Shown here one piece after another: positions 1 through 64,000 of a DNA stretch of 64,000 nucleotides. Numbering within the stretch: the stretch's first letter is position 1; every line of letters starts with the position of its first letter. The notes under the pieces were generated by a model. It saw only the letters and a program-made list of their open reading frames with translations. It was not told the DNA's origin and did no database searches. The stretch lies in the NCBI GenBank assembly GCA_001314845.1, contig LJZQ01000001.1, forward strand, positions 239,590 to 303,589. The letters are read 5' to 3'. Source of the DNA: Marinobacter excellens HL-55. GTDB taxonomy: Bacteria; Pseudomonadota; Gammaproteobacteria; Pseudomonadales; Oleiphilaceae. A program made the translations under genes and the position numbers.

Positions 1-355
1 ACAGCACAAAGGCAACCGCGCCCTCAATCTGGCCTTCGTCGTCGTAATAGGGCAGACGTGTGACCACTAGCTGCTGCCGGTTGTGCTCCATGATATCCAG
101 TAGCAGCGGCTTGCCGGTTTCGACCACCTCTGGCATTCGGGTTTGCGGGATGACCTGGCGCACCGGCTTGCCGACAGCAATGGACGGATCGGCAAGCCCA
201 AGAAGATGGGAATAACTGGCATTGATCCAGGTGATCCGGGACTGCCGGTCGACCGCGATGGCGCCGGCACTGGCGGCCTCGAACATCGGGAACAAGGCTT
301 CGATAAGATCCCGGGTCAGACCCTTTTTGTTGTTATCGCTGAACAGCTTCGTCAT
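1..355 (-). CDS. PAS-domain protein, N-terminal part (probably a sigma-54-dependent regulator or sensor), truncated by window edge
   Basis: Reverse strand open from ATG at 355 to window edge; reads MTKLFSDNNKKGLTRDLIEALFPMFEAASAGAIAVDRQSRITWINASYSHLLGL..., PAS-like. Confidence 0.6.
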   Translation of the reverse strand, partial: MTKLFSDNNKKGLTRDLIEALFPMFEAASAGAIAVDRQSRITWINASYSHLLGLADPSIAVGKPVRQVIPQTRMPEVVETGKPLLLDIMEHNRQQLVVTRLPYYDDEGQIEGAVAFVL

Positions 356-526
356 GCACCGCGCACTCATGTGTCGTAAACAGGGAATGGTGAGAGTCAC
401 AGGCGTCCGGATTTCCGGACGCTGTCCCCAGAGTATAGAAAGCTCAAGGCAACACCGCCACATCCAGCACTGACAATTCCTCGTATCTGATACAGGCCTC
501 AATCATCCGGCACGGAGTCGCCACAT

Positions 527-1420
527 TTGAAAATACCCACGCCCAAACAACTGATGACCCTTATTCCCGCGACGCTGATATGGCTGTCGGGCTGCGCCAG
601 CCACAGCCCCACACCGGCTCAATCGGCGGATATGCCCGAGACCCGCTTTGACGTGCATCCCTCCATCAGCTTTTCACCGGAAACATGGCCACAAGAGCTA
701 TTCGCAGACCTTTACGTGCCTGCCATAGCGGGCGAAGCCCCGGTCGTTCTGATGGCCCATGGGGGCGGCTGGGAACGGCGTTCGCGAGCTGACATGACCT
801 CGGTAGCCGAGGCGCTGGCAAGCCAGGGTTTTGCGGTCTTGAACGTGGATTACCGGTTTGCACCTGAATACACCTTCCCGGCACAACTGCACGATTTACA
901 GGTGGCCCGGCAGTGGATCCGGCAGCATGCCGAACACTATGGACTGGATGCCAACAGGGTCAGTGGTTTCGGGTTTTCTTCGGGCGCCCACCTGATGGCA
1001 CTGCTGGCAACTGTTGCCAGTACTGACAGTGATCTGAACACGCCCCATGGCGGCCCGGATACCAGGCTTCAGGCTGTGGTGGCGGGTGGTTTGCCGTCAG
1101 ACCTTCCGGCGTTCGGTTCCGGCAAGCTACTGCGGCAATTTCTGGGGAGTGACCTGAAGGCAAACCCTGAGCGCTATCAACAGGCCTCTCCAATCAGCCA
1201 CGTCAGTGCGTCAACACCGCCGTTTTTCCTGTTTCATGGCACCATGGACATGCTGGTGCCCTTTGCGCAGGCCGAGCGGTTCGCGCAAGTCCTTGCCGAT
1301 AATGGCGTTTATCACGAAGTCTACAAGATGCATTTGCGCGGGCATGTCACCAGTTTTTTGACCGCAGGCAACGCAGTTGAAAGGGCAGCACAGTTTCTGG
1401 CCAGGCAACAGGACCAGTAA
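527..1420 (+). CDS. alpha/beta hydrolase (esterase/lipase), probable lipoprotein
   Basis: 297 aa; lipobox-like LSGCAS; HGGGW oxyanion motif and GFSSGAH nucleophile elbow; TTG start. Confidence 0.8.
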   Translation: MKIPTPKQLMTLIPATLIWLSGCASHSPTPAQSADMPETRFDVHPSISFSPETWPQELFADLYVPAIAGEAPVVLMAHGGGWERRSRADMTSVAEALASQGFAVLNVDYRFAPEYTFPAQLHDLQVARQWIRQHAEHYGLDANRVSGFGFSSGAHLMALLATVASTDSDLNTPHGGPDTRLQAVVAGGLPSDLPAFGSGKLLRQFLGSDLKANPERYQQASPISHVSASTPPFFLFHGTMDMLVPFAQAERFAQVLADNGVYHEVYKMHLRGHVTSFLTAGNAVERAAQFLARQQDQ

Positions 1421-1783
1421 TTAGCCAAGCCGGATAAACGGCAGCAGACTGAAACTGGCAATCACCAGAATCGCCAGGCAGGCCGCCAGGGTTCTCAGCG
1501 GTTGCCGCCGAAGCATGGACCAGACCCCGCCAACCTCGCCACGGGCACGTTGTTCCTCATAGGCCTGACGTTTGCTTTCGAATCGTTGCTGCTGGTAAGA
1601 CTCCAGCAATGCCTTGGCCCGAGCCGCCTCACCGTCGTCGTGCACCCAAAAGCCACCCATGCTGATGCCCCAGCGGCTTGGCGGGGTCTCGTAGTAGCGC
1701 ACCTCATGCTCTTCAAACAAGGCACGGATGTCGTCTGCCTCGTCATCGGGCACATTGCGCAGATTCATCAGATGGTGGGGCAT
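1421..1783 (-). CDS. DUF6164-like family protein
   Basis: 120 aa; MPHHLMNLRNVPDDEADDIRALFEEHEVRYYETPPSRWGISMGGFWV; C-terminal TM. Confidence 0.65.
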   Translation of the reverse strand: MPHHLMNLRNVPDDEADDIRALFEEHEVRYYETPPSRWGISMGGFWVHDDGEAARAKALLESYQQQRFESKRQAYEEQRARGEVGGVWSMLRRQPLRTLAACLAILVIASFSLLPFIRLG

Positions 1784-1866
1784 AGGGCTTCCCGGCTGGC
1801 TTCATGAAGGTTATTGGCTATATCCTAGCAGGAAAGCAAATCCGACCGAATTCATCAGGACACTGC

Positions 1867-3282
1867 ATGAGCCACAACCCCCTTCGTCTGCTGCTGGATT
1901 TTGATGACCGTATCCAGCGCGACAGGGATCAAGCCCCGGCTTTTCTGCACCGCCGTGACCGGCGTTTTGCGCTGGACTGCCAGCAGCAGGGCATCCGCCC
2001 GGATGCCGCCGCCTGGCTGCAACAGATGGCGCGGCTCAGTGGTCCCGGCAATGGCCGGCAGGCCGGCAAGGACATCGAGCAACGGTGGCGGCGAATCCAC
2101 GGCGGTTTTGTCGTGGCCGGGGCAATGTTCGGCATTCTCATGATGGCCGGACTGCTGTTCTACGACGGTGGCCAACGCATCAACATGACCGTGCTACTGG
2201 CGTTTGTACTGTTGCAACTGTTACTGGCGGCGGCCACCACGGTGCAGGCGCTGGCGGGCTGGCAACCCTGGGGCTGGCTGCAACGGCGTCTGCAGAAGCA
2301 GCCGCCGGGGCAAACTCTGGCGCGACTGCAACCGCTCCTGATGGCCAGGGCGGCCCACACCGGCGGCACCGCCTTCGCCACCACCGGGCTACTCACCTTG
2401 CTGGTACTGCTGGTCGTTCAGGATCTGGCCTTTGGCTGGAGCACCACACTGGACACCGCGGCCCAGGGCTATCACGCCCTGATTCAGGCCATAGCCACCC
2501 CCTGGGGCTGGCTATGGCCGGCAGCGGTGCCATCGCAGGATCTGATTGAGGCCACACGCTTTTTCCGTGCCGCCCCGGCCAGCCCAACAACCACCCCGGC
2601 GGCCCAGTGGGGGCAATGGTGGCCCTTCGCCGTGATGTTATGGCTGACCTGGGTGCTGATCCCCCGACTGCTTTTGCTGGCCTTCAGCCACTGGCTGGTT
2701 CGGCACAGGAGCAATGACCTGCTGCAGCGCCATCCCGGAATGCAGGCGCTGGCCTGGCGTATGGAAACCCCGACGCTGGATACCGGCAACCAGCACAACG
2801 ACGCCGGTGATCTGCCCGACACCAGCACCCGCACCACGCCGGTGGCGCTGTCCGATGCCCGCCATATCGTCTGTTGGGCCGGCGCGGGCGAACCGGAACT
2901 GCCCCAGCCATTGCTGGGCGATGGCGCCACGGCACTCAAAGCCGGCGGACGGGCATCTCTGGCCGAGGATGACCAGGTGCTGACCACGCTCGCCAGCAAG
3001 CTCGCCCGGGACCCGTCTCCGGCCATTGTCGTGGTTACCCGCAGCTGGGAACCGCCAACCGGCGAGCTGCATGACTTTCTGGACCATGCACGGGCACAAT
3101 GGCCCGCGAACACCCGAGTACTCATTCTGCCCCTGGCCGCCAACGCCAACGAGGCTCCGGCCAACCACCTGATCCAGCCGTGGCTGCGCTTTACCGAGCG
3201 CCTGCCGACAGGTTTTACTCAGGTCGCTCTGCTGCCCTCCTTACCGGACAATCCTTACCAAACCGGTGCTGAACAACCATGA
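1867..3282 (+). CDS. DUF2868 domain-containing membrane protein
   Basis: Likely ATG at 1867 within ORF 1804..3282; several TMs; overlaps the downstream GTPase start. Confidence 0.7.
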   Translation: MSHNPLRLLLDFDDRIQRDRDQAPAFLHRRDRRFALDCQQQGIRPDAAAWLQQMARLSGPGNGRQAGKDIEQRWRRIHGGFVVAGAMFGILMMAGLLFYDGGQRINMTVLLAFVLLQLLLAAATTVQALAGWQPWGWLQRRLQKQPPGQTLARLQPLLMARAAHTGGTAFATTGLLTLLVLLVVQDLAFGWSTTLDTAAQGYHALIQAIATPWGWLWPAAVPSQDLIEATRFFRAAPASPTTTPAAQWGQWWPFAVMLWLTWVLIPRLLLLAFSHWLVRHRSNDLLQRHPGMQALAWRMETPTLDTGNQHNDAGDLPDTSTRTTPVALSDARHIVCWAGAGEPELPQPLLGDGATALKAGGRASLAEDDQVLTTLASKLARDPSPAIVVVTRSWEPPTGELHDFLDHARAQWPANTRVLILPLAANANEAPANHLIQPWLRFTERLPTGFTQVALLPSLPDNPYQTGAEQP

Positions 3283-4709
3283 CTCAACAACCGTTATTTG
3301 CGGTGGTCGGCCACCCGAACAAAGGCAAATCCAGCGTGGTGGCCACCCTGTCCCAGAACGATGCCATTGCCATCGCACTGGAGCCCGGCACCACCCGGGC
3401 CCGTCAGGCCTACCCACTCAGCGTCGACGGCAGGCAGCTCTACACCCTGGTCGACACGCCGGGCTTTCAGAGGCCCCGGCGAGTGCTGCAGTGGCTCGAA
3501 GCCCACAGTCTGTCCGCCTCTGACCACCCGGAAACGGTGCGGGCCTTTGTACTGCAACACCGGGGCGATGATCGTTATGTGGATGAATGTGAGCTGCTGA
3601 CACCGATTATCGAAGGGGCCGGCATCATCTACGTGGTCGATGGCTCGGTGCCCTACAGTGCCGAACACGAGGCGGAAATGAACATCCTCCGCTGGAGCGG
3701 CCGCCCCAGCCTGGCTCTGATCAACAGTATTGGGGATGACGACTACAGCGACACCTGGCAATCCGCACTCGGCCAGTTCTTTCAGGTTGTCCGCAAGTTT
3801 GACGCCGTTCGCGCCCCTTTCGAGCAACATCTCAGCTTGCTGAAAGCCTTCGGGCAGCTGGAGCCGGACTGGGAGCAGACGCTGGCTCAGGCTACGGACT
3901 TGCTGGCCCAGCAGCGACACCAACGCCGGCACCAGGCCGCCAGCCTGATTGCGCGGGCGCTGGAAGACATGATGGCCTATCAAGAGCGGCGTACGCTGAC
4001 CCTCGATCAGGTCGCCGGCACCAGCGATGCGTCACTGGCAGAAACACTTCGAGACCGCTGGTACCAACACCAGCGCAAGCGCGAACAGACCTTGCGGGTA
4101 AACGTTGAGCACCTGTACCAACACCAGCGCATTCAACGCCAGGAAGCGGAACTGGCGTGGGCCAGCCAGCACGACCTGTTTTCCGATGACACCCGCAACC
4201 ACTGGGCGGTGAGCAAGAAATACCTGGCCGGTGCCGGCTTTGGCGCAGGCGCCATGGGGGGCGCTGGCATCGACGCCGCGACCTTCGGCAGCTCTCTGGG
4301 CGCCGGGGCCCTGGTAGGCGGGCTGATCGGCGCCGCCGGCAGTTATTTTTACGGCGATCGACTGATCCTGCCGGCACTCCGTATCGGCCCACTCAAAGAT
4401 GGCCTGAAATCCGCCAGTTTCGGACCTGTACAAGACAGCCAGTTTGGCTATGTTGTATTGGGCAGAGCAGTGGATCACTGGTGGCACATCAGCCATCGCA
4501 ACCACGCCGGCCGGGATCTGCTGGAACTCGAGCCCGCTGATCAGCATTGGCTGGAACGGCTGGATAAAAGCAGTCGCCGGGAGATTCAGAAAGCCTTCGA
4601 CCGGTGCCGGAAACAAAAGCCTCTCAGCCATCAGCAACGCCACAATCTGGCGTCTGCCATCGAGCAGTCTTTGGCGGTCTACGACGATTGGCGGTTGAAT
4701 CGGCCGTAA
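3279..4709 (+). CDS. GTPase with DUF3482-like C-terminus
   Basis: P-loop-like GHPNKGKSS, DTPGF switch motif, glycine-rich TM region; overlaps DUF2868 gene end. Confidence 0.75.
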   Translation: MTQQPLFAVVGHPNKGKSSVVATLSQNDAIAIALEPGTTRARQAYPLSVDGRQLYTLVDTPGFQRPRRVLQWLEAHSLSASDHPETVRAFVLQHRGDDRYVDECELLTPIIEGAGIIYVVDGSVPYSAEHEAEMNILRWSGRPSLALINSIGDDDYSDTWQSALGQFFQVVRKFDAVRAPFEQHLSLLKAFGQLEPDWEQTLAQATDLLAQQRHQRRHQAASLIARALEDMMAYQERRTLTLDQVAGTSDASLAETLRDRWYQHQRKREQTLRVNVEHLYQHQRIQRQEAELAWASQHDLFSDDTRNHWAVSKKYLAGAGFGAGAMGGAGIDAATFGSSLGAGALVGGLIGAAGSYFYGDRLILPALRIGPLKDGLKSASFGPVQDSQFGYVVLGRAVDHWWHISHRNHAGRDLLELEPADQHWLERLDKSSRREIQKAFDRCRKQKPLSHQQRHNLASAIEQSLAVYDDWRLNRP

Positions 4710-4753
4710 CCAGCATGTTTATACTGTAGGGCTATTCCATCACGAAATGAGGA

Positions 4754-5155
4754 ATGCGAATGAAAATCGTACGTGTGCAAGACATCATGGGTACCGAGCG
4801 CGAAGTCACCGGCCCAGGCTGGACCAGCCGCCGCATGCTGCTGAAAAAAGATGGTATGGGTTTCTCGTTCCACGAGACCATCATCCCTGCGGGCGCCGAG
4901 CTAAACCTCTGGTACAAGCACCATCTGGAAGCGGTTTACTGCGTCGCCGGTAACGGCAAAATCCTGGATAAGGCCACGGGCGAAACCCACGAGATCACCG
5001 ATGGCACCCTCTATGCACTCGACAAGCACGACCAGCATACGCTGTACGGTGGTACCGAAGACATGCGCCTGATCTGCGCCTTCAACCCGCCGGTCACTGG
5101 CCGCGAAGTACACGACGAAGACGGCGCCTACCTGCCGGACACCAGCGAAGGCTGA
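4754..5155 (+). CDS. ectC: ectoine synthase-like protein (orphan EctC)
   Basis: 133 aa; [61 protein letters not shown] match EctC. Confidence 0.88.
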
Positions 5156-5166
5156 ACCCGCTGACC

Positions 5167-6357
5167 GTGGCAGATTATTCAGCCGCCACCACACCGCCAC
5201 CGCCAGCCAAGCTGCTGCCGGTGGCGGTGTTGCTTTGGCTGGCCGGCGTTTATCTGAGAATACCCGTGCTGGTAGCGCCACCCCTGGCGCCCTTCATCAG
5301 CGACGAGCTCGGCCTGACCCAGGCACTGACCGGTGCCCTGACCACCCTTCCGATCCTGATGCTGGCGATCGGCGCCATGCCCGGCTCGCTGGCCATTTCC
5401 CGCATCGGCCCCAGAAACACCCTGGCCCTGGCCATGGTTGTCATGGTGATCGGTTCTGCCGGCCGCGGACTGGTGCCGGATACCTTCACCCTGATGGTGG
5501 CCAGCGCCGTCATGGGTTTTGGCGTCGCGATGATGCAACCGGCCCTGCCAGCGCTGTTACCGCGCTGGCTGCAGCCCCACCACCTCGCTCTGGGCTCAGC
5601 CATCTATATGAACGGCATGCTTATGGGCGAATTCATTGGTGCGGGCATCACCCTGCCGGTGCTTATGCCCTTGCTGGATAACAGCTGGCGTGCCACCTTG
5701 CTGGTCTGGTCACTGCCGGCACTGCTGGTGGCGGCTGCGTTGTTTCTTCCCAGGCGCGACCTGGCACGGCCCGTGCGCAGAGGCGCCTGGTTACCGGACT
5801 GGAAGAATCCCCTGACCCTGAAAATCGGCCTGCTACTGGGGCTATCCGGCTCCATGTTTTTTGGCCTGAATGCCTACATGGGCAATTTGCTGCAGCAACA
5901 GGGTCATTTCGAGAAACTGGCGGACGCACTTTTCTGGTATAACTTCGCCCAGGTTCTGGCCTCTCTGGTGATGTTGAAAATGGCCCGAGTGTGGGTGGGC
6001 CGGCGCGGTATCATTGTGCTGATGGCAGCACTGAGCATTACCGGCACCGCGGGCACCCTCGTGCTCGAAGGCTGGCCGGCGATTATCAGCGCAACGTTAA
6101 TGAGTTTTGTCGCCGGCATCCTGCTGATTTTACTGGTTGCCCTGCCACCACTGCTGGTACGCTCGGAAGAAACCGGACGGTTGTCTGCCGGTACGTTTCT
6201 GATCGGTTACACCCTGGCATTTTCAGTACCCATGATCGGCGGCGTCATTGCCGACTGGACCGGCGATATCCGCCATGCCGTCATGGTCATGGTCGGCTAC
6301 AGCCTGCTGGTGCTGCCGGTGGCTCTGACCCTGGATTTACGCCGCCGTGCAGACTGA
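5167..6357 (+). CDS. MFS transporter, CynX/NimT-like
   Basis: 396 aa, about 12 hydrophobic segments; GTG start 12 nt after ectC stop. Confidence 0.8.
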   Translation: MADYSAATTPPPPAKLLPVAVLLWLAGVYLRIPVLVAPPLAPFISDELGLTQALTGALTTLPILMLAIGAMPGSLAISRIGPRNTLALAMVVMVIGSAGRGLVPDTFTLMVASAVMGFGVAMMQPALPALLPRWLQPHHLALGSAIYMNGMLMGEFIGAGITLPVLMPLLDNSWRATLLVWSLPALLVAAALFLPRRDLARPVRRGAWLPDWKNPLTLKIGLLLGLSGSMFFGLNAYMGNLLQQQGHFEKLADALFWYNFAQVLASLVMLKMARVWVGRRGIIVLMAALSITGTAGTLVLEGWPAIISATLMSFVAGILLILLVALPPLLVRSEETGRLSAGTFLIGYTLAFSVPMIGGVIADWTGDIRHAVMVMVGYSLLVLPVALTLDLRRRAD

Positions 6358-6405
6358 GCGTTCATCTATCAATGCACCGGTAACGTACAACACCTCTTGT
6401 AGTTA

Positions 6406-8505
6406 TTGCCACACAAGGACCCTGTGTTGAAACTGGCCACCCTGATAAATCAGCTTGCCGACGAGCAGACCAGTGCACTGAAAACCCTGAGCCTGGTGGT
6501 CGACTGGATTCGCCCGCATCGGGGCGAAACCGTACACAACGCCATCGACCGGATGAAACAGCTCGACGGAGCCCTGACCGAGAACCTGGATGTCCACCTG
6601 GCGATTGCCGGCCGGATGCAGGAATGGCTCGATCAGGCCCAGTTTTTCCAGCTACTGTCCGGACTGGGCCTGTATTCCCGTCGCGGCTTCGTGAAAGAGA
6701 TCGGCGAACGTCTTTACGAACGCATCAACCCGGCGCCGAAAGACCGCAATAACGTCAAAAGCGTGCTGTTTGTGGTGTTTCACCGCAAAGACGACGCCGA
6801 GTGGATACACCAGATCCCGGACGAGGCACTGCTGCGGCTGCTGACCACGCTCTGGCACTTTTCTCCGCCTGCACTTGAGCGCACTCGCCACCGAATCTAC
6901 AGCCAGATGCTCAACGCCCTGGAAATGCTGTCTATCTGGGTCGCCGCCGAGGAGCTCGAACCCAATATTTTGCGACTGAATCCGAAGATTATTGATCGGG
7001 AATCGGCCTTTGTCGCCTTGCAAAGGGAGATCGCGGCGCTGGTTCAATCCTGGAACCATGCCCTGCAACACCAACAGGACGTTGAGCAGGATGACGCCCA
7101 CGCCCGGGTACTGATCGAACAATGCCGTGAAGAAATCGGTCGGCTGCAGCGCAAATCGGTTACCGCCGGCTCGACCATGGCCCTGACCCATCTGCTAGAG
7201 CGCTTGCACCAGACTCTGGATCGCATTGAACACCTGCTGGATATCATGGACCCGGAAGATCCGGTCAAAGGCCTTAAGCGTTCGGTAGAGCTGTTCAAAA
7301 GCCTGGTGCAGGCCAGCGCTGAACGCCATGGCGTCAGAGCCTTGTGGCGCGCCAATCTGCGGCTGATGTCGCGCAGTGTCACCGAAAACGCCAGCGACCA
7401 CGGCGAGCACTATATTGCCGGCAGTCGCAAAGAATACCTGGCCATGCTGGCCTCTGGCGCCGGTGGCGGCTTCATCATCGCCTTTATGGCGCTGATCAAA
7501 ATTCAGATCCTGCAACTGGAACTGACCGAAGGTTGGCAGACCCTCTGGGTCAGCCTCAATTACGGCATCGGTTTCATGATTATCCACATACTGCATTGCA
7601 CCGTGGCCACCAAACAGCCTGCCATGACCGCCGCCAGCATTGCAGAAAAAGTAGAGCAGGGAGAGCAGGGCCGGGCCAACGCCCGCAAACTGGCTGAACT
7701 CCTGGTTCGAGTGGGCCGCACCCAACTGATCGCCATCATCGGCAACGTCGCTGTCGCCCTGTCGGTAGCCTTTGCCATTGGCTGGGCCTACACCCATGCT
7801 CAGGGCACACCTCTGGTCAGCACCGAACGATACGACTATATGCTGGCCGGCATTCATCCCTGGCAAAGCCTGGCTTTGATGTATGCAGCCATTGCCGGGG
7901 TCTGGCTGTTCGTGTCCGGCCTAGTGGCCGGTTACTTCGACAACCGCGCTGCCTACCTGAATCTGGCCGCGCGGCTGGAACAACACCCGTTGTTGCGGCC
8001 CCTGATGACCCCGGAAACCCGCGCCCGTTTTGGCGCCTACGTGGCCGAGCACTACGGCGCCCTGGCCAGTAACTTTGTCTTCGGTGTGTTGCTCGGCGTT
8101 ACCGGATATATCGGCTACTTGCTCAACCTGCCCATCGACATCCGCCACGTAGCCTTCTCATCGGCCGACGTCGGCTACGCCATGTCGGTATTCATTCCCG
8201 GCGCCCGTGAATTCGCCCTGTTCACCCTGTTTGCCCTGATGATCGGTGGGGTCAATCTGGTGGTCAGCTTCACCTTGGCCCTGAACGTCGCTCTCCGGGC
8301 CAGAAACACCCGGGTGTCGAGCTTCTCGAAGCTTATCAAAGCCTGGTTTATGGTGATCAAAGAGAATCCCATGGCCATGGTCTATCCGCCCAGAGATCCG
8401 GTACCCGTGCCAGACGAACCCGCCGGACCACAGCCCACCCCGGAACAAAGCCAACAGGCCAAAACCGACGACAAGGCAAGGCGGCACAAAGCCCTGGAAA
8501 AATAA
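6406..8505 (+). CDS. Large membrane protein of the family usually named 'site-specific recombinase Gcr'
   Basis: 699 aa; N-terminal helical region, then about 6 hydrophobic segments; family recognised by overall pattern. Confidence 0.65.
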   Translation: MPHKDPVLKLATLINQLADEQTSALKTLSLVVDWIRPHRGETVHNAIDRMKQLDGALTENLDVHLAIAGRMQEWLDQAQFFQLLSGLGLYSRRGFVKEIGERLYERINPAPKDRNNVKSVLFVVFHRKDDAEWIHQIPDEALLRLLTTLWHFSPPALERTRHRIYSQMLNALEMLSIWVAAEELEPNILRLNPKIIDRESAFVALQREIAALVQSWNHALQHQQDVEQDDAHARVLIEQCREEIGRLQRKSVTAGSTMALTHLLERLHQTLDRIEHLLDIMDPEDPVKGLKRSVELFKSLVQASAERHGVRALWRANLRLMSRSVTENASDHGEHYIAGSRKEYLAMLASGAGGGFIIAFMALIKIQILQLELTEGWQTLWVSLNYGIGFMIIHILHCTVATKQPAMTAASIAEKVEQGEQGRANARKLAELLVRVGRTQLIAIIGNVAVALSVAFAIGWAYTHAQGTPLVSTERYDYMLAGIHPWQSLALMYAAIAGVWLFVSGLVAGYFDNRAAYLNLAARLEQHPLLRPLMTPETRARFGAYVAEHYGALASNFVFGVLLGVTGYIGYLLNLPIDIRHVAFSSADVGYAMSVFIPGAREFALFTLFALMIGGVNLVVSFTLALNVALRARNTRVSSFSKLIKAWFMVIKENPMAMVYPPRDPVPVPDEPAGPQPTPEQSQQAKTDDKARRHKALEK

Positions 8506-8591
8506 AAAGGGCCGCCGAAGAGACCCAGACAACCATCAAACCCGATCAAACCAAACCCCACTCAAAAGCCAGATGGCGGTGGGGAACGGCG

Positions 8592-9767
8592 TTAAATGTA
8601 ATAATCTTTCAGCGGCGGAAAGCCGTTGAACTCAACCGCACTGTAAGTGGTGGTGTAAGCACCGGTCGACAACCAGTACATACGGTCACCGATGGCCAGG
8701 TTCAGCGGCAGCGGATACTTGTGGTGCTCGTACATGATATCGGCACTGTCACAGGTCGGCCCGGCAATCACACAATCCTCACCTTCACCGACTTTTTCGG
8801 TCCAGATCGGGAACTTGATCGCTTCATCCAGCGTCTCGATCAATCCGGAGAATTTACCCACATCGGTAAACACCCAACGGTGCAGAGCGGTGCGTGACTT
8901 GCGGGAAATCAGCACGACTTCGCTGACCAGCACGCCGGCGTTGGAGATCAGTGAACGACCCGGCTCAATGATGATTTCAGGCAGCTCGTCACCAAAATCC
9001 TCACGCAGGAATCGGGCAATCTCTTCAGCGTACACCGAAAGTTCGTTGGTGCGGGTGATGTAGTTGGCGGGAAAGCCACCACCCATATTGATCATCTTCA
9101 GCTCGATGCCGTCTTCTTCCTTGAGACGCTCGAAAATAACCTTCACCTTGCCCAATGCAGCATCCCAGGCACCGATTTCACGCTGCTGGGAGCCCACGTG
9201 AAACGATACGCCATAAGGCACCAGGCCCAGATCGCGAGCCAGAATCAACAGATCCATGGCCATGTCCGTCTGGCAACCAAACTTGCGGGACAACGGCCAG
9301 TCTGCGGTCAGGGTACCTTCGGTCAGGATACGCACATACACTTTTGAGCCCGGCGCCGCCTTGGCGATATTGCGCAAATCAGCCTCGGAATCGGTGGCGT
9401 ACATACGCACACCTTTCTCGTAGAAGGTGCGAATGTCTCGCGCTTTCTTGATGGTGTTGCCGTAACTGATCCGCTCACCGGTCACACCCAGTGCCATTAC
9501 CTTGTCCAGCTCATACACCGAGGCAATATCAAAGCTCGCGCCTTTGTCCCGCAGCATGGTCAGAATCTCAGGAGCCGGATTCGCCTTCACCGCATAATAG
9601 ACATTCGCATAGGGAAACACTTCCGCAAGCTCATCGTACTGGCGATTGATGGTGGCGGTATCAATCACCACAAACGGCGTTTCCTTGGTTTGGGAAAACT
9701 CCTTGATGCGCTTGAAGGTCTCTGCATCGTAGTAGTCGGCGATGTTGGCGTTGGCAATTTCGGTCAT
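8592..9767 (-). CDS. type III PLP-dependent ornithine/lysine decarboxylase
   Basis: AVKANPAPEILTMLRDKGASFDIAS, SFHVGSQQ, EPGRSLISNAG, GPTCDSAD motifs; SD GGAGG before ATG at 9767 (ORF extends to 9851). Confidence 0.9.
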   Translation of the reverse strand: MTEIANANIADYYDAETFKRIKEFSQTKETPFVVIDTATINRQYDELAEVFPYANVYYAVKANPAPEILTMLRDKGASFDIASVYELDKVMALGVTGERISYGNTIKKARDIRTFYEKGVRMYATDSEADLRNIAKAAPGSKVYVRILTEGTLTADWPLSRKFGCQTDMAMDLLILARDLGLVPYGVSFHVGSQQREIGAWDAALGKVKVIFERLKEEDGIELKMINMGGGFPANYITRTNELSVYAEEIARFLREDFGDELPEIIIEPGRSLISNAGVLVSEVVLISRKSRTALHRWVFTDVGKFSGLIETLDEAIKFPIWTEKVGEGEDCVIAGPTCDSADIMYEHHKYPLPLNLAIGDRMYWLSTGAYTTTYSAVEFNGFPPLKDYYI

Positions 9768-9801
9768 GGGTGGTGTGTCCCTCCACAGGGCAAACAGATA
9801 T

Positions 9802-9832
9802 AAAAAAGGCACCGCAGCAAGGCTGCAGCACC
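9802..9832 (-). terminator. Intrinsic terminator/attenuator in the leader of the decarboxylase gene
   Basis: On minus strand GGTGCTGCAGC-CTT-GCTGCGGTGCC (11-bp stem with three GU pairs) followed by TTTTTT, about 34 nt before the start codon. Confidence 0.65.
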
Positions 9833-9942
9833 CATAAGATTTCGCGATCATCGGGCTTTTTTCTGATCACCGCAAATGCGCAGATATACCCATAAAACTC
9901 TAGTTCAAAATCAGCCTTAGTGCATGGAATGACAAAGGAATC

Positions 9943-10761
9943 TCAAACCGCAATAGGCCATAGCGGAGTCGGCTCAGTCGGTCCGTCAGGATCCTGAGGA
10001 CAGCTTTGCCGGTACAGGTAATCAAGGATCGCCTCTTTCAGATCACTGCCCTGGCTCAGCCCCTGATTGCCGAACAGCCGGTTGAACTCGAGCACATATG
10101 GGTAGCCGTCCACCAGGGCGATATCAAAGCCGGCATGATCCACACCCAAGTCCCGGGCCAGCCTCAACGCCAGTTCGGTGGCCGCCTCTGGCACCGGACT
10201 GGTGTCAATCCGACCACCACGGGCCACATTGTTGTAGAACCCCTGTTCTGCCTGGGTTCGCCAATAGGCCGTCAGTACCCGGTCACCCACCACCACAACC
10301 CGGACATCGCGATCAATCGGCAGGTATTCCTGAGCATAGAGCACGTGGCTCCGTTCGCAGTAGCGCTGCCAGTCTTGCCGGCTTTCAATCAGCCACACAC
10401 CCTCGCCCATACTGGCCTTGGGCAGTTTGGCGACAAACGGCAAAGCCATGGCATCCCAGATTAAATCCCGCTCCTGCGGGCCATTGGCCTCAATTATCGT
10501 CCAGGGCGTGTGCTCCGGAGCCACGGTCTGGAAAGCGCGGGTCATTTCCACCTTGTCGTGGCCAATACGGTAACTGGCCTCGCTTGGAAACACCCGGCAC
10601 TTGAGGCCATGGACCAAGGCGTTCAGCTGCCAGTACTCCGGGAACAAAACCCAGTCTGTTTCGCGCAGCAGGTCTTTATAGCGGAGAAATTGGTCCGGTT
10701 TGAGAACCGTGGTATCAGGAAAGCCCAGGGTACGGAAAATATCAAAGGAAACCAGGTGCAT
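9943..10761 (-). CDS. ATP-grasp protein, RimK-like
   Basis: LPFVAKLPKASMGEGVWLIES, GVDHAGFDIALVDGYPYVLEFNRLFGNQGL; ATP-grasp pattern; start ATG 10761. Confidence 0.75.
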   Translation of the reverse strand: MHLVSFDIFRTLGFPDTTVLKPDQFLRYKDLLRETDWVLFPEYWQLNALVHGLKCRVFPSEASYRIGHDKVEMTRAFQTVAPEHTPWTIIEANGPQERDLIWDAMALPFVAKLPKASMGEGVWLIESRQDWQRYCERSHVLYAQEYLPIDRDVRVVVVGDRVLTAYWRTQAEQGFYNNVARGGRIDTSPVPEAATELALRLARDLGVDHAGFDIALVDGYPYVLEFNRLFGNQGLSQGSDLKEAILDYLYRQSCPQDPDGPTEPTPLWPIAV

Positions 10762-10905
10762 GGTGTCAGCGGCACTCGAAGAGAATTGCGCGCATTTTAT
10801 ACAGTTGCGGGTTTCTGGCAAGCATTCTTGTCAGTTGATTGTGAGCACGACCGGAACAGCCGGGCAGGCCGTTTGAGCATGGCTGAATCAACAATCACCG
10901 GGCGC

Positions 10906-13380
10906 TCAACGAACCGGGCGCTTTTTCGTACCCTGTTGCGGCGTTGCCGTAAACGGGTCTTCTGGCCAGGGGTGTTTGGGATAGCGACCGCGCGTGTCCT
11001 TGCGCACCTCCGGGTAGGCGTTTTTCCAGAAGCTGGCGAGATCTGCGGTAACCGCCAAAGGGCGCTGTGCGGGTGAGAGCAGGTGGATCACCACCGGCAC
11101 CCGGCCGCCGGCCACGGTCGGTGTTTCGGTCCAGCCGAACAGGGCCTGAAGTTTGGCGGCCAGCACCGGTCCGTTTTCCGCAGTGTAGTCCAGAGCCACA
11201 TTCTGACCCGTGGGGATGGCGAGGCTGCGCGGTGCCAGGCTCTCCAGCTGCTGTTGTTGCGGGTACGCCAACAACGAATCCAGGGCCCGCATGAGACTGA
11301 GGCTGCTGAGGTCTGACCAGCGCGTCATCCCGGTCAGAAACGGCGCCAGCCAACGCTCCAGGCTGTCCAGCAGCGCCGCCTCGCTGACTTCTGGCCAGTC
11401 ACCGGGAAACTGCCTTGCCAGTAATTGCACCCGGGCACACCATTGTCGCGCGCCTGGCGTCCAGGGCAGGCTGGCCAGGCCTTTCCTGCGCACGGCATCC
11501 AGCAAGCCCTGCTGCAACAGCTCCGTGTTAACTCTCGCCAGGGCCCTCTCTGCCAGTACCAGTGCGCCCAGCTTGCGAACATTACGGGCCACCACGGTGC
11601 CCCGTTTATCGTCCCAGAGAGCTTCGTCGCGCTCTTCGATATTTGCCGCCAGATCCCGCTCCAGATCTGCCAGATCCACCGGCGCTGCCAGATAGATAGT
11701 CGCCTCGCGGGATTGACCATCCAGATCTGCCGCCACCAACCAGTCCTGCCGGGCCAGCGCATCGTCCTCCCGCAACACCGCGCCCTTGCCATTACTGAGC
11801 TGATAACGGGGCATGGAGCCTGGGCGACGGCGGGCCACGCGATCCGGATAGGCTTGGGCCAGTAACCGCCCCACCTCGGTGGCACTGGGCAGGTCCTGAG
11901 ATTCTGGTTGCGGGCAAAGTCGCTTTGTTGCCTGCTGAATGGCCTTCAAACGGGCTGCATCCAGCCCGCGCTGGCCCCGCTCGCCCCGCAAGACCCGAAT
12001 CCGCTCGTGCAGATCGGCCCCGGAGCCTGGCCCGAGCAGGTCGCGCTCTTCGAGCAATGCCGCCAGTTCGGCCGCTAATTGACCAAATCCCAACGCTCGG
12101 CCCTTCAGCACCATGTGGGCCAGGCGCGGGTGCAGTCCCAGCTCGCGGGCGGCCTTGCCGTGGTCCGTGATCGCGCCGTCAGCATCCAACATATCGAGCC
12201 ACTGCAACAGCGTTACCGCTTGCTGCCAATGGGCACTGGGGGGCTGGTCAATCCAGGCAATCTGATCTGGCGAGCGGGCACCCCATTGGGCCAACTCCAG
12301 TACCAGCGGCGCCAAATCCGCCTGCTGAATCTCGGGCGGGGTAAAATCCGCCAATCCGAACTGCTCAGACTCACTCCACAAGCGGTAACACACCCCCGGC
12401 TCGATACGACCGGCCCGGCCTTTACGTTGCTCCGCCGACGCCTTGGAGAGCCTGCCGGTCATCAGACGAGTCATGCCGCTGTTTGGATCGAACACCGCCC
12501 GGCGCTGCTGGCCAGCGTCAATCACCACCCGCACACCTTCAATGGTCAGACTGGTTTCGGCGATGGCCGTTGCCAGTACAACCTTCCGGATTCCCTCCGG
12601 TGCCGGCGCAATCGCCCGGTCCTGCTCGTCGGATTTCAGATTGCCGTACAGCGGTGCCAACAGCACATTGGTGGGCAACAGCCCCTGCAACTGCTGGGCG
12701 ACCCTCCGAATTTCCCCGGCACCGGGCAAAAACACCAGCATTGAACCGGTTTGCTCGCGTAAAGCCTCCTGCACTAAGGCAACCACCTGATCCGCCATCC
12801 GGCCATTGCGACCACCCGGGCGATAGATCACCTCAACCGGAAACGCCCGGCCTGCGCTGCTTAACACCGGTACATCGTCAAGAATCCGGGCAATCGGTGC
12901 TGTGTCCAGGGTGGCCGACATCACCAGTATCCGAAGATCCTCACGCAACACCTGCTGGGTTTCCCGCGCCAGCGCCAGGCCAAGATCAGCCTGCAGGGAT
13001 CGTTCATGGAATTCATCAAACAGAATGGCAGCGTAATCGTCCAGCATGGGATCACTCTGGATCAGGCGAGTCAGAATGCCTTCGGTCACCACCTCGATTT
13101 TGGTGTTACCGGACACCCGGGTATCCAGCCGGGTCCGATAACCGACGGTCTGGCCCGGCTGCTCACCCAGTTGCTTCGCCATATAACGAGCCGCCGTCCG
13201 AGCCGCCAGCCGTCTGGGTTCCAGCATCAGGATTTTACGATGTTGGCGCCAGGGCGCATCCAGTAACGCCAGCGGTACTCGCGTGGTTTTACCGGCGCCT
13301 GGCGGCGCCTGCAGCAAAACCGTGGTCGTTTTTTCCAGAGTCTGATTCAGCTCTGGCAGGATCTCATCTATCGGTAGCAT
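10906..13380 (-). CDS. hrpB: ATP-dependent helicase HrpB
   Basis: 824 aa; QAPPGAGKTTRVPLALL, LEPRRLAARTAA, DEFHERSLQADLGLA, KGRAGRIEPGVCYRL. Confidence 0.93.
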   Translation of the reverse strand: MLPIDEILPELNQTLEKTTTVLLQAPPGAGKTTRVPLALLDAPWRQHRKILMLEPRRLAARTAARYMAKQLGEQPGQTVGYRTRLDTRVSGNTKIEVVTEGILTRLIQSDPMLDDYAAILFDEFHERSLQADLGLALARETQQVLREDLRILVMSATLDTAPIARILDDVPVLSSAGRAFPVEVIYRPGGRNGRMADQVVALVQEALREQTGSMLVFLPGAGEIRRVAQQLQGLLPTNVLLAPLYGNLKSDEQDRAIAPAPEGIRKVVLATAIAETSLTIEGVRVVIDAGQQRRAVFDPNSGMTRLMTGRLSKASAEQRKGRAGRIEPGVCYRLWSESEQFGLADFTPPEIQQADLAPLVLELAQWGARSPDQIAWIDQPPSAHWQQAVTLLQWLDMLDADGAITDHGKAARELGLHPRLAHMVLKGRALGFGQLAAELAALLEERDLLGPGSGADLHERIRVLRGERGQRGLDAARLKAIQQATKRLCPQPESQDLPSATEVGRLLAQAYPDRVARRRPGSMPRYQLSNGKGAVLREDDALARQDWLVAADLDGQSREATIYLAAPVDLADLERDLAANIEERDEALWDDKRGTVVARNVRKLGALVLAERALARVNTELLQQGLLDAVRRKGLASLPWTPGARQWCARVQLLARQFPGDWPEVSEAALLDSLERWLAPFLTGMTRWSDLSSLSLMRALDSLLAYPQQQQLESLAPRSLAIPTGQNVALDYTAENGPVLAAKLQALFGWTETPTVAGGRVPVVIHLLSPAQRPLAVTADLASFWKNAYPEVRKDTRGRYPKHPWPEDPFTATPQQGTKKRPVR

Positions 13381-13429
13381 GACGAGCTTGAAGTCAGCCT
13401 GTGGTTTTGGCGGTTAAATAGCGCGCTGA

Positions 13430-14632
13430 TCATGGCCGAGAATGCCACAACTCGGGCTTGGGTACGAAAAACGCAAATACCAGGCCGAACATCAAAGCCG
13501 CCACGCCAATCCCGAACGCAGACCCCAGCGTGCCGCCGGCATCCAGCCATTGCTTGGTCAGCCAGGGGCCCACCATTTGAGTAAAACCATACAAAGCAAC
13601 CATTGCCGCTGACAACCGGGGGCCCTGATGTGGATGCAAGGCCCGACCAATACGCTGAGTCAGCAATACGGTACCCAAAAACGTACTGCCCACCAGCGCG
13701 GCGCATAGCACCAGACCAACAGGGCCCGGCAAGATCACTGCCGCCAACACCCCTAGCAACTGAATGATAAAGTTCAATCGCAACGCCGGCAGATCACCCA
13801 TCAAAGAGCCCAACTTGTTCCAGAGCCACGGAGCGGGAATGGTAAATAGCGCGACAATCACCCAGGTACCGTCCAGCAACCCGTGGCCTTGGGGTAAGGT
13901 CACCTTCGCCAGAAGTGGCAGGAAAGTCATCGGCAGGATGTAGCCCAGACCGGCACCCGCATAAGACAGAAACAAGGGGATACTGGCACGATCAAGCAGC
14001 GGGGTATTGCTGACGACCTGCCCGGAATCGTCGTGCTGACGTACCGGCACCTCCAACCGGCGCAGCCGCATAACACCCCACCAGGCCAGCGGTATCGATA
14101 ACAATGCCGCAGGCCACCAACGCTCAGCGCCTTCCAGCATGGTTGCCGAACCGGTCACCAGGCCACTGGACACCAGCAGGCCAACGCCGACCCCGATATA
14201 CACCAGCCCACTCAGCGAGGCACGGTTACGAAGGACCAACCATTCGAGAATCAGCGCCGGTGCCTGCACAAATACCACGCCATTGGCGACACCGTTTAGC
14301 CAGCGACTGACGGAAATGACGGTCAGGTGATCGGTTTGGGTGATGATCAGGGTGGTCACTACATGGATGGCCATAAACAACGGCAACATGAAGCGAATCT
14401 GGTCGATACGATGCCAACGAATCGCCAGCATCGCGCCCATCAGATAGCCCAGGTAGTTCCAGGTAGCGACCGCCGCGCCGTCCGGTGCGCTGAACTGTTG
14501 GTCTGCCACAAGATACGGCAGCAGGGGAGTATAGATAAATCGGCCCAGACCATGCACCACCAGCAGCACCAAGGCACCGGCGGTCAGGACCGTGAACAGC
14601 TGTCTTGTAGAAGTATCTTGAAAAGAGGTCAT
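13430..14632 (-). CDS. MFS transporter, YbfB/YjiJ-like
   Basis: 400 aa, about 12 TMs; GLGRFIYTPLLPYLV N-terminus. Confidence 0.8.
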   Translation of the reverse strand: MTSFQDTSTRQLFTVLTAGALVLLVVHGLGRFIYTPLLPYLVADQQFSAPDGAAVATWNYLGYLMGAMLAIRWHRIDQIRFMLPLFMAIHVVTTLIITQTDHLTVISVSRWLNGVANGVVFVQAPALILEWLVLRNRASLSGLVYIGVGVGLLVSSGLVTGSATMLEGAERWWPAALLSIPLAWWGVMRLRRLEVPVRQHDDSGQVVSNTPLLDRASIPLFLSYAGAGLGYILPMTFLPLLAKVTLPQGHGLLDGTWVIVALFTIPAPWLWNKLGSLMGDLPALRLNFIIQLLGVLAAVILPGPVGLVLCAALVGSTFLGTVLLTQRIGRALHPHQGPRLSAAMVALYGFTQMVGPWLTKQWLDAGGTLGSAFGIGVAALMFGLVFAFFVPKPELWHSRP

Positions 14633-14754
14633 AAACCGCCCGGCGCTCGTTTCGTCAGTGACTGAAGCCCGGCAGTGTATGCGACCACCTGAGCATTGTC
14701 AGTGTGACCTTGGCCTTAAACGCTCCGCGGTGAGCTCAGCAGAACACGCCGGGA

Positions 14755-15414
14755 TTACGCACCGGGCTGCTGGGTGAGCGACCATTGATAGATGCGCTGG
14801 AACGCCTGGGCCAGTTCCTGAGGGTTGTGAGGCGGCTGAATCAGGGCCTGCAACTGGCCGTCCGGATTGAGCAGGGCAAAGTGACCGCTGTGATCCACCA
14901 GCAATTCACCCTCCACTTCCCGATGAACAAACACCGCGCTGAGACTCTGAGCGAGCTGGCGAAGGGTCTCCAGCTCGCCGGTCAGACCATGGAAATTCTC
15001 GCCGTAAAAGCTGGTGTAGGCTTTCAGCTGTTCTGGCGTGTCATGCTCCGGATCGGCGGTCACCAACAGGTAATCCGGTTGTGGCAGTTCCGCTGAAAGC
15101 AGTTGGTCCATCTGGCGCAGGTTGGCCATGGCCACCGGGCAAATGTCAGGGCAATTGGTGTAGCCGACAAAGACAAACGTCCACCGGCCCTTGAGATCCT
15201 CCCGAGTGACGGTTTCGCCCTGCTCATTGGTCAGAGTGAAGTCCGCCAATTGCCTTGGTTGATCGTAGACATAGGCATTGTACTGGCTCAGGTTCGGGGC
15301 CGGCTCGGGCTCTGAGTCAGCGCCCCAGAACACCTGGCGACCAACCGTCAAACCAAAGACCAGCATCACCAACATCAATAAAACCAACAGCGTAATTCTT
15401 ACCGACCGCCCCAT
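14755..15414 (-). CDS. SCO1/SenC family protein
   Basis: GYTNCPDICPVAMANLRQM copper motif; located in cytochrome oxidase cluster. Confidence 0.92.
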   Translation of the reverse strand: MGRSVRITLLVLLMLVMLVFGLTVGRQVFWGADSEPEPAPNLSQYNAYVYDQPRQLADFTLTNEQGETVTREDLKGRWTFVFVGYTNCPDICPVAMANLRQMDQLLSAELPQPDYLLVTADPEHDTPEQLKAYTSFYGENFHGLTGELETLRQLAQSLSAVFVHREVEGELLVDHSGHFALLNPDGQLQALIQPPHNPQELAQAFQRIYQWSLTQQPGA

Positions 15415-15451
15415 AGGGCCTCCAAAAGGTTACAAATTCAAAAGCCAGTTG

Positions 15452-16372
15452 TCAGAAGTAGACAAAGTGATCCACCAGCAACACCACAAAAAGCACCATC
15501 AGGTAGGTAATGGAGTACTTGAAGGTGTTCAGGGCAACACGCCGGTCATCGCCTTTGAGCAAACGGATGGCGTACTGCAGGAAACGCAAGCCTAGTGCCA
15601 GAGCGCCAATCAGGTAAATACCTCCAGACATCCCTGTGACAAAAGGTAGCAGGCTGACCGCCAGCAACATCAGGGTGTACAACAGGATATGCAGTTCGGT
15701 GTATTTGTTGCCGTGAGTAACCGGCAGCATGGGGATACCCGCCTTGGCATATTCTTCTTTGCGGTGAATTGCCAGCGCCCAGAAATGTGGCGGCGTCCAG
15801 GCAAAGATGATCAACACCAGCAGCAGTGCGTGGCCATCCACCTGACCGGTCACGGCGGTCCATCCCAGCAGCGGCGGCATGGCTCCGGCCAGACCACCAA
15901 TCACAATATTCTGGGGTGTCGCGCGCTTGAGGAACAGGGTGTACACGCCGGCGTAGCCGACCAAGGAAGCCAGCGTCAGCCAGGCGGTCAGCTCATTGAC
16001 CTGCCAGATCAGAACAAACATACCAATACTGGCCAGCACGGTCGCAAACAGCAGGGCATCCAGAGTTGTGATGCGCCCCGTTGCGACCGGACGCTTCCGG
16101 GTGCGCGCCATTACCGTATCGATCTTCTGATCCACTACGTGATTGACCACGGCTGCAGCACCCGCCAATAGCGCTATGCCGAGGTTGCCATACACAAGGA
16201 CACTCCAGCCCGGCACGCCTGGCGCTGCCAACAGCATACCGATGACGGAGGTCAGGATCATCAACGCGACTACTCTGGGCTTGGTCAGCTCCAGGTAATC
16301 CCGCCATGAAATTGTTGTGTTTGTGGAGCTCGCAAGCTCCTCAGCCGGCAGCGCTTCAACTTGCTCGCTCAT
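15452..16372 (-). CDS. ctaB/cyoE: protoheme IX farnesyltransferase (heme o synthase)
   Basis: YLELTKPRVVALMILTSVIGM; NHVVDQKIDTVMARTRKRPVATG. Confidence 0.95.
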   Translation of the reverse strand: MSEQVEALPAEELASSTNTTISWRDYLELTKPRVVALMILTSVIGMLLAAPGVPGWSVLVYGNLGIALLAGAAAVVNHVVDQKIDTVMARTRKRPVATGRITTLDALLFATVLASIGMFVLIWQVNELTAWLTLASLVGYAGVYTLFLKRATPQNIVIGGLAGAMPPLLGWTAVTGQVDGHALLLVLIIFAWTPPHFWALAIHRKEEYAKAGIPMLPVTHGNKYTELHILLYTLMLLAVSLLPFVTGMSGGIYLIGALALGLRFLQYAIRLLKGDDRRVALNTFKYSITYLMVLFVVLLVDHFVYF

Positions 16373-17478
16373 GCCGTTACCTCCCGATTTATGGTTGTTG
16401 TATGTGTGGCGGGGGATGTCTGTACGTGTGGCAGCCGATGATGACGCCAGATCAGGTTAACCATGGACAACAGCAAACCTGCACCCATCGCGTTGTGTGC
16501 AATGGCAATGGACAGCGGAATGTAGAACCAGACGTTGGCGAGCCCCAGAGCAATCTGCAGCGTCAGTGCTGCCGCGACCAGCGCAATGCTCCGATCAAGA
16601 TTACTGTTACCTCGTTGCCGCCAAAGCAGCCCCAGCAATATAATCAGGTAGCCAAGCACGATAACGGCACCCAGGCGGTGGGTCACATGAATGGCGACGC
16701 GACCGTCTGCCGTCAACTGTCCACCCAGGTAGTTGGGGCCAACCTGCTGGGTGATGTCAAAACCATGACGGAAATCCATGCCCTCAGGCCACCACTGGCC
16801 CTGACAGGTGGGCAGATCCGTGCAGGCAACCGCGGCATAATTTGCCGCGGTCCAGGCGCCCAGGGCGATCTGCAGAATAACCAGAAACAAACCACCGTAT
16901 AGCCAGGGACGGAAACGACCCAGCCTGGCGGATGACATTGTCTGCTGACCGGAGCCTGACTCAGCACGCTTGCGTAACCGGAGTGTCAGCAGCAGCAACA
17001 AACTCAACGTGGTAAAACCACCCAACAGATGCAATGCCACTACTTGTGGCCACAATTTGAGGGTCACGGTCCAGGCACCAAAGGCACCCTGCAGCAAAAT
17101 AAAACCAGCGATGAACAACGGCAGTTTAACCGGAACACCAGAACGGCGATGACGCACCGCCACTGCCGCCAGTGCAAACACCACCAGCCCCAGAATTCCG
17201 GCTGCATAGCGATGAATCATCTCCGGCCAGCCCTTGGCCACGTCCACCGGTGTTTCAGGGAACCGGGCATTGGCGATGGCGATACTGGCTTCACTCTGGG
17301 GCACCGTCAGAAAACCGTAGCAGCCGGGCCAGTCCGGACAACCCAGGCCGGCATCAACTAATCTGGTCCAGGCGCCCAGCATAATGACAACGATGGCCAG
17401 TCCGCAGGCATAAGCAGACCAGCGGGCCATTTTTTTTGCGATGTCCGTAGGCTGTTCAAGGGTCAATGGTTCGGTCAC
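16369..17478 (-). CDS. ctaA: heme A synthase (COX15/CtaA)
   Basis: GAWTRLVDAGLGCPDWPGCYGF; HVTHRLGA. Confidence 0.95.
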   Translation of the reverse strand: MTEPLTLEQPTDIAKKMARWSAYACGLAIVVIMLGAWTRLVDAGLGCPDWPGCYGFLTVPQSEASIAIANARFPETPVDVAKGWPEMIHRYAAGILGLVVFALAAVAVRHRRSGVPVKLPLFIAGFILLQGAFGAWTVTLKLWPQVVALHLLGGFTTLSLLLLLTLRLRKRAESGSGQQTMSSARLGRFRPWLYGGLFLVILQIALGAWTAANYAAVACTDLPTCQGQWWPEGMDFRHGFDITQQVGPNYLGGQLTADGRVAIHVTHRLGAVIVLGYLIILLGLLWRQRGNSNLDRSIALVAAALTLQIALGLANVWFYIPLSIAIAHNAMGAGLLLSMVNLIWRHHRLPHVQTSPATHTTTINREVTA

Positions 17479-17497
17479 GTTCTGTTTGCCCCTATGT

Positions 17498-18163
17498 TCA
17501 GCCGATTTGCGAAAGCTTCAGCAGCTGCTTGAGATCCTTGAGAAGCTGCTTGCCGCTGTGCTCCACTCCATAATGCATCATCACATTACCAAACGGATCC
17601 ACCAGCAGTATCCGGGGCGCATCGTCGGGGACAACGCCGGCGGGCCAGGCTGGTGTCGTACCCCGTACATGCTGCAGTCGCTCCATTGAGCTGTACTCAG
17701 CACTCCAGCGTTGGTCCAGGCTGGCGGGAACACTGCCCAAGGCCGCAGCACGGCTGACGCGGGGGGCGTACTTGCCAAGCGCGATATTGACCTGTCGGGA
17801 GAGGTAGAGCAGTTGCTCGCAATCGCCGCCGCAAGGGCCAGCAACCACCAGCATAAGCCAGTTCGGATCGACCTTGTCGACGCCGAAACGCTGGACCAGG
17901 GGTTCACCCTCCGAGGTTTCCAGGTTGAATGCCTGCACCGGTACCGGCGGCATGATCAGCTCGCCCTGATTGGTGTGACCCATGGGGTTGAGCCAGCCTG
18001 TGTAAAACATGATTGTGGCCAGAACCATCGGCCCGAAACCCACTGCAAACAGCAGCAGGGCGGTGCGCCGGCCACGACGAACCTGTTCCGGATTGGGTGA
18101 ATCCTTCCCGGTCACGGAGTCAGCCGTTGTCGTTGTCATTATCGGCTCCTGTCTTTCGGTCAT
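17498..18163 (-). CDS. conserved membrane-anchored protein of the cox cluster (thioredoxin-like)
   Basis: N-terminal TM; located between ctaA and SURF1. Confidence 0.7.
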   Translation of the reverse strand: MTERQEPIMTTTTADSVTGKDSPNPEQVRRGRRTALLLFAVGFGPMVLATIMFYTGWLNPMGHTNQGELIMPPVPVQAFNLETSEGEPLVQRFGVDKVDPNWLMLVVAGPCGGDCEQLLYLSRQVNIALGKYAPRVSRAAALGSVPASLDQRWSAEYSSMERLQHVRGTTPAWPAGVVPDDAPRILLVDPFGNVMMHYGVEHSGKQLLKDLKQLLKLSQIG

Positions 18164-18869
18164 TCGTTATTTTTTTAGTACTCGCAACTAACGTCAATAT
18201 AGCCAGTGCCAGCGCCAGCGTAAACCACTGCGCAGCATAACCGTAGTGAGTTTGAGGGCCCATTACATCAGGGGCAAGATCGGCACGGTAGGCACCCGGT
18301 TGCTGGCTGTCTGACAGCTTCAGTACCATCTGTGCCGGCCGATCCACCTGTTGCTGTACCCGGTCCCGGGGCAGGGTCTGTACCCGTTGTGGCCAATTCT
18401 GGTTATCCACCTCCAGGTCATCCGCCAAAACCGGTGGTACCGGGTAGTTATCCAGGCGGCCTTCGAGGGTGAAGAGGGCTTCAGGTGTGTCTATCTGTGG
18501 CAATTGCTCTCGTGTTCTGGGCGCCCTGATCCAGCCTCGGTTGACCACCACGGCCGGGCCCTCCACCGGATTGAACAAGGTCAACACCTCATAACCGGGC
18601 ATACCATCCCGGGTTCGGTTATCCAGCAGCCAGGTATAATCGGTGTACCAGCCGGTCAATGTTGCCGGCTGACCCACCTGCAGCCCGACCTCAACCATCT
18701 CTGGCCAAGCGGCTTCGCCAGCCTGCTGCTGCCAGGACGCAAGCAATACCTGCTTTTCCTCGGCCCGATTCAGCTGCCATACCCCGAGGCTGATCAACAA
18801 GGGCAGAAAAAATCCGCTGAACACCAGTAATCGCCAGTCAAAATGCCATCGGCGATTCATCAACCGCAC
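18120..18869 (-). CDS. SURF1 family cytochrome oxidase assembly protein
   Basis: LGVWQLNRAEEKQ, VNRGWIRAP, HYGYAAQWFTLALAL. Confidence 0.93.
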   Translation of the reverse strand: MRLMNRRWHFDWRLLVFSGFFLPLLISLGVWQLNRAEEKQVLLASWQQQAGEAAWPEMVEVGLQVGQPATLTGWYTDYTWLLDNRTRDGMPGYEVLTLFNPVEGPAVVVNRGWIRAPRTREQLPQIDTPEALFTLEGRLDNYPVPPVLADDLEVDNQNWPQRVQTLPRDRVQQQVDRPAQMVLKLSDSQQPGAYRADLAPDVMGPQTHYGYAAQWFTLALALAILTLVASTKKITNDRKTGADNDNDNG

Positions 18870-18957
18870 CTACCCATGCTTTGCTATAGTGATATCGGGG
18901 TCCGGCGCATTGCCGGAATGCCTGCCATTACAATAACTCAATACCAGGGAAACCCAA

Positions 18958-19160
18958 TGCTGAAATTCTTGATCGTTGTGCTGTTGTTGGCCGTTATGGT
19001 CAGCCTGTTCAGCGGGCTGTTCTTTCTGATCCGTGACGGTGGCAAAACCAATCGGGTGGTTAACTCACTGGCGGTTCGTGTTGGCCTCAGCGTGCTTTTG
19101 CTGGCACTGGTACTGACGTCTTTATGGACCGGGGATCTGACGCTAAATCCAACGCCGTAA
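18958..19160 (+). CDS. twin-TM small protein (DUF2909-like)
   Basis: MLKFLIVVLLLAVMVSLFSGLFFLIRDGGKTNRVVNSLAVRVGLSVLLLALVL; internal Met in ORF 18843..19160. Confidence 0.8.
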
Positions 19161-19176
19161 TCCCCAGATACCCTGA

Positions 19177-20082
19177 TCAGATAATGTAAACGAATACAAA
19201 CAAGCCCAGCCAGACCACATCAACAAAGTGCCAATACCAGGCGGCCGCCTCAAAACCGAAATGGTTGTCGCCCGTAAAGTGCCCCTTACGGATTCGCAGC
19301 AGCATGATGAACAGCATCAATGTACCCAGAAACACGTGGGCACCGTGGAAACCCGTCAACATGAAGAAGGTGCTGCCATAGATGCCCGATTGCAGCGTCA
19401 GATCGAGATCCCGGTAAGCGTGAAGATATTCGTAAGACTGCACAAACATGAACACGACGGCCAAGGCGATGGTAGCGCCGAGCCAGAGCTTTACCTTGGC
19501 ACGGTTATCGGCCTTCATGGCGTGATGGGCAATGGTGACGGTGAATGAGGACGTCACCAGCAAAATCGTGTTGATCAGCGGCAAGCCCCAGGGCCCGATA
19601 AGACTGCTCGGGCCAGGGTAGGCTTGCGGGTCCGGATTATTGACCAGCGGCCAGGTGGCCTGAAAACCCTCCCAGAGCATATTGGAGCTGCCCTTATCGC
19701 CTTCGCCTCCGAGCCAGGGCACCGCCAGCACCCGCACATAAAACAGGGCGCCGAAGAAGGCAGCAAAGAACATCACTTCCGAGAAAATAAACCAGCTCAT
19801 GCCCCAACGGAACGAGCGATCCATCTGCGGGCTATAAAGACCTTCGCGGCTCTCTTTAATCACCGCGCCAAACCAACCGAACAGCATGTACGCCATGATC
19901 AATGAGCCGACCAGGAACATGATCCAGGCGCCGGTGGTGCTGTCACCCTGCTTGCCGTTGACCATGATCGACGCCACGCCGTACAGGGTAACACCCAGGC
20001 CAACCGTGGCGACGATGGGCCATTTACTCTGCTCGGGAACGTAATAGGTCTGGGTCTGGTTGTCCGCCATAGCTTTCTCCAA
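19177..20082 (-). CDS. coxC: cytochrome c oxidase subunit III
   Basis: ITGFHGAHVFLGT-like segment; EAAAWYWHFVDVVWLGLFVFVYI. Confidence 0.95.
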   Translation of the reverse strand: MEKAMADNQTQTYYVPEQSKWPIVATVGLGVTLYGVASIMVNGKQGDSTTGAWIMFLVGSLIMAYMLFGWFGAVIKESREGLYSPQMDRSFRWGMSWFIFSEVMFFAAFFGALFYVRVLAVPWLGGEGDKGSSNMLWEGFQATWPLVNNPDPQAYPGPSSLIGPWGLPLINTILLVTSSFTVTIAHHAMKADNRAKVKLWLGATIALAVVFMFVQSYEYLHAYRDLDLTLQSGIYGSTFFMLTGFHGAHVFLGTLMLFIMLLRIRKGHFTGDNHFGFEAAAWYWHFVDVVWLGLFVFVYII

Positions 20083-20086
20083 TGGC

Positions 20087-20695
20087 TTAGCCGTTATTGT
20101 TTGTTGTTGTTTGTGTGCGATCGGAGCGAGACACCTCGGTCATTTTGCCCTGATCGTAAAGCGTGTAGGACAGGGTCAGCTTGGTGATGTGCTCCGGCAG
20201 ATCCCGATCAACAATAAAGATCAGCGGCATCTCGACACTTTCACCGGCTTCCAAGGGTTGCTGGTTAAAGCAGAAACACTCTGTCTTGTGGAAGAACTGA
20301 GTGCCCTCGGACGGCGCCAGGCTTGGCACCGCCTGGCCTACCATGGCGTGATCGGTGCCATTGGCTGCGTAAAAATTCACCGTGACTGGCTGGCCTGGAT
20401 GCACATCAATACTGCGCACCACCGGCCGGAACTCCCAGGTCATACCCGGGCCATTGCTGGCCAGAAACTGCACCCTGACGGTGCGATTCTCGTCCACCTG
20501 TTGCGTCGCGCCGGATTCATAGCGGCCACCGGTTTTGCCATTGATTCCGGTAATCTCGCAAAACACGTCGTAAAGCGGGACCAGCGCAAAGCCAAAAGCA
20601 AACATGCCCACGACACCCGACAGACACCAGGCAATTACTTTCGAATTGCTGCGACGTTCTGGCTGCTCATTTGCAGTTTCATTGGCCATGGTCAT
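20087..20695 (-). CDS. ctaG: cytochrome c oxidase assembly protein CtaG/Cox11
   Basis: PLYDVFCEITGINGKTGG; KTECFCFNQQPLEAGESVEMPLIF. Confidence 0.95.
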   Translation of the reverse strand: MTMANETANEQPERRSNSKVIAWCLSGVVGMFAFGFALVPLYDVFCEITGINGKTGGRYESGATQQVDENRTVRVQFLASNGPGMTWEFRPVVRSIDVHPGQPVTVNFYAANGTDHAMVGQAVPSLAPSEGTQFFHKTECFCFNQQPLEAGESVEMPLIFIVDRDLPEHITKLTLSYTLYDQGKMTEVSRSDRTQTTTNNNG

Positions 20696-20705
20696 GCCTC
20701 CCGGG

Positions 20706-22289
20706 CTATTTCACTTCCGGTGGAGTTGAAAAGGTGTGGTAAGGCGCCGGCGAGGGCACAGTCCACTCAAGGCCCTCAGCACCGTCCCAGGGCTTGGCAG
20801 GCGCTTTCTCTCCGCCTCTTGCACACTTCACTACGATGAACAGGAACAGCAATTGAGTGGCCCCGAACATAAAGGCACCAATGCTGGAAATCATGTTGAA
20901 ATCTGTGAACTGCAATGCGTAATCCGGAATCCGCCGGGGCATACCCGCCAGGCCCAGGAAATGCATGGGGAAGAAGGCCAGGTTCATGCCGATAAAGGAT
21001 AGCCAGAAATGGGTCTTGGCGAGTGTCTCGTCGTACATATGGCCGGTCCACTTGGGCAACCAGAAGTAGGCCGAAGCAAAAATACCGAAGATGGCACCCG
21101 GCACCAGTACATAGTGGAAGTGAGCCACCACAAAATAAGTGTCGTGATACTGGAAGTCAGCCGGCGCGATAGCCAGCATCAAACCAGAGAAACCGCCAAT
21201 GGTGAACAGAATGATGAAGGCAACGGCAAACAGCATCGGTGCTTCAAAGCTGAGCGACCCCCGGAACATCGTCGTTACCCAGTTGAACACCTTCACCCCG
21301 GTCGGCACCGCAATCAAGAGAGTGGCATACATAAAGAACAGCTGGCCCGCCAATGGCATACCAACGGTAAACATGTGGTGCGCCCAGACTACGAATGACA
21401 ACACCGCAATGGCGCCAACCGCATACACCATGGAGGCATAGCCAAACAGTGGTTTACGGGAAAACGCCGCGACTATATGGGAGATCGCACCAAATGCCGG
21501 CAGGATCATGATGTACACCTCGGGGTGCCCGAAGAACCAGAACACGTGCTGGAATAGCACCGGATCGCCGCCGCCCGCAGCATCAAAGAAGCTGGTGCCG
21601 AAATGAATATCCATCAGCATCATCGTGACTACGCCCGCCAGAACCGGCATTACCGCAATCAACAGGAACGCAGTGATCAGCCAGGTCCAGACGAACAGGG
21701 GCATTTTCATCAGCGTCATGCCGGGGGCGCGCATGTTCAGAATGGTGGCAATCACGTTGATGGCACCCATGATCGAGGACACACCCATGATGTGCACAGC
21801 AAAAATGAAGAAAGTGGTACTGGGCGGCCCGTAGGTTGTCGAGAGCGGCGCGTAGAAGGTCCAGCCGAAGTTCGGAGCACCGCCCTGCATGAACAGGGTA
21901 GAGACCAGGATAAGGAACGCACAAGGCAACAGCCAGAAGCTCCAGTTGTTCATCCGTGGCAGCGCCATGTCGGGTGCGCCAACCATCAATGGCAACATCC
22001 AGTTAGCAAGGCCTACGAACGCCGGCATAACGGCGCCAAATACCATGATCAGACCATGCATGGTGGTCATCTGATTGAAGAATTCAGGTTCTACGATCTG
22101 TAGACCTGGCTGGAACAGCTCGGCCCGGATGACCATCGCCATGCTGCCGCCCAGCAGAAACATGGCGAAGCTGAAGATCAGGTACATAGACCCGATGTCT
22201 TTGTGGTTCGTGGTCAACAGCCATCGGCTTATGCCTTTGGCCGGGCCATGATGATGATCCTGGGCGTGGGTATCTGCAACCGCACTCAT
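20706..22289 (-). CDS. coxA: cytochrome c oxidase subunit I
   Basis: WLLTTNHKDIGSMYLIF; WFFGHPEVYIMILPAFG; HDTYFVVAHFHYVL. Confidence 0.97.
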   Translation of the reverse strand: MSAVADTHAQDHHHGPAKGISRWLLTTNHKDIGSMYLIFSFAMFLLGGSMAMVIRAELFQPGLQIVEPEFFNQMTTMHGLIMVFGAVMPAFVGLANWMLPLMVGAPDMALPRMNNWSFWLLPCAFLILVSTLFMQGGAPNFGWTFYAPLSTTYGPPSTTFFIFAVHIMGVSSIMGAINVIATILNMRAPGMTLMKMPLFVWTWLITAFLLIAVMPVLAGVVTMMLMDIHFGTSFFDAAGGGDPVLFQHVFWFFGHPEVYIMILPAFGAISHIVAAFSRKPLFGYASMVYAVGAIAVLSFVVWAHHMFTVGMPLAGQLFFMYATLLIAVPTGVKVFNWVTTMFRGSLSFEAPMLFAVAFIILFTIGGFSGLMLAIAPADFQYHDTYFVVAHFHYVLVPGAIFGIFASAYFWLPKWTGHMYDETLAKTHFWLSFIGMNLAFFPMHFLGLAGMPRRIPDYALQFTDFNMISSIGAFMFGATQLLFLFIVVKCARGGEKAPAKPWDGAEGLEWTVPSPAPYHTFSTPPEVK

Positions 22290-22346
22290 GAAAACCCCCG
22301 TTACCGCCGTTTATTCTGGCTGGTGATTGTTGTTATCTGGCGTTGA

Positions 22347-23471
22347 TTACTGCTGATTCTTGTAATCAAAAATTTCTTTCGGAGTGACCATTTCACCGGT
22401 GTTGTTACCCCAGGCATTTCGCTCATAGGTAATAACCGCCGCCAGATCAACTTCGCTTAACTGATTGCCAAAGGCCTGCATGGCTGTACCCGACGAACCG
22501 TTAACCACGATCTCGATGTGCCCGGCCATATCCTCCAGCGCCATCGGGCTGCCCTTGAGCGCCGGGAAAGCCGGTGGCATACCGCTGCCGTCTGCCTGGT
22601 GACAGCTGGCACAAGCCGTTGCGTAAGCCCGCTCGCCCCGCTCCATCAGTTCATCCAGTGTCCAGTCTTTTTCGGTCAACTGACGCTCGGTCTCGGCCGC
22701 TTCTCTTTGCTCGGCCACCCAAGCGTTGTACTCTTCCTCCGGCACGGCCTTCACCACCACCGGCATAAAACCATGATCCTTGCCGCACAGCTCGGTGCAC
22801 TGACCTCGATAGGTTCCGGGCTCATCCACACGGGTCCAGGTTTCATTGATAAAGCCGGGGATGGCGTCTTTCTTGACGCCAAACTCCGGAACCCACCAGG
22901 AGTGGATCACGTCGTTGGCCGTCAGCAGAAACCGAACTTTCTTTCCGACCGGAATGACCACCGGGTTGTCCACTTCCAGCAGATAATGCTCGCCCTTGGC
23001 CTGCCGGTTAAGGATCTGGTCCCGCGGTGTCGACATATTGGAGAAAAAGCTGAAATCGTCGTCGATGTATTCATACTGCCAACGCCACTGGTATCCCGTA
23101 ATTTTGATGTCGACGTCTGACTCGGTGGTGTCATACATTTCCACCAGCGTGGTGGTAGCTGGTATTGCCATGGCCACCAGAATGGCCAGAGGCACAATGG
23201 TCCAGAGAACTTCAACCAGGGTGTTTTCGTGGAAGTTCGCCGGTTTGGCGCCCCGGGATTTACGATGGGCAAAAATCGACCAGAACATGACCCCGAATAC
23301 CACGACGCCAATGGCGACACAGATCCAGAGAATGGTCATATGAAGGGTAAAAATCTGGTTACTGGTGCTGGTCACCCCTGGTGACATGTTCATGGTCCAA
23401 TCTGCCATGACAGTGACCGGCAACAACAGACCAGCGGCTAGGGCTACTGCCCGCTTGGCATGCACGCGCAT
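22347..23471 (-). CDS. coxB: cytochrome c oxidase subunit II with C-terminal cytochrome c domain
   Basis: CuA motif CTELCGKDHGFMPVVV; C-terminal CASCHQADGSGMPPAFPALKGS; start ATG 23471. Confidence 0.95.
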   Translation of the reverse strand: MRVHAKRAVALAAGLLLPVTVMADWTMNMSPGVTSTSNQIFTLHMTILWICVAIGVVVFGVMFWSIFAHRKSRGAKPANFHENTLVEVLWTIVPLAILVAMAIPATTTLVEMYDTTESDVDIKITGYQWRWQYEYIDDDFSFFSNMSTPRDQILNRQAKGEHYLLEVDNPVVIPVGKKVRFLLTANDVIHSWWVPEFGVKKDAIPGFINETWTRVDEPGTYRGQCTELCGKDHGFMPVVVKAVPEEEYNAWVAEQREAAETERQLTEKDWTLDELMERGERAYATACASCHQADGSGMPPAFPALKGSPMALEDMAGHIEIVVNGSSGTAMQAFGNQLSEVDLAAVITYERNAWGNNTGEMVTPKEIFDYKNQQ

Positions 23472-23660
23472 ACTGTGTCTCCACAGAGTATTATTCTTGT
23501 CGGATTTTGCGTCATCCCTCTGTACAAATGCCCGGCGCTCGCAACACCGGATAAACGACAGAGTGAAAGTCTGCTTATGGATACGTCTTTGTCGAGTATA
23601 GACACAGATCAATAAAAGGCTAAAAATTTCTTTAAATCCAAAAGAGATAAACAACCAGCT

Positions 23661-25007
23661 TTGAGAACCAACACACATAAAAAGCCTCTTTTGACGTCCA
23701 CCGATCATCGGTTGTGGGCACTGGCCTGGCCGCTGATGCTGACCAATCTGACAGTGCCGCTGCTGGGATTGGTCGATACCGCCGTGCTGGGTCACCTCGA
23801 TAGCCCCGAATACCTGGGGGCGGTCGCTGTGGGCGCCAATTTGTTCAGCATTCTCTACTGGACCTTCGGCTTTATGCGCATGGGCACCACCGGTTTGGCG
23901 GCACAGGCCTGGGGCAAGCGGGACTCGTTCGCGCAGGTTGCACTGTTGTTGCGCTCGATCGTGCTCGCGGTCGGTATTGGCTTGTTATTAATTGTGTTCC
24001 ACAAGCCACTGATCAGCCTTGGCCTTACTCTGATGAACCCGAGCCCGTCTGTGTCGGCACTGGCAGCGGAATATGCCGCTATCCGGATCTGGAGCGCGCC
24101 CGCCGTGCTGTGCCAGTACACGCTGGTTGGCTGGCTGATCGGCACCCAATTCCCGCGCGGGCCGATGATCATGTTGATCGTGGCCAATGGCATCAATATC
24201 GTGCTTGATATCTTCTTTGTCACGGTCCTGGGCTGGAACAGCCGCGGCGTTGCCATGGCCACGGTCATGGCGGAGTACGGTGCCGCCGTGATTGGCTTTG
24301 TTATCGTGCTCCGCCGGATGCCGGATGGCCAACGCCTGACCCGCTCCCTGGTCGGTCAGCTGGCCGACTATCTGGTCATACTCAGGGTCAATCGCTACAT
24401 CATGGTGCGCACCATTGCCCTGCTGCTGGTACTCGCATTTTTTACCGCTCAGGGGGCCCGACAAGGCGACATTATCCTGGCGGCCAATGCGGTGCTGATT
24501 ACCTTTTTGCTCGTTATATCAAACGCACTGGATGGCTTTGCCAATGCCGCCGAGGCGCTGATCGGAGAGGCCGTTGGCCGTAACAGCCGGCGCCGCTTCC
24601 GGCTGGCCTTCGCCAGCGCTTTGCGCTGGTCGCTCTGGGGCTCGGTGCTGCTGAGCCTGGCCTTTGTGCTAGGCGGTCATTGGTTAATCAGTCTGCTGAC
24701 CGGCCTGGAACAAGTGCGCGTCACCGCGTGGCAATACCTGCCCTGGTTGTGGCTGCTGCCGCTGGTATCGGTCTGGGGTTTCCTGCTGGATGGTGTGTTC
24801 ATCGGAGCGACCCGCACCCGCGAAATGCAAAACACCATGTTGTTCTCCGCACTCGGGATTTTTGCGCCGGTCTGGTGGTTGACCACGGGTTGGGGCAACC
24901 ACGGGCTCTGGTTCTCAATGATTTCCCTGATGCTGGCGCGCGCGGTCACCATGGGCTGGCTGTGCTGGAACTACACTCGTACCGACACCTGGTTCAGGCG
25001 GGATTGA
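23661..25007 (+). CDS. MATE family efflux transporter (DinF-like)
   Basis: 448 aa; WPLMLTNLTVPLLGLVDTAVLGHL. Confidence 0.9.
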   Translation: MRTNTHKKPLLTSTDHRLWALAWPLMLTNLTVPLLGLVDTAVLGHLDSPEYLGAVAVGANLFSILYWTFGFMRMGTTGLAAQAWGKRDSFAQVALLLRSIVLAVGIGLLLIVFHKPLISLGLTLMNPSPSVSALAAEYAAIRIWSAPAVLCQYTLVGWLIGTQFPRGPMIMLIVANGINIVLDIFFVTVLGWNSRGVAMATVMAEYGAAVIGFVIVLRRMPDGQRLTRSLVGQLADYLVILRVNRYIMVRTIALLLVLAFFTAQGARQGDIILAANAVLITFLLVISNALDGFANAAEALIGEAVGRNSRRRFRLAFASALRWSLWGSVLLSLAFVLGGHWLISLLTGLEQVRVTAWQYLPWLWLLPLVSVWGFLLDGVFIGATRTREMQNTMLFSALGIFAPVWWLTTGWGNHGLWFSMISLMLARAVTMGWLCWNYTRTDTWFRRD

Positions 25008-25199
25008 TGAGATTTCGACGGCCGCACCGCATGATTACTTCGGTGACATGCTCAGCATCCGGCGAAATCTTGGCTACACTATTCAGGAATAAAGGGCCGG
25101 CGCAGGCCGTCAGCGTTGCGTTTTCCGGCCTGCGTATTCCTTACTCGACAGGGGGGCGCCTTGCGACCTCAACTTGTACAGACACCGGCATCTCCTGAC

Positions 25200-25850
25200 A
25201 TGACACCACAGGCAGTTCTTGAGATCATCAGCCAGGCCAGAAGAAAGGAAGCACGATCCGGCGCATTTCTCCGACAGATGAAGGAGAAGGCCGCACAGCT
25301 GCCTTCGGTTATTTCGGTTGATGGCTATCAGCCTGCCACATCACTGTTCCAGTTTGCGGTGGAATACATCGAAATGGCGCCGCGGTTAATCGAATGCGTA
25401 GAGGCCTGCTCCAGAGAGGCGGGCATCGCGGACCTGTTTCAGCCTTTTGTTGATGCGGCTACCCGGTACTTCACCCAGCCTTCTGTGCTGCTGGTGCGCT
25501 ACGATGGCCTGGATGGATTGCTTATACGAGCCTATCTGTGCCACCGACTGATGGAAGAAATGCACGACAACAACCGGTCCATCCGCGCCGGCGAACTGAT
25601 CGATCTGGAGGCTACCCGGGCCAACCTGCTGGCTCACGAGCTCATAGGTGAGCCCTTTGCCAACGAGCTGGATAATGCCATCACTGTGACGGTCCTGCAG
25701 ATCGCCGGGACGCCGGATTATTACAATCTCGACCTGGACCCGTTTATCAACCAGGTCAACAACCAGGCCTGGGACTGGATGCGTCATTACTGGGAAAACC
25801 TGTTGGAGAGGAACCACATCCATTTTTCGCTGGGCTCAGGCCTAACCTGA
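25200..25850 (+). CDS. conserved hypothetical protein
   Basis: 217 aa from ATG at 25200; acidic helical soluble protein; not recognised. Confidence 0.6.
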   Translation: MTPQAVLEIISQARRKEARSGAFLRQMKEKAAQLPSVISVDGYQPATSLFQFAVEYIEMAPRLIECVEACSREAGIADLFQPFVDAATRYFTQPSVLLVRYDGLDGLLIRAYLCHRLMEEMHDNNRSIRAGELIDLEATRANLLAHELIGEPFANELDNAITVTVLQIAGTPDYYNLDLDPFINQVNNQAWDWMRHYWENLLERNHIHFSLGSGLT

Positions 25851-25863
25851 CAGGTTTTACTCT

Positions 25864-26339
25864 ATGAAACGAGGTTTTTGCGCAATCCTGACGTTATTGG
25901 CGCTGCCGTCATGGCTTCAGGCCCAGGAAATTGATCTGACACTTACCTCTGCGAGCGGCCCGGTCACCGATGCGGTAGTGTTTCTGGACGGAGGGCCCTC
26001 AGGCCAGCCTGTTACAGCCGAGATCGCCCAACAGAACCGACAGTTTCATCCCCGTGTGCTGGTTATTCCGGTCAATTCCACCGTTGACTTTCCGAACCGC
26101 GATAAAACGCAACATCATGTTTACTCGTTTTCGCCAGCCAAGCCCTTTGAACTGGAGCTCTACACCAACCGACCAGAAGCACCGGTGGTTTTTGATCAAG
26201 CCGGCATTGTGGAACTCGGCTGACGGTGCCCGCAGCGACCCAGAACGGTGATGCCATCAAGAATCGCCATCGAACTCACTCCGGAGCCTGACACGGACAG
26301 CCCTCTGGACAGACTCCAGAAACGATTTCAGGATATCTG
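25864..26339 (+). pseudogene. cupredoxin-like 'methylamine utilization' periplasmic protein, apparently disrupted
   Basis: Signal peptide; ...HHVYSFSPAKPFELELYTNRPEAPVVFDQAGIVELG then TGA (26221..26223); same frame reopens as ...SRIAIELTPEPDTDSPLDRLQKRFQDI and stops in a TGATG overlap with the next gene. Confidence 0.6.
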
Positions 26340-28691
26340 ATGGCTTTGATGCATCCTCAGCTTGGTTTTCGGGGACGTCTGGTGCTTGCCATGGTGGTCC
26401 TGGTAGCCCTGGTCAGCCTGACCATCAGCGCTCTGTTTACCGCCTATCTGTTTGATGAGGAGGAAAACCGCGCTGCTGCGCAGCTCGCTGTGGGCCAGCG
26501 CCTGACCGACGAAATCATGAGTCGCCGCACCGCCCTGGAGCTGTCTCGCCTGTCAGTACTGGTTCAGAATTTTGGTTTTCGTTCGGCCATCGCCAGCGGT
26601 GACGACGCTACCATGCTCAGCGCACTGGACAATCACAGTCAACGGGTCGGCGCCGCCTTCGCGGTGCTCCTGAATCAGGCCCGCCAGCCCCTGGCATCCA
26701 CGCTTAACGGCGACATCCCAGAGATACATTCCGACAGTTTTCAGTCTGCCCTCACACAAGGCTAAGGTCGCCAGCTGATGACCATCGATCAGGCCGGCTA
26801 CGAACTGCTCCTGATCCCGATCCAGGCACCCGGTCTGAGGGCCTGGATGGCCGCCGGATTTGCGCTGGACAATGATCTGGCCGAGTCAATTGCCAGCCTG
26901 TCAGACACCCAGGTGTACTTTCGCAGCGAAGCCACGGACGACCAGGCCTTCCAAGTGATCGCCGCCAGTTCAGGGGTGGAGCTGGCACTAGCGCAAGAAC
27001 AGACTAATCCGGACAACAACATACTGCCGATGGAAGACCCCCGCTTTTTTTCACGAGTGGTCCCGCTTGATGCCAGCAGCGATCTGCAAGCGGTCCTTCT
27101 GATTAACCGGGATGCCAGTCTGCAACGCTTCTACCAGCGAGTCACGGAAGTGCTGTTGTTGGTGATGGTGATATTGTTTATCGCCATTGTGGTCGCGCTC
27201 TACATCGCCCGGTCACTTGGTAAACCGGTCCTGCAGCTGGCGGACTATGCCCGGGCGGTCGGTAAGGAAACCCCCCCACCGCCGCCAGAGCTTACCGGTG
27301 GTGGTGAAATCACTGAGCTGGGCCAGGCGTTCACCGACATGCTCGGCCGTCTGCGTGAACGGGAAGAACAAATACGTTACACCGCCTCTCACGACGATGT
27401 GACAGCGCTCGGAAATCGTAATGCGTTGATTCACTTCGCCAAAGAGCTATTCAGTGCACAAACACCCTGCAGCATTATAGGCGTTCGTCTGGACGAGCTC
27501 TCTGAGATCAATGACACCCTTGGGCTTGAACTGGGCGACAAGGTGCTGATCGGGATATCAGGCCGCCTGCGCGAAGCCCTTCCGGATGCTCTTTTGTTGG
27601 CGCGCACTGGCGGGGATGAGTTTCTTGCGGTTCTGCCAGCCAACGAGCCTTCTCAGCTTGATACCAGAGCCTCAGACCTCGCAGAGCAATTACGCAAGCC
27701 TTTGCAGGTGGACAATACCCCTTTCTCGCTGAAAATAACTCTGGTAACCATGGCATTGCCTGCCGATGCCAGCGATGCCAACGAGCTCCGCCGCCGGCTG
27801 AATCTGACCTTTGAAAAAGCCCTGGCCGGGCAGGCCGCTGTTATCCGTTATCAGGCCGGGGAAGATGAAAACCATCTGCGCGAACTACAACTGATTGCCG
27901 ATCTACACAAAGCGATCACCCGGCAAGGGCTGATCATGCATTACCAACCAAAATTGGACTTGCTCACCGGCCAACTCGTTCAAGTTGAGGCATTGGTACG
28001 CTGGATTCACCCCGAACTGGGCTTTATCTCACCGGAAGAATTTATTTTTTTGGCTGAACGCTCAGGCCAGATTCACGATCTGACCGCTCACATTCTGGGT
28101 CTCGTCGCCGCCGACGTTCGAGCCTGGCAAGAGGACGGCTATACCTTCGGTGTAGCGATCAACCTGTCAGCCATGGACCTGGTCTGGAGCGGCCTGACGG
28201 ATCACGTTGCACGTTGCTTCAACGAGCTTCCCGGCGGCATGGCTTGCATAACTCTTGAGGTGACCGAAAGCGCCGTCATGGAGAAGCCGGAAAAAGCGCT
28301 TGCCACGCTTAACCAGCTGCGGGCATTGGGCGCCGAACTCTCGGTCGACGATTTCGGCACTGGCTACTCGTCGCTGTCTCAACTCAGAACCCTGCCGGTT
28401 CAGGAACTCAAGATAGACAAATCCTTTGTCCTGAAACTGGCCTCTGAGCCTCAGGACCAGCTGATCGTCAGATCTACCATTGAGATGGCTCACGGTCTTG
28501 GCTTACGCGTGGTAGCAGAGGGAATCGAAAGTATGGATGCCTGGGCCCTGCTACAAACCTGGCAATGCGACCTCGGCCAGGGGTTCGGACTGAGCCGGCC
28601 GGTGCCCGCCGGCGACCTGCCACGAGTGGCTCAGGAACTGGCCAACCGACGTTTTGAACTGGCACACCCCGATGCGGAGACCTCCACATGA
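26340..28691 (+). pseudogene. membrane sensor with HAMP-like, GGDEF and EAL domains, interrupted by in-frame TAA at 26763..26765
   Basis: ORFs 26340..26765 and 26778..28691 are in the same frame; first has N-terminal TM and start of periplasmic domain, second has its remainder, second TM, TGGDEFLAVLP and VEALVRW. Confidence 0.75.
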
Positions 28692-29563
28692 TCAGAATTC
28701 TGACCTTTATGCTGTTGCTACCGGCCACTCTGCCACACGCTCAGGCCAGTGATCCGGGCAGCCGTATCTGGGCGACTGGCGGTGTCACCACCATCGAGGG
28801 CAGCGCCGGCGGCGGTCTTGTCCCCTGGGCGTTGTTGAGTGGTTACGCCAGCGATGAGGAGTGGGGCGGTACCCTGAGCCTGAGCCAGGCGAAAGTTGAC
28901 GACTACAGCCTGACGGTTCAGGCCGCCAGCCTGAACTGGAACAACCGGGTCGAGCTGTCGGTCGCCCGGCAAACTCTGGACCTGGACAGCCTGGTGTTTG
29001 TGCTCAAGGATGGCTTCGGGATCGAGCAGGATGAGCTGCGCCAGGATGTCTTCGGTCTCAAGGTCCGGCTGTTCGGGGATGTGCTGTACACGCCCTGGGG
29101 GCAATGGTCTGCAGGCGTGCAATACAAACGCCAACGGGACTTTACAGTGCCGGATACGATCGGGGCCCGGGATGACAGCGGCACAGACCTTTATCTGAGT
29201 GGCAGCAAAGTCTTTTTTGCCAGCCTTTTTGACCGCAACCTGCTGGTGAGCGGCACCGTTCGGGCAACCCGCGCTAACCAGGGCGGGTTGCTGGGATTTG
29301 GCGGTGACAAAAACAACGGCTACGAATTCATGGCCGAAGCCGCAGCAGGCATCCTCCTGAACCGCCAATGGCTGGTGGGCGCAGAGTACCGGCAGAAGCC
29401 GGACAACCTGAATTTTGCTGAAGAAAATGACTGGTGGGATCTGTTTGTCGCCTGGGTTCCGGATCGCCGGCTGTCGCTGACCGCCGCCTGGGTCAACCTG
29501 GGCGACATCGCCACACTAACCGATCAACAAGGCTTGTACCTATCCCTTGAAGGGAGTTTCTGA
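28688..29563 (+). CDS. DUF3034 family exported protein
   Basis: Signal peptide; WATGGVTTIEGSAGGGLVPWALLSGYAS and repeated beta-strand pattern; 4-nt overlap with upstream gene. Confidence 0.82.
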   Translation: MIRILTFMLLLPATLPHAQASDPGSRIWATGGVTTIEGSAGGGLVPWALLSGYASDEEWGGTLSLSQAKVDDYSLTVQAASLNWNNRVELSVARQTLDLDSLVFVLKDGFGIEQDELRQDVFGLKVRLFGDVLYTPWGQWSAGVQYKRQRDFTVPDTIGARDDSGTDLYLSGSKVFFASLFDRNLLVSGTVRATRANQGGLLGFGGDKNNGYEFMAEAAAGILLNRQWLVGAEYRQKPDNLNFAEENDWWDLFVAWVPDRRLSLTAAWVNLGDIATLTDQQGLYLSLEGSF

Positions 29564-30015
29564 TGACCGGAATGATTCGACCAAACACTCTGGCCTTGTG
29601 CCTAATTCTCTTCATGACCGGATGGATGACAGGCTGTCAGACCCCCGCCAGCCATCAAAACGACGGTTTCTACGATCAATTAGGACAACGCAGTGGCATT
29701 GCAGACATCGTTGAGGATCTGCTGTTCCTGATTGTCGACGATGCACGCATCAACCAATCTTTCAAAGGCGTTGATGTGCAGCAGTTCCACCGGCATCTGA
29801 CCGATCAGCTGTGTGAACTCAGTGGCGGCCCCTGTGAGTACACCGGCCGCAGCATGCGTGAACTCCATGCCGACATGGCCATTACCGACACCCAGTTCAA
29901 CGCCCTGACGGAAAACCTGATTCTGGCAATGGAGAAAAATAAGGTGCCTGTCGGTGCCCAGAACCGCCTGCTGGAAAAGCTGGTTCCCCTGTACCCGGAT
30001 ATCCGTAATCTTTGA
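29563..30015 (+). CDS. group 1 truncated hemoglobin with lipoprotein-type signal peptide
   Basis: LFMTGWMTGCQ lipobox-like; YDQLGQRSGIADIVEDLL; proximal-His segment SMRELHADMAITDTQFNALTENL. Confidence 0.85.
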   Translation: MTGMIRPNTLALCLILFMTGWMTGCQTPASHQNDGFYDQLGQRSGIADIVEDLLFLIVDDARINQSFKGVDVQQFHRHLTDQLCELSGGPCEYTGRSMRELHADMAITDTQFNALTENLILAMEKNKVPVGAQNRLLEKLVPLYPDIRNL

Positions 30016-30083
30016 GCAGCCCGTGGAACCGGGTATCCTTGGCGCCCTGATCATCCAAAGCCACACACCGGGAGTAACCAACC

Positions 30084-30470
30084 TTGCTTGAGAACACCGA
30101 CCTGGGAAAACTCATTGTCCGACTCACCCTGGGCGGACTGCTGCTGTTCCATGGTATTTCGAAACTGCTCAACGGCGTCGGCTTTATCGAAGGCCAGCTG
30201 GCCAGCCACGGACTGCCGACGATTCTGGCCTATGGCGTTTATATCGGCGAAGTCATCGCCCCGCTAATGGTCCTTCTGGGCTACCAGACCCGCATCGGCG
30301 CGCTGATCATCATCTTCAACATGATCGTGGCCATTGCTCTGGTCCATGGCCACCAGCTACTGACGTTAAGCAATAATGGTGGCTGGGCGCTGGAACTGCA
30401 GGGATTTTTCCTGTTTATTGCGCTCGCCGTGCTGTTTCTGGGCCCCGGCAAGTACAAACTGAAAAACTGA
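30084..30470 (+). CDS. DoxX family protein
   Basis: 128 aa; LTLGGLLLFHGISKLLNGVGFI; four TMs. Confidence 0.88.
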   Translation: MLENTDLGKLIVRLTLGGLLLFHGISKLLNGVGFIEGQLASHGLPTILAYGVYIGEVIAPLMVLLGYQTRIGALIIIFNMIVAIALVHGHQLLTLSNNGGWALELQGFFLFIALAVLFLGPGKYKLKN

Positions 30471-30473
30471 AGC

Positions 30474-32273
30474 TCAGGCGTCCGTCGCGGGGGCGACAGC
30501 TTTCGGCTGCCACTCCGCGACCCGGTTCCGGCCGTTGGCCTTGGCGCAATACATCGCTTCGTCGGCCCGCCGGATCAGTTCATGGCTGTCGCCGCCCCGG
30601 GTGGGGAGCATGGTGGCAACACCGACACTGATGGTCAGGTTAATCGGTGCATCGTGTTCACCACTGACCACCGGGGTTTGCGCCACCGCCTGGCGGATAC
30701 GCTCAGCCACCATAAAGGCACCTTCACTCTCGGTCGCGGGCAGCAAGATGGCAAATTCTTCGCCTCCGTACCGTGCTACCAGATCGCCGGACCGCTGCAC
30801 CTCTGCCTGCAACAGGCTGGCCAGAGCCACCAGGCAATCGTCACCGGCAAGATGCCCCAGGTCATCATTGACCCGCTTGAAGTGGTCAATATCCATCAGC
30901 AACAGGCTAAGCTCCTGCTCATGGCGCACAGCCCGGCCCCACTCGATATCGAGCTTGTCATCAAACCGGCGCCGGTTGGCGACATGGGTCAAGCCGTCGG
31001 TCAGGCTGATGGCCCTTAGCTGTTCGTTGGCACTTTCCAGCTCTTCGGTGCGTTCCCGCACCCGGGCCTCCAGCGTCAGGTTGGCCTGCTGCTGGATCTC
31101 CAATGCACGTTCCTGGGCTTGTTGGCGCCGGCTGCGCTCCATGTTGATCCGGTAGGCCAGCGCGAAAGACAACAGAATGACCTCCAACGCGACCCCCGCC
31201 TGGGGTATCAACTCCGTGACAGGGCTGGTTGGCATCCAGCCCAGCTTACTGAGAGCCAGCACCAGATGGCCCACCAGCAGCGGCGTCCAGGCCACCACAT
31301 AGAACCCCGCCAACACCTGCCCCTGACGCCAGACGTAAAGCCCGATCAGCCAGGCGGCGGGCGTGGCAAACGCAGCAATACCGCTGACCAGGGCTATTCC
31401 GCTCTGGTAAGGCCCGAGCAGACCGTAGAAAAAGGTGAACACACAAGCGCCGATTAAACCCTGCGAAATCCGATAGCTGAGCAGGCTATAATGGCGAACG
31501 GCCAGAAACTTGAGGGTGAACATCACCGCGCAGAACATGGCAAAACTGATCACCGGAACGGTAAAGTAGCGATTAAGCTCAGGGACATCGGGCCAGAACC
31601 ATTGGAACAGCAGACCATTAAAGTTGAGCTGAATCATACCGGTAGAAACCACCGTCAACACGTACCACAGATACGTGGTGTGCCGCACAATCACAAACAG
31701 AAACAGGTTATACAGCGAAAGCGCCACCACGATGCCCAGGAACATCGCCTGCCAGCCATAGGAGAACTGCTCGTTGGCCAGGAAATCCGCCGATGGTAAG
31801 ACGGCAATGGGAACCTGCACCGAGCCCTGGGTCATGATCCTTATCCAGGCCGTCACCGGCTCGGTATTGGAAGGCACCAGAAAAACAAAATTGCGGTGTA
31901 TGATCGGACGCGTATCAAACGGGCGGGCATCCCCCGTATGGTGGGACTCCACAATGCTGCCGTCCAGCTCCCAATAGACCGACACCTGATCCAACAACGG
32001 ATAACCCACTTCCAGCACCCGGTTAACCGGTTCCGGTGGCACTGTGACTTTCAGCCAGAATGTGCCGTTACTGAAGCCCCGGTTCAGTACAATAGTGGCG
32101 GGACTGTGTTGCCATTGGCTATCGGGCAGCAAACGCACCTGATCGGGCCCCAGGTTATCCTCGGTAAGCTCAATCCAGTCGAACCCCATGGGCTCGGCAC
32201 TCGCGGCAGAACTGGCGAGCCACAGCAGCAGCCATATCAGCGTGCCCAGGGTGCGGGCAAGTGGGGCTTTCAT
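30474..32273 (-). CDS. 7TMR-DISM diguanylate cyclase
   Basis: N-terminal DISMED2-like domain, 7 TM, coiled coil, ARYGGEEFAILLP (GGEEF). Confidence 0.9.
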   Translation of the reverse strand: MKAPLARTLGTLIWLLLWLASSAASAEPMGFDWIELTEDNLGPDQVRLLPDSQWQHSPATIVLNRGFSNGTFWLKVTVPPEPVNRVLEVGYPLLDQVSVYWELDGSIVESHHTGDARPFDTRPIIHRNFVFLVPSNTEPVTAWIRIMTQGSVQVPIAVLPSADFLANEQFSYGWQAMFLGIVVALSLYNLFLFVIVRHTTYLWYVLTVVSTGMIQLNFNGLLFQWFWPDVPELNRYFTVPVISFAMFCAVMFTLKFLAVRHYSLLSYRISQGLIGACVFTFFYGLLGPYQSGIALVSGIAAFATPAAWLIGLYVWRQGQVLAGFYVVAWTPLLVGHLVLALSKLGWMPTSPVTELIPQAGVALEVILLSFALAYRINMERSRRQQAQERALEIQQQANLTLEARVRERTEELESANEQLRAISLTDGLTHVANRRRFDDKLDIEWGRAVRHEQELSLLLMDIDHFKRVNDDLGHLAGDDCLVALASLLQAEVQRSGDLVARYGGEEFAILLPATESEGAFMVAERIRQAVAQTPVVSGEHDAPINLTISVGVATMLPTRGGDSHELIRRADEAMYCAKANGRNRVAEWQPKAVAPATDA

Positions 32274-32435
32274 TCTTGTCTTTTATTCCCGGCTTTGGCG
32301 ACTTGAACTACACTGGAGCCTTGCCACTCTGCAGCGCGGCGCCAGATCCCGTTGTCTCTGTTTATTGTAGACCCTAAGGGCGCGGGAGTCCGCCGAATTT
32401 AGGGAGTACCCCCGGCTACCACCAGAGAGGAAGGC

Positions 32436-32666
32436 ATGTCTGATAAAAAACACCCCATCACACCCGGCCGTTATCGCCACTACAAAGGCATGGATTACGA
32501 AGTGCTCGGCGTGGCCAGGCACAGTGAAACGGAAGAACCCATGGTGGTGTACCGTTGTCTGTATGGCGACTACAGCCTGTGGGTACGGCCGCTGACCATG
32601 TTCAGGGAGACGGTAGAGCTGGCCGGTGAGCAAGTCCCTCGATTCGCCCGCCTCGACACGGAATAG
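32436..32666 (+). CDS. DUF1653 domain-containing protein
   Basis: GRYRHYKGMDYEVLGVARHSETEEPMVVYRCLYGDYSLWVRPLTMF. Confidence 0.88.
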   Translation: MSDKKHPITPGRYRHYKGMDYEVLGVARHSETEEPMVVYRCLYGDYSLWVRPLTMFRETVELAGEQVPRFARLDTE

Positions 32667-32780
32667 CGGTTACACAACCGCTTTGACTGCGGCGGCGGTT
32701 TCCTGCACATTAGCGCACTTTTCGAGCTGCTGGCGCTCAAAAGGTGCCGGCAAACCCTCAATTCCTATCCGGAGTTTGCC

Positions 32781-34103
32781 ATGAATGCCGTTGTTGCCGC
32801 GGTCCTGATCATGCTCGTTCTGAGCCTGTGCCGCATTCACGTTGTTGTTGCCCTGATCATTGGCGCCATATCCGGCGGCCTGGTGGCGGGCATGTCGCTG
32901 GAAGCCACCATCAATGCGTTCAATGCCGGCCTCGGCGGCGGTGCCACCGTAGCCCTGTCGTATGCCACCCTCGGTGCCTTCGCCGTCGCCATCGGTAAAT
33001 CAGGCCTGGCCCACGCGCTGGCCGACAAGGCCCTGGCGATGGTCGGCAAACAGGACGAAGGCGGTGCCGCCAATGGCATCCGCTTCATGATCATCGGCCT
33101 GCTGTTGGCAGTAGCCATTTCCTCCCAGAACATCCTGCCCATCCACATTGCCTTCATTCCACTGGTGGTGCCTCCGCTGTTGTTTGTCATGGCCAAACTG
33201 AATATGGATCGCCGACTGGTCGCTTGCGTACTGACCTTTGGTCTGATTACGCCGTACATGTTCCTGCCGGTGGGCTTCGGTGGCATCTACCTGAATGAAA
33301 TCCTGCTCGCCAATGTCGGTGATAACGGCGTTGATGCCAGTGAGCTGAACGTTATGTCGGCCATGGCTCTGCCGGCTCTGGGTATGCTTATCGGCCTGCT
33401 TGTTGCGGTGTTCTTCAGCTACCGCAGTGGCCGCGATTACGACATGACGCGTATCGAGCGAACCGAGCGGGTGGACGCACAGTACAGCCCGAAGACGCTG
33501 ATCATGGCGCTGGTCGCGATTGCGGTGGCGTTTGTGGTTCAGCTCTGGCTGGGTTCGATGATTCTTGGTGCCCTGGCGGGCTTCGTGCTGTTCAACATTT
33601 CCGGCGTGGTGAAGTGGAAAGAAGCCGACGACCTGTTTACCGAGGGCATGAAGATGCTGGCGATGATCGGTTTTATCATGATTGCCGCCAACGGCTTTGC
33701 CGAGGTGATGCGGGAAACCGGTGAGATCACCAGCCTGGTCGAGGGGTCGGTCGCCGCCATTGGCGAGAATAAGCCCCTGGCGGCACTACTGATGTTGGTG
33801 GTGGGCCTGTTGATCACCATGGGCATCGGCTCGTCGTTTTCCACCATCCCCATCATCGCCGCACTGTATGTACCCCTGGCGTTGCAGATGGGCTTCAGCC
33901 CCCTGGCCATCCTGGCCCTGGTCGGCACCGCCGGTGCCCTGGGTGATGCGGGCTCGCCGGCGTCTGACTCCACCCTCGGCCCCACCGCCGGCCTGAACGT
34001 CGACGGTCAGCACAACCACATCTGGGACACCGTGGTGCCGACGTTCCTGCACTACAACCTGCCGTTGCTGGCCTTTGGCTGGTTGGCGGCCATGGTGCTT
34101 TGA
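32781..34103 (+). CDS. Na+/H+ antiporter family protein
   Basis: 440 aa polytopic; [39 protein letters not shown]. Confidence 0.85.
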
Positions 34104-34154
34104 TCCGTCCCTAGAATTCCAGCACCAAAGCGCTTCTGACCAAGCCAAATAAAA

Positions 34155-34226
34155 GGGGTTCGGGAGAGGGTTCCAAAACAATCAGGAAAACCACGTTTTC
34201 CGTTTTGGAACCCTCTCCCGAACCCC
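34155..34226. repeat. 25-bp perfect inverted repeat with nested 7-bp hairpin; possible bidirectional terminator
   Basis: GGGGTTCGGGAGAGGGTTCCAAAAC (34155..34179) / GTTTTGGAACCCTCTCCCGAACCCC (34202..34226); inner GGAAAAC-CAC-GTTTTCC (34185..34201); minus-strand exit TTTTATTT. Confidence 0.95.
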
Positions 34227-34274
34227 GACCATTCGCCAATCCAGCAGGCTACAACGCCAAACTCCAAAACAAGG

Positions 34275-34526
34275 TCAGTCCTCAGAGCCAGCCTTAAAAA
34301 ACACCACCTGCTTGACCGTATGATCGTCCTCGTTATCCCGCTTGTTCACCCGGGTTTCCAGCTCCGGTGCAGACGGCTGCTCCAGATCAGACAGGGCATC
34401 GGTATAACCACACGCCACGCACTCACGCACCTGCTCGCCGGCGTCGTCGGTGAACATCGTAATCTTGTCCATCTCCGCGCAGCGGGGACACACCGCACCG
34501 GCGATAAAACGTTTTGGACTCGCCAT
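34275..34526 (-). CDS. YheV-like zinc ribbon protein
   Basis: CPRCAEMDKITMF...VRECVACGYTD four-Cys zinc ribbon; start at 34526. Confidence 0.8.
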   Translation of the reverse strand: MASPKRFIAGAVCPRCAEMDKITMFTDDAGEQVRECVACGYTDALSDLEQPSAPELETRVNKRDNEDDHTVKQVVFFKAGSED

Positions 34527-34541
34527 AACACTACTCCCCAT

Positions 34542-34573
34542 AAAAAGCCCGGCCAGGGTTACCACGGCCGGGC
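34542..34573 (-). terminator. Intrinsic terminator after prlC
   Basis: Minus strand GCCCGGCC-N11-GGCCGGGC-TTTTT. Confidence 0.85.
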
Positions 34574-34582
34574 GGTACTGGC

Positions 34583-36628
34583 TCAGGCCGCTGCGCCGGC
34601 GATGCCGGACTGCTTCAGCAGTGCATCGACCTGAGGCTCACGGCCGCGGAAGGCTTTGAACAGTTCCATGGGCTCCTGGGAGCCGCCTTTTTCCAGGATA
34701 TTCTGCAAAAATGCCTTGCCGGTTTCCGGGTCGAAAATGCCTTTTTCCTCGAACAGGGAGAAGGCATCCGCAGCCAGCACCTCAGCCCACTTGTAGCTGT
34801 AATAGCCAGCCGCGTAGCCACCCGCGAAGATGTGGGAAAAGCTGTTGGGGAACCGGTTGAACGCCGGCGCTTCGACCACGGCGATTTCCTTGCGAATTTT
34901 CCGGTGCATATCCAGCGGGTTGGTAGGCGCTTCGTCGGTGAATTCAGCGTGCATGCGGAAGTCGAACAGCGAGAACTCCAGCTGGCGCACCATGCCCATG
35001 CCGGACTGGAAGTTCTTCGCTGCCAGCAGCTTTTGCAACAGGTCTTCGGGCAGCGGCTCACCGGTTTCGTAGTGGCTGGCGATCAGCGCCAGGGATTCCG
35101 GATTCCAGCACCAGTTTTCCAGGAACTGGCTGGGCAGCTCGACGGCATCCCAGGCCACGCCGTTGATGCCAGAGACTTCCAGCACATCCACCTGAGTCAG
35201 CATGTGGTGCAAGCCGTGGCCGAATTCGTGGAACAGGGTGGTAACTTCGTCGTGGGTCAGCAACGACGGCTTGCCGTTGACCGGTGGGGTGAAGTTGCAG
35301 GTCAGGAAGGCGACCGGCAGCTGCAGCTTGCCGCGCATATCGGTCCAGCGCACCCGGCAGTCCGCCATCCAGGCACCACCGCGCTTGCCCTGGCGGGCAA
35401 ACAGGTCAAAGTAGAACCAGGCCAGTGGCTGGCCGTTACGACTGATGCAGTAGGCCTTGGCGTCCTGGTGCCAGGTTTCTACCTCGGGCTTTTCTTCGAT
35501 CTGCACATCAAACAATTTTTCTGCCACCCGGAACAGGCCCGGCACCACCTTGTCCACCGGGAACCAGGGGCGCAGGGTCTCCGGCGAGATGTCGTAACGC
35601 TTCTGGCTCAGTTTTTCGCTGTAATAGCCGATGTCCCAAGCCTGCAGGTCATCCACGCCATGCTCATCTTTGGCAAACGCCTTCAGCTCAGCAAACTCCT
35701 TCTCAGCCTGGGGCTTGGACTTGGCCGCCAGCTGATTCAGGAAATCCAGCACCTCATCGACGTTACGGGCCATCTTGGTGGCCAGGGAGCGCTCGGCGTA
35801 GTTGTCAAAGCCCAGCAGCTGGGCCAGGGCATGCCGGCGCTTGAGGATCTCTGCCATCACCGGGGTGTTGTCCCAGGTGGCGGCATCCGGGCCCTGGTCC
35901 GAGGCACGGGTGACAAAGGCTTCGTAGACTTCACGGCGCAGTTCCCGGTTATCACAGTAAGTCATCACCGGATAGAAACTGGGGAAATCCAGCGTGATTA
36001 CATAACCGTCCAGCTCTTTCTGCCGCGCGGCCTGTTTGGCACCTTCGATGGCGGTTTCCGGCACGCCAGACAGCTCGGTCACATCAGAGATCTGCTTGTA
36101 CCAGTGCTGCGTGGCATCCAGCACGTTGTCGCTGAACTTGTTCGACAGCTCCGCCAGCTCACGGGACAGGTTGGCGTAACGCTTTTTGTCCTCTTCCGGC
36201 AGGTCGACGCCACCCAGATGAAAATCACGCAGGGTGTTCTCGATAGACTTTCGCTGGGCTTCGCTCAAATTCTTGAAGTCGTCCCGCGCCGCCAGCTTTT
36301 TATAAGCGTTACACAGGGCTTCATTCTGGCTGACCTCAGTGCTGTATTCGGTCAGTTTCTCCAGACAGTTTTTATAGACCTTGCGAAGATCGTCGTTGTT
36401 CATCACGCCGTTCAGGTGTGAAACCACCGACCAGGCATTGCTCAGCTTGTCTTCCAGGGCTTGCATGGGCTGCGCCAGGGTGTCCCAGGTGGGATCGTCC
36501 TGCTGCGCCAGCGACTGAATCTTCATGCGGTTTTCGCTGAGAATCTGGTCAATCGCCGTTTCCATGTGCTCGGTACGGATATGGTCGAACTTCGGCAGCA
36601 GATCGTCAGTCATTAGCGGGTTATTCAT
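34583..36628 (-). CDS. prlC: oligopeptidase A (M3 metallopeptidase)
   Basis: 681 aa; HEFGHGLHHMLTQ zinc motif; FAGGYAAGYYSYKWAEVLAADAF. Confidence 0.95.
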   Translation of the reverse strand: MNNPLMTDDLLPKFDHIRTEHMETAIDQILSENRMKIQSLAQQDDPTWDTLAQPMQALEDKLSNAWSVVSHLNGVMNNDDLRKVYKNCLEKLTEYSTEVSQNEALCNAYKKLAARDDFKNLSEAQRKSIENTLRDFHLGGVDLPEEDKKRYANLSRELAELSNKFSDNVLDATQHWYKQISDVTELSGVPETAIEGAKQAARQKELDGYVITLDFPSFYPVMTYCDNRELRREVYEAFVTRASDQGPDAATWDNTPVMAEILKRRHALAQLLGFDNYAERSLATKMARNVDEVLDFLNQLAAKSKPQAEKEFAELKAFAKDEHGVDDLQAWDIGYYSEKLSQKRYDISPETLRPWFPVDKVVPGLFRVAEKLFDVQIEEKPEVETWHQDAKAYCISRNGQPLAWFYFDLFARQGKRGGAWMADCRVRWTDMRGKLQLPVAFLTCNFTPPVNGKPSLLTHDEVTTLFHEFGHGLHHMLTQVDVLEVSGINGVAWDAVELPSQFLENWCWNPESLALIASHYETGEPLPEDLLQKLLAAKNFQSGMGMVRQLEFSLFDFRMHAEFTDEAPTNPLDMHRKIRKEIAVVEAPAFNRFPNSFSHIFAGGYAAGYYSYKWAEVLAADAFSLFEEKGIFDPETGKAFLQNILEKGGSQEPMELFKAFRGREPQVDALLKQSGIAGAAA

Positions 36629-36679
36629 AAGTCCCCTTCTCAGCTGTTCGTTAATAAGATAGCTTGCACCAATCTACGG

Positions 36680-36794
36680 GGTGCAGGTGGGGGATGGCTT
36701 TCAGAAACTGTGCGCAGCCATGGATGGCGGAGCCCAAGCGTCACATGGATGTGCCGAAGGAGCGTGTTTCTGAAAGCCATCCCCCACCTGCACC
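36680..36794. repeat. 115-bp palindromic element: 29-bp perfect inverted arms with two internal TGGA-loop hairpins
   Basis: Arms GGTGCAGGTGGGGGATGGCTTTCAGAAAC (36680..36708) / GTTTCTGAAAGCCATCCCCCACCTGCACC (36766..36794); GCCATGGATGGC (36717..36728) and CACATGGATGTG (36742..36753). Confidence 0.95.
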
Positions 36795-36829
36795 TTGCAC
36801 CGTATTTGGACCGCATTGAGGTATATGTA

Positions 36830-37366
36830 ATGGCAAATGTACGAACTCACAAGGGTATCACACCACAATTTGGCGAACGCAGTTGGGTAGATGAGAGTGC
36901 GGTGGTGATTGGCGATGTGATTATGGGTAAGGATTGCTCGGTCTGGCCGATCACGGTGATTCGCGGCGACATGCACAAAATCCGCATCGGCGACCGCTGC
37001 AGCATTCAGGATGGCTCCGTGCTGCACATCACCCACGCCAGTGACTTTAACCCCGGCGGCTGGCCGCTGATCATTGGCGATGATGTGACCGTTGGCCATA
37101 AAGCCCTGTTGCATGGCTGCACTATCGGCAGCCGGGTTCTGGTCGGTATGGGGTGCACCGTGATGGACGGCGCCGTGGTCGAGGACGAGGTAATCATCGG
37201 GGCAGGCACCCTGGTGCCACCGGGTAAGCGCCTGGAATCCGGGTATTTATATGTCGGTTCACCCTGCAAACAGGCCCGGGCGCTGACCGAAAAAGAACGC
37301 AACTTCTTCAAATACACCGCGGCCAATTACGTCAAACTTAAAGACCAATACCTTAACGAGCGTTAA
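36830..37366 (+). CDS. gamma-carbonic anhydrase family protein
   Basis: MANVRTHKGITPQFGERSWVDESAVVIGDVIMGKDCSVWPITVIRGDMHKIRIGDR, left-handed beta-helix hexapeptides; start 36830 just downstream of the palindrome. Confidence 0.93.
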   Translation: MANVRTHKGITPQFGERSWVDESAVVIGDVIMGKDCSVWPITVIRGDMHKIRIGDRCSIQDGSVLHITHASDFNPGGWPLIIGDDVTVGHKALLHGCTIGSRVLVGMGCTVMDGAVVEDEVIIGAGTLVPPGKRLESGYLYVGSPCKQARALTEKERNFFKYTAANYVKLKDQYLNER

Positions 37367-37431
37367 CAGAGTGGTCTGAACACCAACGCACGTCCGTATG
37401 TTTCGGTGCTGTTACAAGCCGGGAGATAATC

Positions 37432-37668
37432 GTGAACCCCACTGATACGGCATACCGACGTGCCTTGCTTTACCTGAATGCCGCAGGGCATGACACCTGC
37501 AACGACACGCGCTCCCGCCTGCGTGGACTATTGAACGACGGTCGGCATGACCTACGCCTGGCTCATTTGCTGCCGCAGGTACAGGCTCAGCTTTGCGACC
37601 AGCAGCACCAAAACCCCACCCGCCCGCCACAGCTGGTCAGAGGCAAAATGGGGTATGGCGTTGACTGA
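37432..37668 (+). CDS. small conserved-looking ORF upstream of and overlapping opgH
   Basis: 78 aa, GTG start; overlaps the opgH start (37655). Confidence 0.4.
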   Translation: MNPTDTAYRRALLYLNAAGHDTCNDTRSRLRGLLNDGRHDLRLAHLLPQVQAQLCDQQHQNPTRPPQLVRGKMGYGVD

Positions 37669-39766
37669 ACCCCGATGGCACTCGGTTGCCTTTCGCCGGC
37701 GTTTGTTACTGGCGCTATTGGTGCTCGGACAGACGGCTGCAGGCGTCTGGCTGCTTACCCAGAACGTCTCCGCGGTGAACAGCGGCTGGCCTGCAGGCAC
37801 TCTGGTTGGCGTTTTTACGATTCTGTTTACCTGGATTGGCCTGGGCTTCTGGACCGCGGTGTTCGGCTTCGTGATGTTGCGACGTGGTGGCGATCCACTG
37901 AGTTTAAGCCGGCGCTTCGCAACGACCTCGGTCAGCTTGCCAATCGGTGAGCGCGTGGCTCTGGTCATGCCGATCTGTCATGAGCCAGTGCAGCGCACAT
38001 TGGGTAATCTGAACGCAGTATGCCAAGACCTCGACCACGGAGGCTTGTTAGCAAATTTTGATGTCTACGTGTTGTCTGACAGCCAGGAACCGGAAACCTG
38101 GCTGGAAGAGCAGGCGGCCTGTGCCGATATGAATGCACGTCTGGGTGGCGGCCGCCTTTTCTATCGACGGCGCCGGGTGAACCTGAAATACAAAAGCGGC
38201 AACATCGCCGACTTTCTGCGCCGGTGGGGCGCTCGCTATCGTTATATGGTGGTGCTGGACGCAGACAGCCTGCTATCTGCCGAGGCCATCCGGCGGCTGC
38301 TTGGCTTAATGGAGCAACGGCCGCAGGCCGGCATTATCCAGACCGCCCCCCGGCTGGCCCGGGCGGACACCCGTTTTGCGCGATTGCAGCAGTTTGCCAA
38401 CCGTTGTTATGGCCGTATTCACTGCGCCGGCCTGGCCGCCATTCAGTTGGGTGATGCCAATTACTGGGGGCACAATGCCATTATCCGGGTGGCACCGTTC
38501 ATGGAACATTGTGGCTTGCGGCAGCTACGAGGGTGGGGGCTGTTTCGTGGACCGGTGCTCAGCCACGACTATCTGGAATCGGCGCTTATGGGCCGGGCTG
38601 GTTATGAGGTATGGCTGGAGCCCTCGATATCTGGCAGCTTTGAAGAGTCCCCGCCCACCTTGAAGGATGATTTGATTCGGGACCGCCGCTGGTGTCGAGG
38701 CAACCTTCAGCATCTGGCACCCCTGCTAACCCTTAGCAAGCTGAAGTTTTGCCATCGTGTCGCCCTGATCACAGGAATACTATCCTATCTGGCCTCACCG
38801 CTGTGGCTGGTATTTCTGAGCCTCTCAGCCTACCTGTCCATTGCCAGCGCCTCATCCGGTGCGCCCCTGACCGAACTGATCAACGCGTCGCCCGCCAGCT
38901 GGTCTCTGACCGAGAGCGGGTTGGTGGGCTTGACCATCACCCTGCTTCTGGGGCCCCGGATTCTGGCCTTGATAGATCAGGGCCTGGCAGGGCGGTCGCA
39001 GGGCTTCGGGGGGTGGTGGCGATTGATGGCCAATACGGCACTGGAAACCCTGGTATCGATATTGCTCGCGCCCATCCGGATGATCGTGCACAGCGGTCAT
39101 GTCGCAGGCGCCCTTCTGAACCGCAATCTTCAGTGGCGCGGGCAGAACCGGACCGGAGCGGTTGGCTTTGCTGAAGCACTCAAGCATTTTGTCTGGCCAG
39201 CACTGGCCTGCACCGGCTTGCTCGCACTGATTCATTGGTACGCACCGGATCTGACGCCCTGGGCGCTGCCCGTTACCCTGCCACTGCTAATGGCACCCGT
39301 GTTGATGCTATGGCTGGCGAGTCTTGCAAACCCTCACTGGATGACCGTGCCGGAGACAGAATCACCAACGCCGGTTATCAGCTCAGCATTGTCTGTGCAG
39401 CCGCAAGGTAAGCGCCTTCCCACCCTGAGCTGGTTTGAACAGGCGGTGTTGTCACCCCATTACCGCGGTTGGCGTCATCGTCGGCCCCCCGTCAAAAATG
39501 GCTGCAAGCAAACGGTCCTGAGCAGACTGGTCGATCAGTGCGCAGAACAGGGCTCGGGTGCGCTCACTCCCGATGAGATCAGCTTACTGTGTGAACACCC
39601 TGACGCGCTCGCGTCTTTGCACGTCAGGGCCTGGCACTCCAAACCCGGTTCGCCCTGGGGATCCGTGCTGGCGAGGCTCGACGACAGCTTCGTCACGCAG
39701 CGGTCCACAGCCTACACGGCCGCCAACCACAACGAGGATACCGCATGGATCGGCGTCGCCTCCTGA
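37655..39766 (+). CDS. opgH: glucans biosynthesis glucosyltransferase OpgH/MdoH
   Basis: VALVMPICHEPVQRTLGNL, YMVVLDADSLLSAEAI, DRRWCRGNLQHL; GT2 motifs. Confidence 0.92.
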   Translation: MALTEPRWHSVAFRRRLLLALLVLGQTAAGVWLLTQNVSAVNSGWPAGTLVGVFTILFTWIGLGFWTAVFGFVMLRRGGDPLSLSRRFATTSVSLPIGERVALVMPICHEPVQRTLGNLNAVCQDLDHGGLLANFDVYVLSDSQEPETWLEEQAACADMNARLGGGRLFYRRRRVNLKYKSGNIADFLRRWGARYRYMVVLDADSLLSAEAIRRLLGLMEQRPQAGIIQTAPRLARADTRFARLQQFANRCYGRIHCAGLAAIQLGDANYWGHNAIIRVAPFMEHCGLRQLRGWGLFRGPVLSHDYLESALMGRAGYEVWLEPSISGSFEESPPTLKDDLIRDRRWCRGNLQHLAPLLTLSKLKFCHRVALITGILSYLASPLWLVFLSLSAYLSIASASSGAPLTELINASPASWSLTESGLVGLTITLLLGPRILALIDQGLAGRSQGFGGWWRLMANTALETLVSILLAPIRMIVHSGHVAGALLNRNLQWRGQNRTGAVGFAEALKHFVWPALACTGLLALIHWYAPDLTPWALPVTLPLLMAPVLMLWLASLANPHWMTVPETESPTPVISSALSVQPQGKRLPTLSWFEQAVLSPHYRGWRHRRPPVKNGCKQTVLSRLVDQCAEQGSGALTPDEISLLCEHPDALASLHVRAWHSKPGSPWGSVLARLDDSFVTQRSTAYTAANHNEDTAWIGVAS

Positions 39767-41325
39767 AACTCGGCCTGGCCCTGGCGGCCGGTGCACCGAT
39801 CGCGTTGTCTGGCAGCGCTCGGGCTCTGGCCAATTTGGCGAGCTCTACACCATCTGGCCAGCCTTTCAGTGCACATTGGCTCCGCGAGCAGGCCCGGGCG
39901 CTGGCAAGCAAGCCCTATCAGGCACCAAACAATTCCCTGCCCAAAAGCCTGGAAGCCTTGAACTGGGACCAGTACCAGGATATCCGTTACCGACCAGAGC
40001 AGGCGCTCTGGCAAAACAGAGACAGCGCGTTTCAACTGCAATTTTTCCATCTGGGCCTTTACTTCAAGGAGCCCGTGCATTTTTATGAAGTCATTGATGG
40101 CAAGGCCCACGGTTTGCCGTATCAGGCTGAGAATTTCGACTATGGCGACAACGATCTCGGCCATCTGCCCGACAGTCTGGGCTATGCCGGGTTTCGGCTG
40201 CATTTCCATCAGGATTTCAGCCGGGATGTGGCCGCATTTCTTGGCGCCAGCTACTTCCGCGCTGTCGGAGCGTCACGCCAGTACGGCCTTTCGGCCAGAG
40301 GATTTGCCGTTAACACCGGATTGCCCGAGCCTGAAGAGTTCCCGCGTTTCCGGACCTTCTGGCTCGAGCGCCCCGGCGCCGGCGACCTGTCCTTGACAGT
40401 TCATGCCTTGCTGGATTCCCCCAGCGTGACCGGCGCTTATCGATTTGTGATACACCCCGGCGCCGACCTGACCATGGATGTGCAAGCCACCCTCTACCCA
40501 CGCAAACCCCTGCAGCGATTTGGCCTGGCACCCCTCACCAGCATGTACCAGACCGGTGAAAACGACCGGAGAATGGCCAATGACTGGCGCCCAGAAATAC
40601 ACGATTCCGATGGGCTCGCCATCTGGACCGGTTCCGGCGAGCGTATCTGGCGCCCGCTGATCAATCCCGAACACGTCAACGTCAGTCATTTTGTCGACAA
40701 CCATCCGCGCGGGTTCGGTTTGCTACAACGGGACCGGAATTTTGACCACTACCAGGACGACGGCGTGTTTTATGAAAAGCGACCCAGCCTGTGGGTTACC
40801 CCCCGGGGCGACTGGGGAGAGGGTGCCGTTGTACTGGTGGAGATACCCACCCAGGATGAAACCTTCGACAACATCGTCGCCTTCTGGAACCCGGCTCAAG
40901 CCTGGCAACCGGGGCAAGGCTATCCCATTGAGTACCGCCTTAGCTGGGGCGAAACCGTGCCTGACCAGAATCCGGAACTGGCTAACGTTGCTGCCACACG
41001 GACCGGGATCGGCGGCGTGATCGGGCAGCCCAGATCGTATTTTTCCCAACGTTTTGCGGTGGATTTTGCCGGGGGCAGCCTGGCGATGCTGGATGGTCAG
41101 GCTGGCGTCAAAGCAGTCGTCACCGCCAGTCGGGGCAAGGTGGAGCTGGTGTCAGCCCGACCTCTGCACGCCATCAACGGCTTCCGGGCCATGTTTGATC
41201 TGATACCCGATGACAGCACTGACCCCATCGACCTGCGCCTTTATCTGCGGCTGGGTCCCCAGGCGCTCAGCGAAACCTGGCTGTATCAATACTCGCCACC
41301 TCCACTGGAGGCTCGGTCGCCCTGA
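39745..41325 (+). CDS. opgG: glucan biosynthesis periplasmic protein OpgG/OpgD
   Basis: YQDIRYRPEQALWQNRDSAFQLQFFHLGLYFKEPVHFYEV; SYFRAVGASRQYGLSARGFAVNT; Tat-like N-terminus MDRRRLLKLGLAL. Confidence 0.92.
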   Translation: MDRRRLLKLGLALAAGAPIALSGSARALANLASSTPSGQPFSAHWLREQARALASKPYQAPNNSLPKSLEALNWDQYQDIRYRPEQALWQNRDSAFQLQFFHLGLYFKEPVHFYEVIDGKAHGLPYQAENFDYGDNDLGHLPDSLGYAGFRLHFHQDFSRDVAAFLGASYFRAVGASRQYGLSARGFAVNTGLPEPEEFPRFRTFWLERPGAGDLSLTVHALLDSPSVTGAYRFVIHPGADLTMDVQATLYPRKPLQRFGLAPLTSMYQTGENDRRMANDWRPEIHDSDGLAIWTGSGERIWRPLINPEHVNVSHFVDNHPRGFGLLQRDRNFDHYQDDGVFYEKRPSLWVTPRGDWGEGAVVLVEIPTQDETFDNIVAFWNPAQAWQPGQGYPIEYRLSWGETVPDQNPELANVAATRTGIGGVIGQPRSYFSQRFAVDFAGGSLAMLDGQAGVKAVVTASRGKVELVSARPLHAINGFRAMFDLIPDDSTDPIDLRLYLRLGPQALSETWLYQYSPPPLEARSP

Positions 41326-42866
41326 TGTTGATCGCCTTTGTGCTTCTGAATGGCTTGTTATTGCTGCCCGCTCTGGCGCTGCCGGGACCGGCGCCCTGGC
41401 TGGCACTTGAAGCACTGGTGATCTGGTGGCTGTTGCATCATCTGCCCGATCAGCGCAAACGACTGGTTATTCTGTTCTCGGGTTTTTATGCGCTGATGGC
41501 TTGGTTGGTCGTGGCGGATGCGCTGGTTCGCCAAAGCTTTGGCCGAGGTCTCAATCTGTATCTCGAAATCGACTTGCTGGATGCGGCCTGGCACCTGTTG
41601 CATTCCAATCTGGGGGTAGTTGGGGCCGTGCTGGTTATCCTTACATTGTTGCTGGTGGCGATGGCGGTGGCCTGGCTTTTCCGTCGCGTTGGCCTGCACC
41701 TGGCCCGCGGCCTTCCTGTGCAAGGCCGCCCCCTGTGGCTCGGCACCGCCGGCCTGCTGGCGCTGGCCATGCTGACGCCCTGGGTAGGCAGTCCCGCGCT
41801 GGCGTTCGTGGCCAATCAGGGCTCGTTGATCGTGCACACACACGAAGCCTCCGAAGCCTTCCGCGTGAAGCTCGATGAGGCACCGGCAGCGGCCCGGCAA
41901 GCACAGGCGTTGCCGGCTTTGGCCGACACCGATGTGGTGCTGGCCTTTGTCGAATCCTACGGTATCTCGGGACTTACTGATGATCGTTACCGCCCGGTGC
42001 TTGGCCCGCGACTGGAAAACCTGGCGGAGCAGCTGGATGCAGCCGGCCTGACTGTCGCCACCGGGCGGCTGGCATCACCCATTCAGGGCGGCCAGTCATG
42101 GCTGGGGCATTTATCAGTTCTCAGTGGGCAATGGATCAATAGCCAGCTTGCCTACGAAACGTTCCTCAGCCGCGCTTACCCGACGCTGATCAACGACTTT
42201 CGCCTGACCGGTCATCACACTCTGGCGGTGATGCCAGCCATCACCATGGACTGGCCGGAGGGGCGACTGTTCGGCTATCACCAGATCTACGATCACGACA
42301 TGCTGGACTACCAGGGGCCGGCGTTCAACTGGGTCACAGTGCCAGACCAATACACCTGGCACCGATTTGAACAATTGCGACAGGCAACGCCCACCCCGGT
42401 TTTTGCAGAACTGGCGCTGATCAGCAGCCACGCTCCCTGGGTGCCAATACTCCAGGTTCTGGAGGACTGGGACAGTATCGGGGATGGCGAAGTCTTCCAG
42501 CAATGGGAAGGTATGGGAGAAGCTCCGGTCTCGCTTTGGCGAGATCCGGAGCGGGTGCGGGAGCATTATATCCAGGCCATCGATTACGCTCTCGCCGTCG
42601 CCGGAGACTACGCCAGTCGCTACCTGACCGACGACACGCTATTGTTCATCCTTGGCGACCACCAGCCCGCACCACTGATCACCGGAGACAACGCCAGCAA
42701 AGATGTGATTGTGCATGTAATCAGCCGCAATCCGGCGCTGGTGGCGCCGTTTGTGTCCGGTGAACTGCCGGGATTCCGGCCTGGAACCCTCCCGGACACC
42801 GCAACCCCCGGCGCGCCCATGAACCACTTCCGGGCATTCATGTTAAAGCAATTTGGCGAAACCTGA
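41325..42866 (+). CDS. membrane-anchored sulfatase/alkaline phosphatase-superfamily enzyme, candidate OPG-modifying transferase
   Basis: 513 aa; 4-5 N-terminal TMs then DVVLAFVESYGISG, LALISSHAPW, LFILGDHQP. Confidence 0.7.
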   Translation: MLIAFVLLNGLLLLPALALPGPAPWLALEALVIWWLLHHLPDQRKRLVILFSGFYALMAWLVVADALVRQSFGRGLNLYLEIDLLDAAWHLLHSNLGVVGAVLVILTLLLVAMAVAWLFRRVGLHLARGLPVQGRPLWLGTAGLLALAMLTPWVGSPALAFVANQGSLIVHTHEASEAFRVKLDEAPAAARQAQALPALADTDVVLAFVESYGISGLTDDRYRPVLGPRLENLAEQLDAAGLTVATGRLASPIQGGQSWLGHLSVLSGQWINSQLAYETFLSRAYPTLINDFRLTGHHTLAVMPAITMDWPEGRLFGYHQIYDHDMLDYQGPAFNWVTVPDQYTWHRFEQLRQATPTPVFAELALISSHAPWVPILQVLEDWDSIGDGEVFQQWEGMGEAPVSLWRDPERVREHYIQAIDYALAVAGDYASRYLTDDTLLFILGDHQPAPLITGDNASKDVIVHVISRNPALVAPFVSGELPGFRPGTLPDTATPGAPMNHFRAFMLKQFGET

Positions 42867-42885
42867 TCTCCATCAGGACCGGCAA

Positions 42886-43203
42886 TCAGTGCTCAGAGAC
42901 CGCCTTGCGCTTCGCACCGGCCTGTTCCATGGCACGGGCATAATCAACACTGCGCGCGTGCTGTGACACCCGATCAAGCAAGGTCTGGCCATGGCCGTCT
43001 TCTGCATTCAGGTCCCGCCCTGCTGCGACAAAAAAACCGATAAAGCGCTCGAAGTCCTCCGCCCGCATCGACTCATAGGCCCGTGTCAGCACATAGTGGT
43101 CCGGGTTGAGGTTTTGATCCCAGGGCGACAGCTCCAGAAAACTTCGGACCCGCTCGTCACTCCATTCCTCGCCAATCACCTTCGGCTTATCTGGTCCGCT
43201 CAT
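42886..43203 (-). CDS. PA4642-like family protein
   Basis: MSGPDKPKVIGEEWSDERVRSFLELSPWDQNLNPDHYVLTRAYESMRAEDFERFI. Confidence 0.75.
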   Translation of the reverse strand: MSGPDKPKVIGEEWSDERVRSFLELSPWDQNLNPDHYVLTRAYESMRAEDFERFIGFFVAAGRDLNAEDGHGQTLLDRVSQHARSVDYARAMEQAGAKRKAVSEH

Positions 43204-43319
43204 GCTCAGAACTCCTGAATACTGGTTGGGGTTAGGCGGCACAGTATAAGGCTTTGAATCTGGGTCAGTTATATGAATCCACTATGAGGACCTGCTCCTC
43301 GAGCATAAGGCGCATGCGC

Positions 43320-44153
43320 TCAGGGCAGAATTTCTATGGGTAAATCGCGTGTCGGTGCGGCTTCGTCACACTCCGGATTACGAATGGCAATTTCAACACG
43401 GCGATTGACCGCCCGGTTGTCCGCACTGTCATTGGCAACCAGAGGTCGGGTTTCCGCACGGCCCGCAGCCACCACCTGGTTCGCCGGGATCTGCCGGTTC
43501 AGCACCAGTTCATGCACCACAGACACCGCGCGGGCGGCAGACAGGTCCCAATTGGAACGGTACTGCCCGCTTGAGATGGGTACATTGTCGGTATGGCCAG
43601 ACACCACCACATCACCGGTGCAGGCAGACAACACCTGAACCACCCGATCGATGATCGGAATCATCTCGGGTTTGATGGCGGCGTCACCGGAACGGAAGGT
43701 GGCCTCCTCAGAAAAACGGATAACCACCTGGTCTTCGTCATAATTAACGTTCAAGGTTTCGGAGGCAACTTCCGATTCCAGCTCCTGAATCAGCCGGCCA
43801 GCCAGATCCAGCACACCACCCTGTATCGGCCGGGCTTCTGGTTGCTCAGCGCGCTCATCGATGAATTCTGGCTGGTCCTGCAGTGTTTCGGACGGCTCCG
43901 GCAACGACACCGTGTCGGCTTCAATCAGTGTCAGCGGTGAGCCGCCAATGTCCTCCGCCACCACGTTGCTGGAGCCAAAAGCCAGTGCCATCGAGTTGGC
44001 CATGGCCCGGTATTTTTCCGCGTCCATCTCGGCAAACGATAACAACAGAATAAAAAACGTCAGCAGCAGGGTGGCCAGATCGGCAAAGGTGACAATCCAG
44101 TCCGGCGTCCGTTTTTTATTGGCGTTCTTTTTCAGTGGCCGCGCTGGGTGCAA
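43320..44153 (-). CDS. MotB/PomB-type stator protein with OmpA domain
   Basis: DWIVTFADLATLLLTFFILLLSFAEMD; OmpA-like VSGHTDNVPISSGQYRSNWDLSAARA. Confidence 0.92.
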   Translation of the reverse strand: MHPARPLKKNANKKRTPDWIVTFADLATLLLTFFILLLSFAEMDAEKYRAMANSMALAFGSSNVVAEDIGGSPLTLIEADTVSLPEPSETLQDQPEFIDERAEQPEARPIQGGVLDLAGRLIQELESEVASETLNVNYDEDQVVIRFSEEATFRSGDAAIKPEMIPIIDRVVQVLSACTGDVVVSGHTDNVPISSGQYRSNWDLSAARAVSVVHELVLNRQIPANQVVAAGRAETRPLVANDSADNRAVNRRVEIAIRNPECDEAAPTRDLPIEILP

Positions 44154-44156
44154 ACC

Positions 44157-44936
44157 TCAGGCCTCCCGCTCCGGTTCCAGATTGGTCCGGTGTTCCGGAG
44201 TGACATACGACGACAGCAACTCGGTCATGACCCTCGGGTTCTCTCCGCGCATGATGCTCTTCATGGAGGTGATGATCAGCATCTGATTGCGTGAATCGTC
44301 TTCCGCTTTAAGCTGCAGCTTATCGGCCAGGGGCAGGGCGATCAGCTGGGCCAGGAAGGCACCGTACAAAGTCGTCAGCAGGGCGATGGCCATGGCCGGA
44401 CCAATGGAGGACGGATCATCCAGCGTGTTCAGCATCTGCACCAGCCCCACCAGGGTGCCGAGCATACCGATAGCCGGTGCCGATTCACCGATACCCCGGA
44501 ACACCCGCTCCGCCACTTCATAGCGCTCAGCGGTCTGTTGGGAGTCTTGCAGCAGCGCTTCTTCCACCAGCTCGGGAGGGTGGCCATCGACACACAAGTT
44601 GATGGCTTTTTGCAGAAATTCATCATCCGTTCGGTGATTTTCCAGGCCCAGAACACCCTCTTTACGAACCACGCGGGCCAAAACACCGACCTCACGGATC
44701 AGCTCGGCGGGTCGCGGCAAACGGTCAGTAAACACGGTACGCATGGCCAGACGAAACGCGCTGACCACCGACGCCATCCTGAACTTGATCAAGGTCACCG
44801 CGAAGGTGCCGCCAAGTACGATGGCCAGGCCTGGCAGGTTCAGAAAGGTCAGGGCCGTGGCATTGGCCAACATGGCCAGTACCACAATCAGGATCCCGGC
44901 GATCAAGCCAACAAGCGTGAGAATGTCCATGCACAA
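44157..44936 (-). CDS. MotA/PomA-type stator protein
   Basis: AIGMLGTLVGLVQML; ALLTTLYGAFLAQLIALPLADKL; adjacent to MotB. Confidence 0.93.
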   Translation of the reverse strand: MCMDILTLVGLIAGILIVVLAMLANATALTFLNLPGLAIVLGGTFAVTLIKFRMASVVSAFRLAMRTVFTDRLPRPAELIREVGVLARVVRKEGVLGLENHRTDDEFLQKAINLCVDGHPPELVEEALLQDSQQTAERYEVAERVFRGIGESAPAIGMLGTLVGLVQMLNTLDDPSSIGPAMAIALLTTLYGAFLAQLIALPLADKLQLKAEDDSRNQMLIITSMKSIMRGENPRVMTELLSSYVTPEHRTNLEPEREA

Positions 44937-44965
44937 CCCTTTTGATGTGGCCCGGAAGACCAGCC

Positions 44966-47305
<2,340 letters not shown>

Positions 47306-47339
47306 CTGATATCAGAAACGATTGTGAATGATGCACAGT

Positions 47340-48485
47340 TCAGGCAACCCGCAGATAACCGCCGGGGGCCGTATTCACCAAGCCTTCAAGCTCCAGCAGC
47401 AGCAATGACTGCATCAGTTGATCTGCAGGCAGCCCAGTGGCGAGACTCAGTGCATCGGTAGACAATGGATCATACCCCAAAGCCTCGAACACCGCGATTT
47501 CCCGGCTATCGAGACCAGATGTATCGAGCACCGACCGGCCGGCCATAACAGCACCCGAATCGTTGTTCATGGACCACCAGGTGCCCAGCTCTTCCAGAAT
47601 ATCATCGGCGGTTTCGACCAGTCGGGCGCCTTGCTTGATCAACTGGTGACAGCCTCGCGCCACCGGACTGTGTACAGACCCCGGAATGGCGAATACTTCC
47701 CGACCCTGCTCGAGGGCGGTCCGGGCGGTGATCAGAGATCCACTGCGCAGACTTGCTTCGACTACCAACACGCCCCGGCTCAAGCCACTGATGATCCGGT
47801 TGCGCTGAGGAAAATGAGCCGCCCGTGGCTCAGTGCCCGGCGCATATTCCGAGACAATCAGCCCCTGATCTATTATTCGCTGGGCCAGCTTGCGATGCTG
47901 CGCAGGGTAAAGGCGATCAAGACCACAGCCAACCACGGCAATGGTGGGGAATCCCGCATCCAGGGCACCGGCGTGAGCCGCACCATCAATGCCCAGGGCC
48001 AGTCCACTGGTGATCACAAGCCCCCGCCGGCCCAGCTCCGCAGAAAATTGCCGAGCATGGTCAAGGCCCGCTCGGGTCGCGTTACGGCTGCCCACAACCC
48101 CCAACTGATCCCGTTGCAGCAAGCCGATATCGCCCCGGCCGTACAGCAACAACGGGGCATTATGAATGTGTCTGAGTGCCTCCGGATAAGCATCCTCACC
48201 AAGGCCAACCAGAACAATATTGTGATCCTCGCAAGCTGCCTGTATTGCCAGTGCCTGCCGCAGTACCGGATGCTCGGTATGGCCAACTTGCCAGGCAACG
48301 ACCGCCGCAACGGCATCATCCGTGAGGCCCATCGCCTTTAGCGTTGAGACGTTCATCTCGAGAATATCCGTCAGGCTTTCAGTCTGGGCGAGAATGCGCT
48401 CACGCACCTTGAGCCCGAACCGGGGCAGAAGTGTCAGCAGCAGCCAGCGGCTGCCTGAAGATTGCAGAATGCTTTGTGCAGACAT
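47340..48485 (-). CDS. dprA: DNA-processing protein DprA
   Basis: GVVGSRNATRAGLDHAR; SGLALGIDGAAHAGAL; FPQRNRIISGLSRGVLVVEA. Confidence 0.95.
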   Translation of the reverse strand: MSAQSILQSSGSRWLLLTLLPRFGLKVRERILAQTESLTDILEMNVSTLKAMGLTDDAVAAVVAWQVGHTEHPVLRQALAIQAACEDHNIVLVGLGEDAYPEALRHIHNAPLLLYGRGDIGLLQRDQLGVVGSRNATRAGLDHARQFSAELGRRGLVITSGLALGIDGAAHAGALDAGFPTIAVVGCGLDRLYPAQHRKLAQRIIDQGLIVSEYAPGTEPRAAHFPQRNRIISGLSRGVLVVEASLRSGSLITARTALEQGREVFAIPGSVHSPVARGCHQLIKQGARLVETADDILEELGTWWSMNNDSGAVMAGRSVLDTSGLDSREIAVFEALGYDPLSTDALSLATGLPADQLMQSLLLLELEGLVNTAPGGYLRVA

Positions 48486-48505
48486 AATTTCATCCTTGAA
48501 ACGAC

Positions 48506-48533
48506 AATGGCCGGGCGATCCTGCCCGGCCATT
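48506..48533 (-). terminator. Hairpin between the LysM gene and dprA, candidate terminator
   Basis: AATGGCCGGGC-N6-GCCCGGCCATT 11-bp perfect stem; weak T-tract. Confidence 0.55.
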
Positions 48534-48567
48534 CTATCCTATCACTCATTTGCTCATGTGCGGGTGA

Positions 48568-49584
48568 TCAGGGATTGGTAACCTGATCACCGACAGCCAG
48601 TGGCCGGGTTGCCTGAAGTACCAGACCGTAGCTCATTTTCTCATAGGTCTGGAACACCATCAGCAGGCCCGCACGCTCAGATGGCAGCTCAATGGTTTCA
48701 CCGGTGACCGGATCACGAACCATGTTGCCGGTTTTCATCACGGCCATGACGTTACCCGCCTTCAGGCCTTCGCGCTCACCGCGGTTGATGGCCACCACAT
48801 TATACTGGCCGATCTGGTTAACACCGCCGTCTACCGAAATCATCACGCCCTTGATCTCCTCATCCGGTGAGCTGGGCACAAAATTGGTGGTCAAGCCGCG
48901 GTCTTCGTTAATCAGCAGACGATCACCAATGCGCACCTCTTCACTGGAGCGGGTTAGCGTCATGGTCAACACATCGCTGTTTTCTGCGGTGATCCTGCCG
49001 CGGGCGATACTACGGGCTTCCAGTCCCAGAAACTCGCCGGTCTCCGGATCAACAAACTCTTTGCTGCGACGGAAGATACCCACACGATCGGCTGGCTTCT
49101 GGCCGCGGGCATACACTTTGTCGCCGGCACCGGTAATGATCCGCCCGTCTTCGCCTTCCAGAATGTAGGGTGCACCGTTGATTTCATCTGGCGATACAAT
49201 ACGGGTGTCAGTCAGGAAGCTGCTGATCGCATCCAGGGGGATCGCCGGGATCGGGGTGTCGATGGCTTCAGAACGAATCTGGGGCGACAGCTTGATCACG
49301 TCGCTGGTGGCCACCTTGGTGATCCGGGGCTTACCATCGATATACACCAGAGCAAGTCGATCGCCCGGGTAAATCAGGTGAGGATTGGCAACCTGAGGGT
49401 TCACGTGCCAGATTTCTGGCCAGTACCAGGGGTTGTTCAGGAATCGCCCTGAAATGTCCCAAAGGGTATCCCCTTTGACGACGGTGTAACGCTCAGGATG
49501 ATCAGACCTCAGCTCCGGTTGTGCCTGGGCCCAGGAGGTAAATAGCAGCATGGTGGCTGCCAGAGCGTACAACAGTTTCCTCAT
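48568..49584 (-). CDS. LysM peptidoglycan-binding domain protein
   Basis: Signal peptide; YTVVKGDTLWDISGRFLNNPWYWPEIWHVNPQVANPHLIYPGDRL. Confidence 0.93.
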   Translation of the reverse strand: MRKLLYALAATMLLFTSWAQAQPELRSDHPERYTVVKGDTLWDISGRFLNNPWYWPEIWHVNPQVANPHLIYPGDRLALVYIDGKPRITKVATSDVIKLSPQIRSEAIDTPIPAIPLDAISSFLTDTRIVSPDEINGAPYILEGEDGRIITGAGDKVYARGQKPADRVGIFRRSKEFVDPETGEFLGLEARSIARGRITAENSDVLTMTLTRSSEEVRIGDRLLINEDRGLTTNFVPSSPDEEIKGVMISVDGGVNQIGQYNVVAINRGEREGLKAGNVMAVMKTGNMVRDPVTGETIELPSERAGLLMVFQTYEKMSYGLVLQATRPLAVGDQVTNP

Positions 49585-49770
49585 TGTCTATATCCTTGAT
49601 CGCGTGCCTAGAATCTTTGCGTTCAGTAATGTCGCCGCAGTATTCTCGCAGCTTATTACGTTGTTATTCCCGTTACTATAGAAGAAGTCTGGGGATTTGT
49701 GATGTTATCTTTTGTTCTTCGAGTAAATTCTGCAGCAAGCTTGAAAGATTTTAACTATTAACTGATCAGT

Positions 49771-49800
49771 TTGTACTCAATCGCTAATTTATCGGATAAT
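49771..49800 (+). promoter_or_regulatory. Candidate sigma70 promoter for def
   Basis: TTGTAC-N18-GATAAT in AT-rich 300-bp divergent intergenic region. Confidence 0.45.
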
Positions 49801-49883
49801 AGCTACATCACGTTCGCGTCATGATAGGTTCATGACGGAAATTTGCGCAGACCGCCGTCGCATTTCAGAGAAGCCAAAGCACT

Positions 49884-50387
49884 ATGATTTTAGAGATTCT
49901 TGAATATCCGGATCCCCGTCTTCGCACCATTGCCAAGCCGGTAGGCGAGGTAACCGACGACATCCGCACCCTGATCGACGACATGTTCGAGACCATGTAC
50001 GATGCTTCCGGCATTGGACTGGCCGCTACTCAGGTAAATGTGCACAAGCAGATCATCGTAATGGATCTGTCGGAAGACAAGAGCGAACCGAGGGTATTCA
50101 TTAACCCGAAGATTGAAGTTCTGGATGGTGAGCTTGAAGCCATGCAGGAAGGCTGCCTGTCGGTGCCCGGCTTCTACGAAGACGTTAAGCGCATCGAGCA
50201 CTGCCGGATTACCGCCAAAGATCGCAATGGTGAGGAGTTCGTGATCGAAGCCACTGGCCTGCTGGCTGTGTGCATCCAACATGAAATGGACCACCTGAAC
50301 GGCAAACTGTTTGTGGATTACCTCAGCTCGCTCAAGCGGACCCGCATTCGCAAGAAGCTGGAAAAACAGCACAAACAGAGCGCCTGA
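49884..50387 (+). CDS. def: peptide deformylase
   Basis: [26 protein letters not shown]. Confidence 0.97.
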
Positions 50388-50416
50388 GCGGCACTCAGCA
50401 TCGGATAGACTTCAGG

Positions 50417-50439
50417 ACCGGGTTGCGACCCGGTTTTTT
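50417..50439 (+). terminator. Intrinsic terminator between def and fmt
   Basis: ACCGGGT-TGCG-ACCCGGT followed by T-tract. Confidence 0.85.
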
Positions 50440-50469
50440 CGTATTCAACGACACAGAGACAACACCACC

Positions 50470-51405
50470 GTGCGAATCGTGTTTGCCGGAACGCCGGACT
50501 TTGCTGCCACCGCGCTGAAAGCTTTGCTGAACGCTGGCCATACTGTGGTAGGCGTGTACAGCCAGCCAGACCGACCCGCGGGCCGTGGCCGAAAACTGAT
50601 GCCCAGCCCGGTCAAACAGGTTGCACTGGATGCCAACCTGCCGGTGTTCCAGCCCGACAGTCTGAAACCGGAAGATGCCCAACAGGAACTGGCCGCGCTG
50701 CAACCTGACGTAATGATCGTTGCCGCCTACGGCCTGATTCTGCCGAAAGCCGTTCTGACCATTCCAAGCTACGGCTGCCTGAACATCCACGCCTCCCTGT
50801 TACCACGGTGGCGCGGTGCAGCGCCCATTCAGCGCGCCATTGCCGCCGGCGATCGCGAAACCGGCATTACCATCATGCAGATGGACGTAGGCCTGGATAC
50901 CGGCGACATGCTGCTGAAAGAAACAACGCCCATCCGCCCGGACGACACCGGCGGTAGCCTGCATGACCGCCTGGCGGAAATGGGCGGCAAAGCCATCATC
51001 ACAGCACTGATCAGCCTGGGCAAAGGCGAGCTGACCGGCGAGCCCCAGATCGATGATGACGCCAATTACGCCCACAAACTGTCAAAAGAAGAAGGCCATA
51101 TCGACTGGACCCGCAGCGCACCCGAGATCGAACGGCTGATCCGCGCCTTCAACCCCTGGCCCGGCACCTTTACCGATCTGGGCGATCAGCGCATCCGCAT
51201 TCATCAAGCCGAAGCGTTAGCGACAAGCAGCGACAAAACACCCGGCACCGTGCTGCGCCGCGAACGCGAGGGCGTCGATATCGCCTGCGGTGCCGGCAGT
51301 CTCAGAGTAACTTCGGTGCAACTACGTGGCACCCGTGCCCTGAGCGTGAATGATCTGATCAACGGCGGCAAACCGATGCTACTGCCAGCACAGGAGCTGC
51401 ACTGA
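50470..51405 (+). CDS. fmt: methionyl-tRNA formyltransferase
   Basis: GTG start MRIVFAGTPDFAATALKALL; LNIHASLLPRWRGAAPIQRAI. Confidence 0.97.
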   Translation: MRIVFAGTPDFAATALKALLNAGHTVVGVYSQPDRPAGRGRKLMPSPVKQVALDANLPVFQPDSLKPEDAQQELAALQPDVMIVAAYGLILPKAVLTIPSYGCLNIHASLLPRWRGAAPIQRAIAAGDRETGITIMQMDVGLDTGDMLLKETTPIRPDDTGGSLHDRLAEMGGKAIITALISLGKGELTGEPQIDDDANYAHKLSKEEGHIDWTRSAPEIERLIRAFNPWPGTFTDLGDQRIRIHQAEALATSSDKTPGTVLRREREGVDIACGAGSLRVTSVQLRGTRALSVNDLINGGKPMLLPAQELH

Positions 51406-51407
51406 TC

Positions 51408-52709
51408 ATGGCCTATCAGCCCCTGCCGTTTCGTGCGGTCGCCGCCAATGTGTTGCTGGCGGTGGAAAACGGCCAGTCGCTGAGCCAGTGCCTGCCGGTG
51501 GCCCTGGGCCAGTTGCCACCGGAACAACGCCCGCAACTGCAAGCCATTTGCTACGGCACCTGCCGCTGGTTTCACAGGCTTGAGGGTGAACTTAACCAGC
51601 GCCTGAAGAAACCCTTACGCAAGCCCGACCAGGTTATCCACCACCTGATGCTGGTGGCGCTTTTCCAGCTTCGATTCAGTGAACAGGCTACCTATGCGGT
51701 ATTAAACGAAACCGTAGAGGCCTGCCGCGCCCTGGACAAGCCGCACCTGACCGGCCTGGTTAACGGGGTACTGCGTGCTGCCGAGCGAGAGGGCGCGCCA
51801 GAACCGAAAGACGACAGCAGCCAGTACAGCCACCCCGTGTGGATGGTGGAAAAACTGCGCCATAACTGGCCGGACGACTGGCAAGCTATTCTCAAGGCCA
51901 ATAATACCCAGGCGCCGATGACCCTGCGGGTGAATGCTCTGCGCTTCAGCCGGGACGAATACCTTGCGTTGCTAAAAGAGGCCGGCATTAACGCACAGCC
52001 CACCCGCTTTGCGCCTTTTGGCATCCAGCTGGAGCACCCGGTGCCGGTCGACCGGCTACCCTGGTTTGAGGACGGCGCCGCCAGCGTTCAGGACGAAGCC
52101 GCCCAGCTGTGTACCACCCTGATCGACTTGCAACCGGGCCAGCGGGTGCTGGACGCCTGCGCCGCACCGGGGGGCAAAACCTGCGCCATTCTGGAAGCCT
52201 GCGCCGACCTTGCCGAAGTGGTCGCCATCGACGAATCCGCCGAGCGACTGCCCAGAGTTCAGGAAAACCTCGACCGCCTGGATCTCGTCGCCACGTTAAA
52301 AGAAGCGGACGCCGCTGACATTGATCAATGGTGGGACGGCGAAGCCTTCGACCGTATCCTGCTGGACGTGCCCTGCAGCGCTACTGGCGTAATCCGCCGG
52401 CACCCGGACATCAAGCTGCTGCGCCGGGAATCTGACATCGTACCCCTGGCCGCCATTCAGCTTGGTCTGCTTGATGCCATGTGGTCTATCCTGAAACCGG
52501 GCGGGCGGCTGGTCTACGCGACCTGTTCGGTGTTTCCGCAGGAGAACCACCGTATAATCCAGCGGTTCCTCAAGCAGCAGGAACAGGCACAGCTGATTCA
52601 GACAGACGCAGCCTGGGGCCGTGACATGACCACCGGCCGCCAGATACTGCCAGACCCGGACAGCCACGACGGCTTTTTCTATGCCGTGCTGGAGAAACCT
52701 GAACTATGA
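51408..52709 (+). CDS. rsmB: 16S rRNA m5C967 methyltransferase RsmB
   Basis: [44 protein letters not shown]. Confidence 0.96.
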
Positions 52710-54109
52710 AAATCCTGATTCTCGGTGCAGGCCAGGTTGGCGGTACCCTGGCGGAAAACCTCGCCAACGAAGCCAACGACATTACGATCATCGACAGCGA
52801 CAGCGCACGCCTGCGGGAGCTGCAGGATCGGCTGGACATCCGCACCATGCACGGCCGGGCATCCTATCCGACCGTGTTGCGCCAGGCCGGCGCCGAAGAT
52901 GCCGACATGGTGATCGCGGTCACCAACAGCGACGAGACCAACATGGTCGCCTGTCAGGTGTCCAAGTTGCTTTACAAAACCCCGACCACCATCTGCCGGG
53001 TTCGTGCCGGGGCCTATCTGGCGAAACCGGAACTGTTCTATAACCGGGATACGGTCAAAGAGCTGGACACTTTGCGCGGCTTTCCGATTGATGTACTGAT
53101 CAGCCCCGAACAGCTGGTGACCAAGCACATCACTCGCTTGATCGAATATCCGGGCACCCTGCAGGTACTGGAATTCTCCCGAGGTCTGGTGCGGCTGGTG
53201 GCAATCCGGGCCATTGAAGGCGGCCCGCTGGTCGGTCGTGAATTGTCCTACCTGCGCACCCACATGCCAAAAATCGATACCCGGGTTGCGGCCATTTTCC
53301 GGAAAGACCGCGCCATCATGCCCCAGGGCAACACGGTGATCGAAGACGGCGACGAGGTATTCTTTATTGCGGCAGCCGATCACATTCGCTCGGTCATGAG
53401 TGAGCTTCAGCCGTTATCCAAGCCCTACAAACGCGTTTTTATCTGCGGTGGTGGCAACATCGGTTATCGTCTGGCGAGCACACTGGAAGGCCGCTACCAG
53501 GTGAAGATACTCGAGCGGGATCACGATCGCTGCGTGATGTTGTCTGAACGGCTACGCAAAACCGTGGTACTTGAGGGCAACGCCGCCAACAAAGACATTC
53601 TGTTGGAAGAAAATATCGAGAATACCGATGTATTCTGCGCCGTCACCAACGATGACGAAGCCAACATCATGGCCTCACTCCTGGCCAAGCGCCTGGGCGC
53701 CCGCAAGGTACTGACCCTGATCAATAATCCGGATTACGTGGACCTGATTCAGGGCGGCGATATTGACGTTGCCATCTCGCCCCAGCAGACCACCATCGGC
53801 AGCCTGCTGACCCATGTACGCCGGGGCGATGTGGTCAACGTTCACTCCCTGCGCCGGGGTGCTGCAGAAGCCATCGAAGCGATCGCCCACGGCGATCACC
53901 GGTCCTCTAAAGTCGTGGGCAAACGACTGGACGAGATCAACCTGCCGCCGGGCACCACCATCGGCGCCATCGTCCGGCACAACGAGGTCTTCATCGCCCA
54001 CGATCATCTGCGGATACAGCCAGACGACCACGTGATCCTGTTCCTGGTCGACAAGACCCGGATCCGCGATGTCGAAAAACTGTTCCAGGTGGGCCTCACG
54101 TTCTTCTGA
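52706..54109 (+). CDS. trkA: Trk system potassium transporter TrkA
   Basis: [30 protein letters not shown]; two RCK NAD-binding domains. Confidence 0.96.
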
Positions 54110-54245
54110 TTGATCCAAGACAAAACAACAGCCTGGCATGCACTTAGAAATGCAACGCCAGCAGGCGTATAATGCGCGTTTTCAAAATTCCGGAGCGCCC
54201 CAGAAGACGGGGCGCCACACACAGACTGACCAGCAGGCAATCGTC

Positions 54246-55271
54246 GTGACAGACAAGGCAACCAACAACTCCGCGCCGGATATCAAGACCTTTCAGGGTC
54301 TGATCCTGGCACTGCAGAATTTCTGGGCGCAGCATGGCTGCGTGGTTCTCCAGCCGCTTGATATGGAAGTCGGCGCCGGTACTTTTCATCCGGCCACCTT
54401 CCTGCGCTCGATCGGACCGGAAACCTGGAACTCCGCCTACGTTCAACCCAGCCGCCGTCCTACCGATGGCCGCTACGGCGAAAACCCTAACCGCCTGCAG
54501 CATTATTATCAGTTTCAGGTGGTGCTCAAGCCTTCGCCAGACAACATTCAGGAGCTGTACCTGGATTCGTTGCGGGCACTGGGACTGGACCCCCTGGTAC
54601 ATGACATTCGCTTTGTTGAAGACAACTGGGAATCGCCAACTCTGGGCGCCTGGGGCCTGGGCTGGGAAATCTGGCTAAATGGCATGGAAGTCACTCAGTT
54701 TACCTACTTCCAGCAAGTGGGCGGCCTGGAATGCTACCCGGTTACCGGCGAGCTGACCTACGGTCTTGAGCGCATCGCCATGTACATTCAGGGCGTAGAC
54801 AGCGTGTATGACCTGGTCTGGACCAAAGGCCCGGACGGTGTGGTCACCTACGGCGACGTGTTCCATCAGCAGGAAGTGGAGATGTCCACTTACAACTTTG
54901 AGCACGCCGACACCGAGTTTCTGTTCCACAGCTTTGATGCCTACGAGCGCGAAAGCGCCCGCCTGATCGAAGCCGGCCTGCCACTGCCCGCCTACGAGCA
55001 GGTACTCAAAGCCTCCCATACTTTCAACCTGTTGGACGCCCGCCACGCCATTTCCGTGACTGAGCGCCAGCGCTTTATTCTGCGTGTTCGCACCCTGGCC
55101 CGTTCGGTCGCTCAGGCTTACTTTGATAGCCGCCGTGCCCTGGGCTTCCCACTGGCGCCGGAACACCTTCGTAAGGAGGTGTTGGCCGCAGCCGACGCTG
55201 CAGACGCCAAAGCCAATGGCAAAAAAGGCAAGAAAGTGAAGAAGGCACCGCAGGAACAGGGGAACGCGTAA
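54246..55271 (+). CDS. glyQ: glycyl-tRNA synthetase alpha subunit
   Basis: [48 protein letters not shown] start at 54246. Confidence 0.96.
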
Positions 55272-57352
55272 TGGCTACACAGGATTTTCTGGTTGAACTG
55301 GGCACTGAGGAGCTGCCGCCAAAAGCCCTCAAACCGCTGTCTGATGCCTTCACTCAGGGTATTACCAAAGGTCTGGAAGACGCCGGTGTAAGCTTTGGCA
55401 AAGTGGAGGCCTTTGCGGCACCACGTCGCCTGGCCGTGCGTATCCGTGATCTGGCCAACGCCCAGCCGGACAAGTCGGTTGAAAAGCGTGGCCCGGCCGT
55501 ACAAGCGGCCTTTGATGACGCCGGCAACCCGACCCGCGCACTGACCGGCTTTGCCACCTCCTTGGGTATTACCCCAGACCAGCTCGACACCCTGGAAACC
55601 GACAAAGGTGCCTGGGTAGTTTACCGCACTGTCGAGAAGGGCAAGCCAACCGTGGAGCTGCTGCCAGAGCTGATTGATCAGTCCCTGGCTGCGTTGCCAA
55701 TCCCCAAGCGCATGCGCTGGGGCGCTCACCGCACAGAGTTTGTGCGCCCGGTGCACTGGCTGATCATGCTGTACGGCAACAAGGTTATCGACACCCCGGT
55801 GATGAACCTCAAGCCCGGCAACAAAACCCGCGGCCACCGGTTCCACTGCCCGAAAGAACTGATTGTACCCACCCCGGCCGACTACGAAGTGGTACTCAAG
55901 CAGGAAGGCTACGTACTGGCCGATTTCGCCGAGCGCCGTGAACAGATCCGTGCCGGTGTTAACGCCCTCGCTGAGAAAGAAGCCCAAGGCAAAGCGGTGA
56001 TCGACGAAGACCTGCTGGACGAAGTGACCGCCCTGAACGAGTGGCCGGTGCCACTGATGGGCCGCTTCGAGGAGCGCTTTCTGGAAGTACCCGCAGAGGC
56101 TCTGATCTCCTCAATGAAGGAGCACCAGAAATACTTCCACGTGGTCGACAGCAACAACCGCATGTTGCCGCTGTTCATCACCGTGGCCAACCTGGAAAGC
56201 AAAGACCCTGCCCAGGTGATTTCCGGTAACGAGAAGGTGATCCGCCCGCGCCTGTCAGACGCCGCGTTCTTCTATGAAACCGACCGCAAGACCAAACTGG
56301 AAGATCGTATCGAGGCCCTAAAGCCCATCGTGTTCCAGGACAAGCTCGGCAGTATTTACGACAAATCTGTGCGAGTGGCCGCCCTGGCCGGGAAAATTGC
56401 CAACGCCATCAACAGCGATCCAGCTTTGGCTGAGCGTGCCGCCATGTTGGCCAAGACCGACCTGGTCACTGAAATGGTGCTGGAGTTCACCGACCTTCAG
56501 GGCATCATGGGCCAGTACTACGCCACCAACGACGGTGAACACGCCGACGTGGCCAAGGCCCTGAACGAGCAGTACATGCCGCGCTTTGCCGGTGACGACC
56601 TGCCCACCACCCTGACCGGTTGCGCCGTCGCCATCGCTGACCGCATCGACTCGCTGGTGGGCCTGTTCGGTATCAACCAGCCGCCGTCCGGTACCCGTGA
56701 CCCGTTCGCGTTGCGCCGCGCCTCACTGGGCGTGCTGCGCATCATCATCGAACGCCAGTTGCCATTGGACCTGCAAACCGTGTGCGAGTGGGCCGAGCAG
56801 AACTTCACCGTGCTGACTGAAGACAACACCGCCAGCACCGTGGTGGACTACATGCTCGAGCGCTTCCGCGCCCATTACGACGAACAGGGTATTGGCGCCG
56901 AAGTGTACCTGGCCGTACACGCCCGCCGGCCAACCCGCCCGCTCGACTTCGACCGCCGGGTAAAAGCCGTGGAAGCCTTCCGCCAGCTGCCGGAAGCCCA
57001 GGCCCTGGCCGGAGCCAACAAGCGAGTCTCCAACATCCTGACCAAGCAGGGCGGCGACAGCATTGGCGAGACCGTTGATAGTGCACTGCTGCAGGATGCC
57101 TCCGAGAAAACACTGGCCGCCAAAGTGGACGAATTGGCAGACAAAGTACTGCCGCTGTTCGAGCAGGGCGACTACGCCAGCGCGCTGACCGCTCTGGCCA
57201 ACCTGCGTGAGCCGGTCGACACCTTCTTCGACGAAGTCATGGTGATGGCAGACGACGAAGCCGTGCGCAACAACCGGCTGGCACTGCTCAATCGCCTGCG
57301 TAACCTGTTCCTGCGCGTAGCCGATATTTCCCTGCTGCCCACCGCCGGGTAA
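55271..57352 (+). CDS. glyS: glycyl-tRNA synthetase beta subunit
   Basis: [24 protein letters not shown]; overlaps glyQ stop by 1 nt. Confidence 0.97.
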
Positions 57353-57439
57353 CAGGGCACTTCGCGGTTACAGGAACAACTTCCCCAGGGACGGGGGCTA
57401 GTAAAACGGTCGGCAATCCGTATAATGCTGGCCGTTGAT

Positions 57440-57516
<77 letters not shown>

Positions 57517-57543
57517 TTTTCCCGCTTTGATTCCCACCCTGCA

Positions 57544-58908
57544 TTAGAACTGCCGGCTGAACTGCAAACCTGCAGTCCAAGGCACCACGTCATATTCACT
57601 TTTGAATGTTGTCTGGCCCTGCACTGGATCTGTCGCTGAATAGTCGATGGAAATATCGCCCTCATAAAAGACTCTCGCGACAAATATATCCACCGTCCAG
57701 TCTCCTGCCAAATCCCGAATCTGTGCACCCAGGGAAACCTGATGGTAGTCATCAAACGGGTTTAGCGGAGAACGGGTCTGGAGAGTGATGGGAGATTCAT
57801 CGAATAAATAACCAGCTTTGAGTGACCAGGTCGGTGCCACCTGCCAGACTGCTCCAACCCGCCATTGCCAGGTATCTTTCCAGCTCTGAACCCGATCCTC
57901 TGGCAGCTGCTCGGCAGGGAAAGCCGTAGGCGTTTTCTCCCGCGATACGACAGTCAACGCAGACGCATCACTCCATTTCGCCCAAGTTGCCCCTGCAAGC
58001 AGTTTAAATGCCTCGTTCCACTGGTGAGCGAGGCCGAAACTCAGGCTTTGAGGAATTGTAATTGGGACTTCTATCCGCTCAGTGACAGTCGTTTGAGTAA
58101 GACCGCTTGCTGAGAGGGTCGGGAAGTTGGTGATGGTGCCGGTGCCCTTCAGATTGAATTCGGTGCCGGTGCGGGCCGAGAGTCCAAGCGAGGTTTCGGG
58201 CGTCGCCTGCCAGAGCAGACCGACCGTGAATTCCAAAGCAACATCGTCGCCATCCAATGTCGCGTGGCCATCGCTGAGGGTACCCCGGGGAAGGGAAAAA
58301 CGCGATTCGATACCGCTGAAATCAACCCGATTTTTCTGTTCTGCATCGGCATAGAGTACGTTGATACTGCCACCCAATGAAAACCCATCGCCACTGTTCA
58401 CAGCGAAAGAGGGGCTCACAGCATAGGACACCAACTCAATATCATCAGCAATAAACCGTCCGGCGAAGGCATCACCGTAATCGAAGCCCAGCCCATAGGG
58501 GATATAGACTCCCAGGCCCACATCCAACCAATCGTTTACTTCATGAGTAAGATAAGCATTTGGCACCGCATAGGTCTCAACGTGATCGCCACCGCCATCC
58601 CCCACAACCTGATCGCCATTGGCGCGGGTTGCCGATGTTCGAGAATCCCTACCCACAGCGTCAATCTCGAAAACAATCGCACCCAAAGAAATACTGGTGC
58701 CGGAAAGCCGACTCATTCCAGCAGGATTAAAAAATATCGTGGAGGCATTCTCCGGGTTAGCAACACTACCTGCGTTGCTAACTGCGGAAGTACTGGCGCT
58801 TTGATCGCTATTGGACAGACCAGCCGCAGATGCGATCAATGGGAAATACAGAGATACCAGGAGAGCTGAACGAAATCCCTTTATAAAACCGAACCTTGAA
58901 CTATACAT
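57544..58908 (-). CDS. OmpP1/FadL family outer membrane transporter
   Basis: NAGSVANPENASTIFFNPAGMSRLSGTSISLGAI; beta-barrel ending in F; start 58908. Confidence 0.9.
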   Translation of the reverse strand: MYSSRFGFIKGFRSALLVSLYFPLIASAAGLSNSDQSASTSAVSNAGSVANPENASTIFFNPAGMSRLSGTSISLGAIVFEIDAVGRDSRTSATRANGDQVVGDGGGDHVETYAVPNAYLTHEVNDWLDVGLGVYIPYGLGFDYGDAFAGRFIADDIELVSYAVSPSFAVNSGDGFSLGGSINVLYADAEQKNRVDFSGIESRFSLPRGTLSDGHATLDGDDVALEFTVGLLWQATPETSLGLSARTGTEFNLKGTGTITNFPTLSASGLTQTTVTERIEVPITIPQSLSFGLAHQWNEAFKLLAGATWAKWSDASALTVVSREKTPTAFPAEQLPEDRVQSWKDTWQWRVGAVWQVAPTWSLKAGYLFDESPITLQTRSPLNPFDDYHQVSLGAQIRDLAGDWTVDIFVARVFYEGDISIDYSATDPVQGQTTFKSEYDVVPWTAGLQFSRQF

Positions 58909-59075
58909 ACACCATCCTTTTGAGTAGGCTTGGAAGTATAGATTTCGGCGACACACCTATCAAATGTAAAAAAGAAGGGCACGCTAAGGGCCCAAACAAC
59001 AATCAGACAGAGTAAAAATTCTCCCTGCGCACAATCTTTGGGTATTCTAGGAGCGGATAGAACAAGGAACCTCAG

Positions 59076-61466
59076 ATGGCGAAAGTTTATTGGAGATGGA
59101 CCTCTCTACTCTTGGTGATCCTTTCATCTCTTGCCCTGTTATCTTTTAGCGCAGTAGCTGCAGAGCAACAGGGGTACGTCAGAAATCTGACCCAGACGAT
59201 GGAGGTCTTTGAGGGCGTCTGGGATCAGGAAACACCACCGCCAGAAAAACACCCCGCCTGGTCTCCAATCAATCATGATGTTTTTACCAGCGAGCCTCGT
59301 GAGCCATTTGTATGGATCAGGGGTAAGATTGATCCAGCAGTAACAATGGAGCAGCGCTGGCTTCTATTAAGCCCTCTTGCGTCAAAGGCCCAAGTATTTA
59401 TCAATGGCACCCCAATTTCCCGGGCCCCCAAATTTTTTCTCGAACCGCCGCAACACAAAACTATTCCATTTCATCACCTGATCTTCGAGCTACCCAGCCT
59501 CTCGTCGCGTTCTGATATTCACATTCGATTGGAGGCCTACTTCCCGATAAGTACGCCCGTGAAAGTTCTGGATCAGACCGCCTTGTTCAGTGAGGCCGTC
59601 TTCCATACCGCACTTAGCGTTAGTTTGGCATCGATTATTTTTGCGCTAACGGTTTATAACCTTTTCCTCTTTTTCAGTATCAGAGATCCGATCTACTTAC
59701 TCTACGCGGTATTGGCAGTAGGTGTTTTGGTCTACTCTTTGAGCCTGACAAACCTGCAGGCATATCTGGGGATAATCGAGGACCACTTTGATTGGTTGAA
59801 AGCCCTTCTAATCCTATTGCCCCTTCTTACTATCCAATTCGTCTCAAGGATCCTTCAACTGGGGACGCTCGCTCCATGGGTTAACCAGATGTTCCGGTTG
59901 CTATCGCTCATTTATCTGGGTCTCTTGGTTGCAACGCCTTTTTTATCCTTCAAGACCGTTGCCTTCCTTGGCGCAACTATCGGGATGGCTGCTTACCTCT
60001 TATTCCTTCCTTTCGCTTTCATTCAGGCAAAGAGAAAATACCAGCCCGCTCTGTATTTTCTCATTGGCTGGATTCCCCTGATCATTGCTCAAAATGTAAC
60101 GGCTTTGGATTCTCTGGGTATTATTGCAGGTAGCCAATGGGTGATGTATTACATTCCAGGCGCCATGTCCTGGGAAATGGCCCTGTTCTCCCTCGCCCTG
60201 GCATCGCGCATAAAAATACTCCGCGACGAACGTGACACTCTGCAGGCCCAGCAGATCGAAGTCAGTGAGAACGCCCGCAAGGTTCTTGAGCGCAGCAACC
60301 ATATCAAAGATGACTTCTTAAATGCGGTAAGCCATGAACTGCGCACCCCCCTGCACACCATTCAGGGCCAGCTGGACCTTCTCAGGGAGGCACCATTAAA
60401 CCAGGAGCAGAGCGATGCCTTCCATCTGATTGAGTACGCCAATCTACGTATGACACGGCAAGTCGGTGGCATTCTGGACTTCGTTGATGCCCAGGAAGAG
60501 AATCTGCTCAGCTCGCCACAGGTGTTCGAGCCTCAATCCCTGTTTGATCTTCTCGAGTATGAGTTCCGGGAAGCTGCGAAAGCAAAACCGTTGTCCTTAG
60601 CCTTCGCTATAGATGATTCGGTGCCTGGCAAGGTTTTTCTGGATGGGTTAATGCTGGAGAAGGTGTTGTATCAGCTTATTGATAATGCCATGAAGTTTAC
60701 GCCTTCCGGAGGCGAGGTACTGATCCAGGCAAGCCGGCTGGCAGACGATTCGGTGCTTCGGATTCTGGTCTCAGACACGGGCCCGGGCATCCCCGACTCT
60801 CAGAGAGAGAAAGTGTTCCAGGCATTCAAACAGGGTGAGGCCGGCCTCACCCGACGATACGGCGGTGTCGGTCTGGGTTTGCCCCTGGCCAGTTCACTGG
60901 TAGATGCCCTGGGTGGCCAGATGGGAGTTCTTGAGACATCCGGGCACGGCACCACACTGGAAGTTGAAGTTCCCTACGGCGACGTTCACCTTTCAGAGCC
61001 GACTGATTCGGACCTGTTAAACCTTGGCATGGCAACTCAGGTACCCAGAGTTCTTGTGGTGGAAGACGATCCCGGCAACCGGATGATCCTTCGCAAACAG
61101 CTGGAGAAAATGGGGGTTGTTTCGGAAGGGGTCCAAAACGGTCTGGAAGCCATTCAAGCGGCCATCAATGAACCCTGGGACATGATCATCATGGATTGCC
61201 AGATGCCGTTGATGGACGGTATTTCAGCAACACGTGAGATTCGATTGAAAGCCGCAAGCAATCTGGATACACCCATTATCGCGGTTACTGCCAACGCTAG
61301 TGAAAGCTTCCGTCTAAAGTGCCTTGAAGCCGGCATGGATGATTACTGTACCAAGCCCCTTCGGATGGACGCGTTGAAGCAGCTTGTCGCCCTTTACGCG
61401 GAAAAACGCAACACAGAGCGTTTGCAGGAGCAGCGAGGCGTGCGAGATGCCGTGGCGGATTCCTGA
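59076..61466 (+). CDS. 7TMR-DISM hybrid sensor histidine kinase/response regulator
   Basis: DISMED2-like N-terminus, 7 TM, NAVSHELRTPLHTIQGQL, GVGLGLPLASSLVDALGG, receiver DMIIMDCQMPLMDGI. Confidence 0.93.
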   Translation: MAKVYWRWTSLLLVILSSLALLSFSAVAAEQQGYVRNLTQTMEVFEGVWDQETPPPEKHPAWSPINHDVFTSEPREPFVWIRGKIDPAVTMEQRWLLLSPLASKAQVFINGTPISRAPKFFLEPPQHKTIPFHHLIFELPSLSSRSDIHIRLEAYFPISTPVKVLDQTALFSEAVFHTALSVSLASIIFALTVYNLFLFFSIRDPIYLLYAVLAVGVLVYSLSLTNLQAYLGIIEDHFDWLKALLILLPLLTIQFVSRILQLGTLAPWVNQMFRLLSLIYLGLLVATPFLSFKTVAFLGATIGMAAYLLFLPFAFIQAKRKYQPALYFLIGWIPLIIAQNVTALDSLGIIAGSQWVMYYIPGAMSWEMALFSLALASRIKILRDERDTLQAQQIEVSENARKVLERSNHIKDDFLNAVSHELRTPLHTIQGQLDLLREAPLNQEQSDAFHLIEYANLRMTRQVGGILDFVDAQEENLLSSPQVFEPQSLFDLLEYEFREAAKAKPLSLAFAIDDSVPGKVFLDGLMLEKVLYQLIDNAMKFTPSGGEVLIQASRLADDSVLRILVSDTGPGIPDSQREKVFQAFKQGEAGLTRRYGGVGLGLPLASSLVDALGGQMGVLETSGHGTTLEVEVPYGDVHLSEPTDSDLLNLGMATQVPRVLVVEDDPGNRMILRKQLEKMGVVSEGVQNGLEAIQAAINEPWDMIIMDCQMPLMDGISATREIRLKAASNLDTPIIAVTANASESFRLKCLEAGMDDYCTKPLRMDALKQLVALYAEKRNTERLQEQRGVRDAVADS

Positions 61467-61555
61467 TGGCCAAAGTTCACTTTTCGTCCCCTGAATTTCG
61501 GTCTCTTCCACAAGTCTGCTAATGTTCGGCAGTAAGACTGTCGCGGAGGGATACA

Positions 61556-64000
61556 TTGAACAAGGCCACGGAATTCACATCCGGCAACTTTTCGTTTTTG
61601 TCAGAACACGATTCCTTATTCGTGGAGCTGGCCGAATCCGCCGAGCGTGCCTTCGCCAGTGATCCCAACACCACTTTGATCAAACTCCGCCAGCTGGGCG
61701 AAGCCCTGGCCCAACACCTGGCCGCGCTCTCCGGCATCGAATTTGACGATCAAACCAGTCAGTCCGAACTGCTGTACCGCCTGAACCGGGAATTGCGGCT
61801 GGAGCCGCAGATCAAAGAGCTGTTCCACATCCTGCGCATTGAAGGCAACAAAGCCACCCACCAGTTCCGCACCCAGCACAAAGAAGCCATGGATGGCCTG
61901 AAAGTGGCGCGCGCCCTGGCCATCTGGTTTCACCGTTCCTTCGGCAAGGCTGGTGCCAATTTCAAACCCGGCCCCTTTATACCGCCAGCTGACCCCAGCG
62001 CCCAGCTGCGCCAACTGCACAGCGACATCGAAAAGCTCCGCCACGATCTGCAACACGCCAACATGGCGCTGGACAGCAGCCAGCAGCTCAGCCAGCTGAT
62101 CGAGAAAGAGAAAGCCGAGTACGAAGCCCTGGCCGTTGCCATGGATGAAGAATCCCGCGACCTGGCCGAGCAGGCTCGCCAGCACGAGCAAACACTGGCA
62201 CAGCAACAACAGAACTACGAAAACAAAATCAAAGCCCTGCAACAACAGCTCACAGAGCAGGGCGAACAGACCGTTAACCAGCAGCGCCAGCAGGTGGCAA
62301 AACAAACCAAAGCCGCCACCGACTCCCTGGTGCTCAGTGAAGAACTCACCCGAATACTGATTGACCAGCACCTGCAGGAAGCCGGCTGGGACGCCGACAG
62401 CCAGGAAATCACCTACCAGAAAGGTGCCCGCCCAGAGAAAGGTAGCTACCGCGCGATCGCCGAGTGGCCCACCAACCATAATGGTGAAAAAGGCAGGGCC
62501 GATTACGTGCTGTTTTTCGGGCTTACGCCCATCGCAGTAGTAGAAGCCAAGAAAGAGAACACCAACGTGGCCGGCAAAATCCGCCAGGCCGAGCGCTACA
62601 GCAAAGGCTTCAAGGTAGACGCACCGTTAGTGGGTGCCTGGGAACTGATGGGCCGCACCATCGCCTGGCCCGCCGATGAAAGCGGCCACTACCACGTGCC
62701 GTTCGTGTATTCCTGCAACGGCCGCCCTTACGTGCCCCAGCTTGCGGAACAGTCCGGCACCTGGTTCCGGGACGTGCGCGAGCCCAGCAACCTGCGCCGG
62801 GCACTGCCGCAATTTCACACCCCGGGCGGGCTGCTGGACTTGCTGGAACGGGATAAAGACAACGCCGAGAAGCTGTTAAAAGACGAGCCCTTCGGCTACC
62901 TGAAACTGCGGGACTATCAACAGAACGCCATCGTCGCCACCGAACACGCCCTGGCCCGTGGCGTGCGTACCGCACTGCTGGCGATGGCCACCGGCACCGG
63001 TAAAACCCGTACCATCATCGGGTTGATGTACCGGTTCCTGAAAGCCGAGCGCTTCCACCGCATCCTGTTCCTGGTAGACCGCACCGCCCTGGGGCAGCAG
63101 GCCATCGATGCCTTCAACGAAGCACCGTTGGAGCAGAACCACACCCTCAGCAAGATCTACAACGTCGCCGAACTGGGTGACATGGCGGCGGAAGCGGAAA
63201 CCCGCATCCAGGTGGCCACCGTACAGGCCATGGTCAAACGTATCTTTATGAGCGATGAGCCACCGCCCATCGACCAGTTCGACTGCATCATCATCGACGA
63301 AGCCCACCGGGGTTACACCCTGGACCAGGAAATGACCGAAGGCGAACTGGCCCTGCGGGACACCAGCCAATACCTGTCCAGCTATCGACGGGTGCTGGAT
63401 TATTTCGACGCCGTAAAAATCGGCCTGACCGCCACACCGGCCAAACACACCAGCGAGATCTTCGGTAAACCGGTGTACACATACTCCTACCGGGAAGCGG
63501 TGGCCGACGACTGGCTGATCGACCACGAACCGCCCATCCGCTACGAAACCCTGCTGACCCAGAACGGCATTACCTTCGAGAAGGGCAAACCGGTGGAAGT
63601 CATCAACCGCCAGACCGGAGAAGTGGACACCACCGAGCTGGAAGACGAACTCAGCTTCGAGGTGGACGCCTTCAACCGCCGGGTGATCAATGAAAACTTC
63701 AACCGGGTGATCTGCGAACAGCTGGTTCAGGAGCTGGACCCGTTCGGCGACGAAAAAACCATGATCTTCTGCGCCACCGACCTGCACGCGGATATGGTCA
63801 AACGCCTGCTGGATGATGCCTTCAAGGATCTCTACAACGGCCGCTATAACGAAGCCGCCGTCGCCAAGATCACCGGCCAGAGCGACAAGGTGGACCAGCT
63901 TATCCGCCGCTACAAGAACGAGCGTTACCCCAACATCGCCATCACCGTGGACCTGCTGACCACCGGTATCGACGTGCCGCGCATCTGCAACCTGGTGTTC
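61556..64000 (+). CDS. hsdR: type I restriction enzyme R subunit (EcoKI-like HsdR), truncated by window edge
   Basis: N-terminal DUF4145-like segment, coiled coil, YVLFFGLTPIAVVEAKKEN nuclease motif, MATGTGKTRTIIGLMYRF, IIDEAHRGYTLDQEMTEGEL, LTATPAKHT. Confidence 0.95.
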   Translation, partial: MNKATEFTSGNFSFLSEHDSLFVELAESAERAFASDPNTTLIKLRQLGEALAQHLAALSGIEFDDQTSQSELLYRLNRELRLEPQIKELFHILRIEGNKATHQFRTQHKEAMDGLKVARALAIWFHRSFGKAGANFKPGPFIPPADPSAQLRQLHSDIEKLRHDLQHANMALDSSQQLSQLIEKEKAEYEALAVAMDEESRDLAEQARQHEQTLAQQQQNYENKIKALQQQLTEQGEQTVNQQRQQVAKQTKAATDSLVLSEELTRILIDQHLQEAGWDADSQEITYQKGARPEKGSYRAIAEWPTNHNGEKGRADYVLFFGLTPIAVVEAKKENTNVAGKIRQAERYSKGFKVDAPLVGAWELMGRTIAWPADESGHYHVPFVYSCNGRPYVPQLAEQSGTWFRDVREPSNLRRALPQFHTPGGLLDLLERDKDNAEKLLKDEPFGYLKLRDYQQNAIVATEHALARGVRTALLAMATGTGKTRTIIGLMYRFLKAERFHRILFLVDRTALGQQAIDAFNEAPLEQNHTLSKIYNVAELGDMAAEAETRIQVATVQAMVKRIFMSDEPPPIDQFDCIIIDEAHRGYTLDQEMTEGELALRDTSQYLSSYRRVLDYFDAVKIGLTATPAKHTSEIFGKPVYTYSYREAVADDWLIDHEPPIRYETLLTQNGITFEKGKPVEVINRQTGEVDTTELEDELSFEVDAFNRRVINENFNRVICEQLVQELDPFGDEKTMIFCATDLHADMVKRLLDDAFKDLYNGRYNEAAVAKITGQSDKVDQLIRRYKNERYPNIAITVDLLTTGIDVPRICNLVF

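Follow-up and report, generated by a model that had tools for sequence, protein, structure and literature searches.

The analysed window is a 64,000-nt stretch of contig LJZQ01000001.1 of Marinobacter excellens HL-55 (GCA_001314845.1; positions 239,590-303,589 of the forward strand), and all coordinates given here are window-based. Four gene positions lie on the same strand within 25864-30015, for a cupredoxin, a membrane receptor, a DUF3034 protein and a globin (Table 1).

Table 1. Features of the four-gene cassette and its borders in the window
Feature	Position	Strand	Description
Left flanking gene	25200..25850	+	216 aa, function unassigned; cassette border, outside the cassette
Cupredoxin gene remnant	25864..26223	+	119-aa ORF with signal peptide and N-terminal half of cupredoxin domain
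3' relic of cupredoxin gene	26224..26340	+	beyond net 165-nt deletion
Receptor gene (dCache_3-HAMP-GGDEF-EAL)	26340..28691	+	783 codons including one stop
DUF3034 protein gene	28688..29563	+	291 aa, signal peptide, intact
Group 1 truncated hemoglobin lipoprotein gene	29563..30015	+	150 aa, intact
DoxX-family gene	30084..30470	+	right cassette border, outside the cassette

The locus in HL-55 and its lesions

An earlier note on this DNA described four same-strand genes with tight junctions. The positions hold, as do the TGATG junction, the 4 nt shared by the receptor stop and the DUF3034 start codon (28688-28691) and the 1-nt overlap of the DUF3034 and globin genes at 29563, but two of the genes are damaged. 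The cupredoxin reading frame was taken to reach 26338 and actually ends at 26223, as part of its 3' half has been deleted and with it the Cys-x2-His-x2-Met copper ligands, leaving 119 aa compared with ~211-230 aa in relatives. We compared it with locus L051 of genome G035, the nearest relative in the genus, which is ~95% identical in DNA sequence around the lesion site. Two pieces of the 3' half are absent from the window copy (net 165 nt) and a TGA falls in frame. Up to 26222 the remnant aligns at 97% to the 213-aa cupredoxin of this relative, and from 26251 on the relic aligns at 94% to the end of the relative's gene and reads through in frame. The ancestral cupredoxin stop (TGA, 26338-26340) overlaps the receptor start codon to form TGATG at 26338-26342; with both cupredoxin and receptor interrupted, this junction is therefore a relic of an ancestral overlap. 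The cupredoxin search model is matched over positions 3-125 of 218 only, and the window copy does not qualify as a type-1 copper protein since the ligands Cys, second His and Met are deleted.

The receptor gene is interrupted as well. An in-frame TAA at 26763-26765, a sense codon in L051, cuts the Cache domain and splits the receptor into 141 and 637 aa (ORFs 26340-26765 and 26778-28691), whereas the L051 receptor is intact at 783 aa. The DUF3034 protein and globin are both 97% identical to those of L051. Sequencing error was rejected as the source of the cupredoxin lesion, which is a deletion of 165 nt net; it could account for the single receptor TAA, but is the less likely explanation there. 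A promoter and terminator scan gave no signal above that of shuffles. Judged from these lesions, the signalling half of the cassette is broken and the unit is probably non-functional in HL-55.

The four protein families

The families predicted in the earlier note were borne out by profile searches. The DUF3034 protein matches PF11231 over positions 1-254 of 255 (355.3 bits against a curated cut-off of 25; E=2.6e-106), the globin matches Bac_globin (E=6.9e-11) and carries a lipobox-like MTGC, and HAMP, GGDEF and EAL domains are present in the receptor. The full receptor architecture is dCache_3, HAMP, GGDEF and EAL, with dCache_3 and HAMP scoring over their cut-offs in L051 and other relatives. 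The eight EAL catalytic residues that were checked (E, N, E, DD, K, E, Q) are all present in 108 of 109 sequences, while the canonical GG(D/E)EF motif is found in 29 of 109 and is degenerate in the others; the window copy has both. The conserved output is therefore probably c-di-GMP hydrolysis rather than synthesis, and the receptor is a predicted c-di-GMP phosphodiesterase. No NCBIfam equivalog scored above its cut-off for the receptors shown, nor did NCBIfam return anything for the cupredoxin, DUF3034 protein or globin.

Among the relatives, the type-1 ligands His, Cys, His and Met are invariant in 60/60 cupredoxins, and the structure model (pLDDT 91) has its fold matches in pseudoazurin, plastocyanin and amicyanin; by ligands and fold model these are type-1 copper proteins. 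After the cupredoxin domain comes a second one that weakly resembles CarboxypepD_reg. Loss of the copper site in the most distant partners was considered and ruled out, as they keep His-Cys-His and variation is confined to the axial Met. In a Caballeronia plasmid record the cupredoxin is named a 'methylamine utilization protein'. The likeness lies in the name and in amicyanin being among the fold matches, whereas the cassette cupredoxin pairs with Cache receptors, and the neighbourhoods that were inspected contained no recognisable methylamine dehydrogenase genes.

An AlphaFold2 model of the DUF3034 protein is a 12-stranded barrel (pLDDT 84), for which Foldseek returned KdgM (TM(target) 0.82) as well as FapF and Omp33. 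With its signal peptide and predicted closed barrel, the protein has the features of an outer-membrane beta-barrel. The most conserved segment is an N-terminal GGGxxPWA, which precedes the first strand in a low-confidence part of the model and is possibly a plug. No solved structure matched DUF3034 meaningfully by sequence, and we found no function for it in the open-access literature; judged by title and abstract, neither of the two open-access papers found to mention DUF3034 is on this subject.

The globin is a group 1 truncated hemoglobin, with the proximal His in 123/123 sequences and HbN as the best match (E=3.5e-23). HbN is an NO-detoxifying globin with Tyr B10 in its distal pocket. It provides the closest solved structures by sequence and shares the proximal His and a GGP-x-Y-x-G core with the cassette globin. 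In contrast to HbN, the cassette globin is secreted, mostly lipobox-bearing (a lipobox-like site in 97/122) and carries two Cys (122/123) that are absent from HbN. Position B10 is Leu in the window and Leu, Val, Ile or Met in 119/123, with Tyr in 1/123, so these globins do not have the Tyr B10 of HbN-type NO dioxygenases. The apolar distal pocket suggested by these residues counts against HbN-type NO dioxygenation and would be compatible with ligand sensing or electron transfer. With Tyr B10 absent, detoxification is not to be assumed.

Inheritance within the genus and recurrence across genera

DUF3034 was found in 34/61 genomes of the genus, and the cupredoxin model found exactly the same 34. 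A module-type globin is present in 33 of these and absent only from G026, which keeps remnants. The cassette is thus inherited all-or-none in the genus. Lesions occur in 5/34 cassette loci (the window, G004, G026, G054 and G036); those of G054 and G036 are split receptors, possibly products of misassembly, in genomes whose contamination is estimated at 6% each. The left flanking gene was present in 8/8 cassette-free genomes tested and directly adjoins the DoxX-family gene in 7/8, with a gap of 56-132 nt. Because the flanks abut in cassette-free genomes, the cassette consists of exactly these four genes, neighbours excluded.

Beyond the genus, co-occurrence with DUF3034 as anchor, which had been put forward as a check, was confirmed. 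In 80 named genomes fetched by DUF3034, which are the best matches to the query and not an even sample, the globin adjoins in 80/80 and all four families are present in 73/80, usually in the order cupredoxin, receptor, DUF3034, globin. DUF3034 and globin stand without cupredoxin or receptor in L108, L111, L118 and L137. The set occurs in Halomonas, Vreelandella, Marinobacter, Shewanella, Pseudomonas, Xanthomonas, Pseudoxanthomonas and Rheinheimera, with further carriers in Alteromonas, Colwellia, Methylophaga, Hahella and one Sphingomonadaceae genome. In Alphaproteobacteria it is arranged as two divergent pairs, and on the Caballeronia plasmid the order is DUF3034-globin-cupredoxin-Cache. An even sample of the class (369 genomes) contained DUF3034 in 18; in this sample the long form of DUF3034 occurs with the globin and usually with cupredoxin and a receptor, and a shorter form (L045-L048) stands alone. 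Across 123 cupredoxin-receptor loci, 121 lie on one strand and 68% of junctions overlap or sit within 4 nt. The four-gene grouping is far beyond chance and is a real, widespread unit, carried by many marine, soil and plant-associated bacteria of two classes.

A cupredoxin and Cache receptor core with exchangeable outputs

The same 369 genomes were searched separately with the cupredoxin model and with the receptor periplasmic domain, A6. A cupredoxin match lies within 4 kb of 29/38 receptor-domain matches and within 1.5 kb of 26/38, a count that partly recovers its own members as A6 was built from cupredoxin-linked receptors. The chance expectation of such proximity is ~0.0008 per match, or ~0.03 for 38 matches versus the 29 observed. 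Conversely, a receptor is present beside 18 of the best 20 cupredoxin matches. The other 9/38 receptor-domain matches are without a nearby cupredoxin, some of them at contig ends.

The output joined to the receptor varies. The combination of EAL output, DUF3034 and globin accounts for 102/123 cupredoxin-receptor loci. Besides GGDEF-EAL, cupredoxin-paired receptors carry a class III cyclase (L201, L202, L207, L208), a histidine kinase (L203) or a Ser/Thr kinase (L037, L211, L214, L216), and PAS-GGDEF-EAL receptors have more distant cupredoxins (L242-L246). The pairs with cyclase, histidine kinase and Ser/Thr kinase outputs had been overlooked in the first reading of the locus. In the cupredoxin tree the kinase branch forms one group while, with weak support, cyclase outputs are interspersed with EAL outputs. 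Where DUF3034 is missing, the cupredoxin has beside it an unrelated protein of ~410-430 aa that is barrel-like as judged by sequence (L201, L206, L209, L210); in L212 such a protein, again judged by sequence, adjoins the receptor. L207 and L208 contain a HAMP protein that carries a CxxCH heme motif. The invariant core is thus cupredoxin plus Cache receptor, DUF3034 and globin belong mainly to the EAL branch, and the roles of copper protein, Cache receptor, outer-membrane barrel and heme protein recur though the families change.

No fusion of cupredoxin and receptor was found in the fetched loci. A comparison of distance matrices gave partial r values of 0.14 for cupredoxin-Cache, 0.29 for cupredoxin-globin and 0.33 for DUF3034-globin. 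This mirror-tree test showed no excess for cupredoxin-Cache coupling and is non-discriminating, reporting general co-inheritance only.

Proposed mechanism and alternatives

We lean towards the view that the four genes form an inheritable envelope-signalling cassette. The secreted type-1 (blue) copper protein would act as a periplasmic co-sensor of the inner-membrane dCache_3 receptor, and the Cache domain would read whether this protein carries copper or not and whether it is oxidised or reduced. The signal would then pass through HAMP to EAL and, in the EAL branch, set the rate of c-di-GMP breakdown. Upstream, the DUF3034 barrel may serve as a conduit and the periplasm-facing globin lipoprotein as a gas or redox partner acting through its heme, both supplying or conditioning the signal. 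Recurrence across genera and the envelope character of every part keep the earlier note's envelope sensing unit, with its c-di-GMP output, as the best reading, but the nature of the signal, like the cupredoxin-Cache contact and the outer-membrane location of barrel and globin, is something we infer. More tentatively, blue-copper-coupled dCache_3/HAMP receptors may be a general, undescribed class with the secreted copper protein as dedicated ligand and with swappable outputs, in which a barrel and a heme lipoprotein feed the EAL branch.

Pseudoazurin, plastocyanin and amicyanin, the nearest folds to the cupredoxin, are electron carriers, and the copper protein could likewise be an electron carrier rather than a receptor ligand. 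Cupredoxin, globin and barrel would then be a periplasmic electron-transfer or detoxification device (for NO, O2, peroxide or copper) which the phosphodiesterase reports on or is merely co-regulated with. This alternative keeps real weight, as the closest companionship is that of globin and barrel (80/80 DUF3034 loci have the globin) and globin pairs are among the top partial correlations. Yet an oxidoreductase was not among the constant neighbours seen, the globin is without Tyr B10, and the cupredoxin retains its receptor where globin and barrel are missing and a cyclase or kinase provides the output; we consider the device unlikely, though worth keeping in view.

Sensing of copper itself, with apo and holo cupredoxin signalling periplasmic copper and the barrel as a copper-permeable pore, would fit the copper ligands, invariant in the sampled family, and the outer-membrane barrel of some family that often adjoins. 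However, type-1 copper sites usually have a redox role and very tight copper binding, the axial Met varies in the most distant partners, and copper exporters or chaperones were not identified as constant neighbours, which together make this account improbable. That these are unrelated envelope genes, merely co-localised and with no joint function, could draw on HL-55 itself, where two of the four are pseudogenes and two persist. The comparative data already contradict it, with all-or-none distribution, exact borders, ordered recurrence in many genera and two classes, and a chance receptor-cupredoxin adjacency of the order of one in a thousand per match, and we regard it as very improbable.

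Relation to known systems

The proposed signalling cassette resembles several described systems. In NspS-MbaA of Vibrio cholerae, which has homologues in Sinorhizobium, the inner-membrane GGDEF-EAL receptor is acted on by NspS, a periplasmic binding protein for polyamines, and c-di-GMP turnover is under the control of this partner (PMC5646818, PMC8967002, PMC9993111). The cassette shares the periplasmic partner and the GGDEF-EAL receptor with a periplasmic sensor domain; unlike NspS, the partner is a type-1 copper protein that also occurs with cyclase and kinase outputs, and barrel and globin are added. With a cupredoxin as partner the cassette does not belong to the NspS-MbaA family, although a functional likeness is possible. 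YfiBNR of Pseudomonas aeruginosa is an envelope-spanning system of c-di-GMP control in which YfiN makes c-di-GMP and YfiB is an OmpA-like lipoprotein (PMC2837407, PMC3375315). The cassette likewise combines an inner-membrane enzyme with periplasmic and predicted outer-membrane components, but its enzyme is a predicted phosphodiesterase, of EAL type with dCache_3, and its partners match cupredoxin and a 12-stranded DUF3034 barrel, whereas YfiR is not a cupredoxin; it is therefore not a YfiBNR system. In HmsC-HmsD a periplasmic redox-linked protein regulates a membrane diguanylate cyclase (reviewed in PMC8846402). Both systems would tie a membrane c-di-GMP enzyme to periplasmic redox state, a role that is proposed for the cassette, but HmsC uses disulfides rather than copper and the HmsD enzyme is a cyclase.

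The text of that c-di-GMP sensing review (PMC8846402) does not contain the words 'copper', 'cupredoxin' or 'hemoglobin'. Our search of the open-access literature found no description of the four-gene unit or of a cupredoxin-coupled c-di-GMP, kinase or cyclase receptor. The signalling cassette, degraded in HL-55, is apparently undescribed, and it may point to copper-protein-coupled receptors as a class.

Significance

For most GGDEF-EAL proteins, to our knowledge, the input signal has yet to be identified. The copper-protein pairing, repeated with four kinds of output, offers an input that is both specific and open to testing for a large family of receptors that ranges over Marinobacter, Halomonas, Shewanella, Pseudomonas, Xanthomonas, Alteromonas, Sphingomonadaceae and Burkholderiaceae. 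A role is also proposed for DUF3034 and for a widespread subfamily of secreted globins, and the misleading database name 'methylamine utilization protein' is corrected. If the general class is real, c-di-GMP in its commonest branch would be set by redox or gas conditions at the cell surface.

Decayed and variant cassettes

Two other genomes of the genus, G004 (locus L053) and G026 (L054), carry decayed cassettes with lesions that differ from those of the window. DUF3034 is broken in both, and their globin genes are damaged or lost. We also observed a cassette on a 281-kb Caballeronia plasmid (L240), where DUF3034 and the globin occur with a cupredoxin and a truncated Cache receptor. The database annotates this cupredoxin as a 'methylamine utilization protein', a name that the neighbourhoods do not support.

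A shorter DUF3034 subfamily that lacks the N-terminal RLLATGG segment (L045, L046, L047, L048) is solitary, with no cupredoxin, receptor or globin beside it. In branches without DUF3034, the cupredoxin or its receptor is adjoined by an unnamed barrel-like family (L201, L206, L209, L210, L212) of about 410-430 aa with the motif INSWIGEELR, for which the members tested gave no Pfam match.

Neighbouring heme and GGDEF proteins

The cupredoxin and Cache-cyclase receptor of L207 and L208 adjoin a HAMP protein with a heme motif (see table), which is a heme protein of another family occupying the place of the globin. A protein resembling the GGDEF-ended one beyond DoxX adjoins the cassette in several relatives within the genus (L051, L052, L055, L057, L060, L062), and it is possible that the GGDEF-ended protein is an opposing cyclase to the cassette.

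Features neighbouring the cassette or a cupredoxin with a Cache-cyclase receptor
Feature	Location	Strand	Remarks
Membrane HAMP protein	L207:6970-8274		CxxCH heme motif, periplasmic
Membrane HAMP protein	L208:8255-9556		CxxCH heme motif, periplasmic
GGDEF-ended membrane protein	window 30474-32273	-	599 aa; just past DoxX, on the opposite strand to it
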